64,000 bases of DNA from Candidatus Saccharimonadota bacterium (GTDB lineage: Bacteria; Patescibacteriota; Saccharimonadia; Saccharimonadales; Saccharimonadaceae): assembly GCA_017437945.1 (NCBI GenBank), contig JAFRWP010000007.1, positions 62,001-126,000 on the forward strand. Direction: 5' to 3'. Position 1 is the first letter of the stretch. Every line of letters begins with the position of its first letter. Both the position numbers and the translations under genes were made by a program. Positions 1 through 64,000 of this stretch are shown here, piece after piece. The notes below the pieces were generated by a model, which did no database searches, was not told the DNA's origin, and saw only the letters and a list, made by a program, of their open reading frames with translations.

Positions 1-233
1 ATATGGCGCGCAAAATCGCAGTAGATTATTTAAAGAAACATCGTGCCAACGAAGTAATCGTTAATATCGCATATGCGCTTGGACGAGTTGAGCCGGTTGA
101 CGCCACGGCATATATTGACGGACATAAATGCGGTATCGCGGGCTATGATTTATCACCAAATGGCATTATAAGTCAGTTAGATTTGCTCCGGCCGAATTAT
201 GCAGAACGCGCAAAATGGGGGCACCATCTATAG
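1..233 (+). CDS. metK: S-adenosylmethionine synthetase, C-terminal end (partial)
   Basis: MetK joins methionine and ATP to make S-adenosylmethionine, the methyl donor for the several methylases in this window. The window opens inside the gene and only the last 76 or so codons remain. They match the C-terminal domain: an ARKIAVDYL helix, an IAYALGRVEPV strand typical of the family, and the closing ISQLDLLRPNY block. The frame is open to the window edge and stops with TAG at 231-233. The methionine at position 3 is internal, not the start. Confidence 0.85.
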   Translation, partial: MARKIAVDYLKKHRANEVIVNIAYALGRVEPVDATAYIDGHKCGIAGYDLSPNGIISQLDLLRPNYAERAKWGHHL

Positions 234-267
234 AATTTATACTTTTAGTAGCATAATAAAAATAAGC

Positions 268-1020
268 ATGAATTCTACAAACGATAATCTCACAAAAGCA
301 CCAGTTACTCCATATGGTGACCAAACTGTAAAAATTGAATATGCCGGGTATAAGAAAAGCGGTGGCGAAACATTTTCATTATTCTTGTTTTTCGGATTCC
401 TGATACTCCCTAATGTAATGATGCTAGTTACTGTCATTTCGATGCGTGATCGTATAACGGTTGAAGAAGGCTATAATCCGTGGGAAATGCTTTCCGGCTA
501 CATTCCAACTATGGTTTTTGCAGCGATATTGATTGGCCTACATGTATATTTCCGTAAAAAACGGCTAAAGAAACTAGCCACAATTCAGGAAGTAATCGCC
601 AAAGGCCAAATGGTGATCGGGGACATAATGAATTTAGAGACCGTTACGACTGGTTCGGGCGGCGATAGGACTACAAATTACTATTATCACGTTAAATATA
701 AGAAACCGGGCAGCGATGATGAAGTGCAGTTTGACACTCCTTATCTAGCAAGTCATCCGCAAATCAGGAATGAAGAATTACCTCTAAAGGTCAAAGTGTA
801 TATCGGCGACGGGTCATTTTCTTATGCCGATGAAATTATTAATCCGCCAATCGAAAAAATCAAATCACGTAAACAGCTTCGGGCATTATTAATAACAGCG
901 TTGTTAATATTGGCGGTTGGCGGAATATTTACGATGGCTATAAATACGATAATTGGCGGAATTATGTTCGGAACGGCAATGGTGATTGCTGTCGTTATTA
1001 GTATACTTGATAGAAAATGA
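268..1020 (+). CDS. membrane protein of unknown function, four predicted TM helices
   Basis: A 250-residue protein I do not recognise. It has two hydrophobic helices near residues 33-54 and 75-95, a soluble domain with a Tyr-rich strand (NYYYHVKY) at about 135-200, then two closely spaced helices at the C-terminus. A larger frame opens at 199 inside metK, but the ATG at 268 is preferred because a CATAAT box lies nine bases upstream and the preceding codons look unlike protein. The soluble domain between the helix pairs recalls DUF3592-type membrane proteins. That is a guess. Confidence 0.6.
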   Translation: MNSTNDNLTKAPVTPYGDQTVKIEYAGYKKSGGETFSLFLFFGFLILPNVMMLVTVISMRDRITVEEGYNPWEMLSGYIPTMVFAAILIGLHVYFRKKRLKKLATIQEVIAKGQMVIGDIMNLETVTTGSGGDRTTNYYYHVKYKKPGSDDEVQFDTPYLASHPQIRNEELPLKVKVYIGDGSFSYADEIINPPIEKIKSRKQLRALLITALLILAVGGIFTMAINTIIGGIMFGTAMVIAVVISILDRK

Positions 1021-1074
1021 GTATTAGGCCGAAATAATAGACTAGCCTCACCTATCATTTTCTTGACAATATGT

Positions 1075-1080
1075 TAAAAT
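1075..1080 (+). promoter_or_regulatory. -10 box of lepA, leaderless start
   Basis: TAAAAT lies seven bases before the lepA ATG at 1088, so transcription should begin at or within a base or two of the start codon. No Shine-Dalgarno sequence is present. A TTGACA at 1063-1068 is only six bases away and cannot be the matching -35. Confidence 0.6.
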
Positions 1081-1087
1081 ATATCAT

Positions 1088-2866
1088 ATGGATATTGAGA
1101 AAATCCGTAATTTTTGTATTATCGCGCATATCGACCACGGGAAATCCACTCTAGCTGATCGAATGTTAGAATTAACCGGCACAGTAGAAAAGCGCGAGAT
1201 GAAGTCGCAACTCCTCGATAGTATGGAGCTTGAGCGTGAAAAAGGTATTACCATCAAGCTTACGCCAGCGCACATGCATTACAAGGGTTACATTTTGAAC
1301 TTAATCGATACTCCGGGTCACGTTGATTTTTCCTATGAAGTTTCGCGATCACTGCAAGCTGTGGAAGGTGCTATTTTAGTAGTTGACGCAACGCAGGGAA
1401 TTCAGGCGCAAACACTTGCTAATGTCTATTTGGCGCTCGAGCAAGACTTGAAAATCATTCCAGTAATTAACAAAATTGATCTTCCGGCTAGCGACGTCCC
1501 GCGCGTAACAGCAGAAATAATTAATTTGCTTGGCTGCGACGAATCAGAGATTATTAAAGTCTCTGCTAAAACTGGCGAGAATGTCGATAAGGTTCTGGAT
1601 GCCATTATTGAACGCGTTCCTGCACCGGCAAAGTCAACCGACGGGCATACGCGCGCTTTGATTTTTGATTCATATTTCGACGATTATCGCGGTGTTATTC
1701 TTTATGTCCGCATGTTTGACGGTACTTTACTAAAGAATGCTAATATTCGCATGATGGCGACCGAATCAAACGACATCGCACTTGAAGTTGGCGTACTGAA
1801 TCCAAAAATGTCGCCACGCCCGGAACTTAGCTGCGGCGAAATTGGCTACATAGTTACTAACCTGAAAGCTACGCGCGAGGCAAAAGTTGGCGACACGGTT
1901 ACAATTGCGAGTAATCGCGCTACTGAACCGCTTCCTGGCTATAAGAATGTTCATCCATTTGTGTATGCCGGATTTTTCCCAGTCAGCAATGATCAGTACA
2001 AAGATTTGAAAGAGGCCCTTGAGAAGCTCGCTCTCAGTGATTCAGCTTTGCAATTTGAGCCAGAGAATTCACCAGTACTTGGTTTCGGCTTGCGTATTGG
2101 TTTCCTCGGTCTGCTACATATGGATATTATCCGTGAACGTCTTGAACGCGAATTTAATCTAGATCTAATTGTCACGAATCCATCTACGGACTATCATGTC
2201 ACACTTACCACTGGCGAAGAGTTGGATATTCGTTCCGCCTCGGATTTGCCAGATATTACGCGCGTGGCGGAAATCCGTGAGCCATGGGCAAAAGGCGAAA
2301 TCATTACGCCCAAAGAGTATATTGGCTCAATCCTTGAATTAATCGTTAGCAAACGTGGCGTGCAAAAGAATATTTCCTACATCGATACGCGTGCCGTAAT
2401 TGATTTTGAGGCGCCAATGGCGAATCTTTTGACTGATTTTTATGATCAGCTCAAATCGGCTACTTCCGGCTATGCGTCATTTAACTATGAACTCGGCGGA
2501 TATAAAGCCGAAGACCTCGTGCGAATTGATTTTCTCGTTGCCGGCGAGCGTGTTGATGCGCTCAGTGTGATGGCACATCGCAGTGAGGCGGATGAAATCG
2601 GCCGCGTAGTCACAAAGAAGCTTAAAGAAGTAATTCCGCGTCAAAACTTCGAGGTCGCTTTACAAGCGGCAATCGGCGCACGCATTATCGCACGCGAGAC
2701 CATCGGCGCCTACCGCAAAGACGTCACTGTAAAAATTCACACCGGCGATCGCGACCGCAAGGCCAAATTGATGGAAAAGCAGAAACGCGGCAAAGCGCGC
2801 ATGAAACGCTTCGGCAAAGTCGACATCCCGAGCGAAGCTTTCACTGTAATGCTCAAAAGAGATTAA
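1088..2866 (+). CDS. lepA: elongation factor 4 (LepA), back-translocating GTPase
   Basis: LepA is a ribosome-associated GTPase that acts on stalled elongating ribosomes. At 592 residues it is full length for the family. The G domain shows the P-loop AHIDHGKST at 13-21, DTPGH at 74-78 and NKID at 128-131. The LepA-specific C-terminal domain is present and ends in a basic KQKRGKARMKRFG tail. It is a monocistronic unit with a leaderless-type promoter and a strong terminator directly behind it, shared with the convergent kinase gene. Confidence 0.97.
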   Translation: MDIEKIRNFCIIAHIDHGKSTLADRMLELTGTVEKREMKSQLLDSMELEREKGITIKLTPAHMHYKGYILNLIDTPGHVDFSYEVSRSLQAVEGAILVVDATQGIQAQTLANVYLALEQDLKIIPVINKIDLPASDVPRVTAEIINLLGCDESEIIKVSAKTGENVDKVLDAIIERVPAPAKSTDGHTRALIFDSYFDDYRGVILYVRMFDGTLLKNANIRMMATESNDIALEVGVLNPKMSPRPELSCGEIGYIVTNLKATREAKVGDTVTIASNRATEPLPGYKNVHPFVYAGFFPVSNDQYKDLKEALEKLALSDSALQFEPENSPVLGFGLRIGFLGLLHMDIIRERLEREFNLDLIVTNPSTDYHVTLTTGEELDIRSASDLPDITRVAEIREPWAKGEIITPKEYIGSILELIVSKRGVQKNISYIDTRAVIDFEAPMANLLTDFYDQLKSATSGYASFNYELGGYKAEDLVRIDFLVAGERVDALSVMAHRSEADEIGRVVTKKLKEVIPRQNFEVALQAAIGARIIARETIGAYRKDVTVKIHTGDRDRKAKLMEKQKRGKARMKRFGKVDIPSEAFTVMLKRD

Positions 2867-2897
2867 AAAAATCCCCCTGTACGGGGGGATTTTTTAT
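2867..2897. terminator. bidirectional intrinsic terminator
   Basis: A short G/C hairpin (CCCCC against GGGGG around TGTA) is flanked by A-runs and T-runs, so it can end both lepA and the convergent gene whose stop is at 2894. Confidence 0.8.
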
Positions 2898-3538
2898 TGT
2901 TCGATTGGAATATCTTTGCCTTGCTCGCGCATGGCCATATCGTAAAGCGCCACCAAAGCGTTTCGCAGCACCGTATCACGGTCTTTATTGGCGGTAATCG
3001 GGAGTAAGAGTCCGCGTTTGCGATAAGTCTCGATGACTGGCATAGTCTTAGTGATAAATTCCTTGATGCGTACATCGAGAATCTCGAGGTCATGATCGTC
3101 TTGACGTTGGCCACGATCCTGGAGCATGCGGGAAGCTTCCCAGCGATTCTTTACCTCGGCTTCGGAGACGTTCAAGAGTAATGCAGCCTTAATTGGATGG
3201 CCACCATCAGCGGCGGCGGAAATTACATCATATTCCTCGCCTTCCCAGCGACCAACGCTACTAAGAATGAGCGGATATTGTGCTAAGTCCTCACGCTTCA
3301 AATAAGGTAAAACTAAATCTTTAAACTTACCCGTTGGCGCCAAGACACCTGCGGCCAAATCTTTAAGTAATTCTTTATCGCCAGCGGAGCGCAAAATTAG
3401 ACCAGAGCTAAGCAACCTTGCGCCGAGTAACTCTGCTAAACGCACGCCAACTGTATCTTTTCCAGAAAAGGGCAAACCGAATATATTAATGCTTCCGGTA
3501 CCAAGCCATTGTTTAATTATTGCAATATAATTTTCCAT
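2894..3538 (-). CDS. adenylate kinase-like nucleotide kinase
   Basis: A 214-residue P-loop kinase. Adenylate kinases balance AMP, ADP and ATP in the cytosol. The N-terminal strand-loop-helix reads NIFGLPFSGKDT, the Walker A of nucleoside monophosphate kinases, followed by a region resembling the NMP-binding segment. An Arg-rich stretch near the C-terminal third (DRGQRQDDH) recalls the lid of the Adk family. The ATG at 3536-3538 was chosen because a TATTAT box lies seven bases upstream; an ORF extension to 3700 runs antisense to the neighbour. GLPFSGKDT is unusual beside the normal GxPGxGKGT, so it may be a relative with a different substrate. Confidence 0.65.
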   Translation of the reverse strand: MENYIAIIKQWLGTGSINIFGLPFSGKDTVGVRLAELLGARLLSSGLILRSAGDKELLKDLAAGVLAPTGKFKDLVLPYLKREDLAQYPLILSSVGRWEGEEYDVISAAADGGHPIKAALLLNVSEAEVKNRWEASRMLQDRGQRQDDHDLEILDVRIKEFITKTMPVIETYRKRGLLLPITANKDRDTVLRNALVALYDMAMREQGKDIPIEQ

Positions 3539-3544
3539 TACTGG

Positions 3545-3551
3545 TATAATA
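3545..3551. promoter_or_regulatory. shared -10 element of two divergent genes
   Basis: The heptamer TATAATA gives TATAAT on the plus strand (ten bases before the ATG at 3561) and TATTAT on the minus strand (seven bases before the kinase ATG). Only 22 bases separate the two start codons. Confidence 0.55.
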
Positions 3552-3560
3552 ATAACATAT

Positions 3561-4706
3561 ATGGATAACCAGGATGCTAAGAAAAATGGGCTAGTTGGCA
3601 TTGCCGGTGATATCTTCAGAGGCGAAGCCAAATTAACTGTCGAAGATGATGTCAAAAGAGCTACCGACTCAACCGGTGGCAATAATGCCGATGTCGTCAT
3701 TCAGCCGCAAAACTATGAGAACGTACAGACACAAAGCGTAGTTGAGACTGCGCGCGAACAGGCCGAAAAAGAATTAGCTATGATTAAAGCCTACAACGAT
3801 GAAATGCTGCGTAGGCAGAAGATTGAAGAGAACAAGGCGAAAGCCAAACGTGGCGCTATCCGCACGATGCTGGTTATCTTCCTCATTATTTTCTTGGTAG
3901 TTGTAGTTTGGGTTGTAGTAAGCGCCTTAATGAACGTTTACAATCCTCCAGCACCAATTGATCCTCCGAAACCTGATGAGAAGCCGAAGAACGATACGGT
4001 TGATGGATATAAGTGTAAGACGAAAGAATGTTATAAGATGGCAGATATGCCGGATGGTCGTTTGATTATTCGCGATGATCAATACTTTATATTCGATCCA
4101 ACTACCGGCAAAGAGCACTTAACTACTATTGAGAATCAGAAGTATTACAACATCACTGCCTTCACTTGGGGCAACGACATTCTCGTTGACCTTGATCCTG
4201 AATCTGGCCTCAATGGTTTATTCTCGATATCCGCGGGCCGCATGGTTACAGACTTTAATTACGATTCGTTCGTTCGCGATATTAAAGATTCGAGCTATGC
4301 CGAGATGAACTGGGCAGAGGGCCAATATATTGTTGCTCGTAAAGATGGTCAATATCGTCTAATTCGCATCGTTGATGGCAAAGAAATCATTCATGCCACC
4401 GATCGCGTATTTGTTCACGATAACTTCTGCATCAGCTACAACGGTAACGGCGAGCGTCGTATTTATACGCTCGAAGGTGATCAATTCAAGATTGCGCCAG
4501 AAGGTTCAACTATCTGGATTAAGGGTAATTATCTCCTATTCATGAACTTAACTAAGAGTAGTACTAGCTTTGAACTTTACGATGGTAGCGGCAAAAAGGC
4601 AAGTACCAAAGACGCCGAATATATTCGCCTCCATAAGATTAAATCCAAAGATTTTCTTAATACAATCAATAACGACAAACAATACTATAAAGTTCCAGTC
4701 GAATAA
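3561..4706 (+). CDS. single-pass membrane protein with extracytoplasmic C-terminal domain
   Basis: A 381-residue protein not assigned to a family. The first 95 residues are hydrophilic and contain a charged, probably coiled-coil stretch (ETAREQAEKELAMIKAYNDE). One transmembrane helix lies at about 99-127. A Pro-rich linker (PPAPIDPPKPDEKP) and two Cys residues follow, then some 220 residues of alternating hydrophobic and polar strands with DPTTGKE- and DGQYRLI-type turns, as in a beta-propeller. Topology is probably N-in, C-out. It is followed by the CIRCE element of hrcA. Confidence 0.65.
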   Translation: MDNQDAKKNGLVGIAGDIFRGEAKLTVEDDVKRATDSTGGNNADVVIQPQNYENVQTQSVVETAREQAEKELAMIKAYNDEMLRRQKIEENKAKAKRGAIRTMLVIFLIIFLVVVVWVVVSALMNVYNPPAPIDPPKPDEKPKNDTVDGYKCKTKECYKMADMPDGRLIIRDDQYFIFDPTTGKEHLTTIENQKYYNITAFTWGNDILVDLDPESGLNGLFSISAGRMVTDFNYDSFVRDIKDSSYAEMNWAEGQYIVARKDGQYRLIRIVDGKEIIHATDRVFVHDNFCISYNGNGERRIYTLEGDQFKIAPEGSTIWIKGNYLLFMNLTKSSTSFELYDGSGKKASTKDAEYIRLHKIKSKDFLNTINNDKQYYKVPVE

Positions 4707-4733
4707 TTAGCAGACCTTGCCAAAGAGTGCCAA
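4707..4733 (+). promoter_or_regulatory. CIRCE operator of hrcA-grpE
   Basis: TTAGCAGAC, nine bases, GAGTGCCAA. This matches the CIRCE inverted repeat (TTAGCACTC-N9-GAGTGCTAA) at seven of nine positions in the left arm and eight of nine in the right. It sits just upstream of the -10 box and covers the -35 area, so HrcA bound here would shut off its own operon. Confidence 0.75.
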
Positions 4734-4739
4734 AAAGCA

Positions 4740-4745
4740 TAAAAT
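4740..4745 (+). promoter_or_regulatory. -10 box of hrcA, leaderless start
   Basis: TAAAAT, six bases before the hrcA ATG; no Shine-Dalgarno sequence. Confidence 0.6.
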
Positions 4746-4751
4746 ATAGCT

Positions 4752-5486
4752 ATGACAGACCGTCAAAGAGAAATACTTTATGCAATCATTGAGGAATATG
4801 CTGAGCTCGCTACACCCGTCGGCAGCGTCACGCTTGCTAAGCTTTTTGATTGTTCTTCGGCGACAATTCGCGCCGAGATGGTAAAACTTGAAGCGATGGG
4901 CTACATTACTCAGCCGCACACCTCCGCAGGACGCGTACCGACCGACGCTGGCTATCGCCTCTACGTAAACTCACTTCAAGAAAAGATTGATCGCGAAGCC
5001 GACGAGAAGCCGGAGCATGAGCGTATCGAGCCAGAAGACCGGCCAACCAGGGCGCTAGCTACTCGCATCCAACAACAGACCAGTGCTGATTATGCTATCC
5101 GCGCCGCCGTTGATAGCCTCGTGCATCTAACTGGCAACCTTGGCCTTGCTACGATTGGCGACCAAATCTATATTTCCGGTTTTGGCAACCTATTCTCTCA
5201 GCCAGAATTTGTTCAGGCCGCTCAAGTCCAAGCCGTAGGCAAATTACTCGACAATATTAAGCCATGGCTGCTCGAAGTTCAGCCAAACGAGGCAATCAAC
5301 GTCTATATCGGCACCGAAAACCCAATTGGAAAAGCTTCGAATGTCTCATTAATAATTTCGCGTTTCCGTTCGCCGTACTCGGATCGTAGCTATATCGGCG
5401 TGCTTGGACCAACGCGTCAATCATATAAACGTGTCATGTCGCTCGTGCGTCATGCTGGAATAATGTTGGAGGATATCATCTTATGA
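4752..5486 (+). CDS. hrcA: heat-shock repressor HrcA
   Basis: HrcA represses chaperone genes by binding CIRCE and is kept folded by GroEL. The N-terminal winged helix is clear: TDRQREIL at the start, then [26 protein letters not shown] at about 33-60 as recognition helix and wing. The protein is 244 residues against roughly 340 in typical HrcA, so the central GAF-like and dimer region is shortened. The CIRCE copy upstream indicates autoregulation. It overlaps grpE by four bases (ATGA), so the two are translationally coupled. Confidence 0.92.
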
Positions 5487-6088
5487 ACGAAGATAACGAT
5501 TTAAACGAAAGCCTTAATTCTGAGCCACAGAATCTCGAAAACGGGCCACAACAAAATGAAGGTGACGAAGACGAGGGCGGGGCATCGAGCGCTGAAAGTA
5601 TGGGTGAGGCGGCAATTGGCGCCGCAAAAACCAAAGCAACCAAGCTATTTGGTAAGAAAACTAAGAAAAATGTTGATGACGAGCAGAACGCTAAAATCGC
5701 GGAGTTAACAAATGATTTACAGCGCACGCGTGCTGATTTTGAAAATTTCCGTCGCCAAACTGAACTTCAGAAAGAGCAGTATGGCAATTCTGTAAAATAC
5801 GCCACCGTCAATAAGGTATTGCCACTAATTGACGACATGGAGCGTGCAATTGCGGCTAATCCAGACACGCTCAAGCCGCTCGAAAAGAATCTCGAAAAGA
5901 CCATAACGAACCTTGGTCTAACTAAAATCGAATCCGAGCCAGGCACAGCCTTTAATCCAGACTTGCACGACGCCGTGATGGTGGAAGGTGATGGCGATAA
6001 TGAAGTTATCGCTGATACTCTCCGCACTGGTTATTATTACGAAGGGCAAGTGCTTCGCCCAACCATGGTCAAAGTATCCAAACAATGA
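5483..6088 (+). CDS. grpE: nucleotide exchange factor GrpE
   Basis: GrpE releases ADP from DnaK during the chaperone cycle. The 201-residue protein has an acidic, disordered N-terminus, then the long dimerising coiled coil ([21 protein letters not shown]) and the C-terminal beta domain ending in [17 protein letters not shown], the GrpE signature. It lies between hrcA and trmD with ATGA overlaps on both sides. dnaK and dnaJ are not in the window. Confidence 0.95.
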
Positions 6089-6741
6089 AAATCTCAATAA
6101 TCACGCTCTTTCCGGACATGTTCGACAAAGTATTTAACCAGTCGATGCTCTGGAAGGCGCAAGATCGTAAACTTGTTGAATTCGAATTGATCGACCTGCG
6201 TCAATTCGGGCTCGGTCCGCGCCACCAAGTTGATGACACTCCGTACGGTGGTGGCGATGGCATGTTATTGAAGCCAGAACCATTATTTGCGGCTGTTGAA
6301 GATGCTAAGACGCGTAATCCGGATGCGAAAGTCGTATTAATGACGCCAAAGGGCGCAATTTGGGATCAAGCGCACGCGCAAAAATTCGCCAATTCCGGCG
6401 AGAACTATATTTTCATTTGCCCGCATTATGAAGGCTACGATGAACGCATTTTGACACTCGTAGATTATCAGCTGTGCCTCGGAAAATTCATTATGACTGG
6501 CGGCGAAATACCTACCATGGCGATCGTCGATTCTATCGTTCGATTAATCCCGGGCGTACTTGGTGGCGAAACTTCAGCTGAAATTGAAAGCTTTTCGGAT
6601 GGTGATAATTATGAATATCCGCAGTATACCAGACCGGCCGAATTTAGGGGAATGAAAGTGCCGGAAGTACTACTAAATGGTAATCATGCCGAAATTGCCA
6701 AATGGCGCGCCGAAAACGCCCCTAAAACTCCTCAAGAATAG
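6085..6741 (+). CDS. trmD: tRNA (guanine-N1-)-methyltransferase
   Basis: TrmD methylates G37 next to the anticodon, preventing +1 frameshifting. The 218-residue SPOUT protein has the family motifs: TPYGGGDGM near residue 52, HYEGYDER near 113, and the trefoil-knot SAM site IMTGGEIPTMAIVDSIVRLIPG. It starts in the grpE stop (ATGA) and is the last gene of the hrcA operon. In most bacteria trmD sits with ribosomal genes; the heat-shock location is lineage-specific. Confidence 0.96.
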   Translation: MKISIITLFPDMFDKVFNQSMLWKAQDRKLVEFELIDLRQFGLGPRHQVDDTPYGGGDGMLLKPEPLFAAVEDAKTRNPDAKVVLMTPKGAIWDQAHAQKFANSGENYIFICPHYEGYDERILTLVDYQLCLGKFIMTGGEIPTMAIVDSIVRLIPGVLGGETSAEIESFSDGDNYEYPQYTRPAEFRGMKVPEVLLNGNHAEIAKWRAENAPKTPQE

Positions 6742-6747
6742 TAAAAT
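6742..6747 (+). promoter_or_regulatory. -10 box of recG, leaderless start
   Basis: TAAAAT ends six bases before the recG ATG, directly after the trmD stop. Confidence 0.55.
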
Positions 6748-6753
6748 ATAAAT

Positions 6754-8754
6754 ATGGATTTAGCCGCTCCCGTCGAAGAGGTGAAGGGCATTGGGCCAAA
6801 GACTGCAGAAGTTTTGCGCAAGGCTAATATTTTGACGCTCCGCGATTTGGTTTATCATCTGCCGCGTGATTATGAAAACTTCCAGCAAGCCCAGAACATC
6901 TCCAGTCTCAAGCCTGGCAATGTTGTCATTAAGGCTAAAGTTGAATCAATTTCAACGCGTCGCATGCGTCGCAGCCTTGCAATTACGGAGGCAACTTTGC
7001 GTGATAGTACCGGCGCAATCAAAGCAATTTGGTTTAACCAGTCATATCGCGCCAAGCAGTTTGATCAAGAAAAAGATTATTATTTTTCGGGAGAAATGGC
7101 CCTAAAGTATGGGCGTTATCAAATCACGAATCCGTCTGCAATTTTAGCTAGCGATTTCGACACGGCTTCAACCGCCAAAATTCAGCCAATTTATCCTGCT
7201 CGCGGCACCGTCAAATCGCAAGACTTCAAGAAATTTATTAAAACAATTAGTAACAATATTGCATTGATTCCCGACATGATCCCGAACTTTCCTGGTCGCG
7301 CCGACGCGTTGTTCGATGTGCATTTTCCTGAAACTATTGAGCAGGCTCGAACGGGGCGTGAGTATTTAGCGGTTGAAGAACTCTTCAGCTTGTTGCTTGC
7401 CGCTAAATTAAATCGTGAAGAAAACCAGAAATTGCGCACGTCGCCTATCAAGGGCAATATGGATGATTTTAAAACGTTTATAGAAAAATTGCCGTTCAAA
7501 TTAACGAATGCTCAACGCCGCGCGACGTGGGAAATAATTCAGGACATGGAAAACGATGTGCCGATGAACCGTTTACTGCAAGGCGACGTCGGTTCGGGCA
7601 AAACTATGGTTGCGGCACTAAGTGCTTTCATGGCAAAAAGTGCTGGTTTCCAAACGGCCCTGATGGCGCCAACAGAAGTATTGGCGACACAACATGCCGA
7701 ATCGCTGTCGAAACTATTTGGCAACCAACTCAGCGTAGCGTTACTGACGGGCTCTACGAAGCATAAAGATGAACTCAAGAAGCATATTAAAAACGGCGAC
7801 GTTGACCTCGTGGTTGGAACGCATGCACTCATTACCGACGATACAGAATTTGCCAAGCTAGGACTGGCAATTATTGACGAACAACATCGTTTTGGCGTGA
7901 TGCAGCGTCAAAAACTGCTTAGTAAAGCACACACGATGCCGCATCTCCTTTCGATGACCGCTACGCCGATTCCGCGCTCATTACAACTCACGATTTTTGG
8001 CGATTTGTCGGTGTCGATTTTGGACGAATTGCCAGCCGGGCGCCAGCCAATTACCACAAAAATCGTGTCGCCAAATTCGACGAAACAAATGTGGGATGCA
8101 ATCGAAAAAGAATTAGTCGCCAAACACCAGGTATATTACATTTGCAAAAAAATTGACGACAAAGGCGCTAGTGAACTTTCAAATGTCAAAAAAGAATCGC
8201 AAAAAATCGCACACCAATTTCCGAATTACAATGTGGCTTATTTACATGGGCGCATGAAACCGTCCGAAAAGGATGAAATAATGACATTGTTTGCAAACGG
8301 CGAAATCGACATTCTGGTTAGTACGACTGTCGTAGAGGTAGGCGTAAACGTGCCGAATGCGACCGTGATGGTAATTGCCGACGCGGATCAATATGGTCTG
8401 TCACAGCTGCATCAGTTGCGCGGGCGCGTAGGACGTGGCAGCGACGCTTCGTTTTGTTATCTGATTAATTCAAACTCTGATGCGCCGACGCGCAGACTGC
8501 GCGAAATTGAGCGCTCACAGGACGGTTTTTATTTGGCGGAAGTTGACTTAAAACTACGCGGCCCAGGCGAGTTATACGGTTCGCTCCAGCATGGCGCACT
8601 AGATCTTCGAATAGCAACAATTACGGATACAAAACTCGTGCATCGCGCCGACTTACTCGTGAAGGATTTTCTGGAAAAAGGCTTCAATATGATAGAATAT
8701 AAAGAGTTAAAAGATTCCGTCCAGAAATATCAACGTTTAACTACTCTGAACTAA
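6754..8754 (+). CDS. recG: ATP-dependent DNA helicase RecG
   Basis: RecG remodels stalled replication forks and branch-migrates Holliday junctions. The 666-residue protein carries an N-terminal helix-hairpin-helix-like segment (VEEVKGIGPKTAEVLRKANI) and an OB-fold wedge domain (about 55-150). The helicase core has Walker A GDVGSGKT at 277-284, DEQH at 375-378 and SMTATPIPRSL. The second helicase domain has QLRGRVGRG and a TRG-like C-terminus. Length is close to the usual 690. The next gene starts two bases after the stop. Confidence 0.96.
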   Translation: MDLAAPVEEVKGIGPKTAEVLRKANILTLRDLVYHLPRDYENFQQAQNISSLKPGNVVIKAKVESISTRRMRRSLAITEATLRDSTGAIKAIWFNQSYRAKQFDQEKDYYFSGEMALKYGRYQITNPSAILASDFDTASTAKIQPIYPARGTVKSQDFKKFIKTISNNIALIPDMIPNFPGRADALFDVHFPETIEQARTGREYLAVEELFSLLLAAKLNREENQKLRTSPIKGNMDDFKTFIEKLPFKLTNAQRRATWEIIQDMENDVPMNRLLQGDVGSGKTMVAALSAFMAKSAGFQTALMAPTEVLATQHAESLSKLFGNQLSVALLTGSTKHKDELKKHIKNGDVDLVVGTHALITDDTEFAKLGLAIIDEQHRFGVMQRQKLLSKAHTMPHLLSMTATPIPRSLQLTIFGDLSVSILDELPAGRQPITTKIVSPNSTKQMWDAIEKELVAKHQVYYICKKIDDKGASELSNVKKESQKIAHQFPNYNVAYLHGRMKPSEKDEIMTLFANGEIDILVSTTVVEVGVNVPNATVMVIADADQYGLSQLHQLRGRVGRGSDASFCYLINSNSDAPTRRLREIERSQDGFYLAEVDLKLRGPGELYGSLQHGALDLRIATITDTKLVHRADLLVKDFLEKGFNMIEYKELKDSVQKYQRLTTLN

Positions 8755-8755
8755 A

Positions 8756-9580
8756 ATGTATGCAACTCTAGGCGTAAAAGCTAATTCAAAACATTCCGGT
8801 GAACTCATTGGCACGCATCAAAAGCTTGATAAAGCTGCGCGCCGTATGTTGAATAAATATTTGCCGGCTTCTTCACACAAATTCCCATCTATTGATGAGA
8901 TTCTGTATTTTGAGGGCAGTCGTGGTCCGGATGGTTTGAAACGCAAATCCCCTGGCGTAGATGAACCGGAGCATTTTATCATTCCTGGCAAGGACGATGG
9001 AGTTTTGATCGGATACATTCGCAACCATCATTACAATCTCGTTCAGGCGTTGAAAAAGAATAATCGCGAGCGGGCTTCATTTGAAGCGGCCTGGTTAGCT
9101 CACGCCATTACGGATGGCTTAACGCCAGCCCATCATTACCCATATCGCAAAGTCGTTGACGAGCTAATGAATGATCAGGATTATAAGCGTCTATTTGGCG
9201 TGCAGATTAAAGGTATTATGCGCGGCCGTAATCTAGCCGAGGCTGCTCGTAATAACTGGCTATACTGGGGCGCTGGCGGCGTGATGACTAAGCATATCGC
9301 CTTTGAATATGGCGTAGCATATACAATCACGCCGTTACCGCTCAAATCTCTTGTTCCAAAAGATATTAAAAAAGACGATTTCCAGCCTTCAAATTTCGAA
9401 AAAGTATTTTATAACGCTCTTGAGCGCGTGGATGCGATGAAAATGTACGATGAATTTTTACAAAAAGGTTGGAATACAGAATTAGTCGTACGTACGCGGG
9501 AAGTATTAATTCCGGAAATTGTTCGTGCCATCACGCTTGCTTGGGCATCGGCATTTTTGGAGGCGCAACGTGGCAAATAA
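8756..9580 (+). CDS. alpha-helical protein, possibly zinc-phospholipase C/S1-P1 nuclease-like
   Basis: A 274-residue protein with no firm family. The block W113-LAHAITDGLTPAHH at 113-127 places His116, Asp120, His126 and His127 as in the metal-binding helices of zinc-dependent phospholipase C and S1/P1 nucleases. A segment at about 55-80 (EGSRGPDGL, DEPEHF) offers more candidate ligands. No signal peptide is visible, which argues against a secreted phospholipase. The start is one base after the recG stop and the end overlaps rsmD by 11 bases, so it probably belongs to that transcript. Confidence 0.6.
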   Translation: MYATLGVKANSKHSGELIGTHQKLDKAARRMLNKYLPASSHKFPSIDEILYFEGSRGPDGLKRKSPGVDEPEHFIIPGKDDGVLIGYIRNHHYNLVQALKKNNRERASFEAAWLAHAITDGLTPAHHYPYRKVVDELMNDQDYKRLFGVQIKGIMRGRNLAEAARNNWLYWGAGGVMTKHIAFEYGVAYTITPLPLKSLVPKDIKKDDFQPSNFEKVFYNALERVDAMKMYDEFLQKGWNTELVVRTREVLIPEIVRAITLAWASAFLEAQRGK

Positions 9581-10097
9581 TCGGCTTCGCATCGTTTCCG
9601 GATCGTTTGGCGGCTTGTTTATTGACGCGCCGAAGAATAGTTCCACGCACCCAATGGGGGAGCGCGAGCGTATGGCGATCTTTAATCGTCTCCGCGACGA
9701 AATATCGGGCAAGCACGTGTTGGACGCATTTGCAGGTAGCGGCGCAATTGGTATTGAGGCTCTTTCGATTGGCGCAGAGCACGTCGATTTTATGGAAAAC
9801 AATGCCAAGGCCATTGCTTGTATCAAAAATAATCTTGTGAAAACTAAATGTTCCGACAAGGCTACAATCTTGCGTGCACCATCGGGCGAATATGATTTAA
9901 TATTTGCCGATCCACCGTACGATAACCCGCAATACGATATCGTTTCAGCGCTACTGGCGCATCTAAAGGAAGGCGGTTTCTTCGTGCTATCTCATCCTGA
10001 AAACCCAGAACCACCAAAATTCGACCAACTTGAGCTTTTAAGCGACAAAAAATACGCCGCGGCGCATATCAAGATTTTTCAAAAGACACAAAAATAG
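9570..10097 (+). CDS. rsmD: 16S rRNA (guanine966-N2)-methyltransferase RsmD
   Basis: RsmD methylates G966 of 16S rRNA in the small subunit head. The 175-residue Rossmann methylase shows the SAM-binding loop DAFAGSGAIGIEAL and the catalytic FADPPYDNP block typical of N2-guanine methylases; the opening RIVSGSFGG is the family start. A longer ATG frame begins at 9519 inside the previous gene. The GTG at 9570 was chosen because GGAGG (9559-9563) lies seven bases upstream and the family N-terminus then fits. Confidence 0.9.
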   Translation: MANNRLRIVSGSFGGLFIDAPKNSSTHPMGERERMAIFNRLRDEISGKHVLDAFAGSGAIGIEALSIGAEHVDFMENNAKAIACIKNNLVKTKCSDKATILRAPSGEYDLIFADPPYDNPQYDIVSALLAHLKEGGFFVLSHPENPEPPKFDQLELLSDKKYAAAHIKIFQKTQK

Positions 10098-10138
10098 ATC
10101 GGGACACCTCTGACTCGACCTATTCCTGTGTTTTGTGT

Positions 10139-10213
10139 TTATAATGCAAAACCGTCGCGCTTAATAAGGATGTAAGACTTGCTGCCTTGCATTGAAACAA
10201 TGTTAATTTTCAT
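10139..10213 (-). CDS. candidate 24-residue small protein
   Basis: A short frame in the gap between rsmD and the next gene. It has a full set of expression signals on the minus strand: a -35/-10 pair, a leader, AGAGG seven bases before ATG, and a TAA stop. The peptide begins MKINIVSMQGSK, is mildly basic, and ends in KRDGFAL. I do not recognise it. It could be a leader peptide, but no gene follows on that strand until alternative signals far away, and I see no clear terminator behind it. Confidence 0.4.
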   Translation of the reverse strand: MKINIVSMQGSKSYILIKRDGFAL

Positions 10214-10270
10214 TTTACCTCTTTTGTTTGGTATAAAAATTATTTTTGTTTCCCACACTACACTAAATCT

Positions 10271-10299
10271 ATAATATAGAATCCGTATTAAAAACGCAA
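10271..10299 (-). promoter_or_regulatory. promoter of the 24-residue frame
   Basis: On the minus strand TTGCGT (10294-10299) and TATTAT (10271-10276) are 17 bases apart, ideal sigma-70 spacing, about 58 bases before the small ATG. Confidence 0.45.
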
Positions 10300-10318
10300 G
10301 CATTTTTTCCTAAAATGG

Positions 10319-10324
10319 TATACT
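10319..10324 (+). promoter_or_regulatory. -10 box, leaderless start of the gene at 10331
   Basis: TATACT ends six bases before the ATG. Confidence 0.5.
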
Positions 10325-10330
10325 TAATCT

Positions 10331-11029
10331 ATGAGTAGTAATATCCCAAACGCGCCGACCAATATCGGACCAGATGCACCAAAAAACAATAATGCTATTA
10401 TTATCGCGGTTATTGCCATCGTCGGCGTTGTGATTATTCCACTTATCTTCATTACGGTTTTAGTATTTATCGGCCTAGATTTCTTTGACCGACATATTGA
10501 TGACATAGATTTCGAGAGAATCTTTAGTGGTAACTATACTGAGATCGAGGGTGCCTCATTAACGCATAATGAGTCTATCGCTGTACGCAATTTTGTATCA
10601 ATCCTAGAAAATAACGTAGCAAAGACTGATACGATTGCGCTGCGTGACTGTAAGTATCTTGAGCGTATCGCTTCAATTGATAATCTAGGTACAAAAGACG
10701 CGCCAGTGTTCTGTAATGGCGAATCCGTTAAAGTAGCCACTAAAGTCGAAGAGAAGAAAAAGGCCGATTCTAACAAGTATAAATATGACTATTACTACAA
10801 GTTATACGTATCGAGCCAAGACGTCGCCTGTATGGAGCTGGAGTTTGATGGCAATTTAGGCTCACTTGTGTCCATCACCCACGAATCGAGTAAATGCGAC
10901 TCCGATTCAATGACGAGCATTAAGCTGGTAGACACCAAGGAAGAGCTTGAACCGTCTAAAAGAAACGTCGAACATCGCAAAGCTCCTGATGAGGGGGCAG
11001 AAAAGGAAGGCGACCAGACCCGCGCCTAA
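10331..11029 (+). CDS. single-pass membrane protein, unknown function
   Basis: A 232-residue protein with a short Asn/Pro-rich cytoplasmic N-terminus, one strong transmembrane helix at about residues 20-46, an outer domain of roughly 150 residues, and a charged tail (APDEGAEKEGDQTRA). Cys residues in the outer domain may pair. The first 20 residues resemble low-complexity heads seen in other membrane proteins of this window. It is nine bases ahead of the InlB/BIG2 protein and probably co-transcribed with it. Confidence 0.6.
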   Translation: MSSNIPNAPTNIGPDAPKNNNAIIIAVIAIVGVVIIPLIFITVLVFIGLDFFDRHIDDIDFERIFSGNYTEIEGASLTHNESIAVRNFVSILENNVAKTDTIALRDCKYLERIASIDNLGTKDAPVFCNGESVKVATKVEEKKKADSNKYKYDYYYKLYVSSQDVACMELEFDGNLGSLVSITHESSKCDSDSMTSIKLVDTKEELEPSKRNVEHRKAPDEGAEKEGDQTRA

Positions 11030-11038
11030 TCATAAACC

Positions 11039-12454
11039 ATGGAAGAGAATCCGTACGAGAATCAAGTCGAATTTGCACTTCGCTATGGCGAATTGGATGA
11101 TTTGCCGGGCAAGAAAGACCACCGCAGACTAATCAGCCTTGCTGCAATTACTTCAGTTATTATCGTTGGCTTAGTCAGCCTCTTCTTTGTAATCCGTTCC
11201 AATAATAAAATCATTATTAGCTTCAATACTAATGGCGGCGCGGCAGTAGGCGATGTCGAGATTGATAAGGGTTCATCCATATCGTTGCCGTTAGCGACAC
11301 GCAGTGGTTATGAATTTGAGGGCTGGTATCGTAATAATACCAAGGTCAGCGCCGATACGACATTCAATGAGAATACGACTTTAATCGCGCACTGGCTCAT
11401 GGAGGGCGCAGATACATTCGAAGTATCTTTCGACTCGAAGGGTGGTAGCAGGGTTGAACCGCTCAAAATCGAATGCGGCAAACCATTAAAACTGCCGGCC
11501 AATCCAACTCGCGAAGGCTATAATTTTGTCGTCTGGTCGGACAAGAACGAAGTGCCAATTTTGGATGGAGCTCTTTTAGCTTGCGAAGATATTGAATTAA
11601 TCGCATCTTGGACTAAGGGCAATATTGCCGAAGACGGTCCACAAAAAATCACTCTCGATCAAGACGTAGTTGATATGACCGTAGGCGACACGACAATATT
11701 AATCGCATCGATCGAACCAATCGATGCCAAAAATAGAATTATCGCCTGGACAAGTAGTGACCCAGAAACGGTTTCAGTTGACGCCAATGGCATGATCACG
11801 GCACATAAAGTTGGCGAAGCGGTTATCACGGCCGCGAATCCAAACGGTAAGAGTGCAACGGCGTTAGTATATAGCGATGTTGACAGTGTGACACTAAAAA
11901 GCACTTCCTACCTTGAATATATTTCAAATTACGGCGACCTGAATGTTCAAAAAAGCATTTCATTCACGGTATCCACTTTCCCAAACATCGACCTTCAGGA
12001 ATCGGATTTCATCTGGGAAGCATCAAATACCTCTGGCATTACAGCCGTCGCAAATCTCGAATCGCACGGCAACAACGCGACATTAACCGCGAAGAATATG
12101 AGTGGCAGCGAAGTAATCCCGGTGACGGTCAAAGTTTCAGTTGGTCGCGCCAGCAGTAAAGAAATCACAATTTATGTTGAGCCTGAGCTAATCCTCAGCG
12201 GCGAAAAAAGCATCATAACAAACAAGGAACTCACAGTTCTTTCCAGTACAGACGTAGCAGAGTGGAGCGTACGTGCCAAAGAGGCAACTAAGATGACGTA
12301 CGAATCCATCAGTCGTGATGCGCGTAAAATCGTTGTTAAGCCAATCCTTAATGACAAATCTGGCGGATCAATCGAATCGTCGGAATTAGTTATTACGGCA
12401 ACCACGCGCGCTGGTCAAAAAGTTGAACTTACTGCTGCCTGCATAAAGAATTAA
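11039..12454 (+). CDS. membrane-anchored surface protein with InlB-type and BIG2 repeats
   Basis: A 471-residue surface protein. After a 31-residue cytoplasmic head and a transmembrane helix at about 32-52 come two InlB B-repeat (Flg_new) modules at about 58-120 and 126-192, marked by FNTNGG, SGYEFEGWY and FDSKGG, EGYNFVVW. A BIG2 immunoglobulin-like domain follows at about 202-280 (WTSSDPETVSVDANGMITAHKVG). The remaining 190 residues look like further beta domains. Such modules usually mediate binding to host cells or glycans. For an epibiont the partner would be its host bacterium, which is inference. Confidence 0.8.
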   Translation: MEENPYENQVEFALRYGELDDLPGKKDHRRLISLAAITSVIIVGLVSLFFVIRSNNKIIISFNTNGGAAVGDVEIDKGSSISLPLATRSGYEFEGWYRNNTKVSADTTFNENTTLIAHWLMEGADTFEVSFDSKGGSRVEPLKIECGKPLKLPANPTREGYNFVVWSDKNEVPILDGALLACEDIELIASWTKGNIAEDGPQKITLDQDVVDMTVGDTTILIASIEPIDAKNRIIAWTSSDPETVSVDANGMITAHKVGEAVITAANPNGKSATALVYSDVDSVTLKSTSYLEYISNYGDLNVQKSISFTVSTFPNIDLQESDFIWEASNTSGITAVANLESHGNNATLTAKNMSGSEVIPVTVKVSVGRASSKEITIYVEPELILSGEKSIITNKELTVLSSTDVAEWSVRAKEATKMTYESISRDARKIVVKPILNDKSGGSIESSELVITATTRAGQKVELTAACIKN

Positions 12455-12457
12455 CTT

Positions 12458-12982
12458 GTGAAAGTATATTTAATTAAGACTAATCGTGAATCAAAAAAGC
12501 TGTCTTATGTTTTGTTCCCTTTAATTTTTGAGCAGGAAGCTGGGAAGGCGATAAGTTATGAAAACTTGCCGCGCAGTGAGCATGGTAAGCCACAACCAAT
12601 CGATGGTATTCATTTCAACATTAGTCACTCGGGTAATTATTGGTGCATTGTTTTTTCTGATTCGGATTGCGGCATCGATATTGAAATGAATCGAGAATTA
12701 AACGCGCGAATCGCGCACCGAATACTCTGCGACAACGAGATGCCCATAAATGGCGACCTTCTGCATAACTGGGTAATTAAAGAGGCGTACGTAAAGATGG
12801 TTGGTACCGGTATCGGCGCTGGATTAGCTTCGCAAAGCGCTGCGCAGATTATAGAGAATAATCAAGCAACCGACCTATCGTCAGAAGAGTTTATTTGCTA
12901 CGCAATCGGAAAAGATTCGGTCTCAGAAGTTGTCTCACTCGGCTGGGACGGCGATAAATTCCACCAGATCGGGACAGATTAG
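12458..12982 (+). CDS. 4'-phosphopantetheinyl transferase family protein
   Basis: The family moves the phosphopantetheine arm of CoA onto a serine of acyl- or peptidyl-carrier proteins. The 174-residue protein has the expected motifs: FNISHSG at 53-59, the Mg-binding GIDIE at 72-76, and W105-VIKEAYVK113. It is shorter than Sfp (224) but longer than AcpS (120), and the WxxKEA motif puts it on the Sfp side. The start is GTG three bases after the upstream stop. No carrier protein or fatty acid synthase gene is in the window. Confidence 0.8.
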   Translation: MKVYLIKTNRESKKLSYVLFPLIFEQEAGKAISYENLPRSEHGKPQPIDGIHFNISHSGNYWCIVFSDSDCGIDIEMNRELNARIAHRILCDNEMPINGDLLHNWVIKEAYVKMVGTGIGAGLASQSAAQIIENNQATDLSSEEFICYAIGKDSVSEVVSLGWDGDKFHQIGTD

Positions 12983-13023
12983 CAATAGATATGATAAAAT
13001 GTAGTCGAGCTCAATAAAGGGAG

Positions 13024-13052
13024 CACCTTTAAAAGGTTTTTGGCGAAAGGTG
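13024..13052 (+). promoter_or_regulatory. leader hairpin covering the ribosome binding site
   Basis: CACCTTT (13024-13030) can pair with AAAGGTG (13046-13052), which is the Shine-Dalgarno stretch of the ATG at 13056. An alternative pairing ACCTTT/AAAGGT (13025-13037) would free it. Confidence 0.4.
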
Positions 13053-13055
13053 GGA

Positions 13056-13256
13056 ATGACCGTGGAAAAAGATCGGCATAAACGGACGGTCCATATCGGT
13101 GTTATCGGCAGCAGTGATCATTCGAAGACGACGTTAACGGCCGCAATCAAGATGGTATTAGAACAGCACGCAAGGCGGGAACAGATAAAAGCTGGACAAG
13201 CCGACGAAAAGGAGGGCGACACGGATGCTCAATATACCGGAAGTGATGAATGCTGA
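13056..13256 (+). CDS. EF-Tu N-terminus-like microprotein with altered P-loop
   Basis: A 66-residue protein whose residues 12-34 resemble the start of EF-Tu (HIGVIG..DH.KTTLTAAI), including the TTLTAAI helix after the P-loop. The loop itself reads GSSDHSKT at 18-25 where EF-Tu has GHVDHGKT, so the glycine before Lys is Ser. No switch regions or later GTPase motifs follow; the rest is a charged tail. It is either a decayed EF-Tu fragment or a small protein of its own. Shine-Dalgarno, leader and two downstream genes suggest an active unit. The ATG is used rather than the in-frame GTG two codons earlier. Confidence 0.6.
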   Translation: MTVEKDRHKRTVHIGVIGSSDHSKTTLTAAIKMVLEQHARREQIKAGQADEKEGDTDAQYTGSDEC

Positions 13257-13650
13257 AGAGAGAAAAGAATTACTGGAAAACCTGATGATTATGAGCGATT
13301 ATTTCCGTCAAATCAAGGATGAAATGCATGATTCTTTTGAGCAGAGGGTAGAGAGTATCGTCAATGGTGCTCTGGCTCTGTACGACGAAACCGAATCGCG
13401 GCTCATGGAACCTATCGAGGTGTTTGGTCCTGGCGCCGACGGACTGGTTTATGTCGAAGGTTTTGGGTGCATTACCCCTGCCTTAGTTACGAATAAGACC
13501 AGAGAGGTCGACGGAGCGACGGAGCGATGGCTCGCCACCCAACAGATGAGTGGCGAATGGCTACGCGAAGATTACTACGGAACTGTATGGCGCTGCTGGA
13601 CAAAGAAACCATCGGAAGAGCAGTGCAGAGCCGCCAAATGGCAAGAATAA
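13225..13650 (+). CDS. hypothetical protein, 141 residues
   Basis: Not recognised. The first half is helical and acidic (EERKELLENLMIMSDYFRQIKDEMHDSFEQRVE); the second half holds three Trp residues and looks like a small beta fold. AAAGGAGGG lies ten bases before the ATG at 13225, which overlaps the upstream gene by 32 bases in another frame. An alternative ATG at 13246 has a weaker site. It belongs to the three-gene Shine-Dalgarno-led unit ending at 13835. Confidence 0.6.
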   Translation: MLNIPEVMNAEERKELLENLMIMSDYFRQIKDEMHDSFEQRVESIVNGALALYDETESRLMEPIEVFGPGADGLVYVEGFGCITPALVTNKTREVDGATERWLATQQMSGEWLREDYYGTVWRCWTKKPSEEQCRAAKWQE

Positions 13651-13670
13651 TGAAAGGTAGGTGAATTTTC

Positions 13671-13835
13671 ATGGCTACCAGAGCATCACGTAATACTCAT
13701 GTTATGCAACCACTGGTCAGGCGCAGGAACAAGACCATTAATGGTCGTACCGTTCGCTCATTTCGGGGCAGTAGAGCGGTCCAGGAATCAAAGGCGAAGC
13801 GCGATGCAAAGTCGAACGATTCTGCGAATAAGTAG
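13671..13835 (+). CDS. small basic protein, 54 residues
   Basis: A frame running ATG to TAG with AGGTAGGTG ten bases upstream. The product is strongly basic, with 15 Arg or Lys among 54 residues and few hydrophobic ones, so it is likely disordered or nucleic-acid binding. It resembles no ribosomal protein I can name. It follows the 141-residue gene by 20 bases, and a terminator lies 33 bases after its stop, so the three genes form one unit. Confidence 0.55.
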   Translation: MATRASRNTHVMQPLVRRRNKTINGRTVRSFRGSRAVQESKAKRDAKSNDSANK

Positions 13836-13867
13836 TCCAAAAACCTGTATTATTCTAAATATCCAAT

Positions 13868-13899
13868 AAACCCCCGAGCAATCGGGGGGCGTTTTTTTA
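13868..13899 (+). terminator. terminator of the small-protein unit
   Basis: CCCCCGA/TCGGGGG hairpin followed by a run of seven T. Confidence 0.8.
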
Positions 13900-13913
13900 T
13901 TGGAAAAACACAC

Positions 13914-13941
13914 AAAAAACGAGCCAAAGGCTCTTTTTTTT
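13914..13941. terminator. terminator behind tRNA-Leu
   Basis: GAGCC AAA GGCTC with A-run and T-run on either side; on the minus strand it ends the tRNA transcript. Confidence 0.7.
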
Positions 13942-13943
13942 GC

Positions 13944-14028
13944 TGGTGCGCGAGACTGGACTTGAACCAGCACGCCGAAAGGCATATGCTCCTAAGGCAT
14001 ACGTGTATACCAATTTCACCACTCGCGC
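13944..14028 (-). tRNA. tRNA-Leu (anticodon UAG)
   Basis: On the minus strand the acceptor stem GCGCGAG pairs with CTCGCGC. The anticodon loop CTTAGGA gives UAG and reads CUA. The variable arm (TGCC TTTC GGCG) is long, as in class II tRNAs, the T loop is GGTTCAAGTCC, and CCA is encoded. TATAAT at 14040-14045 on the minus strand is its -10 box. Confidence 0.93.
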
Positions 14029-14039
14029 AGCTACGAGTT

Positions 14040-14045
14040 ATTATA
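14040..14045 (-). promoter_or_regulatory. -10 box of tRNA-Leu
   Basis: TATAAT on the minus strand, 11 bases before the mature tRNA end. Confidence 0.5.
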
Positions 14046-14170
14046 GCACGTTTCCTGTCATTTTGCAGCACCATAGCTCCCAGCTATTGACTAATTTAAG
14101 CATATGTGGTATAATAGACAGTATACCGTTTGAAAAATAATCAAAAGTACATTAGAAAGGTTGTGTTCTT

Positions 14171-14512
14171 ATGATGGAATTGCAGAACTGGTATCTTCGT
14201 TTCCCTTTGAATGGCGACATGGAAGAATACCATAAGACCATCGGCGGCCTGTCCGATTTTATGGCAACTTCCAAACCTGGGGAAGTGTTTCCCATCAAGA
14301 CGAATTGCCAAGCTGCCGGCGAAATCATCGGCCATCCGAACCCTAAGATCGAAGACGGCAGCAGTATCAAAACCTCGCTCGTGCAGTCGATTCTTCGCCT
14401 CGAAGGCAAAGGTGCATACATCATCCGCACTGAGAAAAGCGAGTATCTCGCCACGGCCATCGACCCGAAATTCGAAAAACAATCTTGGGTTTTCGGCCAG
14501 TATCGCGGCTAA
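14171..14512 (+). CDS. hypothetical protein, 113 residues
   Basis: Not recognised. It is a small soluble protein with several aromatic residues and a closing WVFGQY. TATAAT (14107-14112) is followed by a leader of some 55 bases and AAAGG twelve bases before the ATG. The next codon is also ATG, so the exact start is open by one residue. A strong terminator follows directly, so it is transcribed alone. Codon choice (ATC, CTC, GGC) is more GC-rich than in neighbouring unknown genes. Confidence 0.6.
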   Translation: MMELQNWYLRFPLNGDMEEYHKTIGGLSDFMATSKPGEVFPIKTNCQAAGEIIGHPNPKIEDGSSIKTSLVQSILRLEGKGAYIIRTEKSEYLATAIDPKFEKQSWVFGQYRG

Positions 14513-14532
14513 GCATCTCAACCTACCCACAC

Positions 14533-14566
14533 CCCCTCAGCATCTCGAAACTGAGGGGGATTTTTC
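14533..14566 (+). terminator. intrinsic terminator
   Basis: CCCCCTCAG/CTGAGGGGG stem with ten-base loop and a T-run. Confidence 0.85.
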
Positions 14567-14631
14567 ATGCAAAATACTTTCTACTTATGCTTTTATTGTG
14601 ATAAAATAGTTGTAATGATTAAGGGTGGAAT

Positions 14632-16227
14632 ATGAATCGTATTGCGATCTATCTGAATCAGCATATTGATGGCGTCGCTTATAGTGCGCCTAGTATTTTG
14701 GACGACTATACGACCGATCGCTCCATCCTGAAATACCACCCGCGTCTCGTAGCTGTCCCAGTCAGCGTCATGGACGTCCGTCGCTTGGCTAAATTCTCTA
14801 ATCAGCTCGCAACCAAGAAAATTCCACTCCCAATTACGATGCATGGAGCGGGGTTTAGTAAGACTGGCTCTAGTATCGGTTCCGGCCTCGTCGTATCGAC
14901 GGAGCGCCTCGACCGCGTTCAGGAGATTGATGTTCGCCAGCGCCTCGTTCGCGTTCAAACTGGCGTCACCATTGGTGAACTCCGCAAAGCCTTACTGCTA
15001 GTTGGCCTTGAGCTACCAATCAAAGGGAACGACAACGAAACTATCGGTGGTCTCATTGCTAAAAATGCATGCGCCTACGACAATACTAAGCCGGCTACGA
15101 TTATCGACTTTGTCAAGCAGGCAGAAATCGTCCTTGCCGACGGTACACTTATCCAGACCGAGAAACTCAATCATTTCCAGCTCAACCGCAAGCTCAAGCT
15201 CAAGGGCACCGAGGGTGACATTTATCGCAAGATGAATGAGCTCATCTCGAAGAACCAAAGCGTAATCGAAGGCCTCCCGTCATGCGAGACCAACAAGGCG
15301 GGCTATTCTGGCATTACGCGCGTCAAGACCAAGCACGAATTCGATTTACTGCCACTCTTCTGTGGCTCCGAAGGTTCGCTAGGCATTATTACTGAGGTTA
15401 TTCTCAAGGTTGAGCCAATCTTCGAGGATCCAAATTATATCGCTATCCCGTGCGAGAACGCCGCACAATTCGTAAAGGCTAGCGAGCTATTGCGCAGCCT
15501 CAAATTCACTGACATCGAATTCTATGACACCGAGCTATTCAATGAGGCGCCAAATACCGGCAAGAGCTCTAAGCTATTCCGCCGCGCTAACGATGACGGT
15601 TATCTCATCATCGCCAACGCCAAAGACGATGTCCGCCGTGAGCGCCGCCGCAAGATTAGGAAACTAATCAAGCGCTTGCCAAAGACTATGCGCGTCATCG
15701 AAAAGAATGACGAAAACGAAGAAGATTTCGTTGCCTTCAATGAGAACCTTGTAGCCTACCTGAACGATTCCGGCACGAACTATCATTTGCCGATTATTGA
15801 TGGCGTCTATGTCCCGATTGATAACCAGGCAGATTTCTTGAACGAAGTAACTAAATTAGCGCGCGAGCTCAAACTAGCGCTTGCAGTCTATGGTTCGGTC
15901 GACTTCAATACTTTCACGGTTCGTCCAAGCTTCGTTCCATCAACTTCTGACGGACGTCGCACGCTCATCATGTTCATGCGCCGCTACCTTGAATTAATCG
16001 ACAAATTCGGTGGCCACGTTTGTGGCGCCGCGCCAGAAGGCCGCTTCTTGGCTATCTTCTCGCGCCGCTACGAGAGCGCTGAGGCACTTGATTTGTATAG
16101 TAAAATCAAAGACATTTTCGATCCATATGGCATTCTCAACCCTGGCATCAAGCACGAAGTTGAGCCAACTGTTGTCCTGCGCCATTTCCGCACTGACTAC
16201 GATCAGGGCATAATTCCAAAAGAATAA
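14632..16227 (+). CDS. FAD-linked oxidase of the GlcD/D-lactate dehydrogenase type
   Basis: A 531-residue flavoprotein. The FAD-binding domain appears as a PITMHGAGFSKTG segment near 67, VQTGVTIGELRKAL near 107 and IGGLIAKNACAYDNTK near 138. FCGSEGSLGIITEVIL near 242 is the conserved PCMH flavin loop. The C-terminal part ends in the oxidase pattern DPYGILNPGIK. Family members oxidise D-lactate, glycolate or similar hydroxyacids and pass electrons to quinone or another carrier. The substrate cannot be read from sequence. A leader with GGGTGG precedes the ATG. Confidence 0.8.
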   Translation: MNRIAIYLNQHIDGVAYSAPSILDDYTTDRSILKYHPRLVAVPVSVMDVRRLAKFSNQLATKKIPLPITMHGAGFSKTGSSIGSGLVVSTERLDRVQEIDVRQRLVRVQTGVTIGELRKALLLVGLELPIKGNDNETIGGLIAKNACAYDNTKPATIIDFVKQAEIVLADGTLIQTEKLNHFQLNRKLKLKGTEGDIYRKMNELISKNQSVIEGLPSCETNKAGYSGITRVKTKHEFDLLPLFCGSEGSLGIITEVILKVEPIFEDPNYIAIPCENAAQFVKASELLRSLKFTDIEFYDTELFNEAPNTGKSSKLFRRANDDGYLIIANAKDDVRRERRRKIRKLIKRLPKTMRVIEKNDENEEDFVAFNENLVAYLNDSGTNYHLPIIDGVYVPIDNQADFLNEVTKLARELKLALAVYGSVDFNTFTVRPSFVPSTSDGRRTLIMFMRRYLELIDKFGGHVCGAAPEGRFLAIFSRRYESAEALDLYSKIKDIFDPYGILNPGIKHEVEPTVVLRHFRTDYDQGIIPKE

Positions 16228-16260
16228 CCGCCTAAGCTTTCACCTCATATCTGTTCATGG

Positions 16261-16266
16261 TATAAT
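16261..16266 (+). promoter_or_regulatory. -10 box of tig, leaderless start
   Basis: TATAAT ends seven bases before the ATG. Confidence 0.6.
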
Positions 16267-16273
16267 TTTTGAT

Positions 16274-17641
16274 ATGAAAAGTACCAAAAATGTTCTCAGT
16301 ACATCCGTTGAGTTCACCGTTGAGCTCAATAGCGATGATTTAGAGCCAGCTCGCTTGAAAGCGCTTGAGCGTCTCGCTCGCGATATCAAGATCCCAGGTT
16401 TTAGAAACGGTAAGGCTCCGGCTAATGTTGTCGAGCAGCATGTCAACCCGAATGATCTTGCTACTACTACGCTTGATCTTGCCGTTCGCCGCGTTATTCC
16501 AAAAATCTTCAACGATGCCAAGGTTACGCCAGTATCCATCCCGCATGTCGACATTATCAAATATGTCCCAGGCGATATGGCTGAGCTAAAAATTACTGCC
16601 GACATCATGCCAGAAGTTAAGCTTGGCAAATATGACAAACTAAAAGCTCCACGCGAAGAGCGTGTCGTTTCCGATGAAGACGTCGAAGACGTACTTAATC
16701 GCATCGCCGATAGCTACGCTGAACCATCCGTTGTTAAGCGCGCTGCCAAAGATGGCGATGAGGTCATCATTGATTTTGTCGGCAAGAAAGACGGCGAAGC
16801 CTTTGACGGTGGTTCTGCTAAAGACCATCATCTTCGCCTCGGTTCTGGCGCCTTTATCCCAGGATTTGAAGACGGAATTATCGGGCACGAGGTTGGTGAT
16901 AAATTCGATTTGAACATCACCTTCCCGAAAGAATATGCCGTTGCTGATCTCGCTGGCCAGCCAGTAGTATTTGAGGTGCTCTTAAAGCAGGTCAGTGAAG
17001 TCAAGAAGCCAAAAATCGACGATGAGCTCGCCAAGAAATCCGGCGCCTTTGCTACGCTCAAAGAACTTCGTGAAGATATCAAGAAAAATCTTCAGGCTCA
17101 GGCCGATCGCGACGCTGACGAGAAATACAAAGACGATCTTCTCGCCGAATTAGTCGACGATTCTAAGACCGAAGCACCAAAGTCGCTTATCGATGAGCAG
17201 GTTGAGCATATCAAAGAAGATATGGAGCGCAACCTCAAGACTCGCGGCGCTACGCTCGAAGATTATCTCAAGACCAACAAACAGACCGAGGCTGAATGGC
17301 TCCAGGAAGTTCGCCAAGTCGCAGAACGCCGCGTCATCAGCTCAATCATAATCCAGAAGCTCGCCGAAGAACTCAAAATTGATGTTTCTCAAGAAGAAGT
17401 CGAAAAACAAGCTGCCGAAATGCGCGCCGTTTATCGCAACGACGAAAACGCCGTTAAGCAACTTAGCGACCCACGCGTTATCTCCAGCATTCACAACCGC
17501 ATGCGCGTTAACCGCACGATGGATGCACTCGTGGAGCTTAACCGTGAGCATGCCAAGGTAGTAAAATGCCCAGCATTTCCAAACGATAAGCCAAAAGCCG
17601 CCAAGAAAACAGCAAAAAAGACTACCAAAAAGAGCAAATAA
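16274..17641 (+). CDS. tig: trigger factor
   Basis: Trigger factor is the ribosome-bound chaperone and prolyl isomerase that meets nascent chains. The 455-residue protein has all three parts: the ribosome-binding N-domain with IPGFRNGKAP at about 37-46, an FKBP-type domain near 150-235 (DEVIIDFVGKKDGEAFDGG, IPGFEDGIIG), and the helical C-domain. It ends in an Ala/Lys repeat tail (AAKKTAKKTTKK) of about 15 residues not usual for the family. It is monocistronic, with a leaderless-type promoter and its own terminator. Confidence 0.96.
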   Translation: MKSTKNVLSTSVEFTVELNSDDLEPARLKALERLARDIKIPGFRNGKAPANVVEQHVNPNDLATTTLDLAVRRVIPKIFNDAKVTPVSIPHVDIIKYVPGDMAELKITADIMPEVKLGKYDKLKAPREERVVSDEDVEDVLNRIADSYAEPSVVKRAAKDGDEVIIDFVGKKDGEAFDGGSAKDHHLRLGSGAFIPGFEDGIIGHEVGDKFDLNITFPKEYAVADLAGQPVVFEVLLKQVSEVKKPKIDDELAKKSGAFATLKELREDIKKNLQAQADRDADEKYKDDLLAELVDDSKTEAPKSLIDEQVEHIKEDMERNLKTRGATLEDYLKTNKQTEAEWLQEVRQVAERRVISSIIIQKLAEELKIDVSQEEVEKQAAEMRAVYRNDENAVKQLSDPRVISSIHNRMRVNRTMDALVELNREHAKVVKCPAFPNDKPKAAKKTAKKTTKKSK

Positions 17642-17644
17642 TAA

Positions 17645-17672
17645 ATAACCCCCCGAGCGGGGGTTATTTTTT
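17645..17672. terminator. bidirectional terminator after tig
   Basis: ACCCCC(C)GAGCGGGGGT hairpin with flanking A and T runs; it also suits the minus-strand gene ending at 17664. Confidence 0.8.
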
Positions 17673-17861
17673 GTTGTGGGCAAGATGCCAATGGTCGCCG
17701 TATTCGCATTTATAGACCGTCAATGAATTAGGAGGCAAGCCATGTTCAGTCTCCGTGAGTCGCGCGCTCATTTCGGCCGTCTCTTCGTCCGGATAGCAAA
17801 TTTTATGCGAATCGTTCACCCAGCATTTCGGCGGGTCGTATGGTTGATGATTTAGTTTCAC
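17664..17861 (-). CDS. small Cys/His protein, 65 residues
   Basis: Begins at a GTG that overlaps the alkD stop (TAGTG), with AAGGG upstream, so it is coupled to that gene. The C-terminus YKCEYGDHWHLAH resembles small zinc-binding proteins ending in YxCxxCxxWHLxH, though the second Cys is Gly here. Another Cys pair lies near the N-terminus. The function is unknown, and the overlap of its end with the tig terminator is a mild concern. Confidence 0.5.
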   Translation of the reverse strand: MKLNHQPYDPPKCWVNDSHKICYPDEETAEMSARLTETEHGLPPNSLTVYKCEYGDHWHLAHNKK

Positions 17862-18556
17862 TAGAATTGACCCTTCAAATAGCGCTGTCGCTCGTCTTCT
17901 GGCATATGTTCGATGGCATAGCGCAGGGTAGTGCGACTCATGCGACTATAATTGTCGATAACATACGATTCGACGACATGTTTGTCGACCTTTGAATAAA
18001 TTTCGCGCAACATCCAGCCGCAAGCTTTATGCATTAAATCTTCTGGATCGTCTAGACGTTTATCAATCAGCTCCAACCCAGAACCTAGAATGCCTTTACG
18101 GTAATAGGCCATATATGCAACCAGGGAAATGCGGCGACGCCACAGGCTGCTTTTCTGATTCAGCTTAATCAACACGGTTTCATCATCGTTCTCTAAGCAC
18201 CAACGGCCGATAATATGTGAAGCAAAACAGTCAACGAGGTCCCAGTTGTTAATATAATCGAGGTTGTCTAGGTAGATCTCGACGGTCTCGCGTGGCGCTT
18301 TTTTGTAGCGCAGACCCAAAATCGCCAGTGCGCAAAAACGAAATTCGTGGACGCGTGAATGTAATAATTTTAGGATATCTTCTACTGGTAATGTTTTAAA
18401 ATCTTTGGCTACACGGCGAATATGTGGCGATGGAATGCCGAGAATTGTATCTTTTTCACCATAACCACCCGGGAAAATGCCGAAATAATGCGCGGTGCGC
18501 TCGGCGCGGTCGCCATCAATGCCTTTTTCGAGTTCAGTAATTAATCGGTCGTACAT
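17861..18556 (-). CDS. DNA alkylation repair protein, AlkD family
   Basis: AlkD-type glycosylases are HEAT-repeat proteins that remove N3- and N7-alkylated purines without flipping the base. The 231-residue length matches. Key residues appear in place: W105-D106 (NNWDLVD), W139-R140 (SLWRRR), and HKACGWMLRE near 176-185. The gene has TAAAAT six bases before its ATG and no ribosome site, so it should be leaderless. The 65-residue gene follows in the same transcript. Confidence 0.88.
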   Translation of the reverse strand: MYDRLITELEKGIDGDRAERTAHYFGIFPGGYGEKDTILGIPSPHIRRVAKDFKTLPVEDILKLLHSRVHEFRFCALAILGLRYKKAPRETVEIYLDNLDYINNWDLVDCFASHIIGRWCLENDDETVLIKLNQKSSLWRRRISLVAYMAYYRKGILGSGLELIDKRLDDPEDLMHKACGWMLREIYSKVDKHVVESYVIDNYSRMSRTTLRYAIEHMPEDERQRYLKGQF

Positions 18557-18562
18557 GTATTC

Positions 18563-18568
18563 ATTTTA
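18563..18568 (-). promoter_or_regulatory. -10 box of the AlkD gene, leaderless start
   Basis: TAAAAT on the minus strand, six bases before the ATG. Confidence 0.6.
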
Positions 18569-18611
18569 CCACATGAACGCGCCCCATCTTGAAAAATAAG
18601 CAAAAGTATGA

Positions 18612-18617
18612 TATAAT
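18612..18617 (+). promoter_or_regulatory. -10 box of the TrmH-family gene
   Basis: TATAAT, eight bases before the ATG at 18626. Confidence 0.55.
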
Positions 18618-18625
18618 AGAAAGAT

Positions 18626-19177
18626 ATGAACCCAAGCGAAGATACGCGCAATCTTATCGATAAATTTAAGGGAATGAGTAATGAGGCTATTGTTGCTGAG
18701 CTCGATAAAACTCGTATTCCGCTCGAAGTTGCGATCGAAAATCTCGCCCACGATTTTAATATTGGCACCGTTGTCCGCAACGCCAATGCTTTTAATGTTT
18801 CGCGCGTCCATATCATCGGAAAACGCAAATATAACCGTCGTGGCGCGATGGTGACCGACAAATACTTGCATATTGACCATTTCGCGACCGTCGACGAATT
18901 CGTAAATGATGCCCATTATCGCGGTTATAAAGTCGTCGCCGTTGACAATAATCGCCCTGAGGCTAAACCACTCGCTAAAACCAAACTCAGTCCTAATTCT
19001 GTGCTCGTATTTGGCTCTGAGTCGGATGGCATTTCGCAGGAATTACTCGATAAATCCGATCAGGCATTCTATATTGAACAACTTGGCTCGACTCGTTCAA
19101 TTAACGTTGGCTGCGCCAGCGCTGTCGCTATGTATGAAGCCGTGCGCCAACTAGGATTATTACCAAAAGATGCGTAA
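18626..19177 (+). CDS. TrmH/SpoU family RNA 2'-O-methyltransferase
   Basis: A SPOUT methylase of 183 residues that uses S-adenosylmethionine to methylate a ribose in tRNA or rRNA. Motif 1 is FNIGTVVRNANAF at about 48-60, motif 2 is VLVFGSESDGIS near 128-139, and motif 3 is GSTRSINVGCASAVAMYE near 152-169. It has only the catalytic domain plus a short N-terminal helix. Members act on tRNA G18 or on 23S rRNA; this sequence does not tell which. It overlaps the next gene by eight bases. Confidence 0.88.
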   Translation: MNPSEDTRNLIDKFKGMSNEAIVAELDKTRIPLEVAIENLAHDFNIGTVVRNANAFNVSRVHIIGKRKYNRRGAMVTDKYLHIDHFATVDEFVNDAHYRGYKVVAVDNNRPEAKPLAKTKLSPNSVLVFGSESDGISQELLDKSDQAFYIEQLGSTRSINVGCASAVAMYEAVRQLGLLPKDA

Positions 19178-19724
19178 ATATCAGCTCAGCCAGCATTTTC
19201 TCAAAAGTCCCAAATTGGCTGGGTTTTTGATTGGGCATAGCAACATCAAGAAGCGTGATACCGTAATCGATATCGGCGCAGGTTCGGGTGTTATAACCGC
19301 CGCCCTTGCTCGTCGTTGCAAACACGTAATTGCGATTGAACCGGATCATGAAACAGCTGAGCTTTTGCGTAAACACGTCGCCAAGCTCGAAAATGTCACG
19401 ATCGTTGAGCAAGATTTTCTGGAATACGAATTACCGGAAGGTGAATATAAAATATTTGCCAATCCGCCATTCCATTTGAGCTCCGCTATCTTGCATAAAT
19501 TAAACGAAGCCACGAATCGCCCGACCGCCATTTATTTAATCCTGCAGAAGCAATTTGCACTTAAGTTGCTCAATAATGATCGCCATTACACTTCGCAGCT
19601 CGGCAAACAATTATTCGTCCATTATGCACCACGTATTCGTTTGCCATTGAGGCCGGAATATTTCACGCCGCCGCCAGCAGTGCCAACCGTGCTGCTTGAG
19701 CTTAAGCATCGTGATATAATATAA
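19170..19724 (+). CDS. Erm/KsgA-family rRNA adenine N6-methyltransferase, short form
   Basis: These enzymes dimethylate adenines in rRNA: KsgA in 16S helix 45, Erm at A2058 of 23S, giving macrolide resistance. This protein opens with QHFLKSP, has the SAM loop IDIGAGSGVITAALA near 34-48 and the catalytic NPPFHLSS near 98. It ends after about 184 residues and so lacks most of the C-terminal helical domain of KsgA (about 270) and Erm (about 245). NPPF in place of NLPY or NIPY is unusual. Coupling to an RNA methylase is visible as an eight-base overlap. Confidence 0.75.
   Translation: MRKYQLSQHFLKSPKLAGFLIGHSNIKKRDTVIDIGAGSGVITAALARRCKHVIAIEPDHETAELLRKHVAKLENVTIVEQDFLEYELPEGEYKIFANPPFHLSSAILHKLNEATNRPTAIYLILQKQFALKLLNNDRHYTSQLGKQLFVHYAPRIRLPLRPEYFTPPPAVPTVLLELKHRDII
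19715..19720 (+). promoter_or_regulatory. -10 box of the cell-wall gene cluster, leaderless start
   Basis: TATAAT within the 3' end of the methylase gene, seven bases before the ATG at 19728. Confidence 0.55.
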
Positions 19725-19727
19725 CGG

Positions 19728-20999
19728 ATGACTATTATTTCCAAATTCAAAAAGAAGTTTTACTTCGTAGCGGCAGGTTATTTCAAGTTTTTCGCAAACA
19801 TTTCTCTTAAACGCTGGCATCCCCGAATTGTTATTATTACCGGTTCGGCCGGCAAAACAACTCTCCTAAATCTCGTCGAGAGCCAACTCGGCGCCAAGGC
19901 GCACTATTCGCACAACGCCAACTCAGCTTTTGGCATCGCCTTTGATATTCTTGGCATGCGCGGTATTACCGGCAGTAAAGCTAAATGGATTAAGTTAATT
20001 TTCCAGACGCCAATTCGCGCTTTTTCATATAGACACAAAGAGAAATTCTATATTGTCGAGTGTGATGGCGAGCGTCCGCATGAAGCCGAATTCATTGCTA
20101 AATGGCTGAAGCCAGAAGTCAGCTGTTGGGTCTCGCTCGGTCGGTCGCACGCCGTCTTCTTTGAGAACGAGGTAAAATCTGGTAAATTTGACAATATTGA
20201 TGATGCGATTGCGCACGAATTTGCCACCATCCCGGCCAATACGCGCAAGCTAGTTTTAATCGACGATGAGAACTTCGATATGCATCGCTACACCGATACG
20301 ATTCGCGCGCGCGTCATACCGGTTAATCGTAATCAGTTGAAGAAATACGAAGTCTATCCAGACCATGCTATTTTCGATTTCGGCGATCACAAGTTCAAGT
20401 TCAAGGCGCCAATGCCGCGCGATGTAACCGTCCAGCTTTTGATGCTTCAAAAGTTAATGAACTACTTTGGCGAAGAAGTAGATTATTCACTCGAAAACCT
20501 CAAAATGCCGCCAGCTCGCAGCAACTTCTTGCGGGGCAAAAAGGGTGTCAAGATTATCGATAGTAGTTACAATGCTCACATTATTAGCATGACGACCGTT
20601 CTCGACATGGTTAAAGTTCTCCACGCCGACCATAAATGGCTGGTGATTGGTGACATTATTGACCAGGGCGAGCTCGAGGGCGAAGAACACGAAAAACTCG
20701 CTAAGCTTTTACTGGATACGAAAGTTCAGAATATCGTGATGATTGGCCGTCGCACCAAGAAATACACCTATCCGCTCATTAAGGACAAGGTAAAGAATGT
20801 ACAATCTTTTGATAAGCCTCAACAAGCGCTCAAATACCTTGAGGAGAACCTTACCGGCAAAGAAACCGTCATCTTCAAGGGTAGCCAATATCTAGAATGG
20901 ATTATTGAGAAGCTGCTTGCAGATCCACGCGATGTCGAAAATCTTGCTCGTCAGGACGAAGCACATCGCCGTCGCCGCGCGAGCTGGGGGCTTGAGTGA
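19728..20999 (+). CDS. Mur ligase family protein (MurF/MurT-like)
   Basis: An ATP-dependent ligase of the family that builds the peptidoglycan peptide stem or amidates lipid II. The 423-residue protein has the Walker loop TGSAGKTT at 38-45. The central and C-terminal domains are MurF-like: DSSYNAHIISM from residue 278 and VIGDIIDQGELEGEEHEKL. The N-terminal UDP-binding domain of true MurF is missing; a basic hydrophobic segment of some 35 residues stands there and may touch the membrane. It opens an operon of cell-wall genes. Confidence 0.8.
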   Translation: MTIISKFKKKFYFVAAGYFKFFANISLKRWHPRIVIITGSAGKTTLLNLVESQLGAKAHYSHNANSAFGIAFDILGMRGITGSKAKWIKLIFQTPIRAFSYRHKEKFYIVECDGERPHEAEFIAKWLKPEVSCWVSLGRSHAVFFENEVKSGKFDNIDDAIAHEFATIPANTRKLVLIDDENFDMHRYTDTIRARVIPVNRNQLKKYEVYPDHAIFDFGDHKFKFKAPMPRDVTVQLLMLQKLMNYFGEEVDYSLENLKMPPARSNFLRGKKGVKIIDSSYNAHIISMTTVLDMVKVLHADHKWLVIGDIIDQGELEGEEHEKLAKLLLDTKVQNIVMIGRRTKKYTYPLIKDKVKNVQSFDKPQQALKYLEENLTGKETVIFKGSQYLEWIIEKLLADPRDVENLARQDEAHRRRRASWGLE

Positions 21000-21694
21000 T
21001 GAATAAGCTATATATTATTCATGGTTGGACTTATAAACCAGAGCCATGGCTCGAAGTAATCGAAGATCTCAAAAAGCACGACATTGATGCTGAGCTATTG
21101 CGCGTGCCGGGCTTAGGCACAAAATCCGAAAAGACCTACACGATTGCGGATTATGCCGCTTGGGCAAAGAAAAGTATTCCAAAAGGCTCGATTGCACTCG
21201 GTCACAGTAATGGCGGCCGCATACTGCTAAATTTGCTCGTGGCGGAAGGTTCCGACTATCTGAATGGCTTAATCCTAGTCGACTCCGCCGGCATTTATGA
21301 AGAATCTACCAAGCGCAACATGGCGCGCGTTTTGTCGAAGACTTTCGCGCCACTCAAAAAAGTTCCGCTTGCGCGCAAAGTTGTCCATAAAGTCCTTGGT
21401 GCTAGTGACTATGATCAAGCGCCAGAAAACATGAAGAAGACTCTCGATAACATGTTGAACTCTGATAAGGCGTTAGATATTTCGAACATTACCACCAATA
21501 CGCAAATTATCTGGGGCAGCGACGATAATATTACGCCACCTCGTCAAGGCAAAAAGATGCACGAATTGCTTAAAAACTCTGAGCTCGACATGAAAGAAGG
21601 CTGGCGCCATTCGCGCTACCTTGTTGATGCGCAGGAATTAGCGGACGTTATCGCAGAAAAGTATCAAAAGTTAACTAAAAAGGGCAAGGCATGA
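20999..21694 (+). CDS. alpha/beta hydrolase
   Basis: A 231-residue serine hydrolase fold. The nucleophile elbow is GHSNGG with Ser70. An oxyanion-side motif HGWTYKPEPW opens the protein, WGSDDNITPP supplies the likely Asp, and the His in WRHSRYL near the end completes the triad. The ATG overlaps the upstream stop (TGATG), and the last codons overlap the next gene by four bases. Its place between a Mur ligase and FemAB suggests a role in envelope chemistry, but the substrate is unknown. Confidence 0.8.
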   Translation: MNKLYIIHGWTYKPEPWLEVIEDLKKHDIDAELLRVPGLGTKSEKTYTIADYAAWAKKSIPKGSIALGHSNGGRILLNLLVAEGSDYLNGLILVDSAGIYEESTKRNMARVLSKTFAPLKKVPLARKVVHKVLGASDYDQAPENMKKTLDNMLNSDKALDISNITTNTQIIWGSDDNITPPRQGKKMHELLKNSELDMKEGWRHSRYLVDAQELADVIAEKYQKLTKKGKA

Positions 21695-22707
21695 TTAAAC
21701 TAGAACGTATAGAACCAACTGACTTAGACAATTACGTTGCTAAATATCATCCAGAAGCCAATTTTTTGCAGACTTCTAGCTGGGGCAAGGTTTATGAGCT
21801 CGACGGCGAGAAAGTTATGTACTTCGGCCTATATAAAAGCGATCAACTTTGCGGTTCGGCGGTCGTCATCGTAAAAAACGCTAAACGTGGCCGTTATCTT
21901 GAAATTCCTGGTGGCCCAATTTTGGACTGGGATCACGAGCCGGATTGTGTGCATGAATTCATGGATGAAATCAAAAAGATTGCCGAAAAAGAAGATTGTG
22001 TCTTTGTGCGCATGCGTCCAAACATTTCCGATTCGTTTGCGCATCGAAAACAAATCGAAGATCTTGGTCTAGTATTATCGCCGATGCATTTGCATGCCGA
22101 ACATACCGTCATGATTGACTTGCGCCTGAGCGAAGAGGAGCTTCTTAAGGATATGCGTCGCCAAACTCGTTACGAGGTGCGCCGCGCCGAAAAACTTGGT
22201 ATTCAGGTTTCGTTTGACACCTCAAAACACGCTTTTTCGGAGTTTTACGATCTTCAACTTGAGACCGCTAAGCGTCAGGGCTTTATTCCATCTACGCGTA
22301 ATTTCATCATGGCGCAGCACGATGCTTTCGCTGGTGCAGCCCGTATTTATACCGCCACGCTTGACGGTCGTCCGCTCGCTAAGGGCCTCGTAATAATGCA
22401 GACTCCAGAGGCAATTTATCACGAAGCGGCTTCGACCGAAGAGGGTCGCAAGCTTCCGGGTGCCTATGCTTTACAGTGGCGCGTTATTCGCGATGCTAAG
22501 GACCTAGGCTTTAAACGTTATAATCTCTTCGGAATTGCGCCGCCAAATTCGCCAAACCATCGCTATGCCGGCGTCACAACTTTCAAAACTGGTTTTGGTG
22601 GTGAGCAAATTGCCTATTTGCCGGCACATGATCTAGTGATTCGCCCGTTCCGTTATCAATTCGTACACATATTAGAAGAAATACGCAAGAAGCGTCGTCA
22701 CCTATAA
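21691..22707 (+). CDS. FemAB/FemX-like aminoacyl transferase (first copy)
   Basis: FemABX enzymes add amino acids from aminoacyl-tRNA to the peptidoglycan stem, making the cross-bridge. The 338-residue protein shows two GNAT halves: FLQTSSWGKVYE near the start, IPGGPILDW near 70, the long helix region RRQTRYEVRRAEKLGI near 153, and YNLFGIAPPN near 277. It is 30-35% alike by eye to the second copy at 23571, so the pair probably arose by duplication. ATGA overlap with the hydrolase. Confidence 0.88.
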   Translation: MIKLERIEPTDLDNYVAKYHPEANFLQTSSWGKVYELDGEKVMYFGLYKSDQLCGSAVVIVKNAKRGRYLEIPGGPILDWDHEPDCVHEFMDEIKKIAEKEDCVFVRMRPNISDSFAHRKQIEDLGLVLSPMHLHAEHTVMIDLRLSEEELLKDMRRQTRYEVRRAEKLGIQVSFDTSKHAFSEFYDLQLETAKRQGFIPSTRNFIMAQHDAFAGAARIYTATLDGRPLAKGLVIMQTPEAIYHEAASTEEGRKLPGAYALQWRVIRDAKDLGFKRYNLFGIAPPNSPNHRYAGVTTFKTGFGGEQIAYLPAHDLVIRPFRYQFVHILEEIRKKRRHL

Positions 22708-22716
22708 GGAGGAACC

Positions 22717-23574
22717 ATGCAGAAAAAACCATCAATACTCAACATTATCGTTATTATCATTGGCCTGATAGTTTTTGTTTATGGTCTCACTCAAAAGAGC
22801 GAATCAACCGTCCTAGCCGATGAAATTAATGAAGCGGTGGTCGAGGCACAGGTCGACAAACTTGAGCCAAAAAATGACGGCAAACTCGTAATTGTATCTG
22901 GCGATATCTTTGCTTCTGATACGTTAACGGACGAGTACTTCAAGGTTTCCCATAAAACAATCAAGCTAAAACGCGTGGTTGAAATGTACCAATGGACACA
23001 GGATTGCTCGACGGAGTGCGTTTACCTCAAGGTCTGGTCCGAGCCCGTAATCAACTCGTCCAAATTCGATGATGCTCATAAAAACCCAGACACCAAACAA
23101 TATTCGAGCGAAGAATACTTCCAGAAGAAGACCTATCTTGGCGAATATCGATTATCGGATAAGTTGGTGAATGATTTGCATTACGACACCATCATGGGTC
23201 CAGATGAAATGCTCGAAAACTATGGCAATAGCAGCAACTATTCGGTAGTCGGCGAGTATATTACGAATTCCGCCAACATTGACAATGCCAATATCGGCGA
23301 CTTCCGCATCCATTATGAATACGTCAAAGACAAAGCTGTGACCGTTATCGCGAAGCAATCTGGCGATTCGTTCGAGCCATTCTATACCGAGAAGAAACGT
23401 GAAATCTATGACATTATTGAGGGCCAACAATCCGCTGCCGACTACGTCGCGAGCATGAAGAAAAACAATAGCCTCTTCGGTATCATTCTCGTAGTTGTCG
23501 GCTTACTGTTTATTGTCTTCGGCGCTGGTGCAATTATCTTTGACGTACTAAAGGAGCGCAAACAACAAAAATGA
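22717..23574 (+). CDS. TMEM43-family membrane protein
   Basis: A 285-residue protein with helices at about 8-25 and 252-278 enclosing a large extracytoplasmic domain. Family marks are VEMYQW at 88-93, the preceding KLVIVSGDI strand, GDFRIHYEYV near 192 and IAKQSGDSFEPF from 211. TMEM43 (LUMA) proteins occur in animals and scattered bacteria and their role is poorly known. AAGGAGG precedes the ATG by seven bases and the end overlaps the second FemAB gene by four bases, so it is expressed together with the cross-bridge enzymes. Confidence 0.82.
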   Translation: MQKKPSILNIIVIIIGLIVFVYGLTQKSESTVLADEINEAVVEAQVDKLEPKNDGKLVIVSGDIFASDTLTDEYFKVSHKTIKLKRVVEMYQWTQDCSTECVYLKVWSEPVINSSKFDDAHKNPDTKQYSSEEYFQKKTYLGEYRLSDKLVNDLHYDTIMGPDEMLENYGNSSNYSVVGEYITNSANIDNANIGDFRIHYEYVKDKAVTVIAKQSGDSFEPFYTEKKREIYDIIEGQQSAADYVASMKKNNSLFGIILVVVGLLFIVFGAGAIIFDVLKERKQQK

Positions 23575-24590
23575 AAATCATAAACGCTACAGACCAAAAG
23601 CAGTGGGATGAATTTGTCACTAGCCATGAAGATGCTAATTTTTTGCAATCATGGGCATGGGGTGATTTTCACATCGCTCGTCATAAAACCGTTGTTCGTC
23701 GCATCGCACTCGATGATAATGAGAAGATTATTGCCGCCTATGTCGGCCAAGTTGAAACCGCCAAACGCGGGACCTATATGGCAATTGCTGGTGGTCCAAT
23801 CATGGACTGGAGTAAGAAGTCACTTCGCGAAGCTATTTTTGCCGACATTAAAGAGCAGGGCGCAAAGAACAATTGCGTCTTCGTTCGCGTGCGTCCGCAA
23901 ATCACGGAATGCGCCGAGAATCGCGAGCTCTTCAAGAGCCTCGGCCTCACGCCTGCCCCAATGTATCTCTCGGTAGAATATGCGGGTATCCTTGATATCA
24001 GTAAATCCGAAGAAGAGATTTTGGCTGGTGCCGCTCAGGGCTTACGCCGCAAGCTCCGCAAAGCTGCCAAGAACAACATTACTGTAGAGACCAGCACCGA
24101 TCCAAAAGACATTAAAAAATTCTACGAGATTCAGCTAGAAACCGCCCGTCGTCAAAAGTTCGTAGAGTTTTCGGAAGATTTTCTCCGCAAACAATTTGAG
24201 GCTTTCGCCAAATACGACGAAGTCAAATTATATACTGCCAAACTCGGCGAAGAGATTCTCGCGCAGAACTTCATGATATTCTATGGCAACGAAGCTTCGT
24301 ATCACTATGGTGTCTCGACTGATCTCGGCACTAAATATTCTGGTGCGCCGCTACTACACATGCAAGCGATGCGCGATGCGCGTGAGCGGGGAATTAAGCG
24401 TTACAATTTCTGGGGCATCACCGCCATCGACGATACTGAACACCGCTTTTACGGTGTGAGCCAATTTAAGCGTAGCTTCGGCGTGGAAGAACTAATCTAT
24501 CTCCATGCGCATGATCTCGTCATTAAACCGGCCAAATATAAAGTTAGTTATCTGTTTGAAAAAACTCGCGCCAAAATTCGCCACGTCTAA
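23571..24590 (+). CDS. FemAB/FemX-like aminoacyl transferase (second copy)
   Basis: The 339-residue paralogue of the gene at 21691. It repeats the same marks: FLQSWAWGDFH at 24-34, IAGGPIMDW, GLRRKLRKAAKNNI near 157, YHYGVSTDL and YNFWGITAIDD. Two FemAB enzymes usually add successive residues of one cross-bridge, so a dipeptide-or-longer bridge is likely. Translation is coupled to the TMEM43-like gene (ATGA overlap). Confidence 0.88.
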   Translation: MKIINATDQKQWDEFVTSHEDANFLQSWAWGDFHIARHKTVVRRIALDDNEKIIAAYVGQVETAKRGTYMAIAGGPIMDWSKKSLREAIFADIKEQGAKNNCVFVRVRPQITECAENRELFKSLGLTPAPMYLSVEYAGILDISKSEEEILAGAAQGLRRKLRKAAKNNITVETSTDPKDIKKFYEIQLETARRQKFVEFSEDFLRKQFEAFAKYDEVKLYTAKLGEEILAQNFMIFYGNEASYHYGVSTDLGTKYSGAPLLHMQAMRDARERGIKRYNFWGITAIDDTEHRFYGVSQFKRSFGVEELIYLHAHDLVIKPAKYKVSYLFEKTRAKIRHV

Positions 24591-24601
24591 GTGGTAATAA
24601 C

Positions 24602-24630
24602 TTGCAAAACGCCTGTGCTTAAACTATACT
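24602..24630 (+). promoter_or_regulatory. promoter of the DUF308-like gene
   Basis: TTGCAA (24602-24607) and TATACT (24625-24630) are 17 bases apart. Unlike most promoters here it has a normal -35 and a short leader with AGGAG. Confidence 0.55.
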
Positions 24631-24657
24631 TGAAGGGTAATATAGGAGCTTTTTGCA

Positions 24658-25305
24658 GTGAGCGCAACAAAACGAAAATTTATTGAAAGTCATTGGCTAA
24701 CATTCGCAGTAAAGGGCGTCGTTTCTATCATCGCCGGCCTCTGTATGATGTTAACCGTAAAAGGTGATATTGGTTATCTAACTAAAGTTGTTGGCTGTGC
24801 CTTGATTTTCCTCGGCGCCGTTGAATTCATCAACGTTCTTCACCGTATCCGCCGCCGTCAGAACTGGAGCTTTCCACTTGCGCTTGGCATTATCGAATTA
24901 ATTGTGGCTGTCTGCGTGCTATTCTCGGTTAATCCAAACTTAACCGCTGAACAGCTTATCTGGCTCCGCATTGTACTACTTAGCTGCTACATTCTCTTTG
25001 CGAGCGTTCTCACTATTGCGATGGGATTCATGAACTTCAAGAACATGACCGACCGTTACCTTTGGGTGGTAAATGGTATGCTAGGTTGTATCTTTGGCTT
25101 CGTGATGCTCGCCGATAACGGCCTCAGCGCCACTACTCACATTAAGCTCTTCGGTACCTATCTTCTCGTAAACGGTCTGACCGACCTCTTCTTCGGTATT
25201 CATTCTAAAGACGAAATGGCCGAGCTTCACGCTGAGCGTGTTAGTCGTCACCTAATTCGTCGCAACCTCAATAAAAAGCCTGCCAAAAAGGAGGAAAAGA
25301 AATAA
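24658..25305 (+). CDS. HdeD/DUF308-like membrane protein
   Basis: A 215-residue protein with about six hydrophobic helices in three pairs, the layout of the DUF308/HdeD family, whose members are linked to acid stress but lack a known mechanism. Gly-rich helices (GVVSIIAGLCMMLTV, GCALIFLGAVEFINV) match the repeat. The tail is basic (RRNLNKKPAKKEEKK). The start is GTG at 24658 with AGGAG ten bases upstream. Its stop overlaps the next ATG by one base. A second protein of this kind lies at 30589. Confidence 0.7.
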   Translation: MSATKRKFIESHWLTFAVKGVVSIIAGLCMMLTVKGDIGYLTKVVGCALIFLGAVEFINVLHRIRRRQNWSFPLALGIIELIVAVCVLFSVNPNLTAEQLIWLRIVLLSCYILFASVLTIAMGFMNFKNMTDRYLWVVNGMLGCIFGFVMLADNGLSATTHIKLFGTYLLVNGLTDLFFGIHSKDEMAELHAERVSRHLIRRNLNKKPAKKEEKK

Positions 25306-26261
25306 TGTCACTCTTCTCCAGCCCAAAGCGCGAGATCGAGAAGTATGTAGCGAAATACCCGACCATTAAAGTCATTGTGGTCTGCGGTAGCTACGGCAAT
25401 AAATCCGCCATCCGTGCACTTGGCATTATTCTGGGGCAAACCCTCAAAGTAACGATGGGCGTAAACAAGAATATTCTTGAGGATGTCATGATTCTTGACT
25501 ATAATTCGATGGAAAACTTTCCAGACATTATTCCAGACGTCTGCGTTATGACGGCTTGCGATTCCGACGAAGAGGCGGAAGCCTACTTTGCGCTCGCTAA
25601 TCGTTCCAAGCATCTATTCCTGAACTTTAACGATGTTCCGCAAAAGTATGCCAAATTGCTTATGAACCCAGATGTCTATACTTATGGCGATGAGCATCCG
25701 GCAGATTTCTATTTCGAAAACCAGGATTTCTCGCTTGACGGCTACAAGGGCATCTTCTATGATCCGGAGCGCGATAAACTCCCGGCCACTGTCAAGATTA
25801 TCGGCGAGCATAACTTGCGCCCAATCACGATGGCTTGCGGCGTCGCTCGTCTCTTCAAGATCCATCGCGATGATATCATTAAGGGTGTTGAAGCTATTCG
25901 TCCAATTCATGGCCGCATGTCACCAGCTAAAGGCTTACGCGGTTCAATTATTCTTGACGATAGCGCATCAACTTCGGCCACTTCAGTCAAATATGGCCTC
26001 CAGACTATTTATCACCTCGACGCAAATACGCGTATCTTAGTCACGGATGATGTCAAAAAACTCCAACGCGTAAATTATGATTTAATGTCAGAGGTTCTGA
26101 TTCTGGGCGAAAAGCCTGAAGGCGTAGCCGTTAACCATAAAGTTAAGTTCTTCGATGATAGCCTTGATCTAATCAGTTATTTGAGTTCTCGCCAAGAAGA
26201 TAAAGCGCTGATTTTGCTTGAAATTCCATTGCCAGAAATCATCGAATCTTATATTTGGTAG
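25305..26261 (+). CDS. Mur ligase-like protein with divergent P-loop
   Basis: A 318-residue protein that keeps the Mur ligase order in short form. The P-loop CGSYGNKS (27-34) stands where MurE/MurF have GTNGKTT. GEHNLRPITMACGVARLFKI near 165 is the central-domain motif, and GRMSPAKGL followed by ILDDSASTSATSVKYGL replaces the MurF DDSYNANP block. The protein ends before a complete C-terminal domain. It could be a degenerate ligase or a ligase of another substrate. AAAGGAGG stands ahead of the ATG. Confidence 0.65.
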   Translation: MSLFSSPKREIEKYVAKYPTIKVIVVCGSYGNKSAIRALGIILGQTLKVTMGVNKNILEDVMILDYNSMENFPDIIPDVCVMTACDSDEEAEAYFALANRSKHLFLNFNDVPQKYAKLLMNPDVYTYGDEHPADFYFENQDFSLDGYKGIFYDPERDKLPATVKIIGEHNLRPITMACGVARLFKIHRDDIIKGVEAIRPIHGRMSPAKGLRGSIILDDSASTSATSVKYGLQTIYHLDANTRILVTDDVKKLQRVNYDLMSEVLILGEKPEGVAVNHKVKFFDDSLDLISYLSSRQEDKALILLEIPLPEIIESYIW

Positions 26262-26291
26262 TTATCTCTTTTAGAAACGCAAAAATTATTG

Positions 26292-26297
26292 TAAAAT
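26292..26297 (+). promoter_or_regulatory. -10 box of parA, leaderless start
   Basis: TAAAAT ends six bases before the ATG. Confidence 0.6.
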
Positions 26298-26303
26298 AAG
26301 TTC

Positions 26304-27068
26304 ATGGCAAAGGTAATTACTGTTACCAATCAAAAAGGAGGTGTAGGCAAGACTACTACGTCTATTAACCTTTCTTTTTATCTTGCTAAAGCTGGCAAGA
26401 AAACCTTACTGATTGATTTTGATCCACAAGGCAACGCTAGCTCTGGCCTTGGCATCGATAAGTCTGATCTTGACCGCACGATGTGTGATGTTATGCTTGG
26501 TGACTGTCTACTCAAAGATATTGTAGTTGCAAATAAGGTTAAGAAGCTTTTCGTTGCGCCAACCATTCCGGAACTCGCTAACGTTGAAGTGCAAATGGCC
26601 GAGATGGAGAACAAATTCCTCATCTTGAAGCGCGCCATCGCACCAGTGCTTGATAGCTATGATTATATTATTATCGATAGCCCGCCAAGCCTCTCGCTTT
26701 TGACCGTTAATGGCATGATCGCCGCAGACTATCTACTGATTCCAGTTCAGACTGAGTTCTATGCGCTAGAGGGCGTGTCTCAGCTACTCAAGAGCATGGA
26801 ATTAGTCCGTAAGGCTATGAATCCTGATCTCGAGCTTCTGGGCGTGTTGGCGACCATGTACGATCGTCGTACCACACTTAGTTCGCAGGTTCTCGCCGAA
26901 GTCAAAAAGTTCTTTAAAGATAAAGTATTCGATACTACGATTCCGCGCAACGTCCGCCTCGCTGAGGCGCCAAGCCACGGTGTCGCCATTGGGCAATATG
27001 ATCGCTTCAGTAAGGGTGCAAAAGCGTATAAATCCCTCGCGGAAGAAGTCATGGAGCGTACCAAATGA
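26304..27068 (+). CDS. parA: chromosome partitioning ATPase ParA/Soj
   Basis: ParA binds DNA non-specifically in its ATP form and moves ParB-marked origins apart. The 254-residue protein has the deviant Walker A KGGVGKTT at 11-18, the Walker A' DFDPQGNAS and the IIDSPPSLSLL Walker B region. Length and order match chromosomal Soj. It overlaps parB by four bases (ATGA). No full parS site was seen in the window. Confidence 0.95.
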   Translation: MAKVITVTNQKGGVGKTTTSINLSFYLAKAGKKTLLIDFDPQGNASSGLGIDKSDLDRTMCDVMLGDCLLKDIVVANKVKKLFVAPTIPELANVEVQMAEMENKFLILKRAIAPVLDSYDYIIIDSPPSLSLLTVNGMIAADYLLIPVQTEFYALEGVSQLLKSMELVRKAMNPDLELLGVLATMYDRRTTLSSQVLAEVKKFFKDKVFDTTIPRNVRLAEAPSHGVAIGQYDRFSKGAKAYKSLAEEVMERTK

Positions 27069-27949
27069 GCGCCATCAAGCATGGATTAGGCAGAGGATTT
27101 GAGGCACTTATTCCAACCGACACCGTAGATTCAATTTTTGATCCAACTGCCGGTGAAGATAAGAAAGAAAGCAAACTGCGCGACATTAAGATTGATGATA
27201 TTTTCCCAGACGAAGACCAGCCGCGTCGCGATTTCAAGCAAGAGCAGCTCGACGCCCTTGCGGACTCAATCCGTGAACATGGCGTTTTGCAACCGATTGT
27301 CGTTACGAAAGAAGGTGATAAATACAAGATTGTCGCCGGCGAGCGTCGTTGGCGTGCCTCTAAAATTGCCGGGCTCGAGAAAATCCCAGCCATTGTCCGC
27401 ACCCTTGATGCCCAGAAGCGCCTAGAAATCTCCCTAATTGAAAACGTTCAGCGCGAAGATTTGAACGCAATTGAAACCGCCACGGCTTACGCCAAGCTCA
27501 AGACTCAGTTCAACCTGAGCTCCGCCGAGGTTGCTAAGCGTGTTGGCAAGAGCGAACCAGCCGTAATTAACACTATGCGCCTTTTGACGCTTCCGGACGA
27601 AGCCAAGCACGCTATGGTCGAGCATAAATTATCCGAAGGCCAGATGCGTCCGCTAATTACTGCCACGCCAGAGCAAATCGCAGCTGTTTTGCCACGCATT
27701 ATTGACGAAAATTGGAGCGCTCGCAAAGTCGAGCAGTATATGGTTGAGCTCAAGGCTCGCGAAAAAGCCAAGAAAGGCGCTCAGCCGCGTCCAGAAACCG
27801 CCAGCGGTGAAGCTCGCGCTAAGAATATCAGCGAGCATTTAGGAGTGAAAGTTAAAGTTCACACGAGCGTACGCGGCTCGGGTGATATCGTGTTAAAATT
27901 TAAGAACGAAAAGGAGTTTGAGAGACTATGTTCAATTCTAACGGCGTAA
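27065..27949 (+). CDS. parB: chromosome partitioning protein ParB
   Basis: ParB loads on parS and spreads as a CTP-dependent clamp. The 294-residue protein has the opening GLGRGFEALIP, the CTP-binding box GERRWRASK from residue 92, ENVQREDLN and a helix-turn-helix near 150-180 (SSAEVAKRVGKSEPAVINTMRLL). The C-terminal dimer domain ends in FKNEKEFERLCSIL. It overlaps frr by 22 bases in another frame, an unusual link between partitioning and ribosome recycling genes. Confidence 0.94.
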   Translation: MSAIKHGLGRGFEALIPTDTVDSIFDPTAGEDKKESKLRDIKIDDIFPDEDQPRRDFKQEQLDALADSIREHGVLQPIVVTKEGDKYKIVAGERRWRASKIAGLEKIPAIVRTLDAQKRLEISLIENVQREDLNAIETATAYAKLKTQFNLSSAEVAKRVGKSEPAVINTMRLLTLPDEAKHAMVEHKLSEGQMRPLITATPEQIAAVLPRIIDENWSARKVEQYMVELKAREKAKKGAQPRPETASGEARAKNISEHLGVKVKVHTSVRGSGDIVLKFKNEKEFERLCSILTA

Positions 27950-28470
27950 AAACCAAAATGACAGCGGTGGTCGATCGTTTCAAAGAAGAAATGAAAAAAG
28001 TTCGCACCGGCCGCGCACATCCAGACATGCTTGCCAACCTCAAGGTTGAGGTCTATGGCCAGTTCTCGCCACTAAACCAAGTTTCGAATATTACTGCACA
28101 GGGCGCAACCATGTTGCTCGTAACCCCATATGATGTCGCAAATATCCAGAAGATTTCTGCCGCCATTCGCGCCGATCAAACTTTGGGCCTAAACCCAGCC
28201 GATGATGGCCGCGTAATTCGCGTACCAATCCCACCGCTAACCGAGGATACTCGTCGCGAAATCGTCAAGAACGCCAGCTCTAAGGTTGAGGAAGCCAAGA
28301 TTGCGTTGCGCAAGGCTCGCGATGATGCTCGCAAGGACATCAAAGCCGCCGAGCTCAACGAGGATGCTAAGAAACGCGCCGAAAAAGAAATCGACGACAT
28401 GATTAAGGATTTCAACACTGAAATCGATAAACTCTTCGCTGATAAAGAAGCGGAAATAATGAAAATATAA
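27928..28470 (+). CDS. frr: ribosome recycling factor
   Basis: RRF splits the post-termination ribosome with EF-G. At 180 residues it is near the usual 185. It shows VRTGRAHPDML at about 26-36, RVIRVPIPPLTEDTRREIVK in the hinge and domain-I helix, and the closing helix DDMIKDFNTEIDKLFADKEAEIMKI. The start lies inside the parB 3' end, and AAGGAG sits 14 bases ahead of the ATG. Confidence 0.95.
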   Translation: MFNSNGVKTKMTAVVDRFKEEMKKVRTGRAHPDMLANLKVEVYGQFSPLNQVSNITAQGATMLLVTPYDVANIQKISAAIRADQTLGLNPADDGRVIRVPIPPLTEDTRREIVKNASSKVEEAKIALRKARDDARKDIKAAELNEDAKKRAEKEIDDMIKDFNTEIDKLFADKEAEIMKI

Positions 28471-28484
28471 GGGAAAGGGCAAAA

Positions 28485-29105
28485 ATGTCAGATAAGGGTG
28501 GAAAAAAAGAAAAAGAGAGTCTCATCGACTTAAAGATGATTCTCACGGCAATTATTGGCGTAATGCTCGGTGCCGTTTTTGTATTAACTTTGATTTTTAC
28601 GGGCATTCTTCTCAACGAGCGCTACCACACTATGCGCGCAGAGCATACGCAAAAAGAGAAAGTTGTCGATGTGGTTTCCGTCACGTATGACGAAAAGAAG
28701 TATAGCTATTATCCAGCCATCAATGGTGGTGATAATGAGACCGACTTCGATTCACTACTCAGAATGCTCGGTACGGACAAAGATTACTATCTAATTCAGA
28801 GTCAAACCGAATATGCGAATGTAGTTTCTACGATTGAATCACTCGGCGGCAAAATCTCCACGGAAGATTTCAACTTACCAGAAGGCTTCTTCTATTCCGG
28901 TTCGCTCATTTTAATTACGGCCGAGATGCAGGGCCTAACCGAGTTCAAGGTTAACTCCATCACTCGCAACGAAGACTATCATTTGCGTATCGACGTCAGC
29001 AAGACGGCATCTTCTGAATTCTATGGCCTTAATGGCTCAGCTATCTTAATTAAGGTGCCAAATATTCAACCGGACTTTGTTGAGGTCATTCGTAGAGAGA
29101 AATAA
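28485..29105 (+). CDS. single-pass membrane protein, unknown function
   Basis: A 206-residue protein with a Lys-rich cytoplasmic head, a helix at about 19-42 and an outer domain of 160 residues with Tyr-rich turns. Not recognised. GGGAAAGGG precedes the ATG and the stop overlaps the next ATG (TAATG), so it is coupled to the zinc-ribbon gene and perhaps co-transcribed with parAB-frr. Confidence 0.6.
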   Translation: MSDKGGKKEKESLIDLKMILTAIIGVMLGAVFVLTLIFTGILLNERYHTMRAEHTQKEKVVDVVSVTYDEKKYSYYPAINGGDNETDFDSLLRMLGTDKDYYLIQSQTEYANVVSTIESLGGKISTEDFNLPEGFFYSGSLILITAEMQGLTEFKVNSITRNEDYHLRIDVSKTASSEFYGLNGSAILIKVPNIQPDFVEVIRREK

Positions 29106-29437
29106 TGGACGTAGATTTAGCGGAAATAGATAATCGAATCGTCAAAGACTGCCCGAAATGCGATTCCAGGGTAAAATTCCAGATTGGCGATAAAACCGCT
29201 AAATGCAAAATCTGCAAACGTCAGTATCAAATTGTCCGCGACGAATCCAAGGATGAGAAAGATCCGGAGGCATATTCGTTTGTCTATAATGCCTCTGCCG
29301 TCGATTTGTTCGGCAAAATTGCCCTTGGGATTATGATCGCCGCATCAGTTGTGATGATTATCTTCGCTCTATATGCCAAACACCGCATGGTTGATGGCCT
29401 AGAAGATAATACTGGCGGATATACACTTCATAACTAA
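29105..29437 (+). CDS. zinc-ribbon membrane protein
   Basis: A 110-residue protein. CPKC (16-19) and CKIC (34-37) form a four-Cys zinc ribbon, followed by a transmembrane helix at about 71-91 and a short outer tail. The ribbon lies on the cytoplasmic side. The function is unknown. A terminator follows directly. Confidence 0.65.
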   Translation: MDVDLAEIDNRIVKDCPKCDSRVKFQIGDKTAKCKICKRQYQIVRDESKDEKDPEAYSFVYNASAVDLFGKIALGIMIAASVVMIIFALYAKHRMVDGLEDNTGGYTLHN

Positions 29438-29440
29438 AAA

Positions 29441-29478
29441 AGTGGGTAGGCATAACCTTTCCGGCCTACCCATTTTTG
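29441..29478 (+). terminator. terminator of the parA-frr transcript
   Basis: GTGGGTAGGC/GCCTACCCAT stem of ten pairs with a T-run. Confidence 0.85.
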
Positions 29479-29489
29479 ATTTTATGTGA

Positions 29490-29495
29490 TATAAT
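29490..29495 (+). promoter_or_regulatory. -10 box of tRNA-Thr
   Basis: TATAAT nine bases before the tRNA 5' end. Confidence 0.55.
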
Positions 29496-29504
29496 AAGCC
29501 AAGT

Positions 29505-29580
29505 GCCGCGATAGCTCAGTCGGTAGAGCGCATCCATGGTAAGGATGAGGTCCCGGGTTCAAATCCCGGTCGCGGCTCCA
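29505..29580 (+). tRNA. tRNA-Thr (anticodon GGU)
   Basis: GCCGCGA acceptor pairs with TCGCGGC; D arm GCTC..GAGC; anticodon stem CATCC/GGATG around loop ATGGTAA; T arm CCCGGGTTCAAATCCCGG; CCA encoded. Confidence 0.95.
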
Positions 29581-29592
29581 TTTTTTTGCTTT

Positions 29593-29620
29593 GAAAAACC
29601 CAGCCTTTCGGCTGGGTTCT
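29593..29620. terminator. terminator behind tRNA-Thr and the L,D-transpeptidase
   Basis: ACCCAGCC TTTC GGCTGGGT hairpin. On the minus strand a T-run follows, so it mainly serves the gene ending at 29626. Confidence 0.75.
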
Positions 29621-29625
29621 CTGTG

Positions 29626-30471
29626 TCAATTAGGATGAGTTACTGGAAAGTCCCAGGCGCGGTCATCAACCACGCAGGCAGTTCCCGCATTAATGTTCTT
29701 GTGGATCCACTCCGAGTCTTCTATGCTAGTCCGGACGCAGCCATGAGTAACATATTTACCGAAGCAGGAATCATCGTCGAATACCCACTTGCCATTTTTT
29801 CTGTGCGCGAGCTTGGAATGAATGAAGTCACCATTCCGAATCAGCGTCGCGTTGTAACCGCGCCAACCAGAACCGGAGATGTAGTGATGTTTTGTCCCAC
29901 TCAGTGTCTGGTCTGTCAAATCGGTGAAATTACCTTTAGTATATTCACCCGTAGCGACCAACATTACGCGGATTAGGCGCCATTCGTCATTTACCCGGTG
30001 GTAGACTTCGAGCTTGTTCGATCCGAGATTCAGATGAATGGCGTAGTCCGTCTTCGACTTCGCGAACGATTCTTCCAGGTTTGGCATCCAACGCGGATAG
30101 GCGGTAATGCCGGTCGAATCGATGCCGAGCTTCTTCAGCGTTTGTGGACCGCAGATGCCGTCAATCGTTAAACCATTCTTGTATTGGAATAGTTTAACGG
30201 CCTGACCGGTTCTGGGGCCAAACACGCCATCTTGCGAGATGGTATTCGCGCCGCGTTTCCGTAGCCATTTGTTCAGAGCTTTCTGGATGTCCTTTACCAA
30301 GTCGGAATCGAAATCCAGATTGTAGCTGTCGGAATCATCCTGCAGGACGCCATAATACTCCTCTTCGAAATCTTCGGCGCTGCTAGCGGTCGGCATGAAT
30401 ACGACCAGGACAACAACCAGAAGAGTGAGGATAATCAGAGTGATGGGAATCCATTTCGGTGTGCTGTTCAT
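29626..30471 (-). CDS. L,D-transpeptidase (YkuD) with peptidoglycan-binding domain
   Basis: The enzyme makes 3-3 cross-links or attaches proteins to peptidoglycan. The 281-residue protein has an N-terminal membrane anchor or signal at about 7-27, a PG_binding_1 domain near 50-105 (LVKDIQKALNKWL, GVFGPRTGQAVKLFQ), then the YkuD domain with catalytic HGCVR (Cys245). ATG at 30471 is preferred over the longer frame because GGGAGGGAG precedes it. It is monocistronic. Codons CTG and CCC are frequent, unlike its housekeeping neighbours. Confidence 0.9.
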   Translation of the reverse strand: MNSTPKWIPITLIILTLLVVVLVVFMPTASSAEDFEEEYYGVLQDDSDSYNLDFDSDLVKDIQKALNKWLRKRGANTISQDGVFGPRTGQAVKLFQYKNGLTIDGICGPQTLKKLGIDSTGITAYPRWMPNLEESFAKSKTDYAIHLNLGSNKLEVYHRVNDEWRLIRVMLVATGEYTKGNFTDLTDQTLSGTKHHYISGSGWRGYNATLIRNGDFIHSKLAHRKNGKWVFDDDSCFGKYVTHGCVRTSIEDSEWIHKNINAGTACVVDDRAWDFPVTHPN

Positions 30472-30588
30472 GCTTTCTCCCTCCCTATGCGATGAAACGC
30501 ACAAAAAAGTACACTCTCGATTGACACCAAGAGATAGTGCTATTATGGCACAAAATACATAAAAAGTCAATACATAACAGGGGCGGAG

Positions 30589-31311
30589 CTAATCTTTAGT
30601 GGTTTCTTTAGCCTGTTTCGGCCCTTCTTTTTCCTCTTTTGGATCCTCGTCGTCTTTAAGAGCCTCCACAATTTTCTTGCCATCTTTCATGGTTTTCTCT
30701 AGTTCCTCACGCGTAAGGGCGGAGAAGACCTCGATTACACCGGCGATAGTGGTGAGTATGCCCATGATCGCGAAGCCGACGGTATTAATTGAACTGGAGG
30801 CAAAGATGAAGTAACCACCAAGGACAAACTCGAGAATAGTTAAGCCAAGGCGGAATCTCCACCAGAACGCCTGATGATGCTCGCGGTTCTTTACGATAAA
30901 GATAGTACCGAAGACGCCATTAAGGATCGAGAAGCCGCCGGTCATAAGATTCAACACGGTATTCATAAAACCTTCGTTCAATAACAGGAACAAACCAACG
31001 CCGGCGATAGCAAGATATAGAGCCGTTTCGCCAATTTGCAGGAATAGCGCCTTCCGACCATCGTTGCGTTCTTCGCGTTTAGCTTTCTCGAGCGACGCAC
31101 GCATATAGCCAATCTTGTAGAAGGCCCAGAATGAAAACACGGCGCCAGCAGTAAAGATAGCAAATGGCATTGTCTTAGTATCATTTCCACGTCCATTGAA
31201 GGCGCCAATCGCCATCATTACGCCGCCCATCAACATCATGATTGAGGTTGCGAGCTTGTTACCAAGAACAATTTTATACGCGCTAAAGCCACGTTTGATA
31301 ATCCTATTCAT
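30589..31311 (-). CDS. HdeD/DUF308-like membrane protein with charged tail
   Basis: A 240-residue protein with about six helices and a 35-residue Lys/Glu tail (KEEKEGPKQAKETTKD). The layout resembles the gene at 24658, though the helices are less regular. The role is unknown. TAAATT lies six bases before the ATG with no ribosome site, a weak leaderless promoter. Confidence 0.6.
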   Translation of the reverse strand: MNRIIKRGFSAYKIVLGNKLATSIMMLMGGVMMAIGAFNGRGNDTKTMPFAIFTAGAVFSFWAFYKIGYMRASLEKAKREERNDGRKALFLQIGETALYLAIAGVGLFLLLNEGFMNTVLNLMTGGFSILNGVFGTIFIVKNREHHQAFWWRFRLGLTILEFVLGGYFIFASSSINTVGFAIMGILTTIAGVIEVFSALTREELEKTMKDGKKIVEALKDDEDPKEEKEGPKQAKETTKD

Positions 31312-31317
31312 ACTTAT

Positions 31318-31323
31318 AATTTA
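31318..31323 (-). promoter_or_regulatory. -10 box of the DUF308-like gene at 31311
   Basis: TAAATT on the minus strand, six bases before the ATG. Confidence 0.4.
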
Positions 31324-31336
31324 CCACAAAATGAAT

Positions 31337-31363
31337 GAAAAAATCCCGCCTCGCAGCGGGATA
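31337..31363 (-). terminator. terminator of the gene at 31376
   Basis: ATCCCGC/GCGGGAT hairpin followed on the minus strand by a T-run. Confidence 0.75.
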
Positions 31364-31375
31364 GGAGAAAGACAA

Positions 31376-31729
31376 TCAGTATGCCGTGATACGGCCGCGT
31401 TCGCCGCCATAGCAGGCTATAACCACGTCGCTCATGGGGTCATCGACCAGTGACAGCTTTGCGATTTTCACTCCATTGCGGCCGACGCCGACGGCCTTAA
31501 TTTCGCAGACTTTATCGCGACACTTGACGTTGAGTTTATCGAGCATGGATCTGTCGACAACGAAAAATACGTCAGGGGCATTTTCGACATCGGCAATACT
31601 GTCTTCGTATGCTTTATTGGGGTCGAATTCCCAGATTTCACCAGTGGAATCATCGTAAAGGGAAAACATGGTCCCGGTCAGGTTTACGAGATCTTTGGCG
31701 ACAACTTTGCGGATTTTTACCTTTTGCAC
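31376..31729 (-). CDS. hypothetical protein, 117 residues
   Basis: Not recognised. It is a compact alpha/beta protein with two Cys residues (KCRDKVC) and many Asp and Val. The start is GTG at 31729 with AAAGGAGATGG ten bases upstream and a TATAAT-type promoter some 45 bases further. The leader contains a GTCAA/TTGAC hairpin. It stands alone between terminators. Confidence 0.6.
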   Translation of the reverse strand: MQKVKIRKVVAKDLVNLTGTMFSLYDDSTGEIWEFDPNKAYEDSIADVENAPDVFFVVDRSMLDKLNVKCRDKVCEIKAVGVGRNGVKIAKLSLVDDPMSDVVIACYGGERGRITAY

Positions 31730-31804
31730 TTATACCATCTCCTTTCAAAAGAACGCGTCAAAAAATTGACATCCTTATAATTATATCATAAATATTATAA
31801 AAAA

Positions 31805-32170
31805 TCAATAGAAAGAATCTGGCAGGATTACATTATAGCCGGCTTTATCAAATAGTGGACCAATTTGTTCTGGAGTATAACCGGCAATTCCGCAGCCAAT
31901 TTCAGTAACATAGAAAGTTAGCTCTGGGTGCTTAGCAGCAAATTCAATAAAGCGATCAATTTGCTCGCGCATCACGTCTAGCCCATCCATGGTATTAATG
32001 GCATAACTTTGGCCTTGTAGGCCCTCAGCCTGCCCCATAATGGCGCCGAATTTATTCATCGCTGTAGCGGCTGCTCCCCCAAAATGGCCGCCGCCCCCAT
32101 TGCTGCCAAATACAAAGATTTCATTTTCATCTAATGCGGTAATGAAGCCGCGTTCATCATATGTCGCCAT
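31805..32170 (-). CDS. A1S_2505-like protein, related to macro domains
   Basis: A 121-residue protein. EIFVFGSNGGGGHFGGAA at 16-33, the QAEGLQGQSYAI block and VTEIGCGIAGYTPEQI match a phage- and bacteria-borne family known by the A1S_2505 name, with a fold like ADP-ribose-binding macro domains. The Gly-rich loop would hold a phosphate. The substrate is unknown. TACAAT lies six bases before the ATG, a clean leaderless start. Confidence 0.72.
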   Translation of the reverse strand: MATYDERGFITALDENEIFVFGSNGGGGHFGGAAATAMNKFGAIMGQAEGLQGQSYAINTMDGLDVMREQIDRFIEFAAKHPELTFYVTEIGCGIAGYTPEQIGPLFDKAGYNVILPDSFY

Positions 32171-32176
32171 GCTTAC

Positions 32177-32182
32177 ATTGTA
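32177..32182 (-). promoter_or_regulatory. -10 box of the macro-like gene, leaderless start
   Basis: TACAAT on the minus strand, six bases before the ATG. Confidence 0.55.
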
Positions 32183-32282
32183 GCATGCAAGCGTCGTTGA
32201 CTATAATCAATAAGTATGGCATAATAATTCAAGGCAAGGCAAATCGGTCTTGCTTGATCTTTTAATATGGAGGTGGAGATTA

Positions 32283-32624
32283 GTGGATCGGGATTCCTTT
32301 AATAAGTATTTGGGAAACAATGGTTTTCTCAGAGGCGGCGTTAAAGAGGCTTGTGCGAAAATCTATGTTTTTACCAGGTATGCTACACCGATCGGCAATG
32401 TTATCTATCAGAACGAAACCACGGTTACGACGCAGGAGTTTCTCGAGGCGGTCGCCGTACTGCTGGCCCATTGCTCGCAGGAGCAGGGAGACAGCATACC
32501 GCAGCGGTGGTATTGCCAAAAGGATGACTGCGTCCACGGCCGGAATCCGTTCTGCAAAGGCGCAGGCAGCGCCAGCTCACTGGCAGAGAAATGCTGCCCA
32601 CACTACTGCACAGAAGACAAATAA
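32283..32624 (+). CDS. hypothetical protein with Cys-rich C-terminus
   Basis: A 113-residue protein whose last 40 residues hold six Cys and two His (WYCQKDDCVHG, NPFCKG, EKCCPHYC), likely binding zinc or forming disulfides. No known family. The GTG at 32283 was chosen because GGAGGTGG lies eight bases upstream; the longer ATG frame starts before that site. A promoter CATAAT sits about 58 bases ahead and a terminator follows. Confidence 0.6.
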   Translation: MDRDSFNKYLGNNGFLRGGVKEACAKIYVFTRYATPIGNVIYQNETTVTTQEFLEAVAVLLAHCSQEQGDSIPQRWYCQKDDCVHGRNPFCKGAGSASSLAEKCCPHYCTEDK

Positions 32625-32631
32625 CCACTCC

Positions 32632-32663
32632 CAAAAAACGGGGCCATCGCCCCGTATTTTTAT
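32632..32663 (+). terminator. intrinsic terminator
   Basis: ACGGGGC/GCCCCGT hairpin with T-run. Confidence 0.8.
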
Positions 32664-32935
32664 TGCTTAGAATTCTTAGTTGCTTTCTTGTTGCTCTCAA
32701 CTTGCTTCGCGGCTTGTTTATGGAAATAGCGCATAATATAGAGGACTACGGTCATAACGGCAGAAAATGTAATAGGTTCAATTATGTAATCCGCTACAGT
32801 GTATTTAAACTCGCCATGTGTAATAAGGCTACACATAAGAATATCAAATAACGGCCAAAGAATCATTGCCAACACTAAGGCGATCACGAAGAATGATAAG
32901 GCCTGTACGATTGGTTTCTCTAATTGTTTATTCAT
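32660..32935 (-). CDS. small membrane protein, two helices
   Basis: A 91-residue protein with helices at about 10-33 and 50-70 and a basic tail (KKATKNSKQ). Both ends are probably cytoplasmic. TAAACT lies seven bases before the ATG, and no ribosome site is visible. Its end overlaps the T-run of the neighbouring terminator. Function unknown. Confidence 0.55.
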   Translation of the reverse strand: MNKQLEKPIVQALSFFVIALVLAMILWPLFDILMCSLITHGEFKYTVADYIIEPITFSAVMTVVLYIMRYFHKQAAKQVESNKKATKNSKQ

Positions 32936-32977
32936 AATTATAAGTTTAATTGATTAATGAAGAAATCGCAAAAAATG

Positions 32978-33005
32978 AAAAAGCCCCGCTGGCTGCAGGG
33001 CTGTT
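32978..33005 (-). terminator. terminator of the gene at 33008
   Basis: AGCCC(T)GCAG..GCGGGGCT hairpin with T-run on the minus strand. Confidence 0.7.
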
Positions 33006-33007
33006 TC

Positions 33008-33607
33008 TTAGATGCCAATCAGGAAGGGGAGAGCGATGCTACGGCCAAGATTGGACATAGGGCTATCCACACTGGCTGCCATGAGTGCGAAGAGCAATTC
33101 GGTGCTCAGCAGGTTATGCTTGTAGATATTGCGCAGAATCGGTTCGGCGTATCCGCGCCGCACAGATTTGAACATGTCGGGGTCCGCCAGATCGGTCAAG
33201 AGTGCTTTAAACTCGGGAAGCGTCAGCTCGTCAACGAGCTTAAGCGTCTCGGGAGTATCGATATTTTCTTTGATAGCCCCGAGCAGACGGGCCGGAACCT
33301 TTGCGGAGTTGTCCTCGTCGCAGTTGGTAGCGGCGACGGTAGCTTTGGCGATGCCGAATAAATCCATTGCTGAGCCGAAGCGTTCGAGCAACAGAAGCGC
33401 CATTTCGTTCGTGAGCTTACCGCAACAGGCGGCTGCCGAAGCCATAGAGAGAACGCATCTTGCATATGCCTGACGGTCAGGCAAAGCGAGAAGAATACTG
33501 AACACCCCGTCAAAGTCAAAATAGTCGAGGGATTTTTTCATGCCCTCAATGTTATTGTCGGAGAGAATTTTAAAAACATCTCCATGGGTACTGCCTTGTT
33601 TCAGCAT
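33008..33607 (-). CDS. hypothetical helical protein, 199 residues
   Basis: An all-helical, mostly soluble protein in which 35-residue helix pairs seem to repeat (SLDYFDFDGVFSILLAL, LKLVDELTLPEFKALL), somewhat like HEAT or TPR-type proteins. Not recognised. AGGAGG lies eight bases ahead of the ATG. The leader contains a terminator-like hairpin, described separately. Codon choice puts it in the Shine-Dalgarno-led accessory set. Confidence 0.6.
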   Translation of the reverse strand: MLKQGSTHGDVFKILSDNNIEGMKKSLDYFDFDGVFSILLALPDRQAYARCVLSMASAAACCGKLTNEMALLLLERFGSAMDLFGIAKATVAATNCDEDNSAKVPARLLGAIKENIDTPETLKLVDELTLPEFKALLTDLADPDMFKSVRRGYAEPILRNIYKHNLLSTELLFALMAASVDSPMSNLGRSIALPFLIGI

Positions 33608-33627
33608 AAAACAAGCCTCCTAATCGA

Positions 33628-33655
33628 AAAAATCTAGGCACTACAAAAACGTGCC
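33628..33655 (-). promoter_or_regulatory. attenuator-like hairpin in the leader of the gene at 33607
   Basis: On the minus strand GGCAC and GTGCC pair around a nine-base loop and are followed by TAGATTTTTT, 22 bases before the ribosome site. Confidence 0.45.
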
Positions 33656-33664
33656 TCAATGATT

Positions 33665-33692
33665 ATTATACTATATATGCACAAATTGTCAA
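33665..33692 (-). promoter_or_regulatory. promoter of the gene at 33607
   Basis: TTGACA and TATAAT on the minus strand, 16 bases apart. Confidence 0.65.
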
Positions 33693-33694
33693 TA

Positions 33695-35152
33695 TTAAAT
33701 TTTCTTTAGGAACCGGATAGCGCGGTAAGATTTATGATCAATTATATGATTAACGTCGAAACCGTCAAATTCAGCCTTGGCTTCTGGATCCTCTACGATC
33801 AGCCAGAACGAATCGACGTCAGCTATCTTGGCCTCGATGTCGTTTCCGTCGTTTTGGCCATACTTACGGATTGGCTCGAGCGAACCCCATTTATAATCAA
33901 TATTCGTGCCATAGACTGGGTTCTTCGCAGTTTCATAGAAGAACGCGTCGTAATAATTCATCTCGTCGGTATCGATAAATATTTGCTCTGGCGTGCTAGA
34001 AACTTTTTGGACCTCGGCGATAATGTCGCGGGTTGGGTTTTCGACTACGCGCGTGTCGGCCTGTACGATGCCGATCGTGGCGCAGCACGGTATTAGTAGC
34101 ATTGGTGCAAACGCGAAGGTTTTGTTTTTAATCTGTGGCGCTTTCGCTAGGAATAATGCAATCAATGGCATTAATAGCGCAATTGAATAAGTGACGTATC
34201 TGGCTACAAAGGTTGGCTTAAATGGTGGCAATGACATTAGGATGAGGAATAGCGGCGGGAGGAGCACCAATGACGCCAAGAACCAAGTGTTGGCTTTTTC
34301 GTTCTTAGTAAACGACTTCCAGGTCTTAATAATAATCGCAATTATGACGATTACGGCTGCGATAAAGATTGGCACAAACCAACCGGTGACGTCTGCGGAA
34401 TCCATCCCAATAATACCTTGAGTGAAAATGCCAGCCACCGTGTTGGCGGAAACATCCGGAATCCAGAATCCACCCTGAACATCCGTAAACTGCTTTATCG
34501 CATAAGGCATCCATGGGATAAACAAAGCAACCGCTAGTGGATAGGCCCAGAATACGCTCTTTTGTAGGCCATGCTTGCACATGTAGTATCCGATGTATGC
34601 AACATGTGCTATCCAGGCCATGGCGGTGAAATAATGCGTCCACATGCCTAATGCTACCAGCACAGCATAGAGCGCCCAGGCCCATTTCTTTTTATCCTTC
34701 AGCGCAACATCCAATGCGAGTGTAGCGCCCATGATAATTGCGAACACGAGTCCATACATGCGCATCTCTTGGCCGTAGCGAATCAGGAACGGGGAAATGG
34801 CCAGAAAAATCGTCGCGAACCCTGCCGTCTTATCTCCGAACCAGCGTCGTAGTAAACGAAATGCCAACACGATGCCGATAGCTGCGAAGAATACGCTCAT
34901 CATGCGCAGCGCGAAATCGGAATTGCCGAAGATGAACGACCAGGTCTTCAGGCAGAAGTAATAGAAAGGTGGGTGAACATCAATCGCGGTCATATCCCAA
35001 ATCTGGCTATAATCACCTCGAATCAGGTATGCCGAATAAGCCTCATCGAACCAAATCGATGTACGCAGATTAATTGCCGCTAGGCAGACAAAAATCACTG
35101 CCGCAAGCAGTGGCAAAATAAATGGATTGAACTTAGAAAAATGTTTCTTCAT
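33695..35152 (-). CDS. GT39-type membrane glycosyltransferase
   Basis: A polytopic GT-C glycosyltransferase that would move a sugar from a polyprenyl phosphate to an acceptor outside the membrane. The 485-residue protein has about eleven helices. The catalytic DE pair of the first outer loop is in WFDEAYSAYL near residue 35, and DVHPPFYY near 60 is the family's second loop. A soluble C-terminal domain of about 110 residues follows. ATG at 35152 was chosen over an upstream in-frame TTG because GGAGGTG lies just before it. TATAAT is further upstream. The acceptor could be the surface proteins next door. Confidence 0.8.
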   Translation of the reverse strand: MKKHFSKFNPFILPLLAAVIFVCLAAINLRTSIWFDEAYSAYLIRGDYSQIWDMTAIDVHPPFYYFCLKTWSFIFGNSDFALRMMSVFFAAIGIVLAFRLLRRWFGDKTAGFATIFLAISPFLIRYGQEMRMYGLVFAIIMGATLALDVALKDKKKWAWALYAVLVALGMWTHYFTAMAWIAHVAYIGYYMCKHGLQKSVFWAYPLAVALFIPWMPYAIKQFTDVQGGFWIPDVSANTVAGIFTQGIIGMDSADVTGWFVPIFIAAVIVIIAIIIKTWKSFTKNEKANTWFLASLVLLPPLFLILMSLPPFKPTFVARYVTYSIALLMPLIALFLAKAPQIKNKTFAFAPMLLIPCCATIGIVQADTRVVENPTRDIIAEVQKVSSTPEQIFIDTDEMNYYDAFFYETAKNPVYGTNIDYKWGSLEPIRKYGQNDGNDIEAKIADVDSFWLIVEDPEAKAEFDGFDVNHIIDHKSYRAIRFLKKI

Positions 35153-35185
35153 TTTCACCTCCAAAATACTACTTAAATTATAGCA

Positions 35186-35983
35186 TTATTTCGGAAGTGT
35201 TACGGTGACGCCGTTCGGAATTTTAATTTCATCAATACTTTTTACGAGTAGTGGACGCTTGCCTTTCTCGCCTGGGCCAAGTATTTTAGCGTCTTCCATC
35301 AAAGCAAACACGCGAGCAACGCGGCCGTAGCCGATGGCGTGCTTTCTCTGAACGTAAGAGGCATTAATTCGATCTTTTTTGTCGGCGAGTGCATCCGCTA
35401 CGATATCAACGGCGAGCTGCCATTCTTCGCTGACTTTTGGAGTTACCACTTTTGCTGGCGCACCTTGGCAAATACTATGTGCCGGAACACTCTTTGTGAC
35501 GACACTACCAGCACCAATAATTGCGCCATCACCAATCGAAACACCCTGCAGAATGGTCACATTACCGCCAATATATACATCGTCGCCGATCGTAATCGGG
35601 AGTGCGACCGCTTTATAGTCGCGGCGCTCATTTGCTAAATGCGAGAAATCTTCCGTAAAGATATTACAATTCGGGCCAATCTTCACATTATTACCAATAA
35701 TAACTTTTGCGCTATCGAGAATCGTTAGATTCCAGCCTGCATAGAAATTATCGCCAATCTCGATGTTGTCGCCATAATTGCAGCGAAAAGGCTGTTCGAT
35801 GATCGGTTTATTACCAAGCTGGCGAATAATACCGCGCAGCTGTTTCTCGCGATCTTGGAAATTTGAAGCGATTGTCAGGTTGTACTTTTGCAAAAGCGTA
35901 CGGACGCGCGTGCGTTCAAGTGTGAGCGCCTCATCCTTAACATTGAAAGTTTGCCCAGAAACCATCAATTCCTTATTGGTCAT
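35186..35983 (-). CDS. maltose O-acetyltransferase-like enzyme with C-terminal extension
   Basis: A left-handed beta-helix acetyltransferase of 265 residues. The hexapeptide repeats (IEIGDNFYAGWNLTILDSAKVIIGNNV, IGDDVYIGGNVTILQGVSIGDGAIIGAGSVV) and the APAKVV end match the Maa/NodL family, which acetylates sugars from acetyl-CoA. Family members are about 185 long; here an extra 75 residues after the helix look helical with a short beta tail. TACAAT lies six bases ahead of the ATG, a leaderless start. Substrate unknown. Confidence 0.85.
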   Translation of the reverse strand: MTNKELMVSGQTFNVKDEALTLERTRVRTLLQKYNLTIASNFQDREKQLRGIIRQLGNKPIIEQPFRCNYGDNIEIGDNFYAGWNLTILDSAKVIIGNNVKIGPNCNIFTEDFSHLANERRDYKAVALPITIGDDVYIGGNVTILQGVSIGDGAIIGAGSVVTKSVPAHSICQGAPAKVVTPKVSEEWQLAVDIVADALADKKDRINASYVQRKHAIGYGRVARVFALMEDAKILGPGEKGKRPLLVKSIDEIKIPNGVTVTLPK

Positions 35984-35989
35984 GCTTAT

Positions 35990-35995
35990 ATTGTA
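35990..35995 (-). promoter_or_regulatory. -10 box of the acetyltransferase, leaderless start
   Basis: TACAAT on the minus strand, six bases before the ATG. Confidence 0.55.
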
Positions 35996-36015
35996 TCAAA
36001 TAAAATCGCAGGTAC

Positions 36016-36048
36016 AAAAAATACCCCTCGTTTTGAGGGGTATTTTTC
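36016..36048. terminator. terminator of the adhesin gene
   Basis: ATACCCCTC/GAGGGGTAT hairpin with A- and T-runs on both sides. Confidence 0.85.
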
Positions 36049-36052
36049 TTAA

Positions 36053-39000
36053 TTATTTATCTTCGCTTTTCTTTTTAGCTACTACGTAGCCGGCGGATGC
36101 GATTAAGCCAAACAAGCAGATGATGAATGTGAATAGAATCGTATTAATATCATCATTCGTGCGTGGGTTTTCGCCCTTACCTGGATCGTCGAACTTGTTG
36201 GTGAATACAATTTCGTCACTGTCGATTTCGGCAACTAATGCGCCTTCGTTATCGTCAATTATGTCGATTGCGATTGTGTAAACGGTAGAATCGAAGATGA
36301 TATCTTGATCGCTCTCGGTAATCTGTTCATAAACGTTTAGGTAGTAGGTACCAGCTTCGGTGAAGACAATAGGGTCAAAGACAATTGAGCCATCGGCTTC
36401 GTTCGTGGCGGTACCGATTAATTCTCCGTCGAGGAACATTAGGAAGGTAAACTCGCCAGCTTCGAGGTCGCGACCTTCGAGAATCTTAGTCGCCGCAATC
36501 GTTACTTCTGCCCCAGTTGGCTTGTAGGTGTTAACGATGGTGTAGCCATCTTCCGCGTCTGCGGTGACATTAAGCGTGCCGTCGCCGTTATCTTCTACGG
36601 AGACCGTAACTGCAATTGGTTCTGGAGTTTCCATACCGCCTGGCAATTCACCAACTTCCTCAATCGTGTAAGTAAAGGTCTTGCCAGCATCGGCTTCGGT
36701 ATAACCGTCAATCGTGAAGGTGGCCGTACGTGCATCTTGGGTGACACTTTGGGTGCCAAGCGACTTTCCGACGGAATCAAACAATTCAAATGTGAATTCA
36801 TCACTTCCAAGCCAATCGCGGCCTTCGAGAACTTTAGTGACATCAATATCGATGCTACCTTCGGCGGCATAAGTGTTCGTAATTGCGCCTTCATTCGTAT
36901 AGCTGACGCTTGGGGTCAAATTACCTTTACCGTCATCGGTTACATTAACCGTAACTTCGATTACGCCATCGGCGGTTAGGCCAGGGAACGCCGTATTGAG
37001 CGCTTCCTCGATTGTGTATTTATATTCGCCTGCAGTAGTGTATTCGATTTCTTCGAAGCTGACGGTACCAGCGCTTTCAACTTCTTGCGTATCGATAACT
37101 TCTCCAGCTTCGTTTTTGAGAACGAAGAGGTGGCTTTCGCCCGTGAGCCATTCGCGACCCTTGAGTACTTTCTTGGCCTCAAGCGACACGGTACCTTTAG
37201 CGGAGTAATTGTTTTCGAAGACGATTTCGTCAACGACTACGCTATCTTTGCCAATCTCAACATCGGTCTTGAGCTCGCCGTTTTCGGTATAGACATCTAC
37301 TAGGATTTCGTATACCGAATCATCATAGGTATAGCCACCAGCTGCGCCTTTAACTTCCTTGATTGTGTAAGTATGGATGCCAGCTTTATCGTATTCAATT
37401 TCACTGAACTCAGCCGTACCTTCGCCGTGGATTTTAACGGTTTCATCTTCAATATCGTCGCCGCTTAGTACGAATTCGAAATCGACAGCGTCGAGATCTT
37501 CGCCGAGACCATTCAAGACTTTCTTAATCTCGAACTTAGTTGAGGTCTTGGTGGCCTTAAAGATATTCTTAATAGTTACACTCGTAGACACCACGCCGTT
37601 AATCTTAACCTCGGCATTTAGCTGTGCCTTAGTAGGATCATCGGTGACCGTTACTACGATCGCATATTCCTTGCTGTCGTACGTAAATCCAGCTTGGCCA
37701 TCGTACTGCTCAGTCAAAGTATAGTTGTAAGTACCGACCTTATCGTAGGTGATAGTATCGAAGTCTACGCCACCCTTGAGATTCTTCGTCGTAATAGACT
37801 TGACGTCAATTAGCTTGCCAGTATTGTCCTTAAGAAGGAAGGTGAAGGTGCTATCGACTTTGCTGTCTGACTGATCCTCGATTTCCTTATCGACATGGAA
37901 CGTTGCTTCGGTAGGATTCGTAGTGTAAGTGTTCGTGATCTCGCTACCATTCTTGTAGCTGGCGGTTGCCGTAAGCTTACCGTTACCATTGTCTTTGACG
38001 ACAACTTCGACATTGATAGGACCGGAGGCTTTAACGCCAGCTAGGCCACTATCGGTCTCGGTAATCGTGTAGTTGTAAGTACCAGCTTTCTTGTATTCAA
38101 TTTTATCGAACACGGCTTGCCAGTTTGAACGCTTAGAAGCAGTAGCTTCGAGCGGAGTAGAGATGCCGTCACCAGTTAATTCAAAGGTGAAGCTATCATT
38201 ATCCCAGTTTCGCTCTGCGCCAGCAAATTTCTTAGTTACTTGAAGTTTGACTTCACCCTTAGCTTCGTAGCTGTTTTCGAAGACGATAGCGTCTACAACC
38301 TCGTCGCCCTTCTTAATTTCGACACTTGGCGTCAATTGACCATCTTTGTCTTCGACTGTAACGATGGCGGTATAGACGGTTTTATCGTAGGTATAACCAG
38401 CTTCGCCAGTGTTCTTTTCGGTAACCGTATAAGTGTAGGTGCCAGCTTTGGTGTAAGTGAATTCTTTGAAGCTTTCACTACCAGAGCCTTTAATCGTAAT
38501 GCTATCGGTAGCGTTACCGGAAAGTTCGAATGTAAACTCTTTCGCTTCAACGCCAGCATCTAGGCCAGTAAGCTTTTTCTCGACGTCGAGAAGCTTCTTG
38601 GTTACAGGCTTTGCGGCATAAGTGTTCTTGAATTCGACGATATTGGTGTTGTTTTCGTCTACGGTGACCGTAGCGCCAAGCTGTGCTTTCTTGTAATCAT
38701 CGACAACCGTTACGACAACTTTATGTCCGGTCTTATCGTAAGTAAATCCAGCCGTATTTCCGGCTTTCTCGACGACAGTATAAGTATATGTGCCGGCCGT
38801 TTCGTATTTAATAGGATTAAACTCGACTTCGCCAGTCAAATTATTGGTCTGGATAGTCTTGGTTTGGAGCAACTCACCCTCACTATCGTAAAGTTCGAAG
38901 TCGAATGAACCATCGCGTTTGCTGTTCGTTGTGTCAACGATCGTTTTCTTCACCTTGATGGTGGCGTTGGTTGGCTGAGTCTTATACTCGTTCTCAATTT

Positions 39001-42000
39001 CGCCAGATACTACAGTAGTTTCTTTGTCGTCAACGATTGCAATCAAGTTACCCTGATGGTCATCTTTGAGTTTGACGGTGATTGTATAGTCGCCAGTTTT
39101 GTTCGTGAGGCCAGCAGAATTACCAGTTTCAGATTCGTCTTCGCGAATGGCATACACGAAAGTCTTAGTGCGATCTTCGGTCTTGTAGCTAATGGCTGTA
39201 TCGAAAGTGACAGTCTTGTCGTCCGTAATCGTGGCGGTACCAATCTTTTTATTGCCGCCGTCAGTCAAATCATAAAGATCGAATTTGAACGAATCGCCAT
39301 CAATCCAGTCGCGACCGGTTAGAATCTTGCGGGCATTAACAGTAAGCGAACCCTTTGATTCGTATGTGTTAATGATGGTCTTTTGGTTGCCCTCATAAGT
39401 AGGACCGTCTTCGATTTCAAGTACGCCATAACCTTCATCTTTAATCTTGACGGTCACCGTAATAGTGTTTGGTGTGCTTGTAATGCTGCGGTTCTTATAC
39501 TTATCGGTCGTAGTGTCTTCGCTAATTATATAAGTGTAAGTACCAGGAGCAGTGTATTCAACCTCGAATTCAGCATATTGTTTTTCGTAGGTTACCTTCG
39601 CATCCGTAATATAGTTGCCTTTATTATCGGACAATATGAACAAGAATTCATCACCTTGAATCCAGTCATTGAACTGCTTATTGGCGACAATCGTTGTCTT
39701 AACGGTTTGGAGATTATACTTGTTAACGAATTTTGCCTCTGCGGTGGTATTCTTAACGATACTACCCGCGTCGCCGGTCTTTGTGGTTTCATAACCACGC
39801 ATTGCGTCCTCGGTCACTTCGTATGTTGCACCCTCTGGGAGTTTGGCGATTTCGATGTATTCACCATCAACAAGTTGAATAGTATCGCCAGATTTAATTT
39901 TGCCACTCTTCTTGTTACCAGCGTATTCAAATTCACCAGTCAGTTTCTTGCCATCTTTGCCGTAAAGGTTGACGGTAAAGGTGAATGACTTTGCTACGGT
40001 AGGATTACCCTCGACGGTCTTTGAAATCTTCAGGTTGCCAAAAGTAAATTTGTTCGTGATGATCGAGCGCCAAGCGGAGTTGCCTTGCATTACATAATAC
40101 AATTGGCCGTCAATCGTAGTTGTCTGACTGTCTTTATACTTACCGAAAGCTTCATCGGCACTGGTGCCAATTGCGATCTGAGTATTAATACCGGACAACT
40201 CGTAACCAGTTGGGATATTGGTTTCCTCAACATAATATTTCGTACCAGCCTCAACGTTAACTACGCGGATTGTATCGCCTGCATATAGTTGAACCGTGAT
40301 ATCACCGGTGCCATAGATGTGACCAGAACGCTTTTTGGCAAAGTCATCATCAGATTGGCCTTCACATTGGGTTTTGTAGCATGGGTTGTTTTCACCGTAA
40401 TAAATACGATAGTCATACTTGTATGGCTCACCATCCTTATCCAATAAGTGGACAATCGTCGTGAATGTATCGGTCGACTTGGTAATCTCGGTGCCATTTT
40501 CATCGACAATTCTCTTCGAAACATTAATGCCGCCCTTAATTGTATTCATTGCGGAGATGGTCTGAATAGGTGTCGCCGACTCTACTCCAGTAATAGTTTT
40601 ACCGTCGTCACTATAAGTAAAGCGGACATTTAATAGCTGTCCATCAACGAGCATTGGATGATACTCATAGTTTGTCAACTCGAAATGGTTGTTAATATCA
40701 TCCTCTTTAAAATAATATTCGTGACCAGTCTCAAGAATTACGAAAGTCTTACCGTTAAATTGGACGGTAGGGTATTTACTAGCATCATAGGCTGGGCCAC
40801 CGCTAATCATGATACCTGGAGCGATGGAAATCCTATCTTTGATCATCCAATCATTGGCTTTTTCTAGTATCAGGTCTGACAAATACGGATGTTCTTCGTC
40901 GCCGTCTTTAATCAAATCGAGCGAAACACTATCGCCGACTTCTTCGCGCTGCGAAGGATCCAAGGAGTCGTTCCAGAGTTTTTCGAGATCGAGCTTTTGA
41001 CCCTGTAACGCAATTGGGTCAGGGTTATCGACGCTAATCGTGATCGGATCAGATGTAACGACGGCAGTCTCACCATTAGTGGTGGTCTGAGTAATTGTGG
41101 AATAGGTAAGGGAAGGAGCCGGGTCGTCTTTGTTGGTCTTTAGGGAATAGCTGCCATCAGAACCAGCAATCTGCGCTTTCTGTTCGTCCGTTAAGTCGTC
41201 GAACTTAACAATGCCGTTATTGAGATCTGCTACCAAGTCCATTGATGCCTGGCTTGGCCATACCGTAAAGCTTACAGCGTAGGTGACGCCGTCTTCAAGA
41301 ATCAAGCTACCAAGGTTCCAGTCGACTTTTCCGTTTACATAAGTAGCGGCCGGAGCGTCAGCCCAAACCTGTCCAGCGCCGTAAGCGCCGCCACTTCTCG
41401 TATACTTAAAGCCGCTAACCGTACCATCAATTGCTGAGCTGGTGATACTGGTCGAAGTCATTGATGTTACTTCATCGGTGAAATCAATATTCGTATAACC
41501 AACACTGGTCGTAATATCATTAACAATCTGCGTCATAGCAGTAATCAAAGATTCTGTATCGGTAGCATCTTTGAAATATTGTGCATACTGCGAATCAAGA
41601 GCGGTATCTGAATCACCAGAACCGGTATATGCGTATTGTACTAAGCTGGAGAGATAGTGAGATGAATTACCGGAGCCCCACGTGAAAATGCTATAGAAAT
41701 GATAGCCAGCCGTCACGATGGCTCTTGCATTATCATTGGCCTCTGCCCATTCTTGGGCGTAATTCGTATTTACGGAGTAATCATTATAGTGGGTTGTCGG
41801 CTCACCGTCAGTCAAGAAGACGATATAGACTTCCTCGTTTGGCTGGCTAGTCTTAATAGAAGCGGCCAATTCTTGCGCCCGCATAAGACCTTCTTCCCAG
41901 TTAGTGCCTTGGGAATTCGTGAAGCTATTAATTGTGCTATTTAGAGCTGAAGAGTCAGTCGTAAATGTTTGCGCCGTGGTACCCCTAGTGCCGAAGTTTG

Positions 42001-42424
42001 CTAGGGCAACTTCGATAATATCTGATTTAATCGGATCGCCTGCAACATTTTGCCTGAGTAAGTTATCAATAACGCCATTATCGTCGGTCAACACATGTTT
42101 TTCGGCGTTAAGACGCGTCATACGTGTACCGTTATAAGTCGTGTAGTTCTGATTCATGGAGTTCGATGTATCGAGGACCAAAACAACATTTGCCTTCGTA
42201 ACTTCAGAAGTCTGGCTTTCTTGCTTTGTGCCAGCCACATTCAATGACAGAGTATACGTTCCGTCGTGTTTGCCATTGGCGTCGAGGTTCTTTGTTAATT
42301 GTTTACTATGCGATGGCGCTGGCAGCGCTTCGGCGTAGGTGTTCAAGGTCATCTGTGGAATCATGCTAAAGACTGTAACGACAGCCATTAGAATATTCTC
42401 GACCTTTTTCCTAAAGTTTTTCAC
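36053..42424 (-). CDS. giant surface adhesin: VWA domain, ten isopeptide pilin domains, NPRTN anchor
   Basis: A 2123-residue cell-surface stalk. The signal peptide covers about residues 1-32. A von Willebrand A domain at about 77-305 has the MIDAS start DTSNS (85-89), the usual site for metal-dependent adhesion. Two Cna-B-like domains lie at about 631-793 and 796-903. Ten Spy0128/FctA-type pilin domains of 105-125 residues follow from 905 to 2078, each with a Lys near its start, YTITE-like Glu and an NTY-like Asn, the triad that forms an internal isopeptide bond. The C-terminus has NPRTN (2086-2090), a helix and KKKSEDK, a sortase-type signal. The start is GTG with AAAGGAG. It probably binds the host cell. 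Confidence 0.92.
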   Translation of the reverse strand: MKNFRKKVENILMAVVTVFSMIPQMTLNTYAEALPAPSHSKQLTKNLDANGKHDGTYTLSLNVAGTKQESQTSEVTKANVVLVLDTSNSMNQNYTTYNGTRMTRLNAEKHVLTDDNGVIDNLLRQNVAGDPIKSDIIEVALANFGTRGTTAQTFTTDSSALNSTINSFTNSQGTNWEEGLMRAQELAASIKTSQPNEEVYIVFLTDGEPTTHYNDYSVNTNYAQEWAEANDNARAIVTAGYHFYSIFTWGSGNSSHYLSSLVQYAYTGSGDSDTALDSQYAQYFKDATDTESLITAMTQIVNDITTSVGYTNIDFTDEVTSMTSTSITSSAIDGTVSGFKYTRSGGAYGAGQVWADAPAATYVNGKVDWNLGSLILEDGVTYAVSFTVWPSQASMDLVADLNNGIVKFDDLTDEQKAQIAGSDGSYSLKTNKDDPAPSLTYSTITQTTTNGETAVVTSDPITISVDNPDPIALQGQKLDLEKLWNDSLDPSQREEVGDSVSLDLIKDGDEEHPYLSDLILEKANDWMIKDRISIAPGIMISGGPAYDASKYPTVQFNGKTFVILETGHEYYFKEDDINNHFELTNYEYHPMLVDGQLLNVRFTYSDDGKTITGVESATPIQTISAMNTIKGGINVSKRIVDENGTEITKSTDTFTTIVHLLDKDGEPYKYDYRIYYGENNPCYKTQCEGQSDDDFAKKRSGHIYGTGDITVQLYAGDTIRVVNVEAGTKYYVEETNIPTGYELSGINTQIAIGTSADEAFGKYKDSQTTTIDGQLYYVMQGNSAWRSIITNKFTFGNLKISKTVEGNPTVAKSFTFTVNLYGKDGKKLTGEFEYAGNKKSGKIKSGDTIQLVDGEYIEIAKLPEGATYEVTEDAMRGYETTKTGDAGSIVKNTTAEAKFVNKYNLQTVKTTIVANKQFNDWIQGDEFLFILSDNKGNYITDAKVTYEKQYAEFEVEYTAPGTYTYIISEDTTTDKYKNRSITSTPNTITVTVKIKDEGYGVLEIEDGPTYEGNQKTIINTYESKGSLTVNARKILTGRDWIDGDSFKFDLYDLTDGGNKKIGTATITDDKTVTFDTAISYKTEDRTKTFVYAIREDESETGNSAGLTNKTGDYTITVKLKDDHQGNLIAIVDDKETTVVSGEIENEYKTQPTNATIKVKKTIVDTTNSKRDGSFDFELYDSEGELLQTKTIQTNNLTGEVEFNPIKYETAGTYTYTVVEKAGNTAGFTYDKTGHKVVVTVVDDYKKAQLGATVTVDENNTNIVEFKNTYAAKPVTKKLLDVEKKLTGLDAGVEAKEFTFELSGNATDSITIKGSGSESFKEFTYTKAGTYTYTVTEKNTGEAGYTYDKTVYTAIVTVEDKDGQLTPSVEIKKGDEVVDAIVFENSYEAKGEVKLQVTKKFAGAERNWDNDSFTFELTGDGISTPLEATASKRSNWQAVFDKIEYKKAGTYNYTITETDSGLAGVKASGPINVEVVVKDNGNGKLTATASYKNGSEITNTYTTNPTEATFHVDKEIEDQSDSKVDSTFTFLLKDNTGKLIDVKSITTKNLKGGVDFDTITYDKVGTYNYTLTEQYDGQAGFTYDSKEYAIVVTVTDDPTKAQLNAEVKINGVVSTSVTIKNIFKATKTSTKFEIKKVLNGLGEDLDAVDFEFVLSGDDIEDETVKIHGEGTAEFSEIEYDKAGIHTYTIKEVKGAAGGYTYDDSVYEILVDVYTENGELKTDVEIGKDSVVVDEIVFENNYSAKGTVSLEAKKVLKGREWLTGESHLFVLKNEAGEVIDTQEVESAGTVSFEEIEYTTAGEYKYTIEEALNTAFPGLTADGVIEVTVNVTDDGKGNLTPSVSYTNEGAITNTYAAEGSIDIDVTKVLEGRDWLGSDEFTFELFDSVGKSLGTQSVTQDARTATFTIDGYTEADAGKTFTYTIEEVGELPGGMETPEPIAVTVSVEDNGDGTLNVTADAEDGYTIVNTYKPTGAEVTIAATKILEGRDLEAGEFTFLMFLDGELIGTATNEADGSIVFDPIVFTEAGTYYLNVYEQITESDQDIIFDSTVYTIAIDIIDDNEGALVAEIDSDEIVFTNKFDDPGKGENPRTNDDINTILFTFIICLFGLIASAGYVVAKKKSEDK
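36190..39715 (-). repeat. tandem pilin-domain repeats coding region
   Basis: Codons for residues 905-2078 encode ten homologous domains. Domains 2-3-4 (1025-1387) and 5-6-7 (1391-1741) form two copies of a three-domain unit: the A type ends in NEYKTQPT/NTYTTNPT, the B type in NTYAAKP/NIFKATK, and the C type in ENSYEAKG/ENNYSAKG. DNA identity is modest, so the duplication is old. Confidence 0.75.
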
Positions 42425-42466
42425 TCTATACTCTCCTTTTTTGTTGTGAAATTAGTCCTACAGGTA

Positions 42467-42493
42467 GGCATTTTGATAATTTTATATCATGCC
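42467..42493 (-). promoter_or_regulatory. hairpin in the adhesin leader
   Basis: GGCAT-GATA ... TATC-ATGCC can fold in the 5' untranslated region, or act as a second operator; it contains a TATAAA-like box. Confidence 0.35.
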
Positions 42494-42560
42494 AAGGGAA
42501 AAATTTGCAATCATAAGCAGAAAGTTATATAGCAGTTGCGGTTATGCTTAAAAATGTGTT

Positions 42561-42574
42561 CAATTATATAATTG
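42561..42574. promoter_or_regulatory. palindrome CAATTATATAATTG
   Basis: A perfect 14-base palindrome 15 bases downstream of the operator pair, in the adhesin leader. It includes TATAAT and could be another protein site or a second promoter. Confidence 0.35.
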
Positions 42575-42588
42575 GCGAATAGCTAGAC

Positions 42589-42605
42589 GTTGTAAAAAAT
42601 ACAAC
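42589..42605. promoter_or_regulatory. operator 1 of the adhesin promoter
   Basis: GTTGTA-AAAAA-TACAAC inverted repeat; with the flanking C and G it extends to 19 bases. Confidence 0.6.
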
Positions 42606-42607
42606 GA

Positions 42608-42613
42608 ATTATA
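42608..42613 (-). promoter_or_regulatory. -10 box of the adhesin gene, between two operators
   Basis: TATAAT on the minus strand, lying between the palindromes at 42589 and 42624. It implies a leader of about 180 bases before the GTG at 42424. Confidence 0.5.
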
Positions 42614-42623
42614 TGCTAGTAAC

Positions 42624-42640
42624 GTTGTAATAATTACAAC
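42624..42640. promoter_or_regulatory. operator 2 of the adhesin promoter
   Basis: GTTGTAATAATTACAAC is a perfect palindrome around one central base. Its centre is 35 bases from that of operator 1, about 3.3 helix turns. Confidence 0.6.
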
Positions 42641-42645
42641 AAAGT

Positions 42646-42678
42646 ACAAAAACCGGCCCCTTTGCAGAAACCGGTTCA
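42646..42678 (-). terminator. terminator of the redox operon
   Basis: AACCGG/CCGGTT hairpin with T-run on the minus strand, just after trxB. Confidence 0.6.
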
Positions 42679-42686
42679 AAATATGA

Positions 42687-43583
42687 TTATTTATTTGCCG
42701 ATAAATAATTAATAGCTTGCGTAGCCGCCATGGCGCCATCACTTGTAGCTGTTACGAGTTGGCGTAATTCTTTAGTGCGAACATCACCAGCCACGAAAAC
42801 GCCCGGGATATTCGTGATGCACTCTTCGCCAGCAGTAACATATTTATCTTCACTTAGCTCGAGCCCATCGATTAGTGGCTCTACGCTTGGCACGCGACCA
42901 ATCGACACAAATAAACCATTCAGCTCAATCTCTCGATCGGTATCAAGCTTAATGCGCTCCAGCTTGTCCGCGCCAGACAATTCAACAACGTTGGCCTCAA
43001 GTACGAGCTCGATGTTTTTTCTAGCTCTTAATTGGTCAATCAAAGCATCTGATGCGCGCAGTTCATTGCGACGATGAATCAGATAAACTTTCTCGGCAAT
43101 ATCAGATAGGTATAGCGCTTCGTGCGCGGCAGAATTGCCACCGCCAACTACGGCTACGGTCTTGCCCTTATAGAAATTTCCGTCGCAGGTGGCACAGAAG
43201 GAAACGCCGCGGCCAGTGAAACGATCTTCGTTTTCGAGTCGGAGCTTGCGTGGATTTGTACCAGTGGCGATAATCACCGTTTTGGCAGTATATTTATCGT
43301 CATCCGTTGTGACTTGGAATCCTCCCTCAATTGGATCTATATGTAAGACATAATCAAACTCAATCTCTACGCCAAGATCTTCGGCCTGTTTTTCTAGTGT
43401 TTGGCCAAATTCTAGCCCAGTAATATGTGGGGCGACTGGGTAATTCTCGATATGAGTGGTATTAATAATCTGACCACCGCAGGCGGTCGATTCTAGCACG
43501 AGCACTTTCTTATTTGCGCGCACGCCATAGATGGCCGCTGTTAAACCGGCCGGTCCGCCACCAATCACAATAATATCGTACAT
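42687..43583 (-). CDS. trxB: thioredoxin reductase
   Basis: TrxB passes electrons from NADPH through FAD to thioredoxin. The 298-residue protein has the FAD site GGGPAGLTAAIYG at 8-20, the redox centre CATC at 130-133, the NADPH loop VGGGNSAAHEALYL and the closing GVFVAGDVRTKELRQLVTATSDG. It is the last gene of the gpx-ohrR-trxA-trxB operon and starts one base after the trxA stop, so reductant and its user are made together. Confidence 0.96.
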   Translation of the reverse strand: MYDIIVIGGGPAGLTAAIYGVRANKKVLVLESTACGGQIINTTHIENYPVAPHITGLEFGQTLEKQAEDLGVEIEFDYVLHIDPIEGGFQVTTDDDKYTAKTVIIATGTNPRKLRLENEDRFTGRGVSFCATCDGNFYKGKTVAVVGGGNSAAHEALYLSDIAEKVYLIHRRNELRASDALIDQLRARKNIELVLEANVVELSGADKLERIKLDTDREIELNGLFVSIGRVPSVEPLIDGLELSEDKYVTAGEECITNIPGVFVAGDVRTKELRQLVTATSDGAMAATQAINYLSANK

Positions 43584-43584
43584 C

Positions 43585-43896
43585 TTATTTCCCCAGCATC
43601 TTTAGAAGACGCTTCTTGGACTGTAGGCCAGTCTTGCGGTCAACTTCTTCGCCACCATCAAATACGATCAGGCATGGAATCGAGCTGACATTGTATTGCT
43701 CGGCTAGTTCGCTTTCCTCATCGATATCTACTGCGACAATCTTAAAATCGCCACCTTCATCGGCAATCTCTTCCAAAATTGGATGAAGCGCCTGGCATGG
43801 TGGACACCACGTTGCATTAAAATCCACCAATACTGGCAATTCCGACTCGAGGACTTCTTTCTGAAAGTTCTCGCTAGTACCATTAATGATTATCAT
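43585..43896 (-). CDS. trxA: thioredoxin
   Basis: A 103-residue thioredoxin with the active site WCPPC at 30-34 (the usual form is WCGPC), cis-Pro in SSIPCL near 73, and the GxxxK end. A Cys follows the cis-Pro, which is not standard. WCPPC occurs in thioredoxins of several CPR and anaerobic bacteria and shifts the redox potential. It overlaps ohrR by 14 bases. TrxA could reduce the peroxidase coded by the first gene of the operon. Confidence 0.93.
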   Translation of the reverse strand: MIIINGTSENFQKEVLESELPVLVDFNATWCPPCQALHPILEEIADEGGDFKIVAVDIDEESELAEQYNVSSIPCLIVFDGGEEVDRKTGLQSKKRLLKMLGK

Positions 43897-44335
43897 GTTT
43901 GCCTCCTTCTAAGTTTAATAATACTTTATAAAGCAATTTATATAAAATCTCAGCTTCTTCCGGGGTTAAGTTAATACATGTGCGCATTAATTCAGGAATT
44001 TTAGTAGCTTCAGTACGGAGCGCATAACCGCGTTCGGTTAACGCAATAATCATTTCGCGTCCATCATTTGGCGACTTCTGACGTTCGATATAGCCCTTGG
44101 CTTCTAGTTTTTGGAGAAGTGGCGTCAGGGTATTCGTATCCAACAACAAAGCCTTGCCCATATCGCTAATATTACTGTGCTGCTGCTCCCATAAATACAT
44201 CATCACGATGTATTGGGTGTAAGTTAGATCGAGTGGCTTCAGAAATGGGGTATAACGGCCGATAATCTCTTTTGAGCAGAGATAGAGCGGAAAACAAAGC
44301 TGATTGCTTAGTCTCAGCGACTCGTAAACTTCCAT
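43883..44335 (-). CDS. ohrR: OhrR/MarR-family peroxide-sensing repressor
   Basis: OhrR represses peroxide-defence genes until its N-terminal Cys is oxidised by organic hydroperoxides. The 150-residue protein has the sensor region SNQLCFPLYLCSKEI with Cys14 in the right place, a Tyr-rich LTYTQYIVMMYLWE segment, and the winged helix (LLLDTNTLTPLLQKLEAKGYIERQKSPNDGRE). Its ATG overlaps the gpx stop (TAATG). A palindrome at the operon start is the obvious autoregulatory target. Confidence 0.88.
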   Translation of the reverse strand: MEVYESLRLSNQLCFPLYLCSKEIIGRYTPFLKPLDLTYTQYIVMMYLWEQQHSNISDMGKALLLDTNTLTPLLQKLEAKGYIERQKSPNDGREMIIALTERGYALRTEATKIPELMRTCINLTPEEAEILYKLLYKVLLNLEGGKHDNH

Positions 44336-44877
44336 TACATTAATTCCTTTAAGTCTTTCTCAATATCTTCAGGCTTAGTGGTTGGCGCAAAACGCTTCAC
44401 GACATTGCCTTTGCGATCAACGAGAAACTTCGTGAAATTCCACTTAATGTCGCCCGGCTCTTTGCAGGTTGAGCTAATTTTCGAAATAGCCTTCATGGCC
44501 ATCTTGTCTTTGAGACCAGAGATATCCTCATCTTTTTGGACTGTCTTAAGATAAGTAAATATCGGCTCGGCATTATCACCATTGACTTCGATTTTGGCTA
44601 GCTGATCGAATTGGGTCTTGTATCTGCCGGTGCAGAACGTATGGATTTCTTCGTCGTCGCCAGGAGCCTGATGGCCGAACTGGTCACAAGGGAAGTCGAG
44701 GACTTCAAGACCGTCGTTATGATACTTTTCGTATAGTTTTTCGAGGCCTTCATATTGTGGCGTGAAGCCACATCCGGTGGCAGTATTAACTATTAGTAGA
44801 ACTTTTCCTTTAAATTCGGACATCGATTTCTCGCCGTTTTTGCGAGTTTTGATTTTTAGATCGTAAATTGTACTCAT
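44335..44877 (-). CDS. glutathione peroxidase family protein
   Basis: A 180-residue peroxidase using Cys in place of selenocysteine. NTATGCGFTPQYEGL contains the peroxidatic Cys36. FPCDQFGHQAPGDDEEI supplies the family Gln and a candidate resolving Cys, and WNFTKFLVDRKG carries the conserved Trp. Many bacterial members take electrons from thioredoxin, which fits the operon. ATG at 44877 has AAGGAGG nine bases upstream; a longer frame to 44997 crosses the promoter. Confidence 0.92.
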   Translation of the reverse strand: MSTIYDLKIKTRKNGEKSMSEFKGKVLLIVNTATGCGFTPQYEGLEKLYEKYHNDGLEVLDFPCDQFGHQAPGDDEEIHTFCTGRYKTQFDQLAKIEVNGDNAEPIFTYLKTVQKDEDISGLKDKMAMKAISKISSTCKEPGDIKWNFTKFLVDRKGNVVKRFAPTTKPEDIEKDLKELM

Positions 44878-44896
44878 GAGAGCCTCCTTAAATATA

Positions 44897-44910
44897 TATC
44901 GCATGCGATA
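44897..44910. promoter_or_regulatory. palindromic operator of the redox operon
   Basis: TATCGCATGCGATA, a perfect 14-base palindrome. It starts eight bases downstream of the -10 box on the minus strand, so it covers the transcription start. Confidence 0.7.
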
Positions 44911-44917
44911 CATTTTT

Positions 44918-44923
44918 AGTATA
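44918..44923 (-). promoter_or_regulatory. -10 box of the redox operon
   Basis: TATACT on the minus strand, about 40 bases ahead of the gpx ATG. Confidence 0.6.
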
Positions 44924-44975
44924 GCACAAATTATTATTCGTAAAGAGCATATTTTACAAAACTCAACAGATGTGC

Positions 44976-44981
44976 TAAAAT
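44976..44981 (+). promoter_or_regulatory. -10 box of rpmG
   Basis: TAAAAT nine bases before the ATG at 44991; no ribosome site. Confidence 0.5.
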
Positions 44982-44990
44982 AATGCCAAT

Positions 44991-45200
44991 ATGGCAAAGA
45001 AAAATAATACCAAGCGCAAGCTTGTTGGTTTGGTTTCTGAGGAATCCGGTATCCGTCTTTACTATACGAAGAAGAATACTATGAATACTCCAGACAAGCT
45101 CAGTCTTCGCAAGTATGACCCAGTTTTGCGCAAACATGTGGTCTTCACCGAAACGAAGAAGAATCTTGGTCGCAACGAAGTTAAAGAAAAGAAGCGCTAA
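44991..45200 (+). CDS. rpmG: ribosomal protein bL33
   Basis: A 69-residue large-subunit protein, longer than the usual 49-55. [48 protein letters not shown] follows the L33 pattern, with the zinc-binding Cys replaced (the Cys-free form). A basic tail of about 12 residues is added. It is expressed alone with a nearly leaderless start and a strong terminator. Confidence 0.93.
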
Positions 45201-45203
45201 ATA

Positions 45204-45237
45204 ATATGCCCCATCTCGAGAGGGGCATATTTTTATT
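45204..45237 (+). terminator. terminator after rpmG
   Basis: ATGCCCC/GGGGCAT stem with TATTTTTATT. Confidence 0.85.
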
Positions 45238-45290
45238 GGCGAAAAAATATTGCCGAACCGAACTAAAAAGCTTATACTAAATGTAAGATT

Positions 45291-46160
45291 ATGCAGCCGA
45301 ACTATCCGAATAACCCGTATTCGAATGCCGGTGTGCCTAACTATGGTGGGCAGCCTTATCCGTACCCTCAGCAGATGCCGCCACAGATGACACAGCAGGG
45401 TGTTCAGATGTCGCCTAATATACAGGCGGCTCCTGTTGCCGCTCCGAATTTGCAGCAAATGAATGCTGGATCGGCCATTCCGCCAGTTATGCCAAATGAG
45501 ACGGCCGTCACGGCGCATAAGAAAACAACTTTAGCTGATGGCACAGTCCTACCGGATGTGATTTACGTAAAAAAGAAGGGCACATTGTTTGCACTCATAG
45601 CTACTGTAATCCTGTTAATCGGTTGCGCAGGTTACGCTATCTATGCCACGTTGCAAAATAATAGCGCTCAGTCGAAAGTCGAAGAGCTTACGACTAAGAC
45701 TGAAAGGCAAGAAGGCCTTCTAAAGACCACACTCGAGAGTCTAGGTTTTGCTTCTGAAGACGAATTAACGAAAGAAAACATCCAGAAATTAATCTTGTCT
45801 CCAGAGGGTGCCATGGATATAGATATGACATCATTTAGTGATGGCACTGGCGTGGGCGTAAAATCAATCAGAATCGCTTCAAATGTCCGTTATGTTTTGG
45901 CTGACGTAAATTACTACGGCACCAGCTCCTATTATTATAGGAATGTCGAAATGGGCGGCTGGAACTTTGCCTTTAGCCGCAACGGTCTCGTGAGATGCCG
46001 CGAGATTACCGCCGAAGCAATGAAAGTCATTACTGATTTAGGCGGCGTAGATAAGTCTGTGACTGAAGACGGTAAACCATACGATTGTATTGATACGCAA
46101 GACGATAATAAACTCTACGATTTCCCAGATGCTCTCAACGCTGGCGTTTATCAAAAATAG
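45291..46160 (+). CDS. membrane protein with Pro/Gln-rich cytoplasmic head
   Basis: A 289-residue protein. The first 75 residues are rich in Pro, Gln, Asn and Tyr (YPNNPYSNAGVPNYGGQPYPYP) and disordered. A helix at about 98-119 spans the membrane, a coiled-coil stretch (SKVEELTTKTERQEGLL) follows, then an outer domain of about 130 residues with Tyr clusters and two Cys. Not recognised. TATACT is 12 bases ahead of the ATG. Confidence 0.6.
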   Translation: MQPNYPNNPYSNAGVPNYGGQPYPYPQQMPPQMTQQGVQMSPNIQAAPVAAPNLQQMNAGSAIPPVMPNETAVTAHKKTTLADGTVLPDVIYVKKKGTLFALIATVILLIGCAGYAIYATLQNNSAQSKVEELTTKTERQEGLLKTTLESLGFASEDELTKENIQKLILSPEGAMDIDMTSFSDGTGVGVKSIRIASNVRYVLADVNYYGTSSYYYRNVEMGGWNFAFSRNGLVRCREITAEAMKVITDLGGVDKSVTEDGKPYDCIDTQDDNKLYDFPDALNAGVYQK

Positions 46161-46172
46161 CTAATCATCAAA

Positions 46173-46200
46173 AAACTCCCCGGAAGGGGAGCTTTTTGTT
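46173..46200. terminator. bidirectional terminator
   Basis: CTCCCC GGAA GGGGAG hairpin between convergent genes, A-run on one side and T-run on the other. Confidence 0.85.
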
Positions 46201-46207
46201 CTACGGA

Positions 46208-47122
46208 TTAATTGTAGAGGTTTTCGACCTGGATGCTTGGACCCATCGTGGTGGAAACGTAAACAGACTTTACGAACTGACCTTTGATGGAAGCAGGCTT
46301 CTGGCTCTTCAAGCTATCGATGAACGCATTGACGTTCTCCATCAGCTTATCGGCACCAAAGGAAACCTTACCAAGACCAACATGAACGATGGCCTGCTTG
46401 TCAACGCGGTATTCAATCTTACCGGCCTTAGCTTCTTTGACAGCCTTCTCGATATCGGTAGTAACGGTACCAGCCTTTGGATTTGGCATGAGACCTTTAG
46501 GACCGAGCAAACGAGCATAGCGGCCAAGCTTTGGCATGTATTGTGGAGTAGAGATAAGTACATCGAAATCGATTTGTTCTTTTTCGAGGCGCTTGGTGAA
46601 TTCTTCATCCTCAGCGATATCAGCACCAGCAGCTTTTGCAACCTTAGCAAGATCGAGTGGAGCAAATACAGCTACGCGTACGTCCTTACCAGTACCAGCC
46701 GGAAGGGTAACGGTTGCACGGATGTTCTGATCGGCTTGGCGTGGATCGACACCGAGGCGGAAATGCATCTCGAGGGTAGCATCAAACTTAACTGGGCTAG
46801 TAGCGACAGCGAGTTTAACAGCTTCTTCGAGGCTGTAGGCTTTGCCTTTTTCGATCTTTTCGTTAGCTTTGCGGTAATTCTTGCCACGGCGCTCTAAGCG
46901 GCTGCGAGTAATTGGCTTTGGGCCAACTTTCTTTTCTGGTTCAGCAGCAGCTTCAGCCTTGCGGGCCTGGCGTTCTTCTTCAGCTTTAACTTCTTCAATA
47001 TGCTTCTTGGACTTTTTACCAGCTTTAGCATATTTTTCTTCGACAACTTCTTCTGCCGGAGCTTCCTCAACAGGAGCGGTGGTCTCAAGAACTTCTTCTT
47101 TGGCTTCTTCTTTCTTAGCCAT
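46208..47122 (-). CDS. rplA: ribosomal protein uL1
   Basis: L1 forms the mobile stalk that guides tRNA out of the E site and represses its own mRNA in many bacteria. The core is clear: [42 protein letters not shown] and the closing [13 protein letters not shown]. The product is 304 residues against about 230, because roughly 75 residues rich in Glu, Ala and Lys precede the core. ATG at 47122 has AAAGGAT upstream; a longer frame begins at 47143 without a site. Confidence 0.95.
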
Positions 47123-47228
47123 GAAAATCCTTTCGCGGTACAAACGAGCTGTTAACTCTCCCGACCTTAAATTTTAACTTGTCCTATTTTATCATGAAAC
47201 AGATTAGAATGCAAGAAAAAGGCGCCGC

Positions 47229-47915
47229 TTAGAGCAGCGACGCCAGGTTGCGGATGATTGCATAGCCGCATAAACTCAGCGACAGTGAATCGAGGCGGTC
47301 TAAGTATCCACCATGGCCGATCATGGGATACTCTAACACCCTGAAAAACTTGTACTTAATCAATACCTCGTTCGAGTCTTTCATCACGAAAGCGCGCTTC
47401 GTAGCCGAACCAAGTAGGTCCCCCACTTCGGCCAGAAGCCCGCCCATTGCGAGGTAGATCAGCATACTTTTCTGAAGCTGAATACCGAGAAAGAGAGGCG
47501 TTAGCCAAATCGCGAGTGCGGGGAAGATAAGTCCAGCAATATAGCCTTCCCAGCTCTTCTTGGGTGAAATTTCCCTCAAAAACGCGACTTTATGTTTGCC
47601 AATCAGTTTTCCAACCATGAAAGCCCCCACATCAGATAATGCGCAGACTATGATCAAGTAAGCGACTTCTTCATGCGTAACGGTAAGCGTGCTGAACATT
47701 GCTACTATTAATACAATTACCTGGAGTTCGGGGAAAGCTCTCAGTTTGCTCGGTCCTTTCGGACGGCTGATATCATATTCCGCCACTGATTCCTCTGCCA
47801 ATGCCATGAGAAGGCAGAAGAGAACCAGAAGATTGAAGTATTCACCGTCATACGTAAAGTAAGCAAGCAGTAGTGCTGCAATCATCCAAAGAGCACCAAT
47901 CAATCTTCCTTTCAA
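47229..47915 (-). CDS. cdsA: phosphatidate cytidylyltransferase (CDP-diglyceride synthase)
   Basis: CdsA converts phosphatidic acid and CTP to CDP-diacylglycerol. The 228-residue protein has about seven helices, ISPKKSWEGYIAGL near 115 and the signature region LLGSATKRAFVMKDS through GHGGYLDRLDSL near the C-terminus. The start is probably TTG at 47915, with GGGGGTGG nine bases upstream. It lies between rplA and rplK, genes that are normally adjacent. Codon choice differs from theirs. Confidence 0.85.
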   Translation of the reverse strand: MKGRLIGALWMIAALLLAYFTYDGEYFNLLVLFCLLMALAEESVAEYDISRPKGPSKLRAFPELQVIVLIVAMFSTLTVTHEEVAYLIIVCALSDVGAFMVGKLIGKHKVAFLREISPKKSWEGYIAGLIFPALAIWLTPLFLGIQLQKSMLIYLAMGGLLAEVGDLLGSATKRAFVMKDSNEVLIKYKFFRVLEYPMIGHGGYLDRLDSLSLSLCGYAIIRNLASLL

Positions 47916-47981
47916 TCATTCCACCCCCATGCAACAGAAGTTTTATCGGCTCTGTAATTATATCACAAAACGCATAATAAT

Positions 47982-48010
47982 CAAAAAGACCCCCGTGAGG
48001 GAGTCTTCTT
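47982..48010 (-). terminator. terminator after rplK
   Basis: AAGACTCCC/GGGGGTCTT hairpin with T-run on the minus strand. Confidence 0.75.
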
Positions 48011-48016
48011 GCGAAA

Positions 48017-48442
48017 TTACTCTACAACTTCTACGCCCATTGAGCGTGCGGTACCAGCAATAACTTTGCAGGCGCCTTCGACATCGATAGCGTTGAGCTG
48101 ATTTTTCTTTACTTCAGCAATTTCTTTAATCTGAGCCATGGTAATCTTACCAACCTTCTCAGTATTTGGTCTACCGCTACCTTTTTCGAGTTTGATCTTT
48201 TCGCGGATCAAATCATCGACAGGTTGACCGAGGCATACCCAGTCAAAGGTGCGATCTTCATAGACCTTGATATGGACAATAACATTCTTGCCAGCGAATT
48301 CTTTGGTCTTTTCGTTGAATGGATTGATGAAATCCATCATGTTAAGACCCCACTGACCGAGAGTGCTACCTACTGGAGGACCAGCCGTAGCTTTTCCGCC
48401 AGGAATGCGCAACTTCAAGTTGCCAATGCATTTCTTTGCCAT
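48017..48442 (-). CDS. rplK: ribosomal protein uL11
   Basis: L11 sits at the GTPase centre of the large subunit. The 141-residue protein matches in full: KLRIPGGKATAGPPVGSTLGQWG, then FNEKTKEFAGKNVIVHIKVYEDRTF, and the C-terminal RNA-binding domain ending in GTARSMGVEV. The gene has its own promoter (TATAAT on the minus strand near 48520) and a structured leader, and is cut off from rplA by a terminator and cdsA. Confidence 0.97.
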   Translation of the reverse strand: MAKKCIGNLKLRIPGGKATAGPPVGSTLGQWGLNMMDFINPFNEKTKEFAGKNVIVHIKVYEDRTFDWVCLGQPVDDLIREKIKLEKGSGRPNTEKVGKITMAQIKEIAEVKKNQLNAIDVEGACKVIAGTARSMGVEVVE

Positions 48443-48449
48443 TTTGTTA

Positions 48450-48500
48450 ATTTTCCTTCTCCGGCGTTTGAAGCGCTTCGCCGGAAATTACGTTTAAACG
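48450..48500 (-). promoter_or_regulatory. structured leader of rplK
   Basis: On the minus strand ACGTTTAAACGT and CCGGCG ... CGCCGG form two hairpins; the second ends in the GGAGAAGG ribosome site. This is the place where r-protein autoregulation acts in related operons. Confidence 0.4.
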
Positions 48501-48542
48501 TGCGTAACGCGAATAATTATATCACATATTTGAGAAAATTCC

Positions 48543-48583
48543 AAAAAGAAAAACTGCACCGACCAATTAATAATCAGTGCAGT
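48543..48583 (-). terminator. terminator after nusG
   Basis: ACTGCAC ... GGTGCAGT stem followed on the minus strand by TTTTTCTTTTT. Confidence 0.75.
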
Positions 48584-48634
48584 ATATCGAATGACAAATA
48601 CTACTTATATAAGAGTAATACGTTATGGGAGCGA

Positions 48635-49186
48635 TTAGTCGTCAATCTTCTTTACTTGAAGAGCATCGAGCTCAACAGCGGTCTCGCGACCAAACATTGA
48701 AACCAATACTTTGAGTTTGCCTTTATTGGCATCAATTTCGGAAATTGTACCCTCAAAGCCCTTGAATGGACCGTCGGTAACGGAAACGACTTCGCCGATT
48801 TCGTAATTGACGGTAAACTTTGGATCCTCAACACCCATACGTTTCTTAATCTTCTCGATTTCCTTGTTGGAAACAGGGGTTGGCTGAGTGCCGGTACCGA
48901 CAAATCCAGTCACACCTGGCGTGTTGCGGATAATGTACCAAGTCTCATCTGAGAGGCACATTTCGACGAGTACATAACCCTGGAAAATCTTCTTATCGGT
49001 GACGCGGCGTTTGCCGTTCTTGATTTCGATTTGCTTTTCTTTTGGTACAAGTGCGTCGAAGATTTTATCGGCAAGATCAACGCTGCCGATGCGCTGTTTA
49101 ATTGAATCTGCTACTTTGTCTTCGTAGCCAGAGTAGGTGCTGATAGCATACCACGCGCGTGAGCCATCATAACGGTTAACGGCCAT
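48635..49186 (-). CDS. nusG: transcription termination/antitermination factor NusG
   Basis: NusG holds RNA polymerase in its elongating form and links it to ribosomes or Rho. The 183-residue protein has the NGN domain ([51 protein letters not shown]) and the C-terminal KOW domain ([22 protein letters not shown]). It directly follows secE, the order usual in bacteria; the stop and start overlap by one base. Confidence 0.97.
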
Positions 49187-49617
49187 TAGTTATTACCTCC
49201 ATAGATTTGACTAAATATAAAGTTAAAGAGAACATCGAGTAGCATGATAAAGCCAGCAATCACGACGACGTAAAGAATTACGGAAAAGACGAGTTTCCAG
49301 GTTTCTTTACGATTTGGCCAACGAACTTGGCGTAATTCGCGGAACGAATCGCGGATATAGCGACCAAGAGCGACAAATGGAATAAAGAGGAAGAAATAAT
49401 CCTTGAGTGGCTTTTCGTCCTTATTCGCAGCTTTTTTCTCAGCTTTGTTGCGCTGCTTAACGGCTTCGCGGTCGGCCTTCTTGGTTTTCTTATTCTCGCT
49501 GTTCTTTGCTTTTACTGTGACTTTGCGAGTAATTTCAGCCGGTTCATCAGAAGAGTGTGCTTCCTTTTTCTTGGAACCACCATCATCTTTAGCCTTAATT
49601 CTGGTAATATTTGCCAT
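49186..49617 (-). CDS. secE: preprotein translocase subunit SecE with long N-terminal extension
   Basis: SecE clamps the SecY channel. The conserved core is [37 protein letters not shown] near residues 92-128 plus one helix. The protein has 143 residues against about 60 in typical single-helix SecE; the first 75 are Lys/Glu/Ala-rich. A second hydrophobic stretch ([13 protein letters not shown]) precedes the amphipathic helix. Confidence 0.92.
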
Positions 49618-49629
49618 GAATTGCTCCCA

Positions 49630-49666
49630 TTAAAAATAGTCCTTTCGGACTCTTGTCAAGAGTATA
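49630..49666 (-). promoter_or_regulatory. secE promoter with stacked palindromes
   Basis: TATACT (49661-49666, minus strand) is overlapped by the palindrome ACTCTTGTCAAGAGT (49649-49663), followed by AGTCC GAAA GGACT and a T-run about 20 bases before the ATG, attenuator-like. Confidence 0.45.
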
Positions 49667-49669
49667 ACA

Positions 49670-49700
49670 AAAAGCCAGCTCTTTGGCAAGGGCTGGCTTT
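49670..49700 (-). terminator. terminator after glgP
   Basis: AGCCAGC/GCTGGCT stem with T-run on the minus strand. Confidence 0.75.
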
Positions 49701-49708
49701 GAGGTTTT

Positions 49709-51457
49709 CTAAAACAAATAGTTCAAGTAGTCGCGCATCATGCGGGAACCGGAGCATACATCGAGGTACGCTATCAATTCCTTATGAATCCAATATTCGA
49801 GATCGAAATCATTGTGCCAAGCTTTGGCTGCGACTTCCATCTGGCGATAGAGATTTTCGGTCTCTTGCTCCTCGGTTTTACCATCGATTGTGAGGTAATT
49901 ATCTGAAGGCATATCGGCTACGCCACCATCGTGCGTGGAAATCAGCAGGCCCATATTGGAAATATCCTTCATCCAGCTGGTACCACAAGCTTCGAGGCCA
50001 ACAATCGGCGTGTTGATTGAGCTATTGGCACCCAACGACAGTGCGAGGCCGAGCTCTTCGTCGTAATCTGGTAGATAGTGGACACGTTCTTTTAGCACTG
50101 GATGACCGTCAATGAGATGAAGCGTGTTCATAAGCTTACCAAACATATTCGAGTCGCCCATATGGACGCGGCCGGCTAGAATGTAATGCGCATTGTTGTC
50201 TTCGAGAATTTTTGCCAAACGATCCGGATTATTAAATGGCAAAGTTGGACGCTTGTAATCAACGAAGCGGCGCTTGAAGTCAAAGAGGAAGGCACCTTCT
50301 GGAATATGTACTGGATTGCCATATTGGTCGGTGCGATGCTGTAAAATTTCATTAAGTTTAGCGCGGCCGAGATTCTTTAGGTGACGAATTTCAGCAGCGG
50401 TAATCTTTTCAATATTATCTTCGAAGCCCGGAACAACTGGTAGATCGAACTTATCAAGAATATTGTGGTTATGGTAGTAATCCATAATCTCAGGTAGCAC
50501 CCAGGTGCGCATATGGATACCGTTAGTAACACTCTTGAATTTAACCTTATTACCATTAATGTCATGATAGTTAGCTACGCGCGCATGAAGCTTTGATACG
50601 CCGGAGCGAAGCTCGGCAATCTCGACGGTCGGTGTAGACAGGCGGATAACACCATCGGTAAACTTATCAGAAAGCCAGCGGCGTACGGCCACGGACTTAA
50701 TGTTCGGGAAGACATAACGCTCGAACTGATCATAGTGGAAGGTAGCTTCTGCGGCCTGGACTAGAGTATGGTTTGTATAAAGCGTATGCTTACGCGTGTA
50801 TACAATAGCTTCATAAACTTCCATACCAGAGCTAACGAGTTCATCAAGACGAGCTACGGCTGCAAAGAAAGTTGCAACCTCATTGAGCTGAATCACGGCC
50901 GGGCGGAGACCGACAAGCTTAAGCGCCTGATAGCCGCCAAAGCCTAATGCTACTTCCTGATAAAGGCGATGATCGGAACCGGATTCGCCTGAGTATAATT
51001 CACCAAAGTTTGGCTCAGTGATGCATAAGAAGCGGGAAGAACCCATCTGTTTTTCGACTACTGCTAGTTCAACCGAAGTCGTATTGGTACGAATACGTAC
51101 GTTGTCGACGTAATTGAAGCCAAAGTCACGATAATCGCGCTCTTCGTGGTAATCGATTTGCTCCATGTTCTGCATCTTTTGATGCGATTCCCATGGATAA
51201 AATGGCGTCACAAGTACGAATGGGACCTGCAGCTGTTCGGCAACACGGCGCATGTCGGCCGCGAGCACGCCCAAGCCGCCACCGCCACGGATACCATTAG
51301 ACTTATCATAAGTTTCAATCGTCCAATAACAATATGGACGTTCTGGAGATAATTTCTGTACTAATTTGTCGCGAGAGATCGCAGAATAAAACTGCTCAAC
51401 ATCTTCCACTGAATCAAGTGGATGATATACTCTTGCGTTTAGATTTTGATTTTCCAC
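49709..51457 (-). CDS. glgP: alpha-glucan phosphorylase, short form
   Basis: A GT35 enzyme that releases glucose-1-phosphate from alpha-glucans with pyridoxal phosphate. The 582-residue protein fits the short class of about 550-720 rather than the 800-residue type. GLGVLAADMRRVAEQL near 61, FDFKRRFVDYKRP near 389 and EACGTSWMKDISNMG with the PLP Lys497 are all present. It offers a way to use host or stored glycogen. No glycogen synthesis gene is nearby. GGGTGG precedes the ATG. Confidence 0.9.
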   Translation of the reverse strand: MENQNLNARVYHPLDSVEDVEQFYSAISRDKLVQKLSPERPYCYWTIETYDKSNGIRGGGGLGVLAADMRRVAEQLQVPFVLVTPFYPWESHQKMQNMEQIDYHEERDYRDFGFNYVDNVRIRTNTTSVELAVVEKQMGSSRFLCITEPNFGELYSGESGSDHRLYQEVALGFGGYQALKLVGLRPAVIQLNEVATFFAAVARLDELVSSGMEVYEAIVYTRKHTLYTNHTLVQAAEATFHYDQFERYVFPNIKSVAVRRWLSDKFTDGVIRLSTPTVEIAELRSGVSKLHARVANYHDINGNKVKFKSVTNGIHMRTWVLPEIMDYYHNHNILDKFDLPVVPGFEDNIEKITAAEIRHLKNLGRAKLNEILQHRTDQYGNPVHIPEGAFLFDFKRRFVDYKRPTLPFNNPDRLAKILEDNNAHYILAGRVHMGDSNMFGKLMNTLHLIDGHPVLKERVHYLPDYDEELGLALSLGANSSINTPIVGLEACGTSWMKDISNMGLLISTHDGGVADMPSDNYLTIDGKTEEQETENLYRQMEVAAKAWHNDFDLEYWIHKELIAYLDVCSGSRMMRDYLNYLF

Positions 51458-51508
51458 CCTTGTTGTTCCTATTATTTCTTATGCTTATACTCCTATTTAT
51501 CATAGCAT

Positions 51509-51538
51509 GAAAAAGGCCGCTTCGTAAAGCGACCTTTT
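51509..51538 (-). terminator. terminator of the gene at 51552
   Basis: AAGGTCGCTT/AAGCGGCCTT-type hairpin with T-run on the minus strand. Confidence 0.65.
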
Positions 51539-51551
51539 GTCCGAAAAGTAC

Positions 51552-52541
51552 TTAGGGTTCACGGGGAAGTTCCGGTGCAATGATGCTGGCCCCGCCCAGC
51601 GAGTATACCGTTCGCGAAATCCGCGACAGGAAGTCGAACTCGAATCGGCTTCCGCCGCAGTGTAGCATCTCACGCGCTTCTGCTATAGCCAAGTCGAACG
51701 GAATCGAATCGCCGACGCCCATCTTGTAGACTTTGAATAGATTCAAACCCTTACGGAAGGCTTCCGGCGGAACCACGCCAATGACCTGGAACGAACAGTC
51801 TCTAATCTTTTTCCTGTAGAGAGTGAGGGCAAGCAGAGTCATAGTTTGTGGCTCAATGGCAATCCGTTCACTGCTGCAGCCAACCGACTTGAAAACTGTC
51901 CGTTGGCGCGTAGCGGTCGGTGCTACCCAGATATTATTGCCGGAAGAAATGAAATCGGCGCATCGATTCTGGTAAAGCGTCATCAGGGACTTGCTCAGAT
52001 CGTCGACTACTGCCATGGTTTCGGCGTTAGCTTTTTTAGCCATTTTTCGCCTCGTGGATGGAGTAATGACTGGCATTACATAAATACCAATTTCTTCCAG
52101 CTCGTTCACGATTGGCATGATGGCTTCATACCAAGGTAGGTTAACAGGGAACAGGTTGATCTTGTTGTGGATACTTTCTACGCAGATGTAGATGAAGCGC
52201 AGTATCTCACCGAGAGACGGATGATTGAATCCGAAGACGGTGCCATGCTCATTGTCGGGCAGATAACCCTTCAAGGTGCAGGGCGCGGCTTTCCGCAGAA
52301 TTTTTATAATCCTCTTGCGGCCTTTAGATTCAAGATTCATCTTATGCGGTTCAGGGCTCACTTCTTTCTTGAGTCCGGTCAGGGCGATGAGCGCCCAGCA
52401 AACAAACCCGGTAAAGTTCATTTCCGCACGGAGCTTACGAAACCCCATGCTTTGGAGCAGTGAAAACTTGCGTTTCCTGAGGCCATCGACGACATCCGCG
52501 GCCGACATAGCCTTAATTTCATCCAGAGTCAATTTCTTCAT
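51552..52541 (-). CDS. possible lipid acyltransferase
   Basis: A 329-residue protein. GTVFGFNHPSLGEILRF near residue 102 resembles motif I (NHxxxxD/E) of PlsC-type glycerolipid acyltransferases, with Glu in place of Asp, and VAPTATRQRT near 208 could be motif III. A hydrophobic patch lies near residues 45-58. The match is partial and other membrane-associated enzymes remain possible. ATG at 52541 is preferred to the GTG at 52550 because AGGGGGTG precedes it. Its codon usage groups it with cdsA, so a lipid role for both is plausible. Confidence 0.45.
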   Translation of the reverse strand: MKKLTLDEIKAMSAADVVDGLRKRKFSLLQSMGFRKLRAEMNFTGFVCWALIALTGLKKEVSPEPHKMNLESKGRKRIIKILRKAAPCTLKGYLPDNEHGTVFGFNHPSLGEILRFIYICVESIHNKINLFPVNLPWYEAIMPIVNELEEIGIYVMPVITPSTRRKMAKKANAETMAVVDDLSKSLMTLYQNRCADFISSGNNIWVAPTATRQRTVFKSVGCSSERIAIEPQTMTLLALTLYRKKIRDCSFQVIGVVPPEAFRKGLNLFKVYKMGVGDSIPFDLAIAEAREMLHCGGSRFEFDFLSRISRTVYSLGGASIIAPELPREP

Positions 52542-52702
52542 GCGGTGCACCCCCTATCTCGATAATGAGCATTCGTTAGAACGCTGATATTATAACATAA
52601 TAGCCATTAATAGGCAAATATAACGCTTATGCTCGCGCATCGAAATGGATTCTGTATAATAAAAAACGGGTATACGCCAGATCTTTAAAGGAGGTGAGGA
52701 AA

Positions 52703-53284
52703 ATGGCGCTAATGAACCGATGTATCTTCGGAACTGCTTTACGTCACGAAGATACGGAAGAAATTCTTACAAAGTATGGCCATACGGCTAGAGTCGGAAA
52801 TCTGGAGCTACACGCTGGAAACTACGAGTATTCTCGGCGTGGCGACGCTAATTGGGTGTTCGTTTTGGATCGCGACGATTACCGCTACATTAGTCTACGT
52901 AAGAATATCGGCGTATATGATATTCCTAATGTAGTTGGATGCCTGCTAGGTTGCCTAGTTGGCATTGAAGGAGACTTGATTCGGTTCCGGATTACGGAAA
53001 GCAAGCCGTCTCATCTTCTTTTATGCTGCATTGACACGGAAACCAGCAGAGAGAAGGCGCAAGCCGCTCAGCCGGACGCGCTGACAGACGAAGCTGGTCG
53101 AAACTGCTTCTTCGCAGTGTATTCATTATCGCGTCCGGTTACATCAAATTATGCTCGCGGTGATGACTATTACGACAATTATTATGACGACGACCCAGAT
53201 AGTGAAGACGTCTATGATGATCGTAATAGCGAGTTGAGTGAGCATGATTTAGTGCAACTTCGGCTCAGTAGCAGCGGATTCTGA
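52703..53284 (+). CDS. hypothetical protein with acidic C-terminal tail
   Basis: A 193-residue protein not recognised. The first 150 residues look like a mixed alpha/beta domain with several Cys (GCLLGCLVG, LLLCCID). The tail is unusually acidic and Tyr-rich (DDYYDNYYDDDPDSEDVYDD). AAAGGAGGTG (52687-52696) is a near-perfect Shine-Dalgarno sequence eight bases before the ATG; the in-frame GTG at 52694 lies inside it. TATAAT is at about 52658. Confidence 0.6.
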   Translation: MALMNRCIFGTALRHEDTEEILTKYGHTARVGNLELHAGNYEYSRRGDANWVFVLDRDDYRYISLRKNIGVYDIPNVVGCLLGCLVGIEGDLIRFRITESKPSHLLLCCIDTETSREKAQAAQPDALTDEAGRNCFFAVYSLSRPVTSNYARGDDYYDNYYDDDPDSEDVYDDRNSELSEHDLVQLRLSSSGF

Positions 53285-53293
53285 CTCCTACCT

Positions 53294-53331
53294 TCGGCCC
53301 CAGGCTTCGCGCTTGGGGCTTTGCATTTTTT
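53294..53331 (+). terminator. intrinsic terminator
   Basis: GCCCCAGGC/GCTTGGGGC stem with T-run. Confidence 0.75.
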
Positions 53332-53370
53332 GGCATTTTGTACTACAATAATCAAGACCGAATGATTCGT

Positions 53371-53445
53371 TGGGGATTCGCCAAGTGGTAAGGCAGTGGG
53401 TTCTGGTCCCACCATTCGGGGGTTCGAATCCCTCATCCCCAGCCA
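53371..53445 (+). tRNA. tRNA-Gln (anticodon CUG)
   Basis: TGGGGAT acceptor pairs with ATCCCCA; D arm GCC..GGC; anticodon stem GTGGG/CCCAC around loop TTCTGGT; T arm GGGGGTTCGAATCCCTC; CCA encoded. Confidence 0.93.
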
Positions 53446-53446
53446 T

Positions 53447-53490
53447 TCAAGATAAAGAAACACCCCCGAAGGGTGTGTTTTTTATCTTGA
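53447..53490. terminator. terminator after tRNA-Gln
   Basis: CAAGATAAA-AAACACCC / GGGTGTGTTT-TTATCTTG, a long interrupted stem usable in both directions. Confidence 0.8.
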
Positions 53491-53524
53491 ATTACGGAGT
53501 AAGATTCGCCTCTAGGGGTTCGCC

Positions 53525-53558
53525 CAATGCCCGGCTGCGGAGCAGCGACGGCGCATTG
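53525..53558. other. GC-rich compound hairpin of unknown role
   Basis: CAATGC-CCG-CTGC-gga-GCAG-CGG-GCATTG can fold into a three-part stem. It stands in a 90-base gap between the tRNA-Gln terminator and the TfoX-N gene and is much richer in G and C than its surroundings. It may be a repeat or structured RNA. Confidence 0.35.
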
Positions 53559-53579
53559 TTTATATCCCCCATCCCAGCT

Positions 53580-53873
53580 TTATTTAATTAATCCGCCAAC
53601 AGTCTTATCGACTATTTCCGCCAGTTTCTTTTTGTCATCTACGTCTTCGACAAAATACATCGGCTTGGCGCCCTTATATGGTATCTCTTCACCCATATGA
53701 AATATCTTGTTTCCGGGCACAATCTTCACGAGCAGGCGATCATCGTAAATGCCACCAAATAGTACGCTGCGCGAGTAAAGTAAATATTCTCCCATCATCG
53801 CTCGGCAACTAACGTCTGGCACTTCGGATAATTGCTCTAATATATAATCTCTGTATTCTTTTGAACTGGCCAT
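53580..53873 (-). CDS. TfoX N-terminal domain protein
   Basis: A 97-residue stand-alone TfoX_N domain: KEYRDYILEQL, RAMMGEYLLYSRSVLFGGIYDDRLLVK and KPMYFVEDVDDKKKL fit the family. In gamma-proteobacteria TfoX promotes competence genes; single-domain forms are widespread and their action is unclear. TATAAT is six bases before the ATG, a leaderless start. Confidence 0.88.
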   Translation of the reverse strand: MASSKEYRDYILEQLSEVPDVSCRAMMGEYLLYSRSVLFGGIYDDRLLVKIVPGNKIFHMGEEIPYKGAKPMYFVEDVDDKKKLAEIVDKTVGGLIK

Positions 53874-53879
53874 ATATTT

Positions 53880-53885
53880 ATTATA
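53880..53885 (-). promoter_or_regulatory. -10 box of the TfoX-N gene, leaderless start
   Basis: TATAAT on the minus strand, six bases before the ATG. Confidence 0.6.
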
Positions 53886-53901
53886 TAATATCGAAAAATT
53901 G

Positions 53902-53925
53902 CACCTTAATTTTCGACGAAAGGTG
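53902..53925 (+). promoter_or_regulatory. leader hairpin over the ribosome binding site
   Basis: CACCTT (53902-53907) can pair with AAGGTG (53920-53925), part of the Shine-Dalgarno of the GTG at 53935; loop 12 bases. Confidence 0.4.
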
Positions 53926-53934
53926 GTCTTATGC

Positions 53935-54597
53935 GTGAAAGAGAAATTCCTAAATATTTGCCGATGCCTAGTCGGCGATGAAGGGGGATTCGAGGAAACC
54001 GGTTGTTACCAGTGGTATTACACCCTGTATGTTGCAATTTCTATAATGTTTGCCTGGCGAAACTACCCCGATATCGCGCTATATTACATGACGGTATTAA
54101 TTGTTGAGTATCTCATAGTTTGCGTTTACGGGTATTTTTCACTATCCGATTTCGTCCCGGCGCTGCCAATAATTTATCTGTTCATTATTACAGCAACCAC
54201 GCTTACCTTATTTATCATGAACTGGAAGCTGGCTCTTGTGACTACACTCATTAACGTTACTGGCATTCTGGTTTCTCCGGACGAAAGTGGCCAAAGTATC
54301 GTGTTCCATTTTCCCGAAAGCGAGAAATGGCGCGCACTCATCCCTAATGCAGTCTATCTCGGGCTATTTATTTATGCTACTTTGATTCTTCCGGTCGACG
54401 TGGCTACAAAAGTCATTATTGTTGTCGCCGCAATCCTGCTGCATCCATTCATAGATACTATGGACCGGAACAATATCTGTTATTACGGCAACCTTCTGGA
54501 TAGCGTATTCACGCTTCTGGACTATAGGGATGAGCGCAGAGATCAAAAATACCAGAAAGAGAAAGAAACCACCAAAGACGAAAACACCCCCCGTTAA
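53935..54597 (+). CDS. polytopic membrane protein, unknown function
   Basis: A 220-residue protein with about six hydrophobic helices and a charged, likely cytoplasmic C-terminus (RDERRDQKYQKEKETTKDENTPR). Not recognised. The start is GTG at 53935 with AAAGGTGG eight bases upstream; the ATG at 53931 is in another frame, and the earlier TTG at 53899 lacks a site. A terminator follows at once. Confidence 0.55.
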   Translation: MKEKFLNICRCLVGDEGGFEETGCYQWYYTLYVAISIMFAWRNYPDIALYYMTVLIVEYLIVCVYGYFSLSDFVPALPIIYLFIITATTLTLFIMNWKLALVTTLINVTGILVSPDESGQSIVFHFPESEKWRALIPNAVYLGLFIYATLILPVDVATKVIIVVAAILLHPFIDTMDRNNICYYGNLLDSVFTLLDYRDERRDQKYQKEKETTKDENTPR

Positions 54598-54614
54598 GGA
54601 GGGTGTTTTTTTAT
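54580..54614. terminator. bidirectional terminator
   Basis: AACACCCCCC/GGAGGGTGTT hairpin between convergent genes. Confidence 0.8.
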
Positions 54615-54982
54615 TTTGCCGTATTCAGAAATGCTCGAATTAACTCCTCGTCGTTACTGAATTCTTTACCAGCAATTAGCTCAGATTTTACCTTCTCGTT
54701 ATAAATGTCCAAGTTCATGGGGGTAAATTTATACATCTGGCCACCTTCTGTGTCGCTGCGTTTAAAAGCAAAATAATCATCGTTTTGTCGAATCTCATCC
54801 GCCACCATCGCTCGTTCGTGCGCAGTGTCGAACCAAGATACGACAGTGGTGCCATCGTCATTATGTTTTATAGCTACATCAATTCCTACCAAAACCGAAT
54901 CATCGTCCGAAGACTCAACATAGTAAACCGGCATTGGCAATTTTTCTTGAGTTTCGCTTGAATTGCGGAATTGTTCGTGCAT
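54611..54982 (-). CDS. small soluble partner of the HipA-like gene
   Basis: A 123-residue protein of unknown family, acidic, with a central WFDTAHERAMVADEI helix. Its ATG at 54982 overlaps the stop of the 919-residue gene (TAATG), so it is translated by coupling and made in proportion to it. An earlier in-frame ATG at 54994 has no ribosome site. Size, position and coupling would suit an immunity protein, chaperone or antitoxin. That is inference from arrangement only. Confidence 0.6.
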   Translation of the reverse strand: MHEQFRNSSETQEKLPMPVYYVESSDDDSVLVGIDVAIKHNDDGTTVVSWFDTAHERAMVADEIRQNDDYFAFKRSDTEGGQMYKFTPMNLDIYNEKVKSELIAGKEFSNDEELIRAFLNTAK

Positions 54983-57741
54983 TATTTGTTCCATTTCTGT
55001 TTAATATCGATGATATTCTGTAGGTCTACATCTAACTTCTCTTGGGCATATCTAAGGAGAATATTATTGGCATCGAGCGGATCGAACGGCCCACCTAGGT
55101 ATTTATTAATTAATCCGACACTAATATTATTCACGATATACATAGATAGGTCGTTCTTGAGGTCGTCCTTGTGACCATGTTCGGAAACGGCATCAAATAG
55201 GGCATAAACATCCTTTTGTGTTTCGCAGAGGTCCAAAATCCCATCCATGCCCGGATATTCGGCGGTACCGTTTAGGATTCCTTCTTTACTCTGGGTCGAC
55301 TGTTCTTGCTTTTGCACCCACTCCTGATCAAGACTATCGTCCCAATCTTCAATTTCGGATGGATCCTTGCGTTTGGATGCAACATAATTCTCATTCGGTA
55401 CAACAATTTCTTCTATCGGGCGGCCACCAATTTCGGAGACGCCTTTTTCGCGTAAAGCCACCAATATCTCGTCGCATTGAGCCGGGTTGACGCGAACCTC
55501 CTCGATGTAGTCCGGTCCAATACCGGTCCGAAACATCTGCTCATTCGTGTTCGCGAGCAAAGTGCCATCGTTCAATTTGCCGAACAATTCGTCCGGCGAT
55601 AGTCTTTGCGGATATTCGTCGTCTTCGGTGGAACCATAGCGGTCACGGTCGTACGAATACCAGTCAGTGCGATCAAATAATTCCGGTTTAAATATTACCG
55701 TAGCAGTCATCAAGGCTTCGGCGTGGTCTCGTCTAGAAATACGGGTAAAAACACTATCGCCACCGCCAGACTTCAAATCTTTGGAGGTAGACATGCCATC
55801 GTCGTAGATGCCGCGTTCGTAACGTTCAGAAGAGCAGAGGAGGCCATTCATTAATGTTGAGACGATTGAGTCAGTCTCGTCGCTATACATCACATGATAA
55901 GCGCGCGCTTCGCCATATTTTGCCTCATATTCTTTGTGTTTTCCGGGCTCGACCAACGTCGAATACCCAGGAGCGACTTCTTTGCTTTCGAGCCGGCCGG
56001 CGGCCTCGTAATCTTCGGCGTGCATCTCATAAATCCGATGTTCCCAACCATAACGAGCTTGTTTGTATTTATCCTCATATTCATCAGAAACCTCATTAAG
56101 GGCGCCAGTAATTCCGATATCGTTCTCCATAATATCGGCCACAGCCTTTTCGATATCCTCAGATGGCATTTCGCTCGGCGCCACAATCTTCACCATGCCG
56201 TGTGCCGTTCGTACTTGAGTATCGGGGTTCGCTATATAGACTTTCACGTCACCGCGGCTAAACGAAATTGCCTCACAGAGTGCGTATGGCTCTGCCTCGC
56301 CAGCTTTATTTATATGCCAGTCCGAAATGGCATCGTATCGATACGTCTCATCTTGATGGACAAATTTATCGTACAGTTTTCTGTGCAGCTGCTCTTCGGA
56401 ATTGCGAAGTTTGAACGAGATTTCAACTCGTCCGGCTGGACTTTTGTCGTAGATATTCAACTTCTGACCTTCGATATGGTCATGGTCGCATGTAATCTCG
56501 CTGCGACGGAAGACTACAAAATCTCCAATTTGCTTAGGCCCCAACTCGCGCAGCTCGCTCAGTTTTTGTGCTAATCGGCCATCCGAAACGACTTCGCGAC
56601 GCTCGGCGATGCTGGTCTCGTCTTCGGATGAATCATTCTGGGCCGCCTCGGCGCACAACTGCTCTAAATACCTTCGGCGACCTAGCATACCGTCGAGCAC
56701 CATATCGTGTGTCGATCCTTCCAGCCCCGATTGCTCGACAATCTCACGAATATCATCCTCGCTCAGATTATCTAGCAATGACTGTGCCTGCTCAATAATC
56801 TCTTTCTGCGTAATGTCTTCAAACACTTTTCCGGCCGAATAATTTGGATTACGCATCGAATCGAGCTCGGGTATACTATTGGGCGAATATTCTTTGAGTC
56901 TGCCTTGAGCGCGGTAAATCAAAGAGCCACCGTTATCGATCCGATACAAACCACCATCGCTAGCGCGAGCGATATTATCGTGCACGGCACCCACAACGTC
57001 CCAGTTCGCCAAGAAGGCATCGGCCACAAAGCCCATCTGCACATCTGGGTTCTTTTTCTGCTCCTCAATATACGCCACATCTGCGCCGGGAATTTCCGAC
57101 GACGCGACCGCCTCTTGCCCGTCAATTACGGCTAGCTCAGAGCTGACCGCCTTAATGCCGAGGCGCGCATAGACTTCATTTGCGATATATTCCGTACGTC
57201 CTTGATTTGGATCTTCATAAAACTTCACGTAATAGCGCTCGCCAGTGCTCGGATACTCATACCAACCACCCGGATTCGTGCCATGTGCACGGTCGACTTT
57301 AATGACGCGATCCCATTTGGCGTCTTCTATGGTTTGGGCGGCTAATTCCGCCACATCCTCGCCCGTTGGGAGAGTTACTTCTTCTTCATGCAGGGCAGCG
57401 ATCGAAGCGATTAATTCAGTTTCGGTTTCCTCGGTATCCAGACTTAAGATAGGGTTCTCGCCCGATGATTGATCGTAACCGGCTTTTTCCATCGCTCCTT
57501 GCACAAGCACGGACGAAACAGCATCGTTAATATCGGAGGACTCAGACTCGGTACGCTGGCCATCGGCATCAGCATCGGAAATAGTTTCACGTGCGGCATC
57601 AACCAGCGCTTCGTCGGCCACGGCGGTCAGTTTTTCGTCCGAAATGCCCATCTTTGCGGCAATCTTATCTTTAAATTCTTTGATTCTATCCAAGAATTTA
57701 TCGACTTTGTCGGTTTCCTCGTGATGTTCAAACCTCTCCAT
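54982..57741 (-). CDS. 919-residue protein with HipA-like kinase domain and possible ADP-ribosyltransferase-like domain
   Basis: A large soluble protein without a signal peptide. Residues 1-140 are acidic and helical. At about 145-360 lies a kinase-like domain: GTNPGGWY (154-161), YYVKFY with Lys173, EYIANEVY with Glu189, LANWDVVG (244-251), DN at 255-256 and YRIDNGGSL (266-274) ending in RAQG, an order shared with HipA-type kinase domains. Residues 590-790 show STLMNGLLCSSERYERG and GGGDSVFTRI, which recall ADP-ribosyltransferase-like toxin domains. The C-terminal 130 residues are helical. TATAAT is 14 bases upstream of the ATG. It could be an effector for the host cell or a defence protein. 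Confidence 0.6.
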   Translation of the reverse strand: MERFEHHEETDKVDKFLDRIKEFKDKIAAKMGISDEKLTAVADEALVDAARETISDADADGQRTESESSDINDAVSSVLVQGAMEKAGYDQSSGENPILSLDTEETETELIASIAALHEEEVTLPTGEDVAELAAQTIEDAKWDRVIKVDRAHGTNPGGWYEYPSTGERYYVKFYEDPNQGRTEYIANEVYARLGIKAVSSELAVIDGQEAVASSEIPGADVAYIEEQKKNPDVQMGFVADAFLANWDVVGAVHDNIARASDGGLYRIDNGGSLIYRAQGRLKEYSPNSIPELDSMRNPNYSAGKVFEDITQKEIIEQAQSLLDNLSEDDIREIVEQSGLEGSTHDMVLDGMLGRRRYLEQLCAEAAQNDSSEDETSIAERREVVSDGRLAQKLSELRELGPKQIGDFVVFRRSEITCDHDHIEGQKLNIYDKSPAGRVEISFKLRNSEEQLHRKLYDKFVHQDETYRYDAISDWHINKAGEAEPYALCEAISFSRGDVKVYIANPDTQVRTAHGMVKIVAPSEMPSEDIEKAVADIMENDIGITGALNEVSDEYEDKYKQARYGWEHRIYEMHAEDYEAAGRLESKEVAPGYSTLVEPGKHKEYEAKYGEARAYHVMYSDETDSIVSTLMNGLLCSSERYERGIYDDGMSTSKDLKSGGGDSVFTRISRRDHAEALMTATVIFKPELFDRTDWYSYDRDRYGSTEDDEYPQRLSPDELFGKLNDGTLLANTNEQMFRTGIGPDYIEEVRVNPAQCDEILVALREKGVSEIGGRPIEEIVVPNENYVASKRKDPSEIEDWDDSLDQEWVQKQEQSTQSKEGILNGTAEYPGMDGILDLCETQKDVYALFDAVSEHGHKDDLKNDLSMYIVNNISVGLINKYLGGPFDPLDANNILLRYAQEKLDVDLQNIIDIKQKWNK

Positions 57742-57790
57742 AATCTATATGCTTTATTATACAATATCTTGATTTTTTAAAGCTTTTATG

Positions 57791-57796
57791 CTATAA
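57791..57796 (+). promoter_or_regulatory. -10 box of the PgeF-like gene
   Basis: TATAAT about 52 bases before the ATG; the leader carries the tandem ACCTTTAAA-ACCTTT. Confidence 0.5.
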
Positions 57797-57848
57797 TAGT
57801 ACTCATGTACCTTTAAAACCTTTGTGACCGAAAAATGGGGGGATTTCG

Positions 57849-58889
57849 ATGAACAAATTAACGATGGAGTATGTGAACTTAAGGACTGGCGGTATCACCG
57901 CTGAACCCATTATCGACGGAGAACCCGTAAATAATGGCGTATATCTGAAGTCGATTGTGAAACAGACCGACGATGTGATTGCCTTTTTCCCGACCACGAC
58001 CTGCTTGTCCATCTTTGATGGCCAAGTGTTCTCGTCTGAGATGAAATTCAATCTTTTTAAGAAGAGTCATCCGGATTATGAACAGCAGTGCGAGAATCTG
58101 CGCAAACTGATTATGAGTCAGGGTATCGCAATTGCCGCCGGAGCCTACACAACTCGTCTGACCTACAATACCGACGCGGTGGCTGTGGTTGACGACCAGG
58201 GCATCTATCTACCCAGAGAAAACGGCATCTCCGAGATGCTGAGCTATCATCTGTTTGAAGACTCAGAGCAGTTTCATGCAGATGCAATAGTCACAAATCA
58301 GCGCAATGTGGCACTGGTGATGTATTGTGCAGACTGCCCCACGGCACTGCTGCGCGACAAAGTAACTGGCGCCATCGGTGTGCTGCATAGCACCTGGCGC
58401 GGCCTGGTCGTCGACAAAGAGGATGGCAGTCAGTCATCCATCGTCAAGACCACCATAGCTACTATGACGCGGCTGTACGACACGAAACCGGAAGATCTGG
58501 AAGTGACCATTTTCCCGTGTATCGGCCTCGATCAGTATGAGGTCGGAGACGAAGTCGTCAGTCAGTACGACAAGCATCTGCTTGGCGAGTGCATCCACTA
58601 CTGCGATGACGGCCGTCCGCATCTGGATTTGGTCGGTGCAGTCATTAAGCTGTGCGAGCGCTACGGCGTAAAACGCGAGTCTATTGAGCTCACACCCTAC
58701 AGCACGGCCGACTACGGATTCAACTCGCTGCGGATGGCGCCAGTCAACTACAAGAGCGCCTCCGAAATCGATGTGAAGAACATTTCCGTCAGCTCGGATC
58801 AGCCTCGTGAACTGAGGTCCAGAAAAAGCATCGACAGTGACAAGCTGTTTACCAGCGCACTCAACGTGCTGATCGCATACAAAACCTAA
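57849..58889 (+). CDS. PgeF/YlmD-family protein (Cu-oxidase_4; purine nucleoside phosphorylase-like)
   Basis: The family includes PgeF, which corrects peptidoglycan composition, and LACC1-type purine nucleoside phosphorylases. The 346-residue protein has the metal-site residues in YCADCPTALLRD (Cys163) and LHSTWRG (His180), plus VTIFPCIGLDQYEVGDEV. The N-terminal 90 residues go beyond the usual 240-280 length. GGGGGG precedes the ATG by eight bases. By my count about 20 of 30 Leu codons are CTG, and CCC occurs several times, unlike genes on either side. That suggests transfer. Confidence 0.8.
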   Translation: MNKLTMEYVNLRTGGITAEPIIDGEPVNNGVYLKSIVKQTDDVIAFFPTTTCLSIFDGQVFSSEMKFNLFKKSHPDYEQQCENLRKLIMSQGIAIAAGAYTTRLTYNTDAVAVVDDQGIYLPRENGISEMLSYHLFEDSEQFHADAIVTNQRNVALVMYCADCPTALLRDKVTGAIGVLHSTWRGLVVDKEDGSQSSIVKTTIATMTRLYDTKPEDLEVTIFPCIGLDQYEVGDEVVSQYDKHLLGECIHYCDDGRPHLDLVGAVIKLCERYGVKRESIELTPYSTADYGFNSLRMAPVNYKSASEIDVKNISVSSDQPRELRSRKSIDSDKLFTSALNVLIAYKT

Positions 58890-58896
58890 AGGTACG

Positions 58897-58927
58897 TCCC
58901 TGGCTAGCAATAGCCGGGGATTTTTTA
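58897..58927 (+). terminator. intrinsic terminator
   Basis: CCCTGGCTA/TAGCCGGGG-type hairpin with six T. Confidence 0.75.
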
Positions 58928-58930
58928 TGC

Positions 58931-58936
58931 TAAAAT
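58931..58936 (+). promoter_or_regulatory. -10 box, leaderless start of the gene at 58943
   Basis: TAAAAT ends six bases before the ATG. Confidence 0.55.
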
Positions 58937-58942
58937 CTAAGT

Positions 58943-59230
58943 ATGAGCGTATACGATTTAGATATTAAAGGCCTGCGCAAGACCTTCCTAAAATTCAATA
59001 AAACTTTATACGGGCGAACGGTATTCTTCCTAGCCTACATCATTCCGTTCTTTCTCTTTGGTATTGGCCTAGTTCTTCTGATTGGTGGAATTATCCAGCA
59101 GTGCCCGAATAAGTTGCTAGGTGCCGCGCGTGTATTTGGCGCCTTTATTCTAACCTTTGTTATTGCCAATATCTATTTCTATTCTGAAGTACGCAAATTC
59201 TGTAAACACGAAGACTCGAAGAAGAAATAA
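58943..59230 (+). CDS. small membrane protein, two helices
   Basis: A 95-residue protein with helices at about 27-48 and 61-82 and a short basic C-terminus. Unknown function. It precedes the ABC-F gene, which has its own promoter. Confidence 0.55.
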   Translation: MSVYDLDIKGLRKTFLKFNKTLYGRTVFFLAYIIPFFLFGIGLVLLIGGIIQQCPNKLLGAARVFGAFILTFVIANIYFYSEVRKFCKHEDSKKK

Positions 59231-59241
59231 TCTGTTAGTAG

Positions 59242-59247
59242 TATAAT
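59242..59247 (+). promoter_or_regulatory. -10 box of the ABC-F gene, leaderless start
   Basis: TATAAT, seven bases before the ATG. Confidence 0.6.
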
Positions 59248-59254
59248 ATACCCC

Positions 59255-60898
59255 ATGAAAGCACAGCATCTGCGCCTCGCTTTTGGCGCGCGTAAAATTT
59301 TCGACGATTGTAGCTTTCATTTTGAAGCCACCGACAAAGTCGGCGTCGTCGGCGTAAATGGTGCTGGTAAGTCTACCTTATTCAAGGTAATCCTTGGCAT
59401 TGAAAAACTAGACGATGGCGAAATCGAGCTGCCGGGTCTTCGCCTGGGCTACTTGCCACAAGAGATTAAAATCGATAAAGTGCATGACGATACGACCGTT
59501 TGGCAATACATTGCCGCCGCGCGTCCAGTCGATGACCTTCAGGAGCAGCTCAATGCCGAATACGAGAAGCTCGCCAAGTATCCAGACAGCCAAGTCATTA
59601 CTGATCGAATTGTGAAGTTGCAAGACCTGATTGATTCTTATGATGTCGCCAATTTTGACTATGAACTATTGAAAATCGTCGAGAAAATGGGGCTCCAAAA
59701 GCTCATCGATACACCGATGCGCCAGCTATCCGGTGGCCAAAAGTCTAAGGTCGCCTTCGCGCGTGTGCTGTTTGAAAACGCCGGCCTGTTATTACTCGAC
59801 GAGCCAACTAACCACCTCGATGTCGGAACGCGCACCTTTGTCGCGAACTATCTCCGTAATTATCGCGGTATGGTGTTGGTGATTAGCCACGACGTCGAAT
59901 TCCTTGATACGGTTACGAACAAGACTCTATTTTTGAATAAAACCACCCACAAAACGAGTGTATATCGTGGCAATTATACTTATTTCCGTCGCCAATATGC
60001 CGAGGAGAAAGCCGAGCAGGATCGCCGCATTACTGAGCAGGAGCGCGAGATTAAGCGCATCCAGGAGTTCGTTGAGCGTGCCCATAATGCCAAGCGCAGC
60101 AATACGGCCCTGATTCGTCAGGGTCATGTGCGCGAAAAGATGCTCGACCGCAAGCTTGAAGAACTCGAAACTAGGGAAGAGGAATATAAGAAAGTCGAGA
60201 TGCGCATTACTCCGAGCCAGCAATCTGGTAAGGTGCCACTCGAGGTTCAAAACCTCACTTTCCATTATCCTGGCAAAGATCCGCTTTATGAAAAGCTGTC
60301 ATTCACCCTTACGCGCGGTGAGAAATTCCTGATTGTCGGCGAGAATGGTATTGGCAAATCTACGCTTCTCAAATTAATCATTGGTGAACTTACCCCAGAT
60401 GAAGGCTCGATCATTATGAGCCAAAATACGACCATCGCTTATTACGCGCAGGAGCTAGAAGTACTCGATGAGCGTAAAACCGTGCTCGAAAACGTCAGCT
60501 CGTATGATTATACCGACACGGAAATGCGCGGAATCCTCAATAACTTCCTGTTCAGCGGCGACGAGGTCAATAAACGCGTATCAGTGCTCTCTCCGGGCGA
60601 AAAAGCTCGCGTGGCGCTCTGTAAAATCCTCACAAAGCGTACGAATGTGATTATTCTCGATGAGCCGACCAACCATTTTGATCCAGAGACGCAAAAGATT
60701 ATCGGCGAGAACTTCAAAGATTACGACGGTACTATTATTATGGTCAGCCATAACCCGAGCTTTGTCGAGCAGGTCGGCATTACGCGCATGCTGATATTGC
60801 CAACTCACGAACCCGGCAAACCAGCTTTGGGTCTCATCAAAAACTATTCACCAGAATTACTCGAATACTATTACTATCTGAACTCAGACCTTGTCTAG
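59255..60898 (+). CDS. ABC-F family ATPase acting on the ribosome
   Basis: ABC-F proteins have two ATPase domains and no membrane part; they bind the E site to help translation or to drive off antibiotics. The 547-residue protein has Walker A GVNGAGKST at 33-41, LSGGQKSKVAFARVLF, LLLDEPTNHLD, then the linker of about 80 residues (ITEQEREIKRIQEFVERAHNAKRS). The second half has GENGIGKST, LSPGEKARVALCKIL and ILDEPTNHFD. The linker is of ordinary length, so it does not indicate an antibiotic-resistance type. Its stop codon overlaps that of the convergent sulfotransferase gene (CTAG). Confidence 0.93.
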   Translation: MKAQHLRLAFGARKIFDDCSFHFEATDKVGVVGVNGAGKSTLFKVILGIEKLDDGEIELPGLRLGYLPQEIKIDKVHDDTTVWQYIAAARPVDDLQEQLNAEYEKLAKYPDSQVITDRIVKLQDLIDSYDVANFDYELLKIVEKMGLQKLIDTPMRQLSGGQKSKVAFARVLFENAGLLLLDEPTNHLDVGTRTFVANYLRNYRGMVLVISHDVEFLDTVTNKTLFLNKTTHKTSVYRGNYTYFRRQYAEEKAEQDRRITEQEREIKRIQEFVERAHNAKRSNTALIRQGHVREKMLDRKLEELETREEEYKKVEMRITPSQQSGKVPLEVQNLTFHYPGKDPLYEKLSFTLTRGEKFLIVGENGIGKSTLLKLIIGELTPDEGSIIMSQNTTIAYYAQELEVLDERKTVLENVSSYDYTDTEMRGILNNFLFSGDEVNKRVSVLSPGEKARVALCKILTKRTNVIILDEPTNHFDPETQKIIGENFKDYDGTIIMVSHNPSFVEQVGITRMLILPTHEPGKPALGLIKNYSPELLEYYYYLNSDLV

Positions 60899-62856
60899 AA
60901 GCGAATTTGCGACTTTAGATCGTAGAGCTTATCGTAAACCTCTAGATAGAGGTCGTATTTGCCGTTCAGGCCTTCGCCATTAATGTAGCGAGTGACGGTT
61001 AAATCGTCTTCGCCTTCATTTTCATCTTCAGAAAACACAGCAACGCAAAGTGCGGCATGAATCTTATCCGTAATGCGCATCTTGTAGTACTTCTGTTCGA
61101 GGCTCTGCTTTAGTACGAGGCGCACGTTGCTGCCACGCTTAAATGTGCCAGTAAATACGATGCGATCTTCTTGCTTGTCAATTTTAACCTGATGGTCATA
61201 GAGAATTTTCTTGGCGTCTTCACCAACCAGCAGGCCATACCTGGTTTCGGCCACTTCGGTTTTACCAAGATTGCCAATTCGTGGCGTCAGACCAAACTCT
61301 AGCCCACGTCCACTTTCGCTCGTATATGCAGGCATTTTTTCTACTCGGTAAGTATTGGTCGGCAAGGTCATCTCAAAGATAACCTTATCGTTTAGGATTT
61401 CGACCGTATCGGAAATCAAAGTGTCAGCATGGACAATACCGGCCGGCTGATTCTGTGCTACGCCATCCTTGGTAGAAATGCCGCCAGAGTGAATAATGTA
61501 ATGACCGGGATTAATATAATCAACATCGGAAATGTATGGCGAATAGAATCCACTGCCGCGAGCCTTACCATATTCCCAGACCTGCTCGACGGTCATGTTA
61601 TAGGTATCAATCTTATACATCACGCCACGCGAATAACTATTAGGCGCTGGTACGTAATTGGCGGAAACTTTCGACTTGTTGTTGCCATTATCGAAGACGA
61701 AAACATAACCCTCTGGCGTGACCATCGCGGCGTGTTGGCTCCATTGCCACTCGACGTCGCCAATTGGCTTAAAGAAGTAGTGCTGATACTTTTCTGGCCA
61801 GCCGGTTGGGTCGCCTAGTATCCAGCGCAATTCGCCATTATCGTAATTAATCGCAATCACGGCATCGGCATGACGACCAGATAAGAGGATGGAGTTAGTG
61901 TCCTTATCGTACCAGACGGAATTATTATGGAACCAGTCGTCGCCCGACCAGTTTTCGTTACCGGTGTTTTCGGTCGGCAGGATATCCTTTAAGTTAAACT
62001 TCTTCACAATATTACCAGTAAGACGCTCCATCTCGACGACGTAATCTTCAACGGTGTCATTTCCGCCATCAAAGTTATCGCTCGCAATCAAGAGATTACC
62101 GTTTTCCATCTCAAAATAATCATGATGATATCCGCCCGGGATGCTGTATTCGGCGTGAATTTTGCCAAGCAGATCTATTTCGTACAGACCGGTCATATAA
62201 TATGGCGTATTCATGAGACGTTCGGTGCTGACCAAGATATGTCCGTTTTGGAGGCGCGTAATGTCCCATAGCGCATAGTTGGATAGATACCAACGCACAT
62301 CACCGTTAATATCGTAAGCAGCCGTGTAGCCGACGCTTGAAGGCGTAAAGAAGTACCAATCACTATCGAGATTATCTCGATCGGCTACCTTGACCGTCGC
62401 TTTCGCGAGCGTTTCTGGCAGCGGTTGTGTATGGATATGAATTGTCTTTACGGTATCGTCAAACGAAATTGTTACCTCATTATCGGCATCAGGATAAAGG
62501 CCATAAATTGGCAGAACGTGCTGCGAACCAATCTTGAAAGTAAAATCTATCGAAGTCTTATCATCTTTGCCGGCGATATGCACTTTTGGCTTGACGAGAT
62601 TTTCGGTTTCAAATAACACGATCGCCGAGAGAGGGGAGGCATTGTATGGGTCGACCACTACGAGTGGATCATCAATTGTATGTCCTTCGGTTGTATATTC
62701 CTTTTCGCGAATATGCTGTGTTGTAACCAAGCTTGGCGTATCCGCAATTAGCTCCCGGCCCGAAATAATTCCCATGAAACTAAATGCAACCAGCAAAATC
62801 ACAACAGCGCCCAAAAGTGCTATCCAGAATAAGTCCACCCGGCTTAGTTTTTTCAT
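60895..62856 (-). CDS. arylsulfate sulfotransferase (ASST) family protein
   Basis: ASST moves sulfate between phenolic compounds without PAPS. The 653-residue protein has one N-terminal membrane helix at about 10-32, then a beta-rich N-domain and a propeller. Candidate catalytic His residues are in GGYHHDYFEMENG, DWFHNNSVW and WSQHAAMVTPEG; ILLSGRHADAVIAI and FDNGNN are further family blocks. ATG at 62856 follows GGAGG; the longer frame starts with TTG before that site, as also happens at the GT39 gene. Its partner substrate and disulfide machinery are not in view. Confidence 0.82.
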   Translation of the reverse strand: MKKLSRVDLFWIALLGAVVILLVAFSFMGIISGRELIADTPSLVTTQHIREKEYTTEGHTIDDPLVVVDPYNASPLSAIVLFETENLVKPKVHIAGKDDKTSIDFTFKIGSQHVLPIYGLYPDADNEVTISFDDTVKTIHIHTQPLPETLAKATVKVADRDNLDSDWYFFTPSSVGYTAAYDINGDVRWYLSNYALWDITRLQNGHILVSTERLMNTPYYMTGLYEIDLLGKIHAEYSIPGGYHHDYFEMENGNLLIASDNFDGGNDTVEDYVVEMERLTGNIVKKFNLKDILPTENTGNENWSGDDWFHNNSVWYDKDTNSILLSGRHADAVIAINYDNGELRWILGDPTGWPEKYQHYFFKPIGDVEWQWSQHAAMVTPEGYVFVFDNGNNKSKVSANYVPAPNSYSRGVMYKIDTYNMTVEQVWEYGKARGSGFYSPYISDVDYINPGHYIIHSGGISTKDGVAQNQPAGIVHADTLISDTVEILNDKVIFEMTLPTNTYRVEKMPAYTSESGRGLEFGLTPRIGNLGKTEVAETRYGLLVGEDAKKILYDHQVKIDKQEDRIVFTGTFKRGSNVRLVLKQSLEQKYYKMRITDKIHAALCVAVFSEDENEGEDDLTVTRYINGEGLNGKYDLYLEVYDKLYDLKSQIRF

Positions 62857-62924
62857 TTTTACCTCCAATTTCTGCCCATATTATATATCAAAAAACTTCG
62901 GCAGTATGTTACCGAAGTCCTGAA

Positions 62925-63536
62925 TCAATTCTCGTAGATCTTAAAACGATGACTATTATACCAGTCAATACGGCCGTCCTTGATAATCACGCCAACACCC
63001 TCCGGCAAGCAAAGCAATTTCGAATCGTGTTTTGGTACCCAGCCTTCTTTGTTTTCGTTGCGGTATTGCGGATAGATTGAAAACTTACCCAGCAGGCCAC
63101 AGCCGGTTTTAAACTCTTGATTAACTTCACGGCAAGTATCAATGAACTTTCCCATCGTAATTGCCGCTGAATCGTTAGCATAGATGATACCACCGTGTCG
63201 GCTGTAGTTTTCAAGCACGAACTCAAAGCCAGTACGATCAAATTCATTCATCAGAATATCCGCATCGCCGTCATCGATGTAAACCGCATGAAAAGCCGTC
63301 AATTCGTGGAAAAATGACAAATCCATGCCAGCATCGAATACGATATCGCTTCGATTCTGCGATAATAGCATCTTATGGAAAGTCTCGACGCAGGTTGCAA
63401 GTCGTGCTTCGTTTTTCATCGCGAATGGAATATACAGAAGTCTGCCACCCATCGGAATATCGGCAAGAAAGCGTTTGTTGACTAAAGATAAGTCGACATT
63501 TGTGCCGCCGCCAGTTACATAAATATTGCCTTGCAT
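62925..63536 (-). CDS. PepE-like (peptidase S51) protein
   Basis: A 203-residue protein of the aspartyl dipeptidase/cyanophycinase superfamily. VTGGGTNVDLSLVN opens it, YIDDGDADILMNEF near 90 stands where PepE has a GGGN loop, and IIYANDSAAITMG near 118 carries the nucleophile Ser in a G/DxSA setting. His residues near 147-157 may finish the triad. The peptide substrate is unknown. The start codon is only 16 bases from that of the divergent gene at 63553. Confidence 0.8.
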   Translation of the reverse strand: MQGNIYVTGGGTNVDLSLVNKRFLADIPMGGRLLYIPFAMKNEARLATCVETFHKMLLSQNRSDIVFDAGMDLSFFHELTAFHAVYIDDGDADILMNEFDRTGFEFVLENYSRHGGIIYANDSAAITMGKFIDTCREVNQEFKTGCGLLGKFSIYPQYRNENKEGWVPKHDSKLLCLPEGVGVIIKDGRIDWYNSHRFKIYEN

Positions 63537-63552
63537 ATATTACAATATTACT
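63537..63552. promoter_or_regulatory. 16-base divergent promoter region
   Basis: On the plus strand TACAAT (63541-63546) ends six bases before the ATG at 63553. On the minus strand TATTGT or TAATAT overlaps it ahead of the pepE-like ATG. Confidence 0.5.
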
Positions 63553-64000
63553 ATGAATAAGCTAAAAAACTTTAATAAATACGCCCTCGGCATCAATATA
63601 GTTATCATTCTGCTTGAGATAATTGGCATTATTATCCGCGCTATCCAAAGCACGCGCACCTGGTTTGATTATTACACCGTAGACAGCAACTTGCTGGTCA
63701 TGTTTGCTGCGATGGCTTATGTCTACTACACCGTAAAAGGCAAAGAATTGCCACATTGGGCAGAGATTATTAAGCTATCTGCTGTCGTGGCGCTCGTGAT
63801 TACATTCTTGGTCTGCATCTTTGTGCTAGCTCCGATATATCCAGGTGGATTTGTGGCAATTATGCTTACGGGGCATATGTTCCTCATGCATACACTTTGT
63901 CCGCTTTTGGCGTTCATATCATTCATAATTTTCGAACGCAACAAGCTCTCGAACAAAGATATTCCGAAAGCAATGATTTATACTCTCGTCTATGCAGCAA
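63553..64000 (+). CDS. polytopic membrane protein, FAR-17a/AIG1 or Pr6Pr-like (partial)
   Basis: The frame is open from the ATG to the window end, 149 codons. Four hydrophobic helices are seen at about 12-31, 48-64, 76-97 and 106-129. A WFDYYTVDSNLLVMFAAMAYVYYT stretch resembles the FxxFTxQSNLL pattern of the Pr6Pr and FAR-17a/AIG1 families; eukaryotic AIG1 proteins hydrolyse fatty acid esters of hydroxy fatty acids. That likeness is tentative. The start is leaderless. Confidence 0.5.
   Translation, partial: MNKLKNFNKYALGINIVIILLEIIGIIIRAIQSTRTWFDYYTVDSNLLVMFAAMAYVYYTVKGKELPHWAEIIKLSAVVALVITFLVCIFVLAPIYPGGFVAIMLTGHMFLMHTLCPLLAFISFIIFERNKLSNKDIPKAMIYTLVYAA

Follow-up and report, generated by a model that had tools for sequence, protein, structure and literature searches.

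The palindrome YGTTGTA-W5-TACAACR is probably an operator, recognised by a single homodimeric DNA-binding protein throughout this genus of Saccharibacteria; we put the probability of this reading at roughly 0.6. Its strict sequence, its strict 5-bp spacer, its conservation across the genus, its fixed distance to promoters, and DNA-level selection on its copies within genes are established, and the core GTTGTA-N5-TACAAC is a real and conserved putative DNA-binding site of the regulatory type. The site is not specific to the adhesin, as it is also present at the promoter of a non-coding RNA and within many genes.

Sequence and distribution of the palindrome

A genome-wide search for the motif, proposed as a check in the preliminary description of this locus, returned 12 exact copies of GTTGTA-N5-TACAAC in the 952,266 bases of this genome (G000), as compared to 0.04 expected from hexamer counts (P ~1e-26). 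When all 6-N-6 palindromes with spacers of 0-20 were counted over 893 kb of the genome (the rest adds no copy of this motif), GTTGTA at spacer 5 was the most over-represented; the genome contains no copy of the GTTGTA/TACAAC palindrome at any other spacer in this range. Six permuted half-sites and a reversed control pattern gave 0 exact copies each, and copies with two mismatches were not enriched; the absence of the permuted half-sites, together with the lack of enrichment in the two-mismatch class, indicates strict specificity. Three close pairs were found among the 12 sites, as compared to 0.018 expected.

Across the genus, 36 of 37 genomes carry 2-19 copies, while one member (G020, 99% complete) carries none; among 24 genomes of other families, a single copy was found, in one genome. 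All genomes compared are drafts or MAGs, and the named related sequences come from Saccharibacteria MAGs, several of which have an animal-gut origin. A literature search on the motif or a known regulator of it produced no match. GTTGTA-N5-TACAAC is also present in Paenibacillus (L250, L218, L238, L261, and other loci), with 98 copies in one 8.2-Mb genome; these copies form arrays spaced 51-52 bp, often with longer complementary flanks, and a regulatory role is not evident for them.

The consensus YGTTGTA-W5-TACAACR was derived from 83 collected sites. A pyrimidine precedes GTTGTA in 164 of the 166 half-sites, in a search that had required GTTGTA alone, and the 5-bp spacer is mostly A/T with a variable centre. 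The flanking bases of the two sides vary independently, and the Saccharibacteria copies, which have variable spacers, show no conserved sequence beyond one flanking base. The pyrimidine preference, the A/T spacer, and the independence of the two sides fit two half-sites of a DNA-bound dimer, not a hairpin. An RNA hairpin was rejected because copies with one mismatch show no preference for G-U wobble pairs and the flanks vary independently on each side, both of which favour a DNA site. A phage origin was also rejected; paired copies in viral contigs resemble tandem repeats within coding sequence.

Paired sites at adhesin and structured-RNA promoters

In the window (the whole 64-kb stretch of DNA analysed here), the only exact copies of GTTGTA-N5-TACAAC are GTTGTAAAAAATACAAC and GTTGTAATAATTACAAC, 35 bp apart from centre to centre, as the preliminary description had reported; the pair sits between the terminator of a GPx-MarR-Trx-TrxB operon and the gene for a 2123-residue adhesin (Table 1). 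The TATAAT that was said to lie exactly between the two palindromes is indeed present on the minus strand, but ~4 bp off the midpoint, and the third palindrome that was said to follow them is present as CAATTATATAATTG, a sequence different from that of the pair. Among the aligned relatives, both of these elements are confined to this genome.

Table 1. Features of the window around the paired palindromes (TSS, transcription start site).
Feature	Position	Strand	Remarks
Surface adhesin, 2123 aa	36053..42424	-	VWA domain, ten FctA/Spy0128-like isopeptide domains, C-terminal membrane anchor
Inferred -10 TATAAA	42481..42486	-	18-bp spacer; predicted TSS near 42474; leader ~50 nt
Inferred -35 TTGCAA	42505..42510	-	Conserved adhesin promoter
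GCTTATG block	42512..42518	-	Just 5' of -35; common to several site-bearing promoters
Conserved block TTTTTAAGCATAACCG	42539..42554	-	Between sites and promoter; common to relatives' adhesin promoters
Third palindrome CAATTATATAATTG	42561..42574	.	Sequence differs from the pair; not conserved in relatives
Proximal palindromic site GTTGTAAAAAATACAAC	42589..42605	.	Centred ~-124 from inferred TSS
TATAAT between palindromes	42608..42613	-	Promoter of the preliminary description; not conserved in relatives
Distal palindromic site GTTGTAATAATTACAAC	42624..42640	.	Centred ~-159 from inferred TSS
Intrinsic terminator of upstream thioredoxin operon	42650..42677	-	Paired sites begin just past terminator
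MarR-family OhrR-like regulator	43883..44335	-	In GPx-MarR-Trx-TrxB operon; rejected as binder

Upstream regions of six adhesin-type genes were aligned (this window, L184 from MAG UBA3723, L216, G006, G036, and G030, the last being a different VWA/GBS104-like pilin). The site is kept in the five other genomes, and conservation upstream of related adhesins, which had been named beforehand as a test, is thus borne out. Downstream of the sites, the six genes share a core that reads TTTTTAAGC..., then GCTTATG, then a -35 element TTGCAA/T; the -10 element is TATTTT or TATAAA in five of the six promoters. Of 18 intergenic sites, 8 have GCTTATG no more than 220 bp away, as compared to 0 of 65 intragenic sites and a background of 4.7%. 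An inverted pair, AAGC(A/G)TAA ... TTATG(C/A)TT, is located between the sites and the promoter in the window (42511-42554, minus strand) and at the equivalent positions in the adhesin promoters of relatives; a second regulator may bind to it. The palindrome pair lies between trxB and the adhesin gene in at least one further genome (L184), in the same order as in the window. The trxB gene was rejected as the regulated gene, since none of the 29 other trxB loci examined has a site 3' of the gene.

Transcription start sites were inferred from sequence conservation, and all distances to them rest on these predicted starts. Measured in this way, every one of the 14 promoters compared (six adhesin-type and eight structured-RNA) has a site whose centre falls between -118 and -125. 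Five of the six adhesin promoters have a second site, at -151 to -167, and six of the eight RNA promoters have theirs at -64 to -66; no site overlapping or downstream of the promoter was found in any of the 14. With the conserved promoter ~90 bp downstream and the window's sites at ~-124 and ~-159, there are simpler readings than a clamp that obstructs RNA polymerase. The proposals that the palindromes enclose the adhesin promoter, and that a repressor acts on it from both sides, are not supported by this arrangement, and the leader, put at about 180 bases, shortens to that listed in Table 1 if the promoter conserved among relatives is used.

In locus L018 and its relatives, a pair of sites lies upstream of a promoter (TTGACT, 17 bp, TATATT) oriented towards a conserved ~300-nt region (L018:5640-5960, minus strand; homologues in L132, L123, L104, L165, L169, and L228). 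This region is predicted to form a structured RNA, with compensatory changes in 22 of 63 predicted pairs across seven genomes; a comparison with Rfam gave no convincing family match. The RNA is located between tmRNA/comM and a VirD4-like operon, upstream of the genes for a small membrane protein and a VirD4/TraG-like ATPase. A possible small RNA divergent from the structured RNA (L018:6320-6440, plus strand) has its own TTGACA/TATGAT promoter and a terminator; a third site, with one mismatch here and exact in G006, adjoins this promoter.

Copies within genes

The motif copies are dispersed over contigs, many of them within housekeeping genes, and a first classification placed about three quarters of the 83 sites within open reading frames, a few of which are spurious frames over intergenic sites (genes were called with a simple ORF scorer). 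Nearly all intragenic copies are in the phase that reads Val-Val-x-x-Thr-Thr. In this genome, 6 of the 16 peptides of this type are coded by the exact palindrome, as compared to 0.05 expected (P ~1e-11), which argues that the intragenic copies are not a protein effect. In a phosphoketolase-like gene, the exact 17-mer is kept in 20 of 30 orthologues, through synonymous positions, with a codon identity at the 17-mer of 0.6-0.9, as compared to a mean of 0.47 for the gene. In xseA, the Val-Val-Lys-Ile-Thr-Thr block is either present, nearly always with 0 or 1 mismatch to the motif, or wholly replaced, and in G020, which lacks the motif, the equivalent intragenic positions have drifted. Judged from these codon comparisons, the codons at intragenic copies are held by selection at the DNA level. 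Strict putative operators that are kept in housekeeping genes at the expense of codon choice need an explanation; single intragenic copies may act as roadblocks to transcription, as decoys, or as architectural anchors. Because most copies are intragenic and one pair sits between converging genes, the site may do more than control transcription.

Sites were also found within a SipW-like signal peptidase gene (L016:3401-4549, minus strand; L129, L138, and L158), at different codons in each genome and as a pair in L158. This gene, named from NCBIfam, adjoins a gene for a TasA/CalY-type secreted protein, so named from a reading of sequence resemblance.

Binding protein, mechanism, and known systems

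No candidate binding protein (MarR/OhrR, XRE-MurA, the priA/recJ winged-helix protein, a Zur-like protein, or ParB) fits the motif. The adjoining MarR/OhrR-like gene, which would be the regulator that the preliminary description had suggested looking for beside the motif, is present in just 2 of 41 genus genomes, as compared to the motif in 36 of 37, and no motif copy within two mismatches was found near its own promoter (44900-45300). The XRE-MurA protein (L032:4138-5679; G000 contig C10:29037) is a MurA that carries an XRE helix-turn-helix domain fused at its N-terminus, with weak sites upstream of its gene in part of the genus; this candidate was discarded since protein and recognition helix alike are found order-wide and do not follow the motif, with a fusion-type match in 47 of the 48 genera of the order searched and the recognition helix TSQSAxNRxE in those read. 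A different palindrome, ATATCA-N4-TGATAT, ~30 bp upstream of the XRE-MurA gene in 6 of 19 relatives, is possibly the operator of XRE-MurA itself. The small winged-helix protein encoded between priA and recJ has a one-mismatch site upstream in this genome, but is also order-wide. The gene for the Zur-like protein has TGAAAATCATTTTCA upstream instead, and the motif has a variable A/T centre. In 28 genomes, neither the sequence nor the recognition helix of ParB follows the presence of the motif. A canonical parS (TGTTTCACGTGAAACA-like, 16 bp) was not found within two mismatches in G000, which nevertheless carries a ParB gene in the window (27065-27949, plus strand); TATTTCACGTGAAATA or a close variant, a parS-like palindrome with one copy in several genus members, is perhaps the parS of those members. 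A scan of part of the genome for HTH proteins gave a short list and no further testable candidate.

If the site is an operator, two dimers would occupy the pair in front of the adhesin promoter (~-124 and ~-159) and, likewise, the pair upstream of the structured-RNA promoter (~-65 and ~-123), and would act from upstream on RNA polymerase or other promoter-proximal factors without covering the promoter. Activation of the adhesin and the RNA together is favoured over repression, as -65 is the position of a class I activator. The adhesin sites, however, lie further upstream than a classical activator site, which speaks against activation, and this distance would call for DNA bending, or else for an extra factor that binds the AAGC and GCTTATG blocks. 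Repression by looping, in which paired dimers, alone or together with the AAGC..TAA and GCTTATG blocks, would keep the adhesin promoter closed until host contact, is rather unlikely; the sites are paired, conserved blocks do lie between them and the promoter, and some pair spacings are near whole helical turns (32, 42, 63, 64, and 126 bp), but spacings of 35, 57, and 59 bp do not fit the helical repeat, the intervening TATAAT is not kept in relatives, and no site overlaps or follows the promoter in any of the 14.

We consider it unlikely that the motif is primarily a chromosome-organising site (SlmA-, Noc-, or MatP-like), with the promoter copies in secondary use. Such a role would match a strict palindrome that is present in 12-19 copies per genome, dispersed over contigs and often in housekeeping genes, and that is conserved there as DNA; against it stand a copy number that ranges from 0 to 19 within one genus, the pairs and fixed promoter distances, and the parS and ParB results given above. 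A REP-like element, a short palindrome that moves or copies itself into and between genes, is highly improbable. Near-identical copies in unrelated genes and the tandem arrays with extended stems in Paenibacillus would suit it, yet in Saccharibacteria only one flanking base is conserved and spacers vary, synonymous sites are kept in place across genus orthologues, and distances to promoters are fixed. Even less probable is a peroxide switch operated by the neighbouring OhrR-like MarR protein. Its gene does lie in the operon just upstream, and MarR proteins bind palindromes of similar size, but its rarity in a genus that nearly always has the motif, together with the absence of sites at the other trxB loci, effectively refutes it as a general binder; it could bind in this one species.

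We advance a wider proposal tentatively: a genus-specific epibiont regulator with one strict 17-bp operator may coordinate the adhesin, other surface-protein genes, and a structured RNA of ~300 nt, which would be previously undescribed, beside type IV secretion genes, and may thereby switch cells between the free and host-attached states, with the copies in housekeeping genes extending its control. A review describes the switch from swarmer to host-attached cell in Patescibacteria as completely unknown and, for one Saccharibacteria species, names both adhesin-like proteins and a type IV secretion system as essential (PMC11665869). With its defined sequence as a DNA probe, its fixed geometry, and a named set of promoters, the site offers a means of capturing the regulator and testing the switch.

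Compared with known systems, the motif differs from REP-like elements, which are units with conserved flanks at variable places, in having one conserved flanking base and being conserved in place. It resembles the sites of SlmA, Noc, and MatP in being a strict palindrome with copies tens of kilobases apart, often intragenic, but differs in its pairing at a fixed distance from promoters and in its 0 to 19 copies within the genus. Its half-site YGTTGTA matches parS TGTTTCA at five of seven bases, and many copies are intragenic, as with parS; however, the spacing differs by 3 bp, and the recognition helix of ParB does not track the motif. The copy at 42624 can be read as TTGTAAT-A-ATTACAA, a 7-1-7 box of the Fur family (Zur, PerR), whereas the centre is free A/T in most copies, and the genome's Fur-type gene, beside znu-like transporter genes, has another box upstream (TGAAAAT-C-ATTTTCA). 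MexR-type operators of the MarR family share the geometry of half-sites with a 5-bp gap (the MexR operator is GTTGA-N5-TCAAC), but the sole MarR protein examined is not conserved alongside the motif. The CRP site, TGTGA-N6-TCACA, differs in sequence, and relative to class I activation at CRP-type promoters, the RNA promoter adds a second site at ~-123 and the adhesin sites lie only at -118 or further; what is shared with class I activators is a palindromic dimer site upstream of the -35 element at a fixed position, -64 to -66 in six of the eight RNA promoters and -118 to -125 in all 14.
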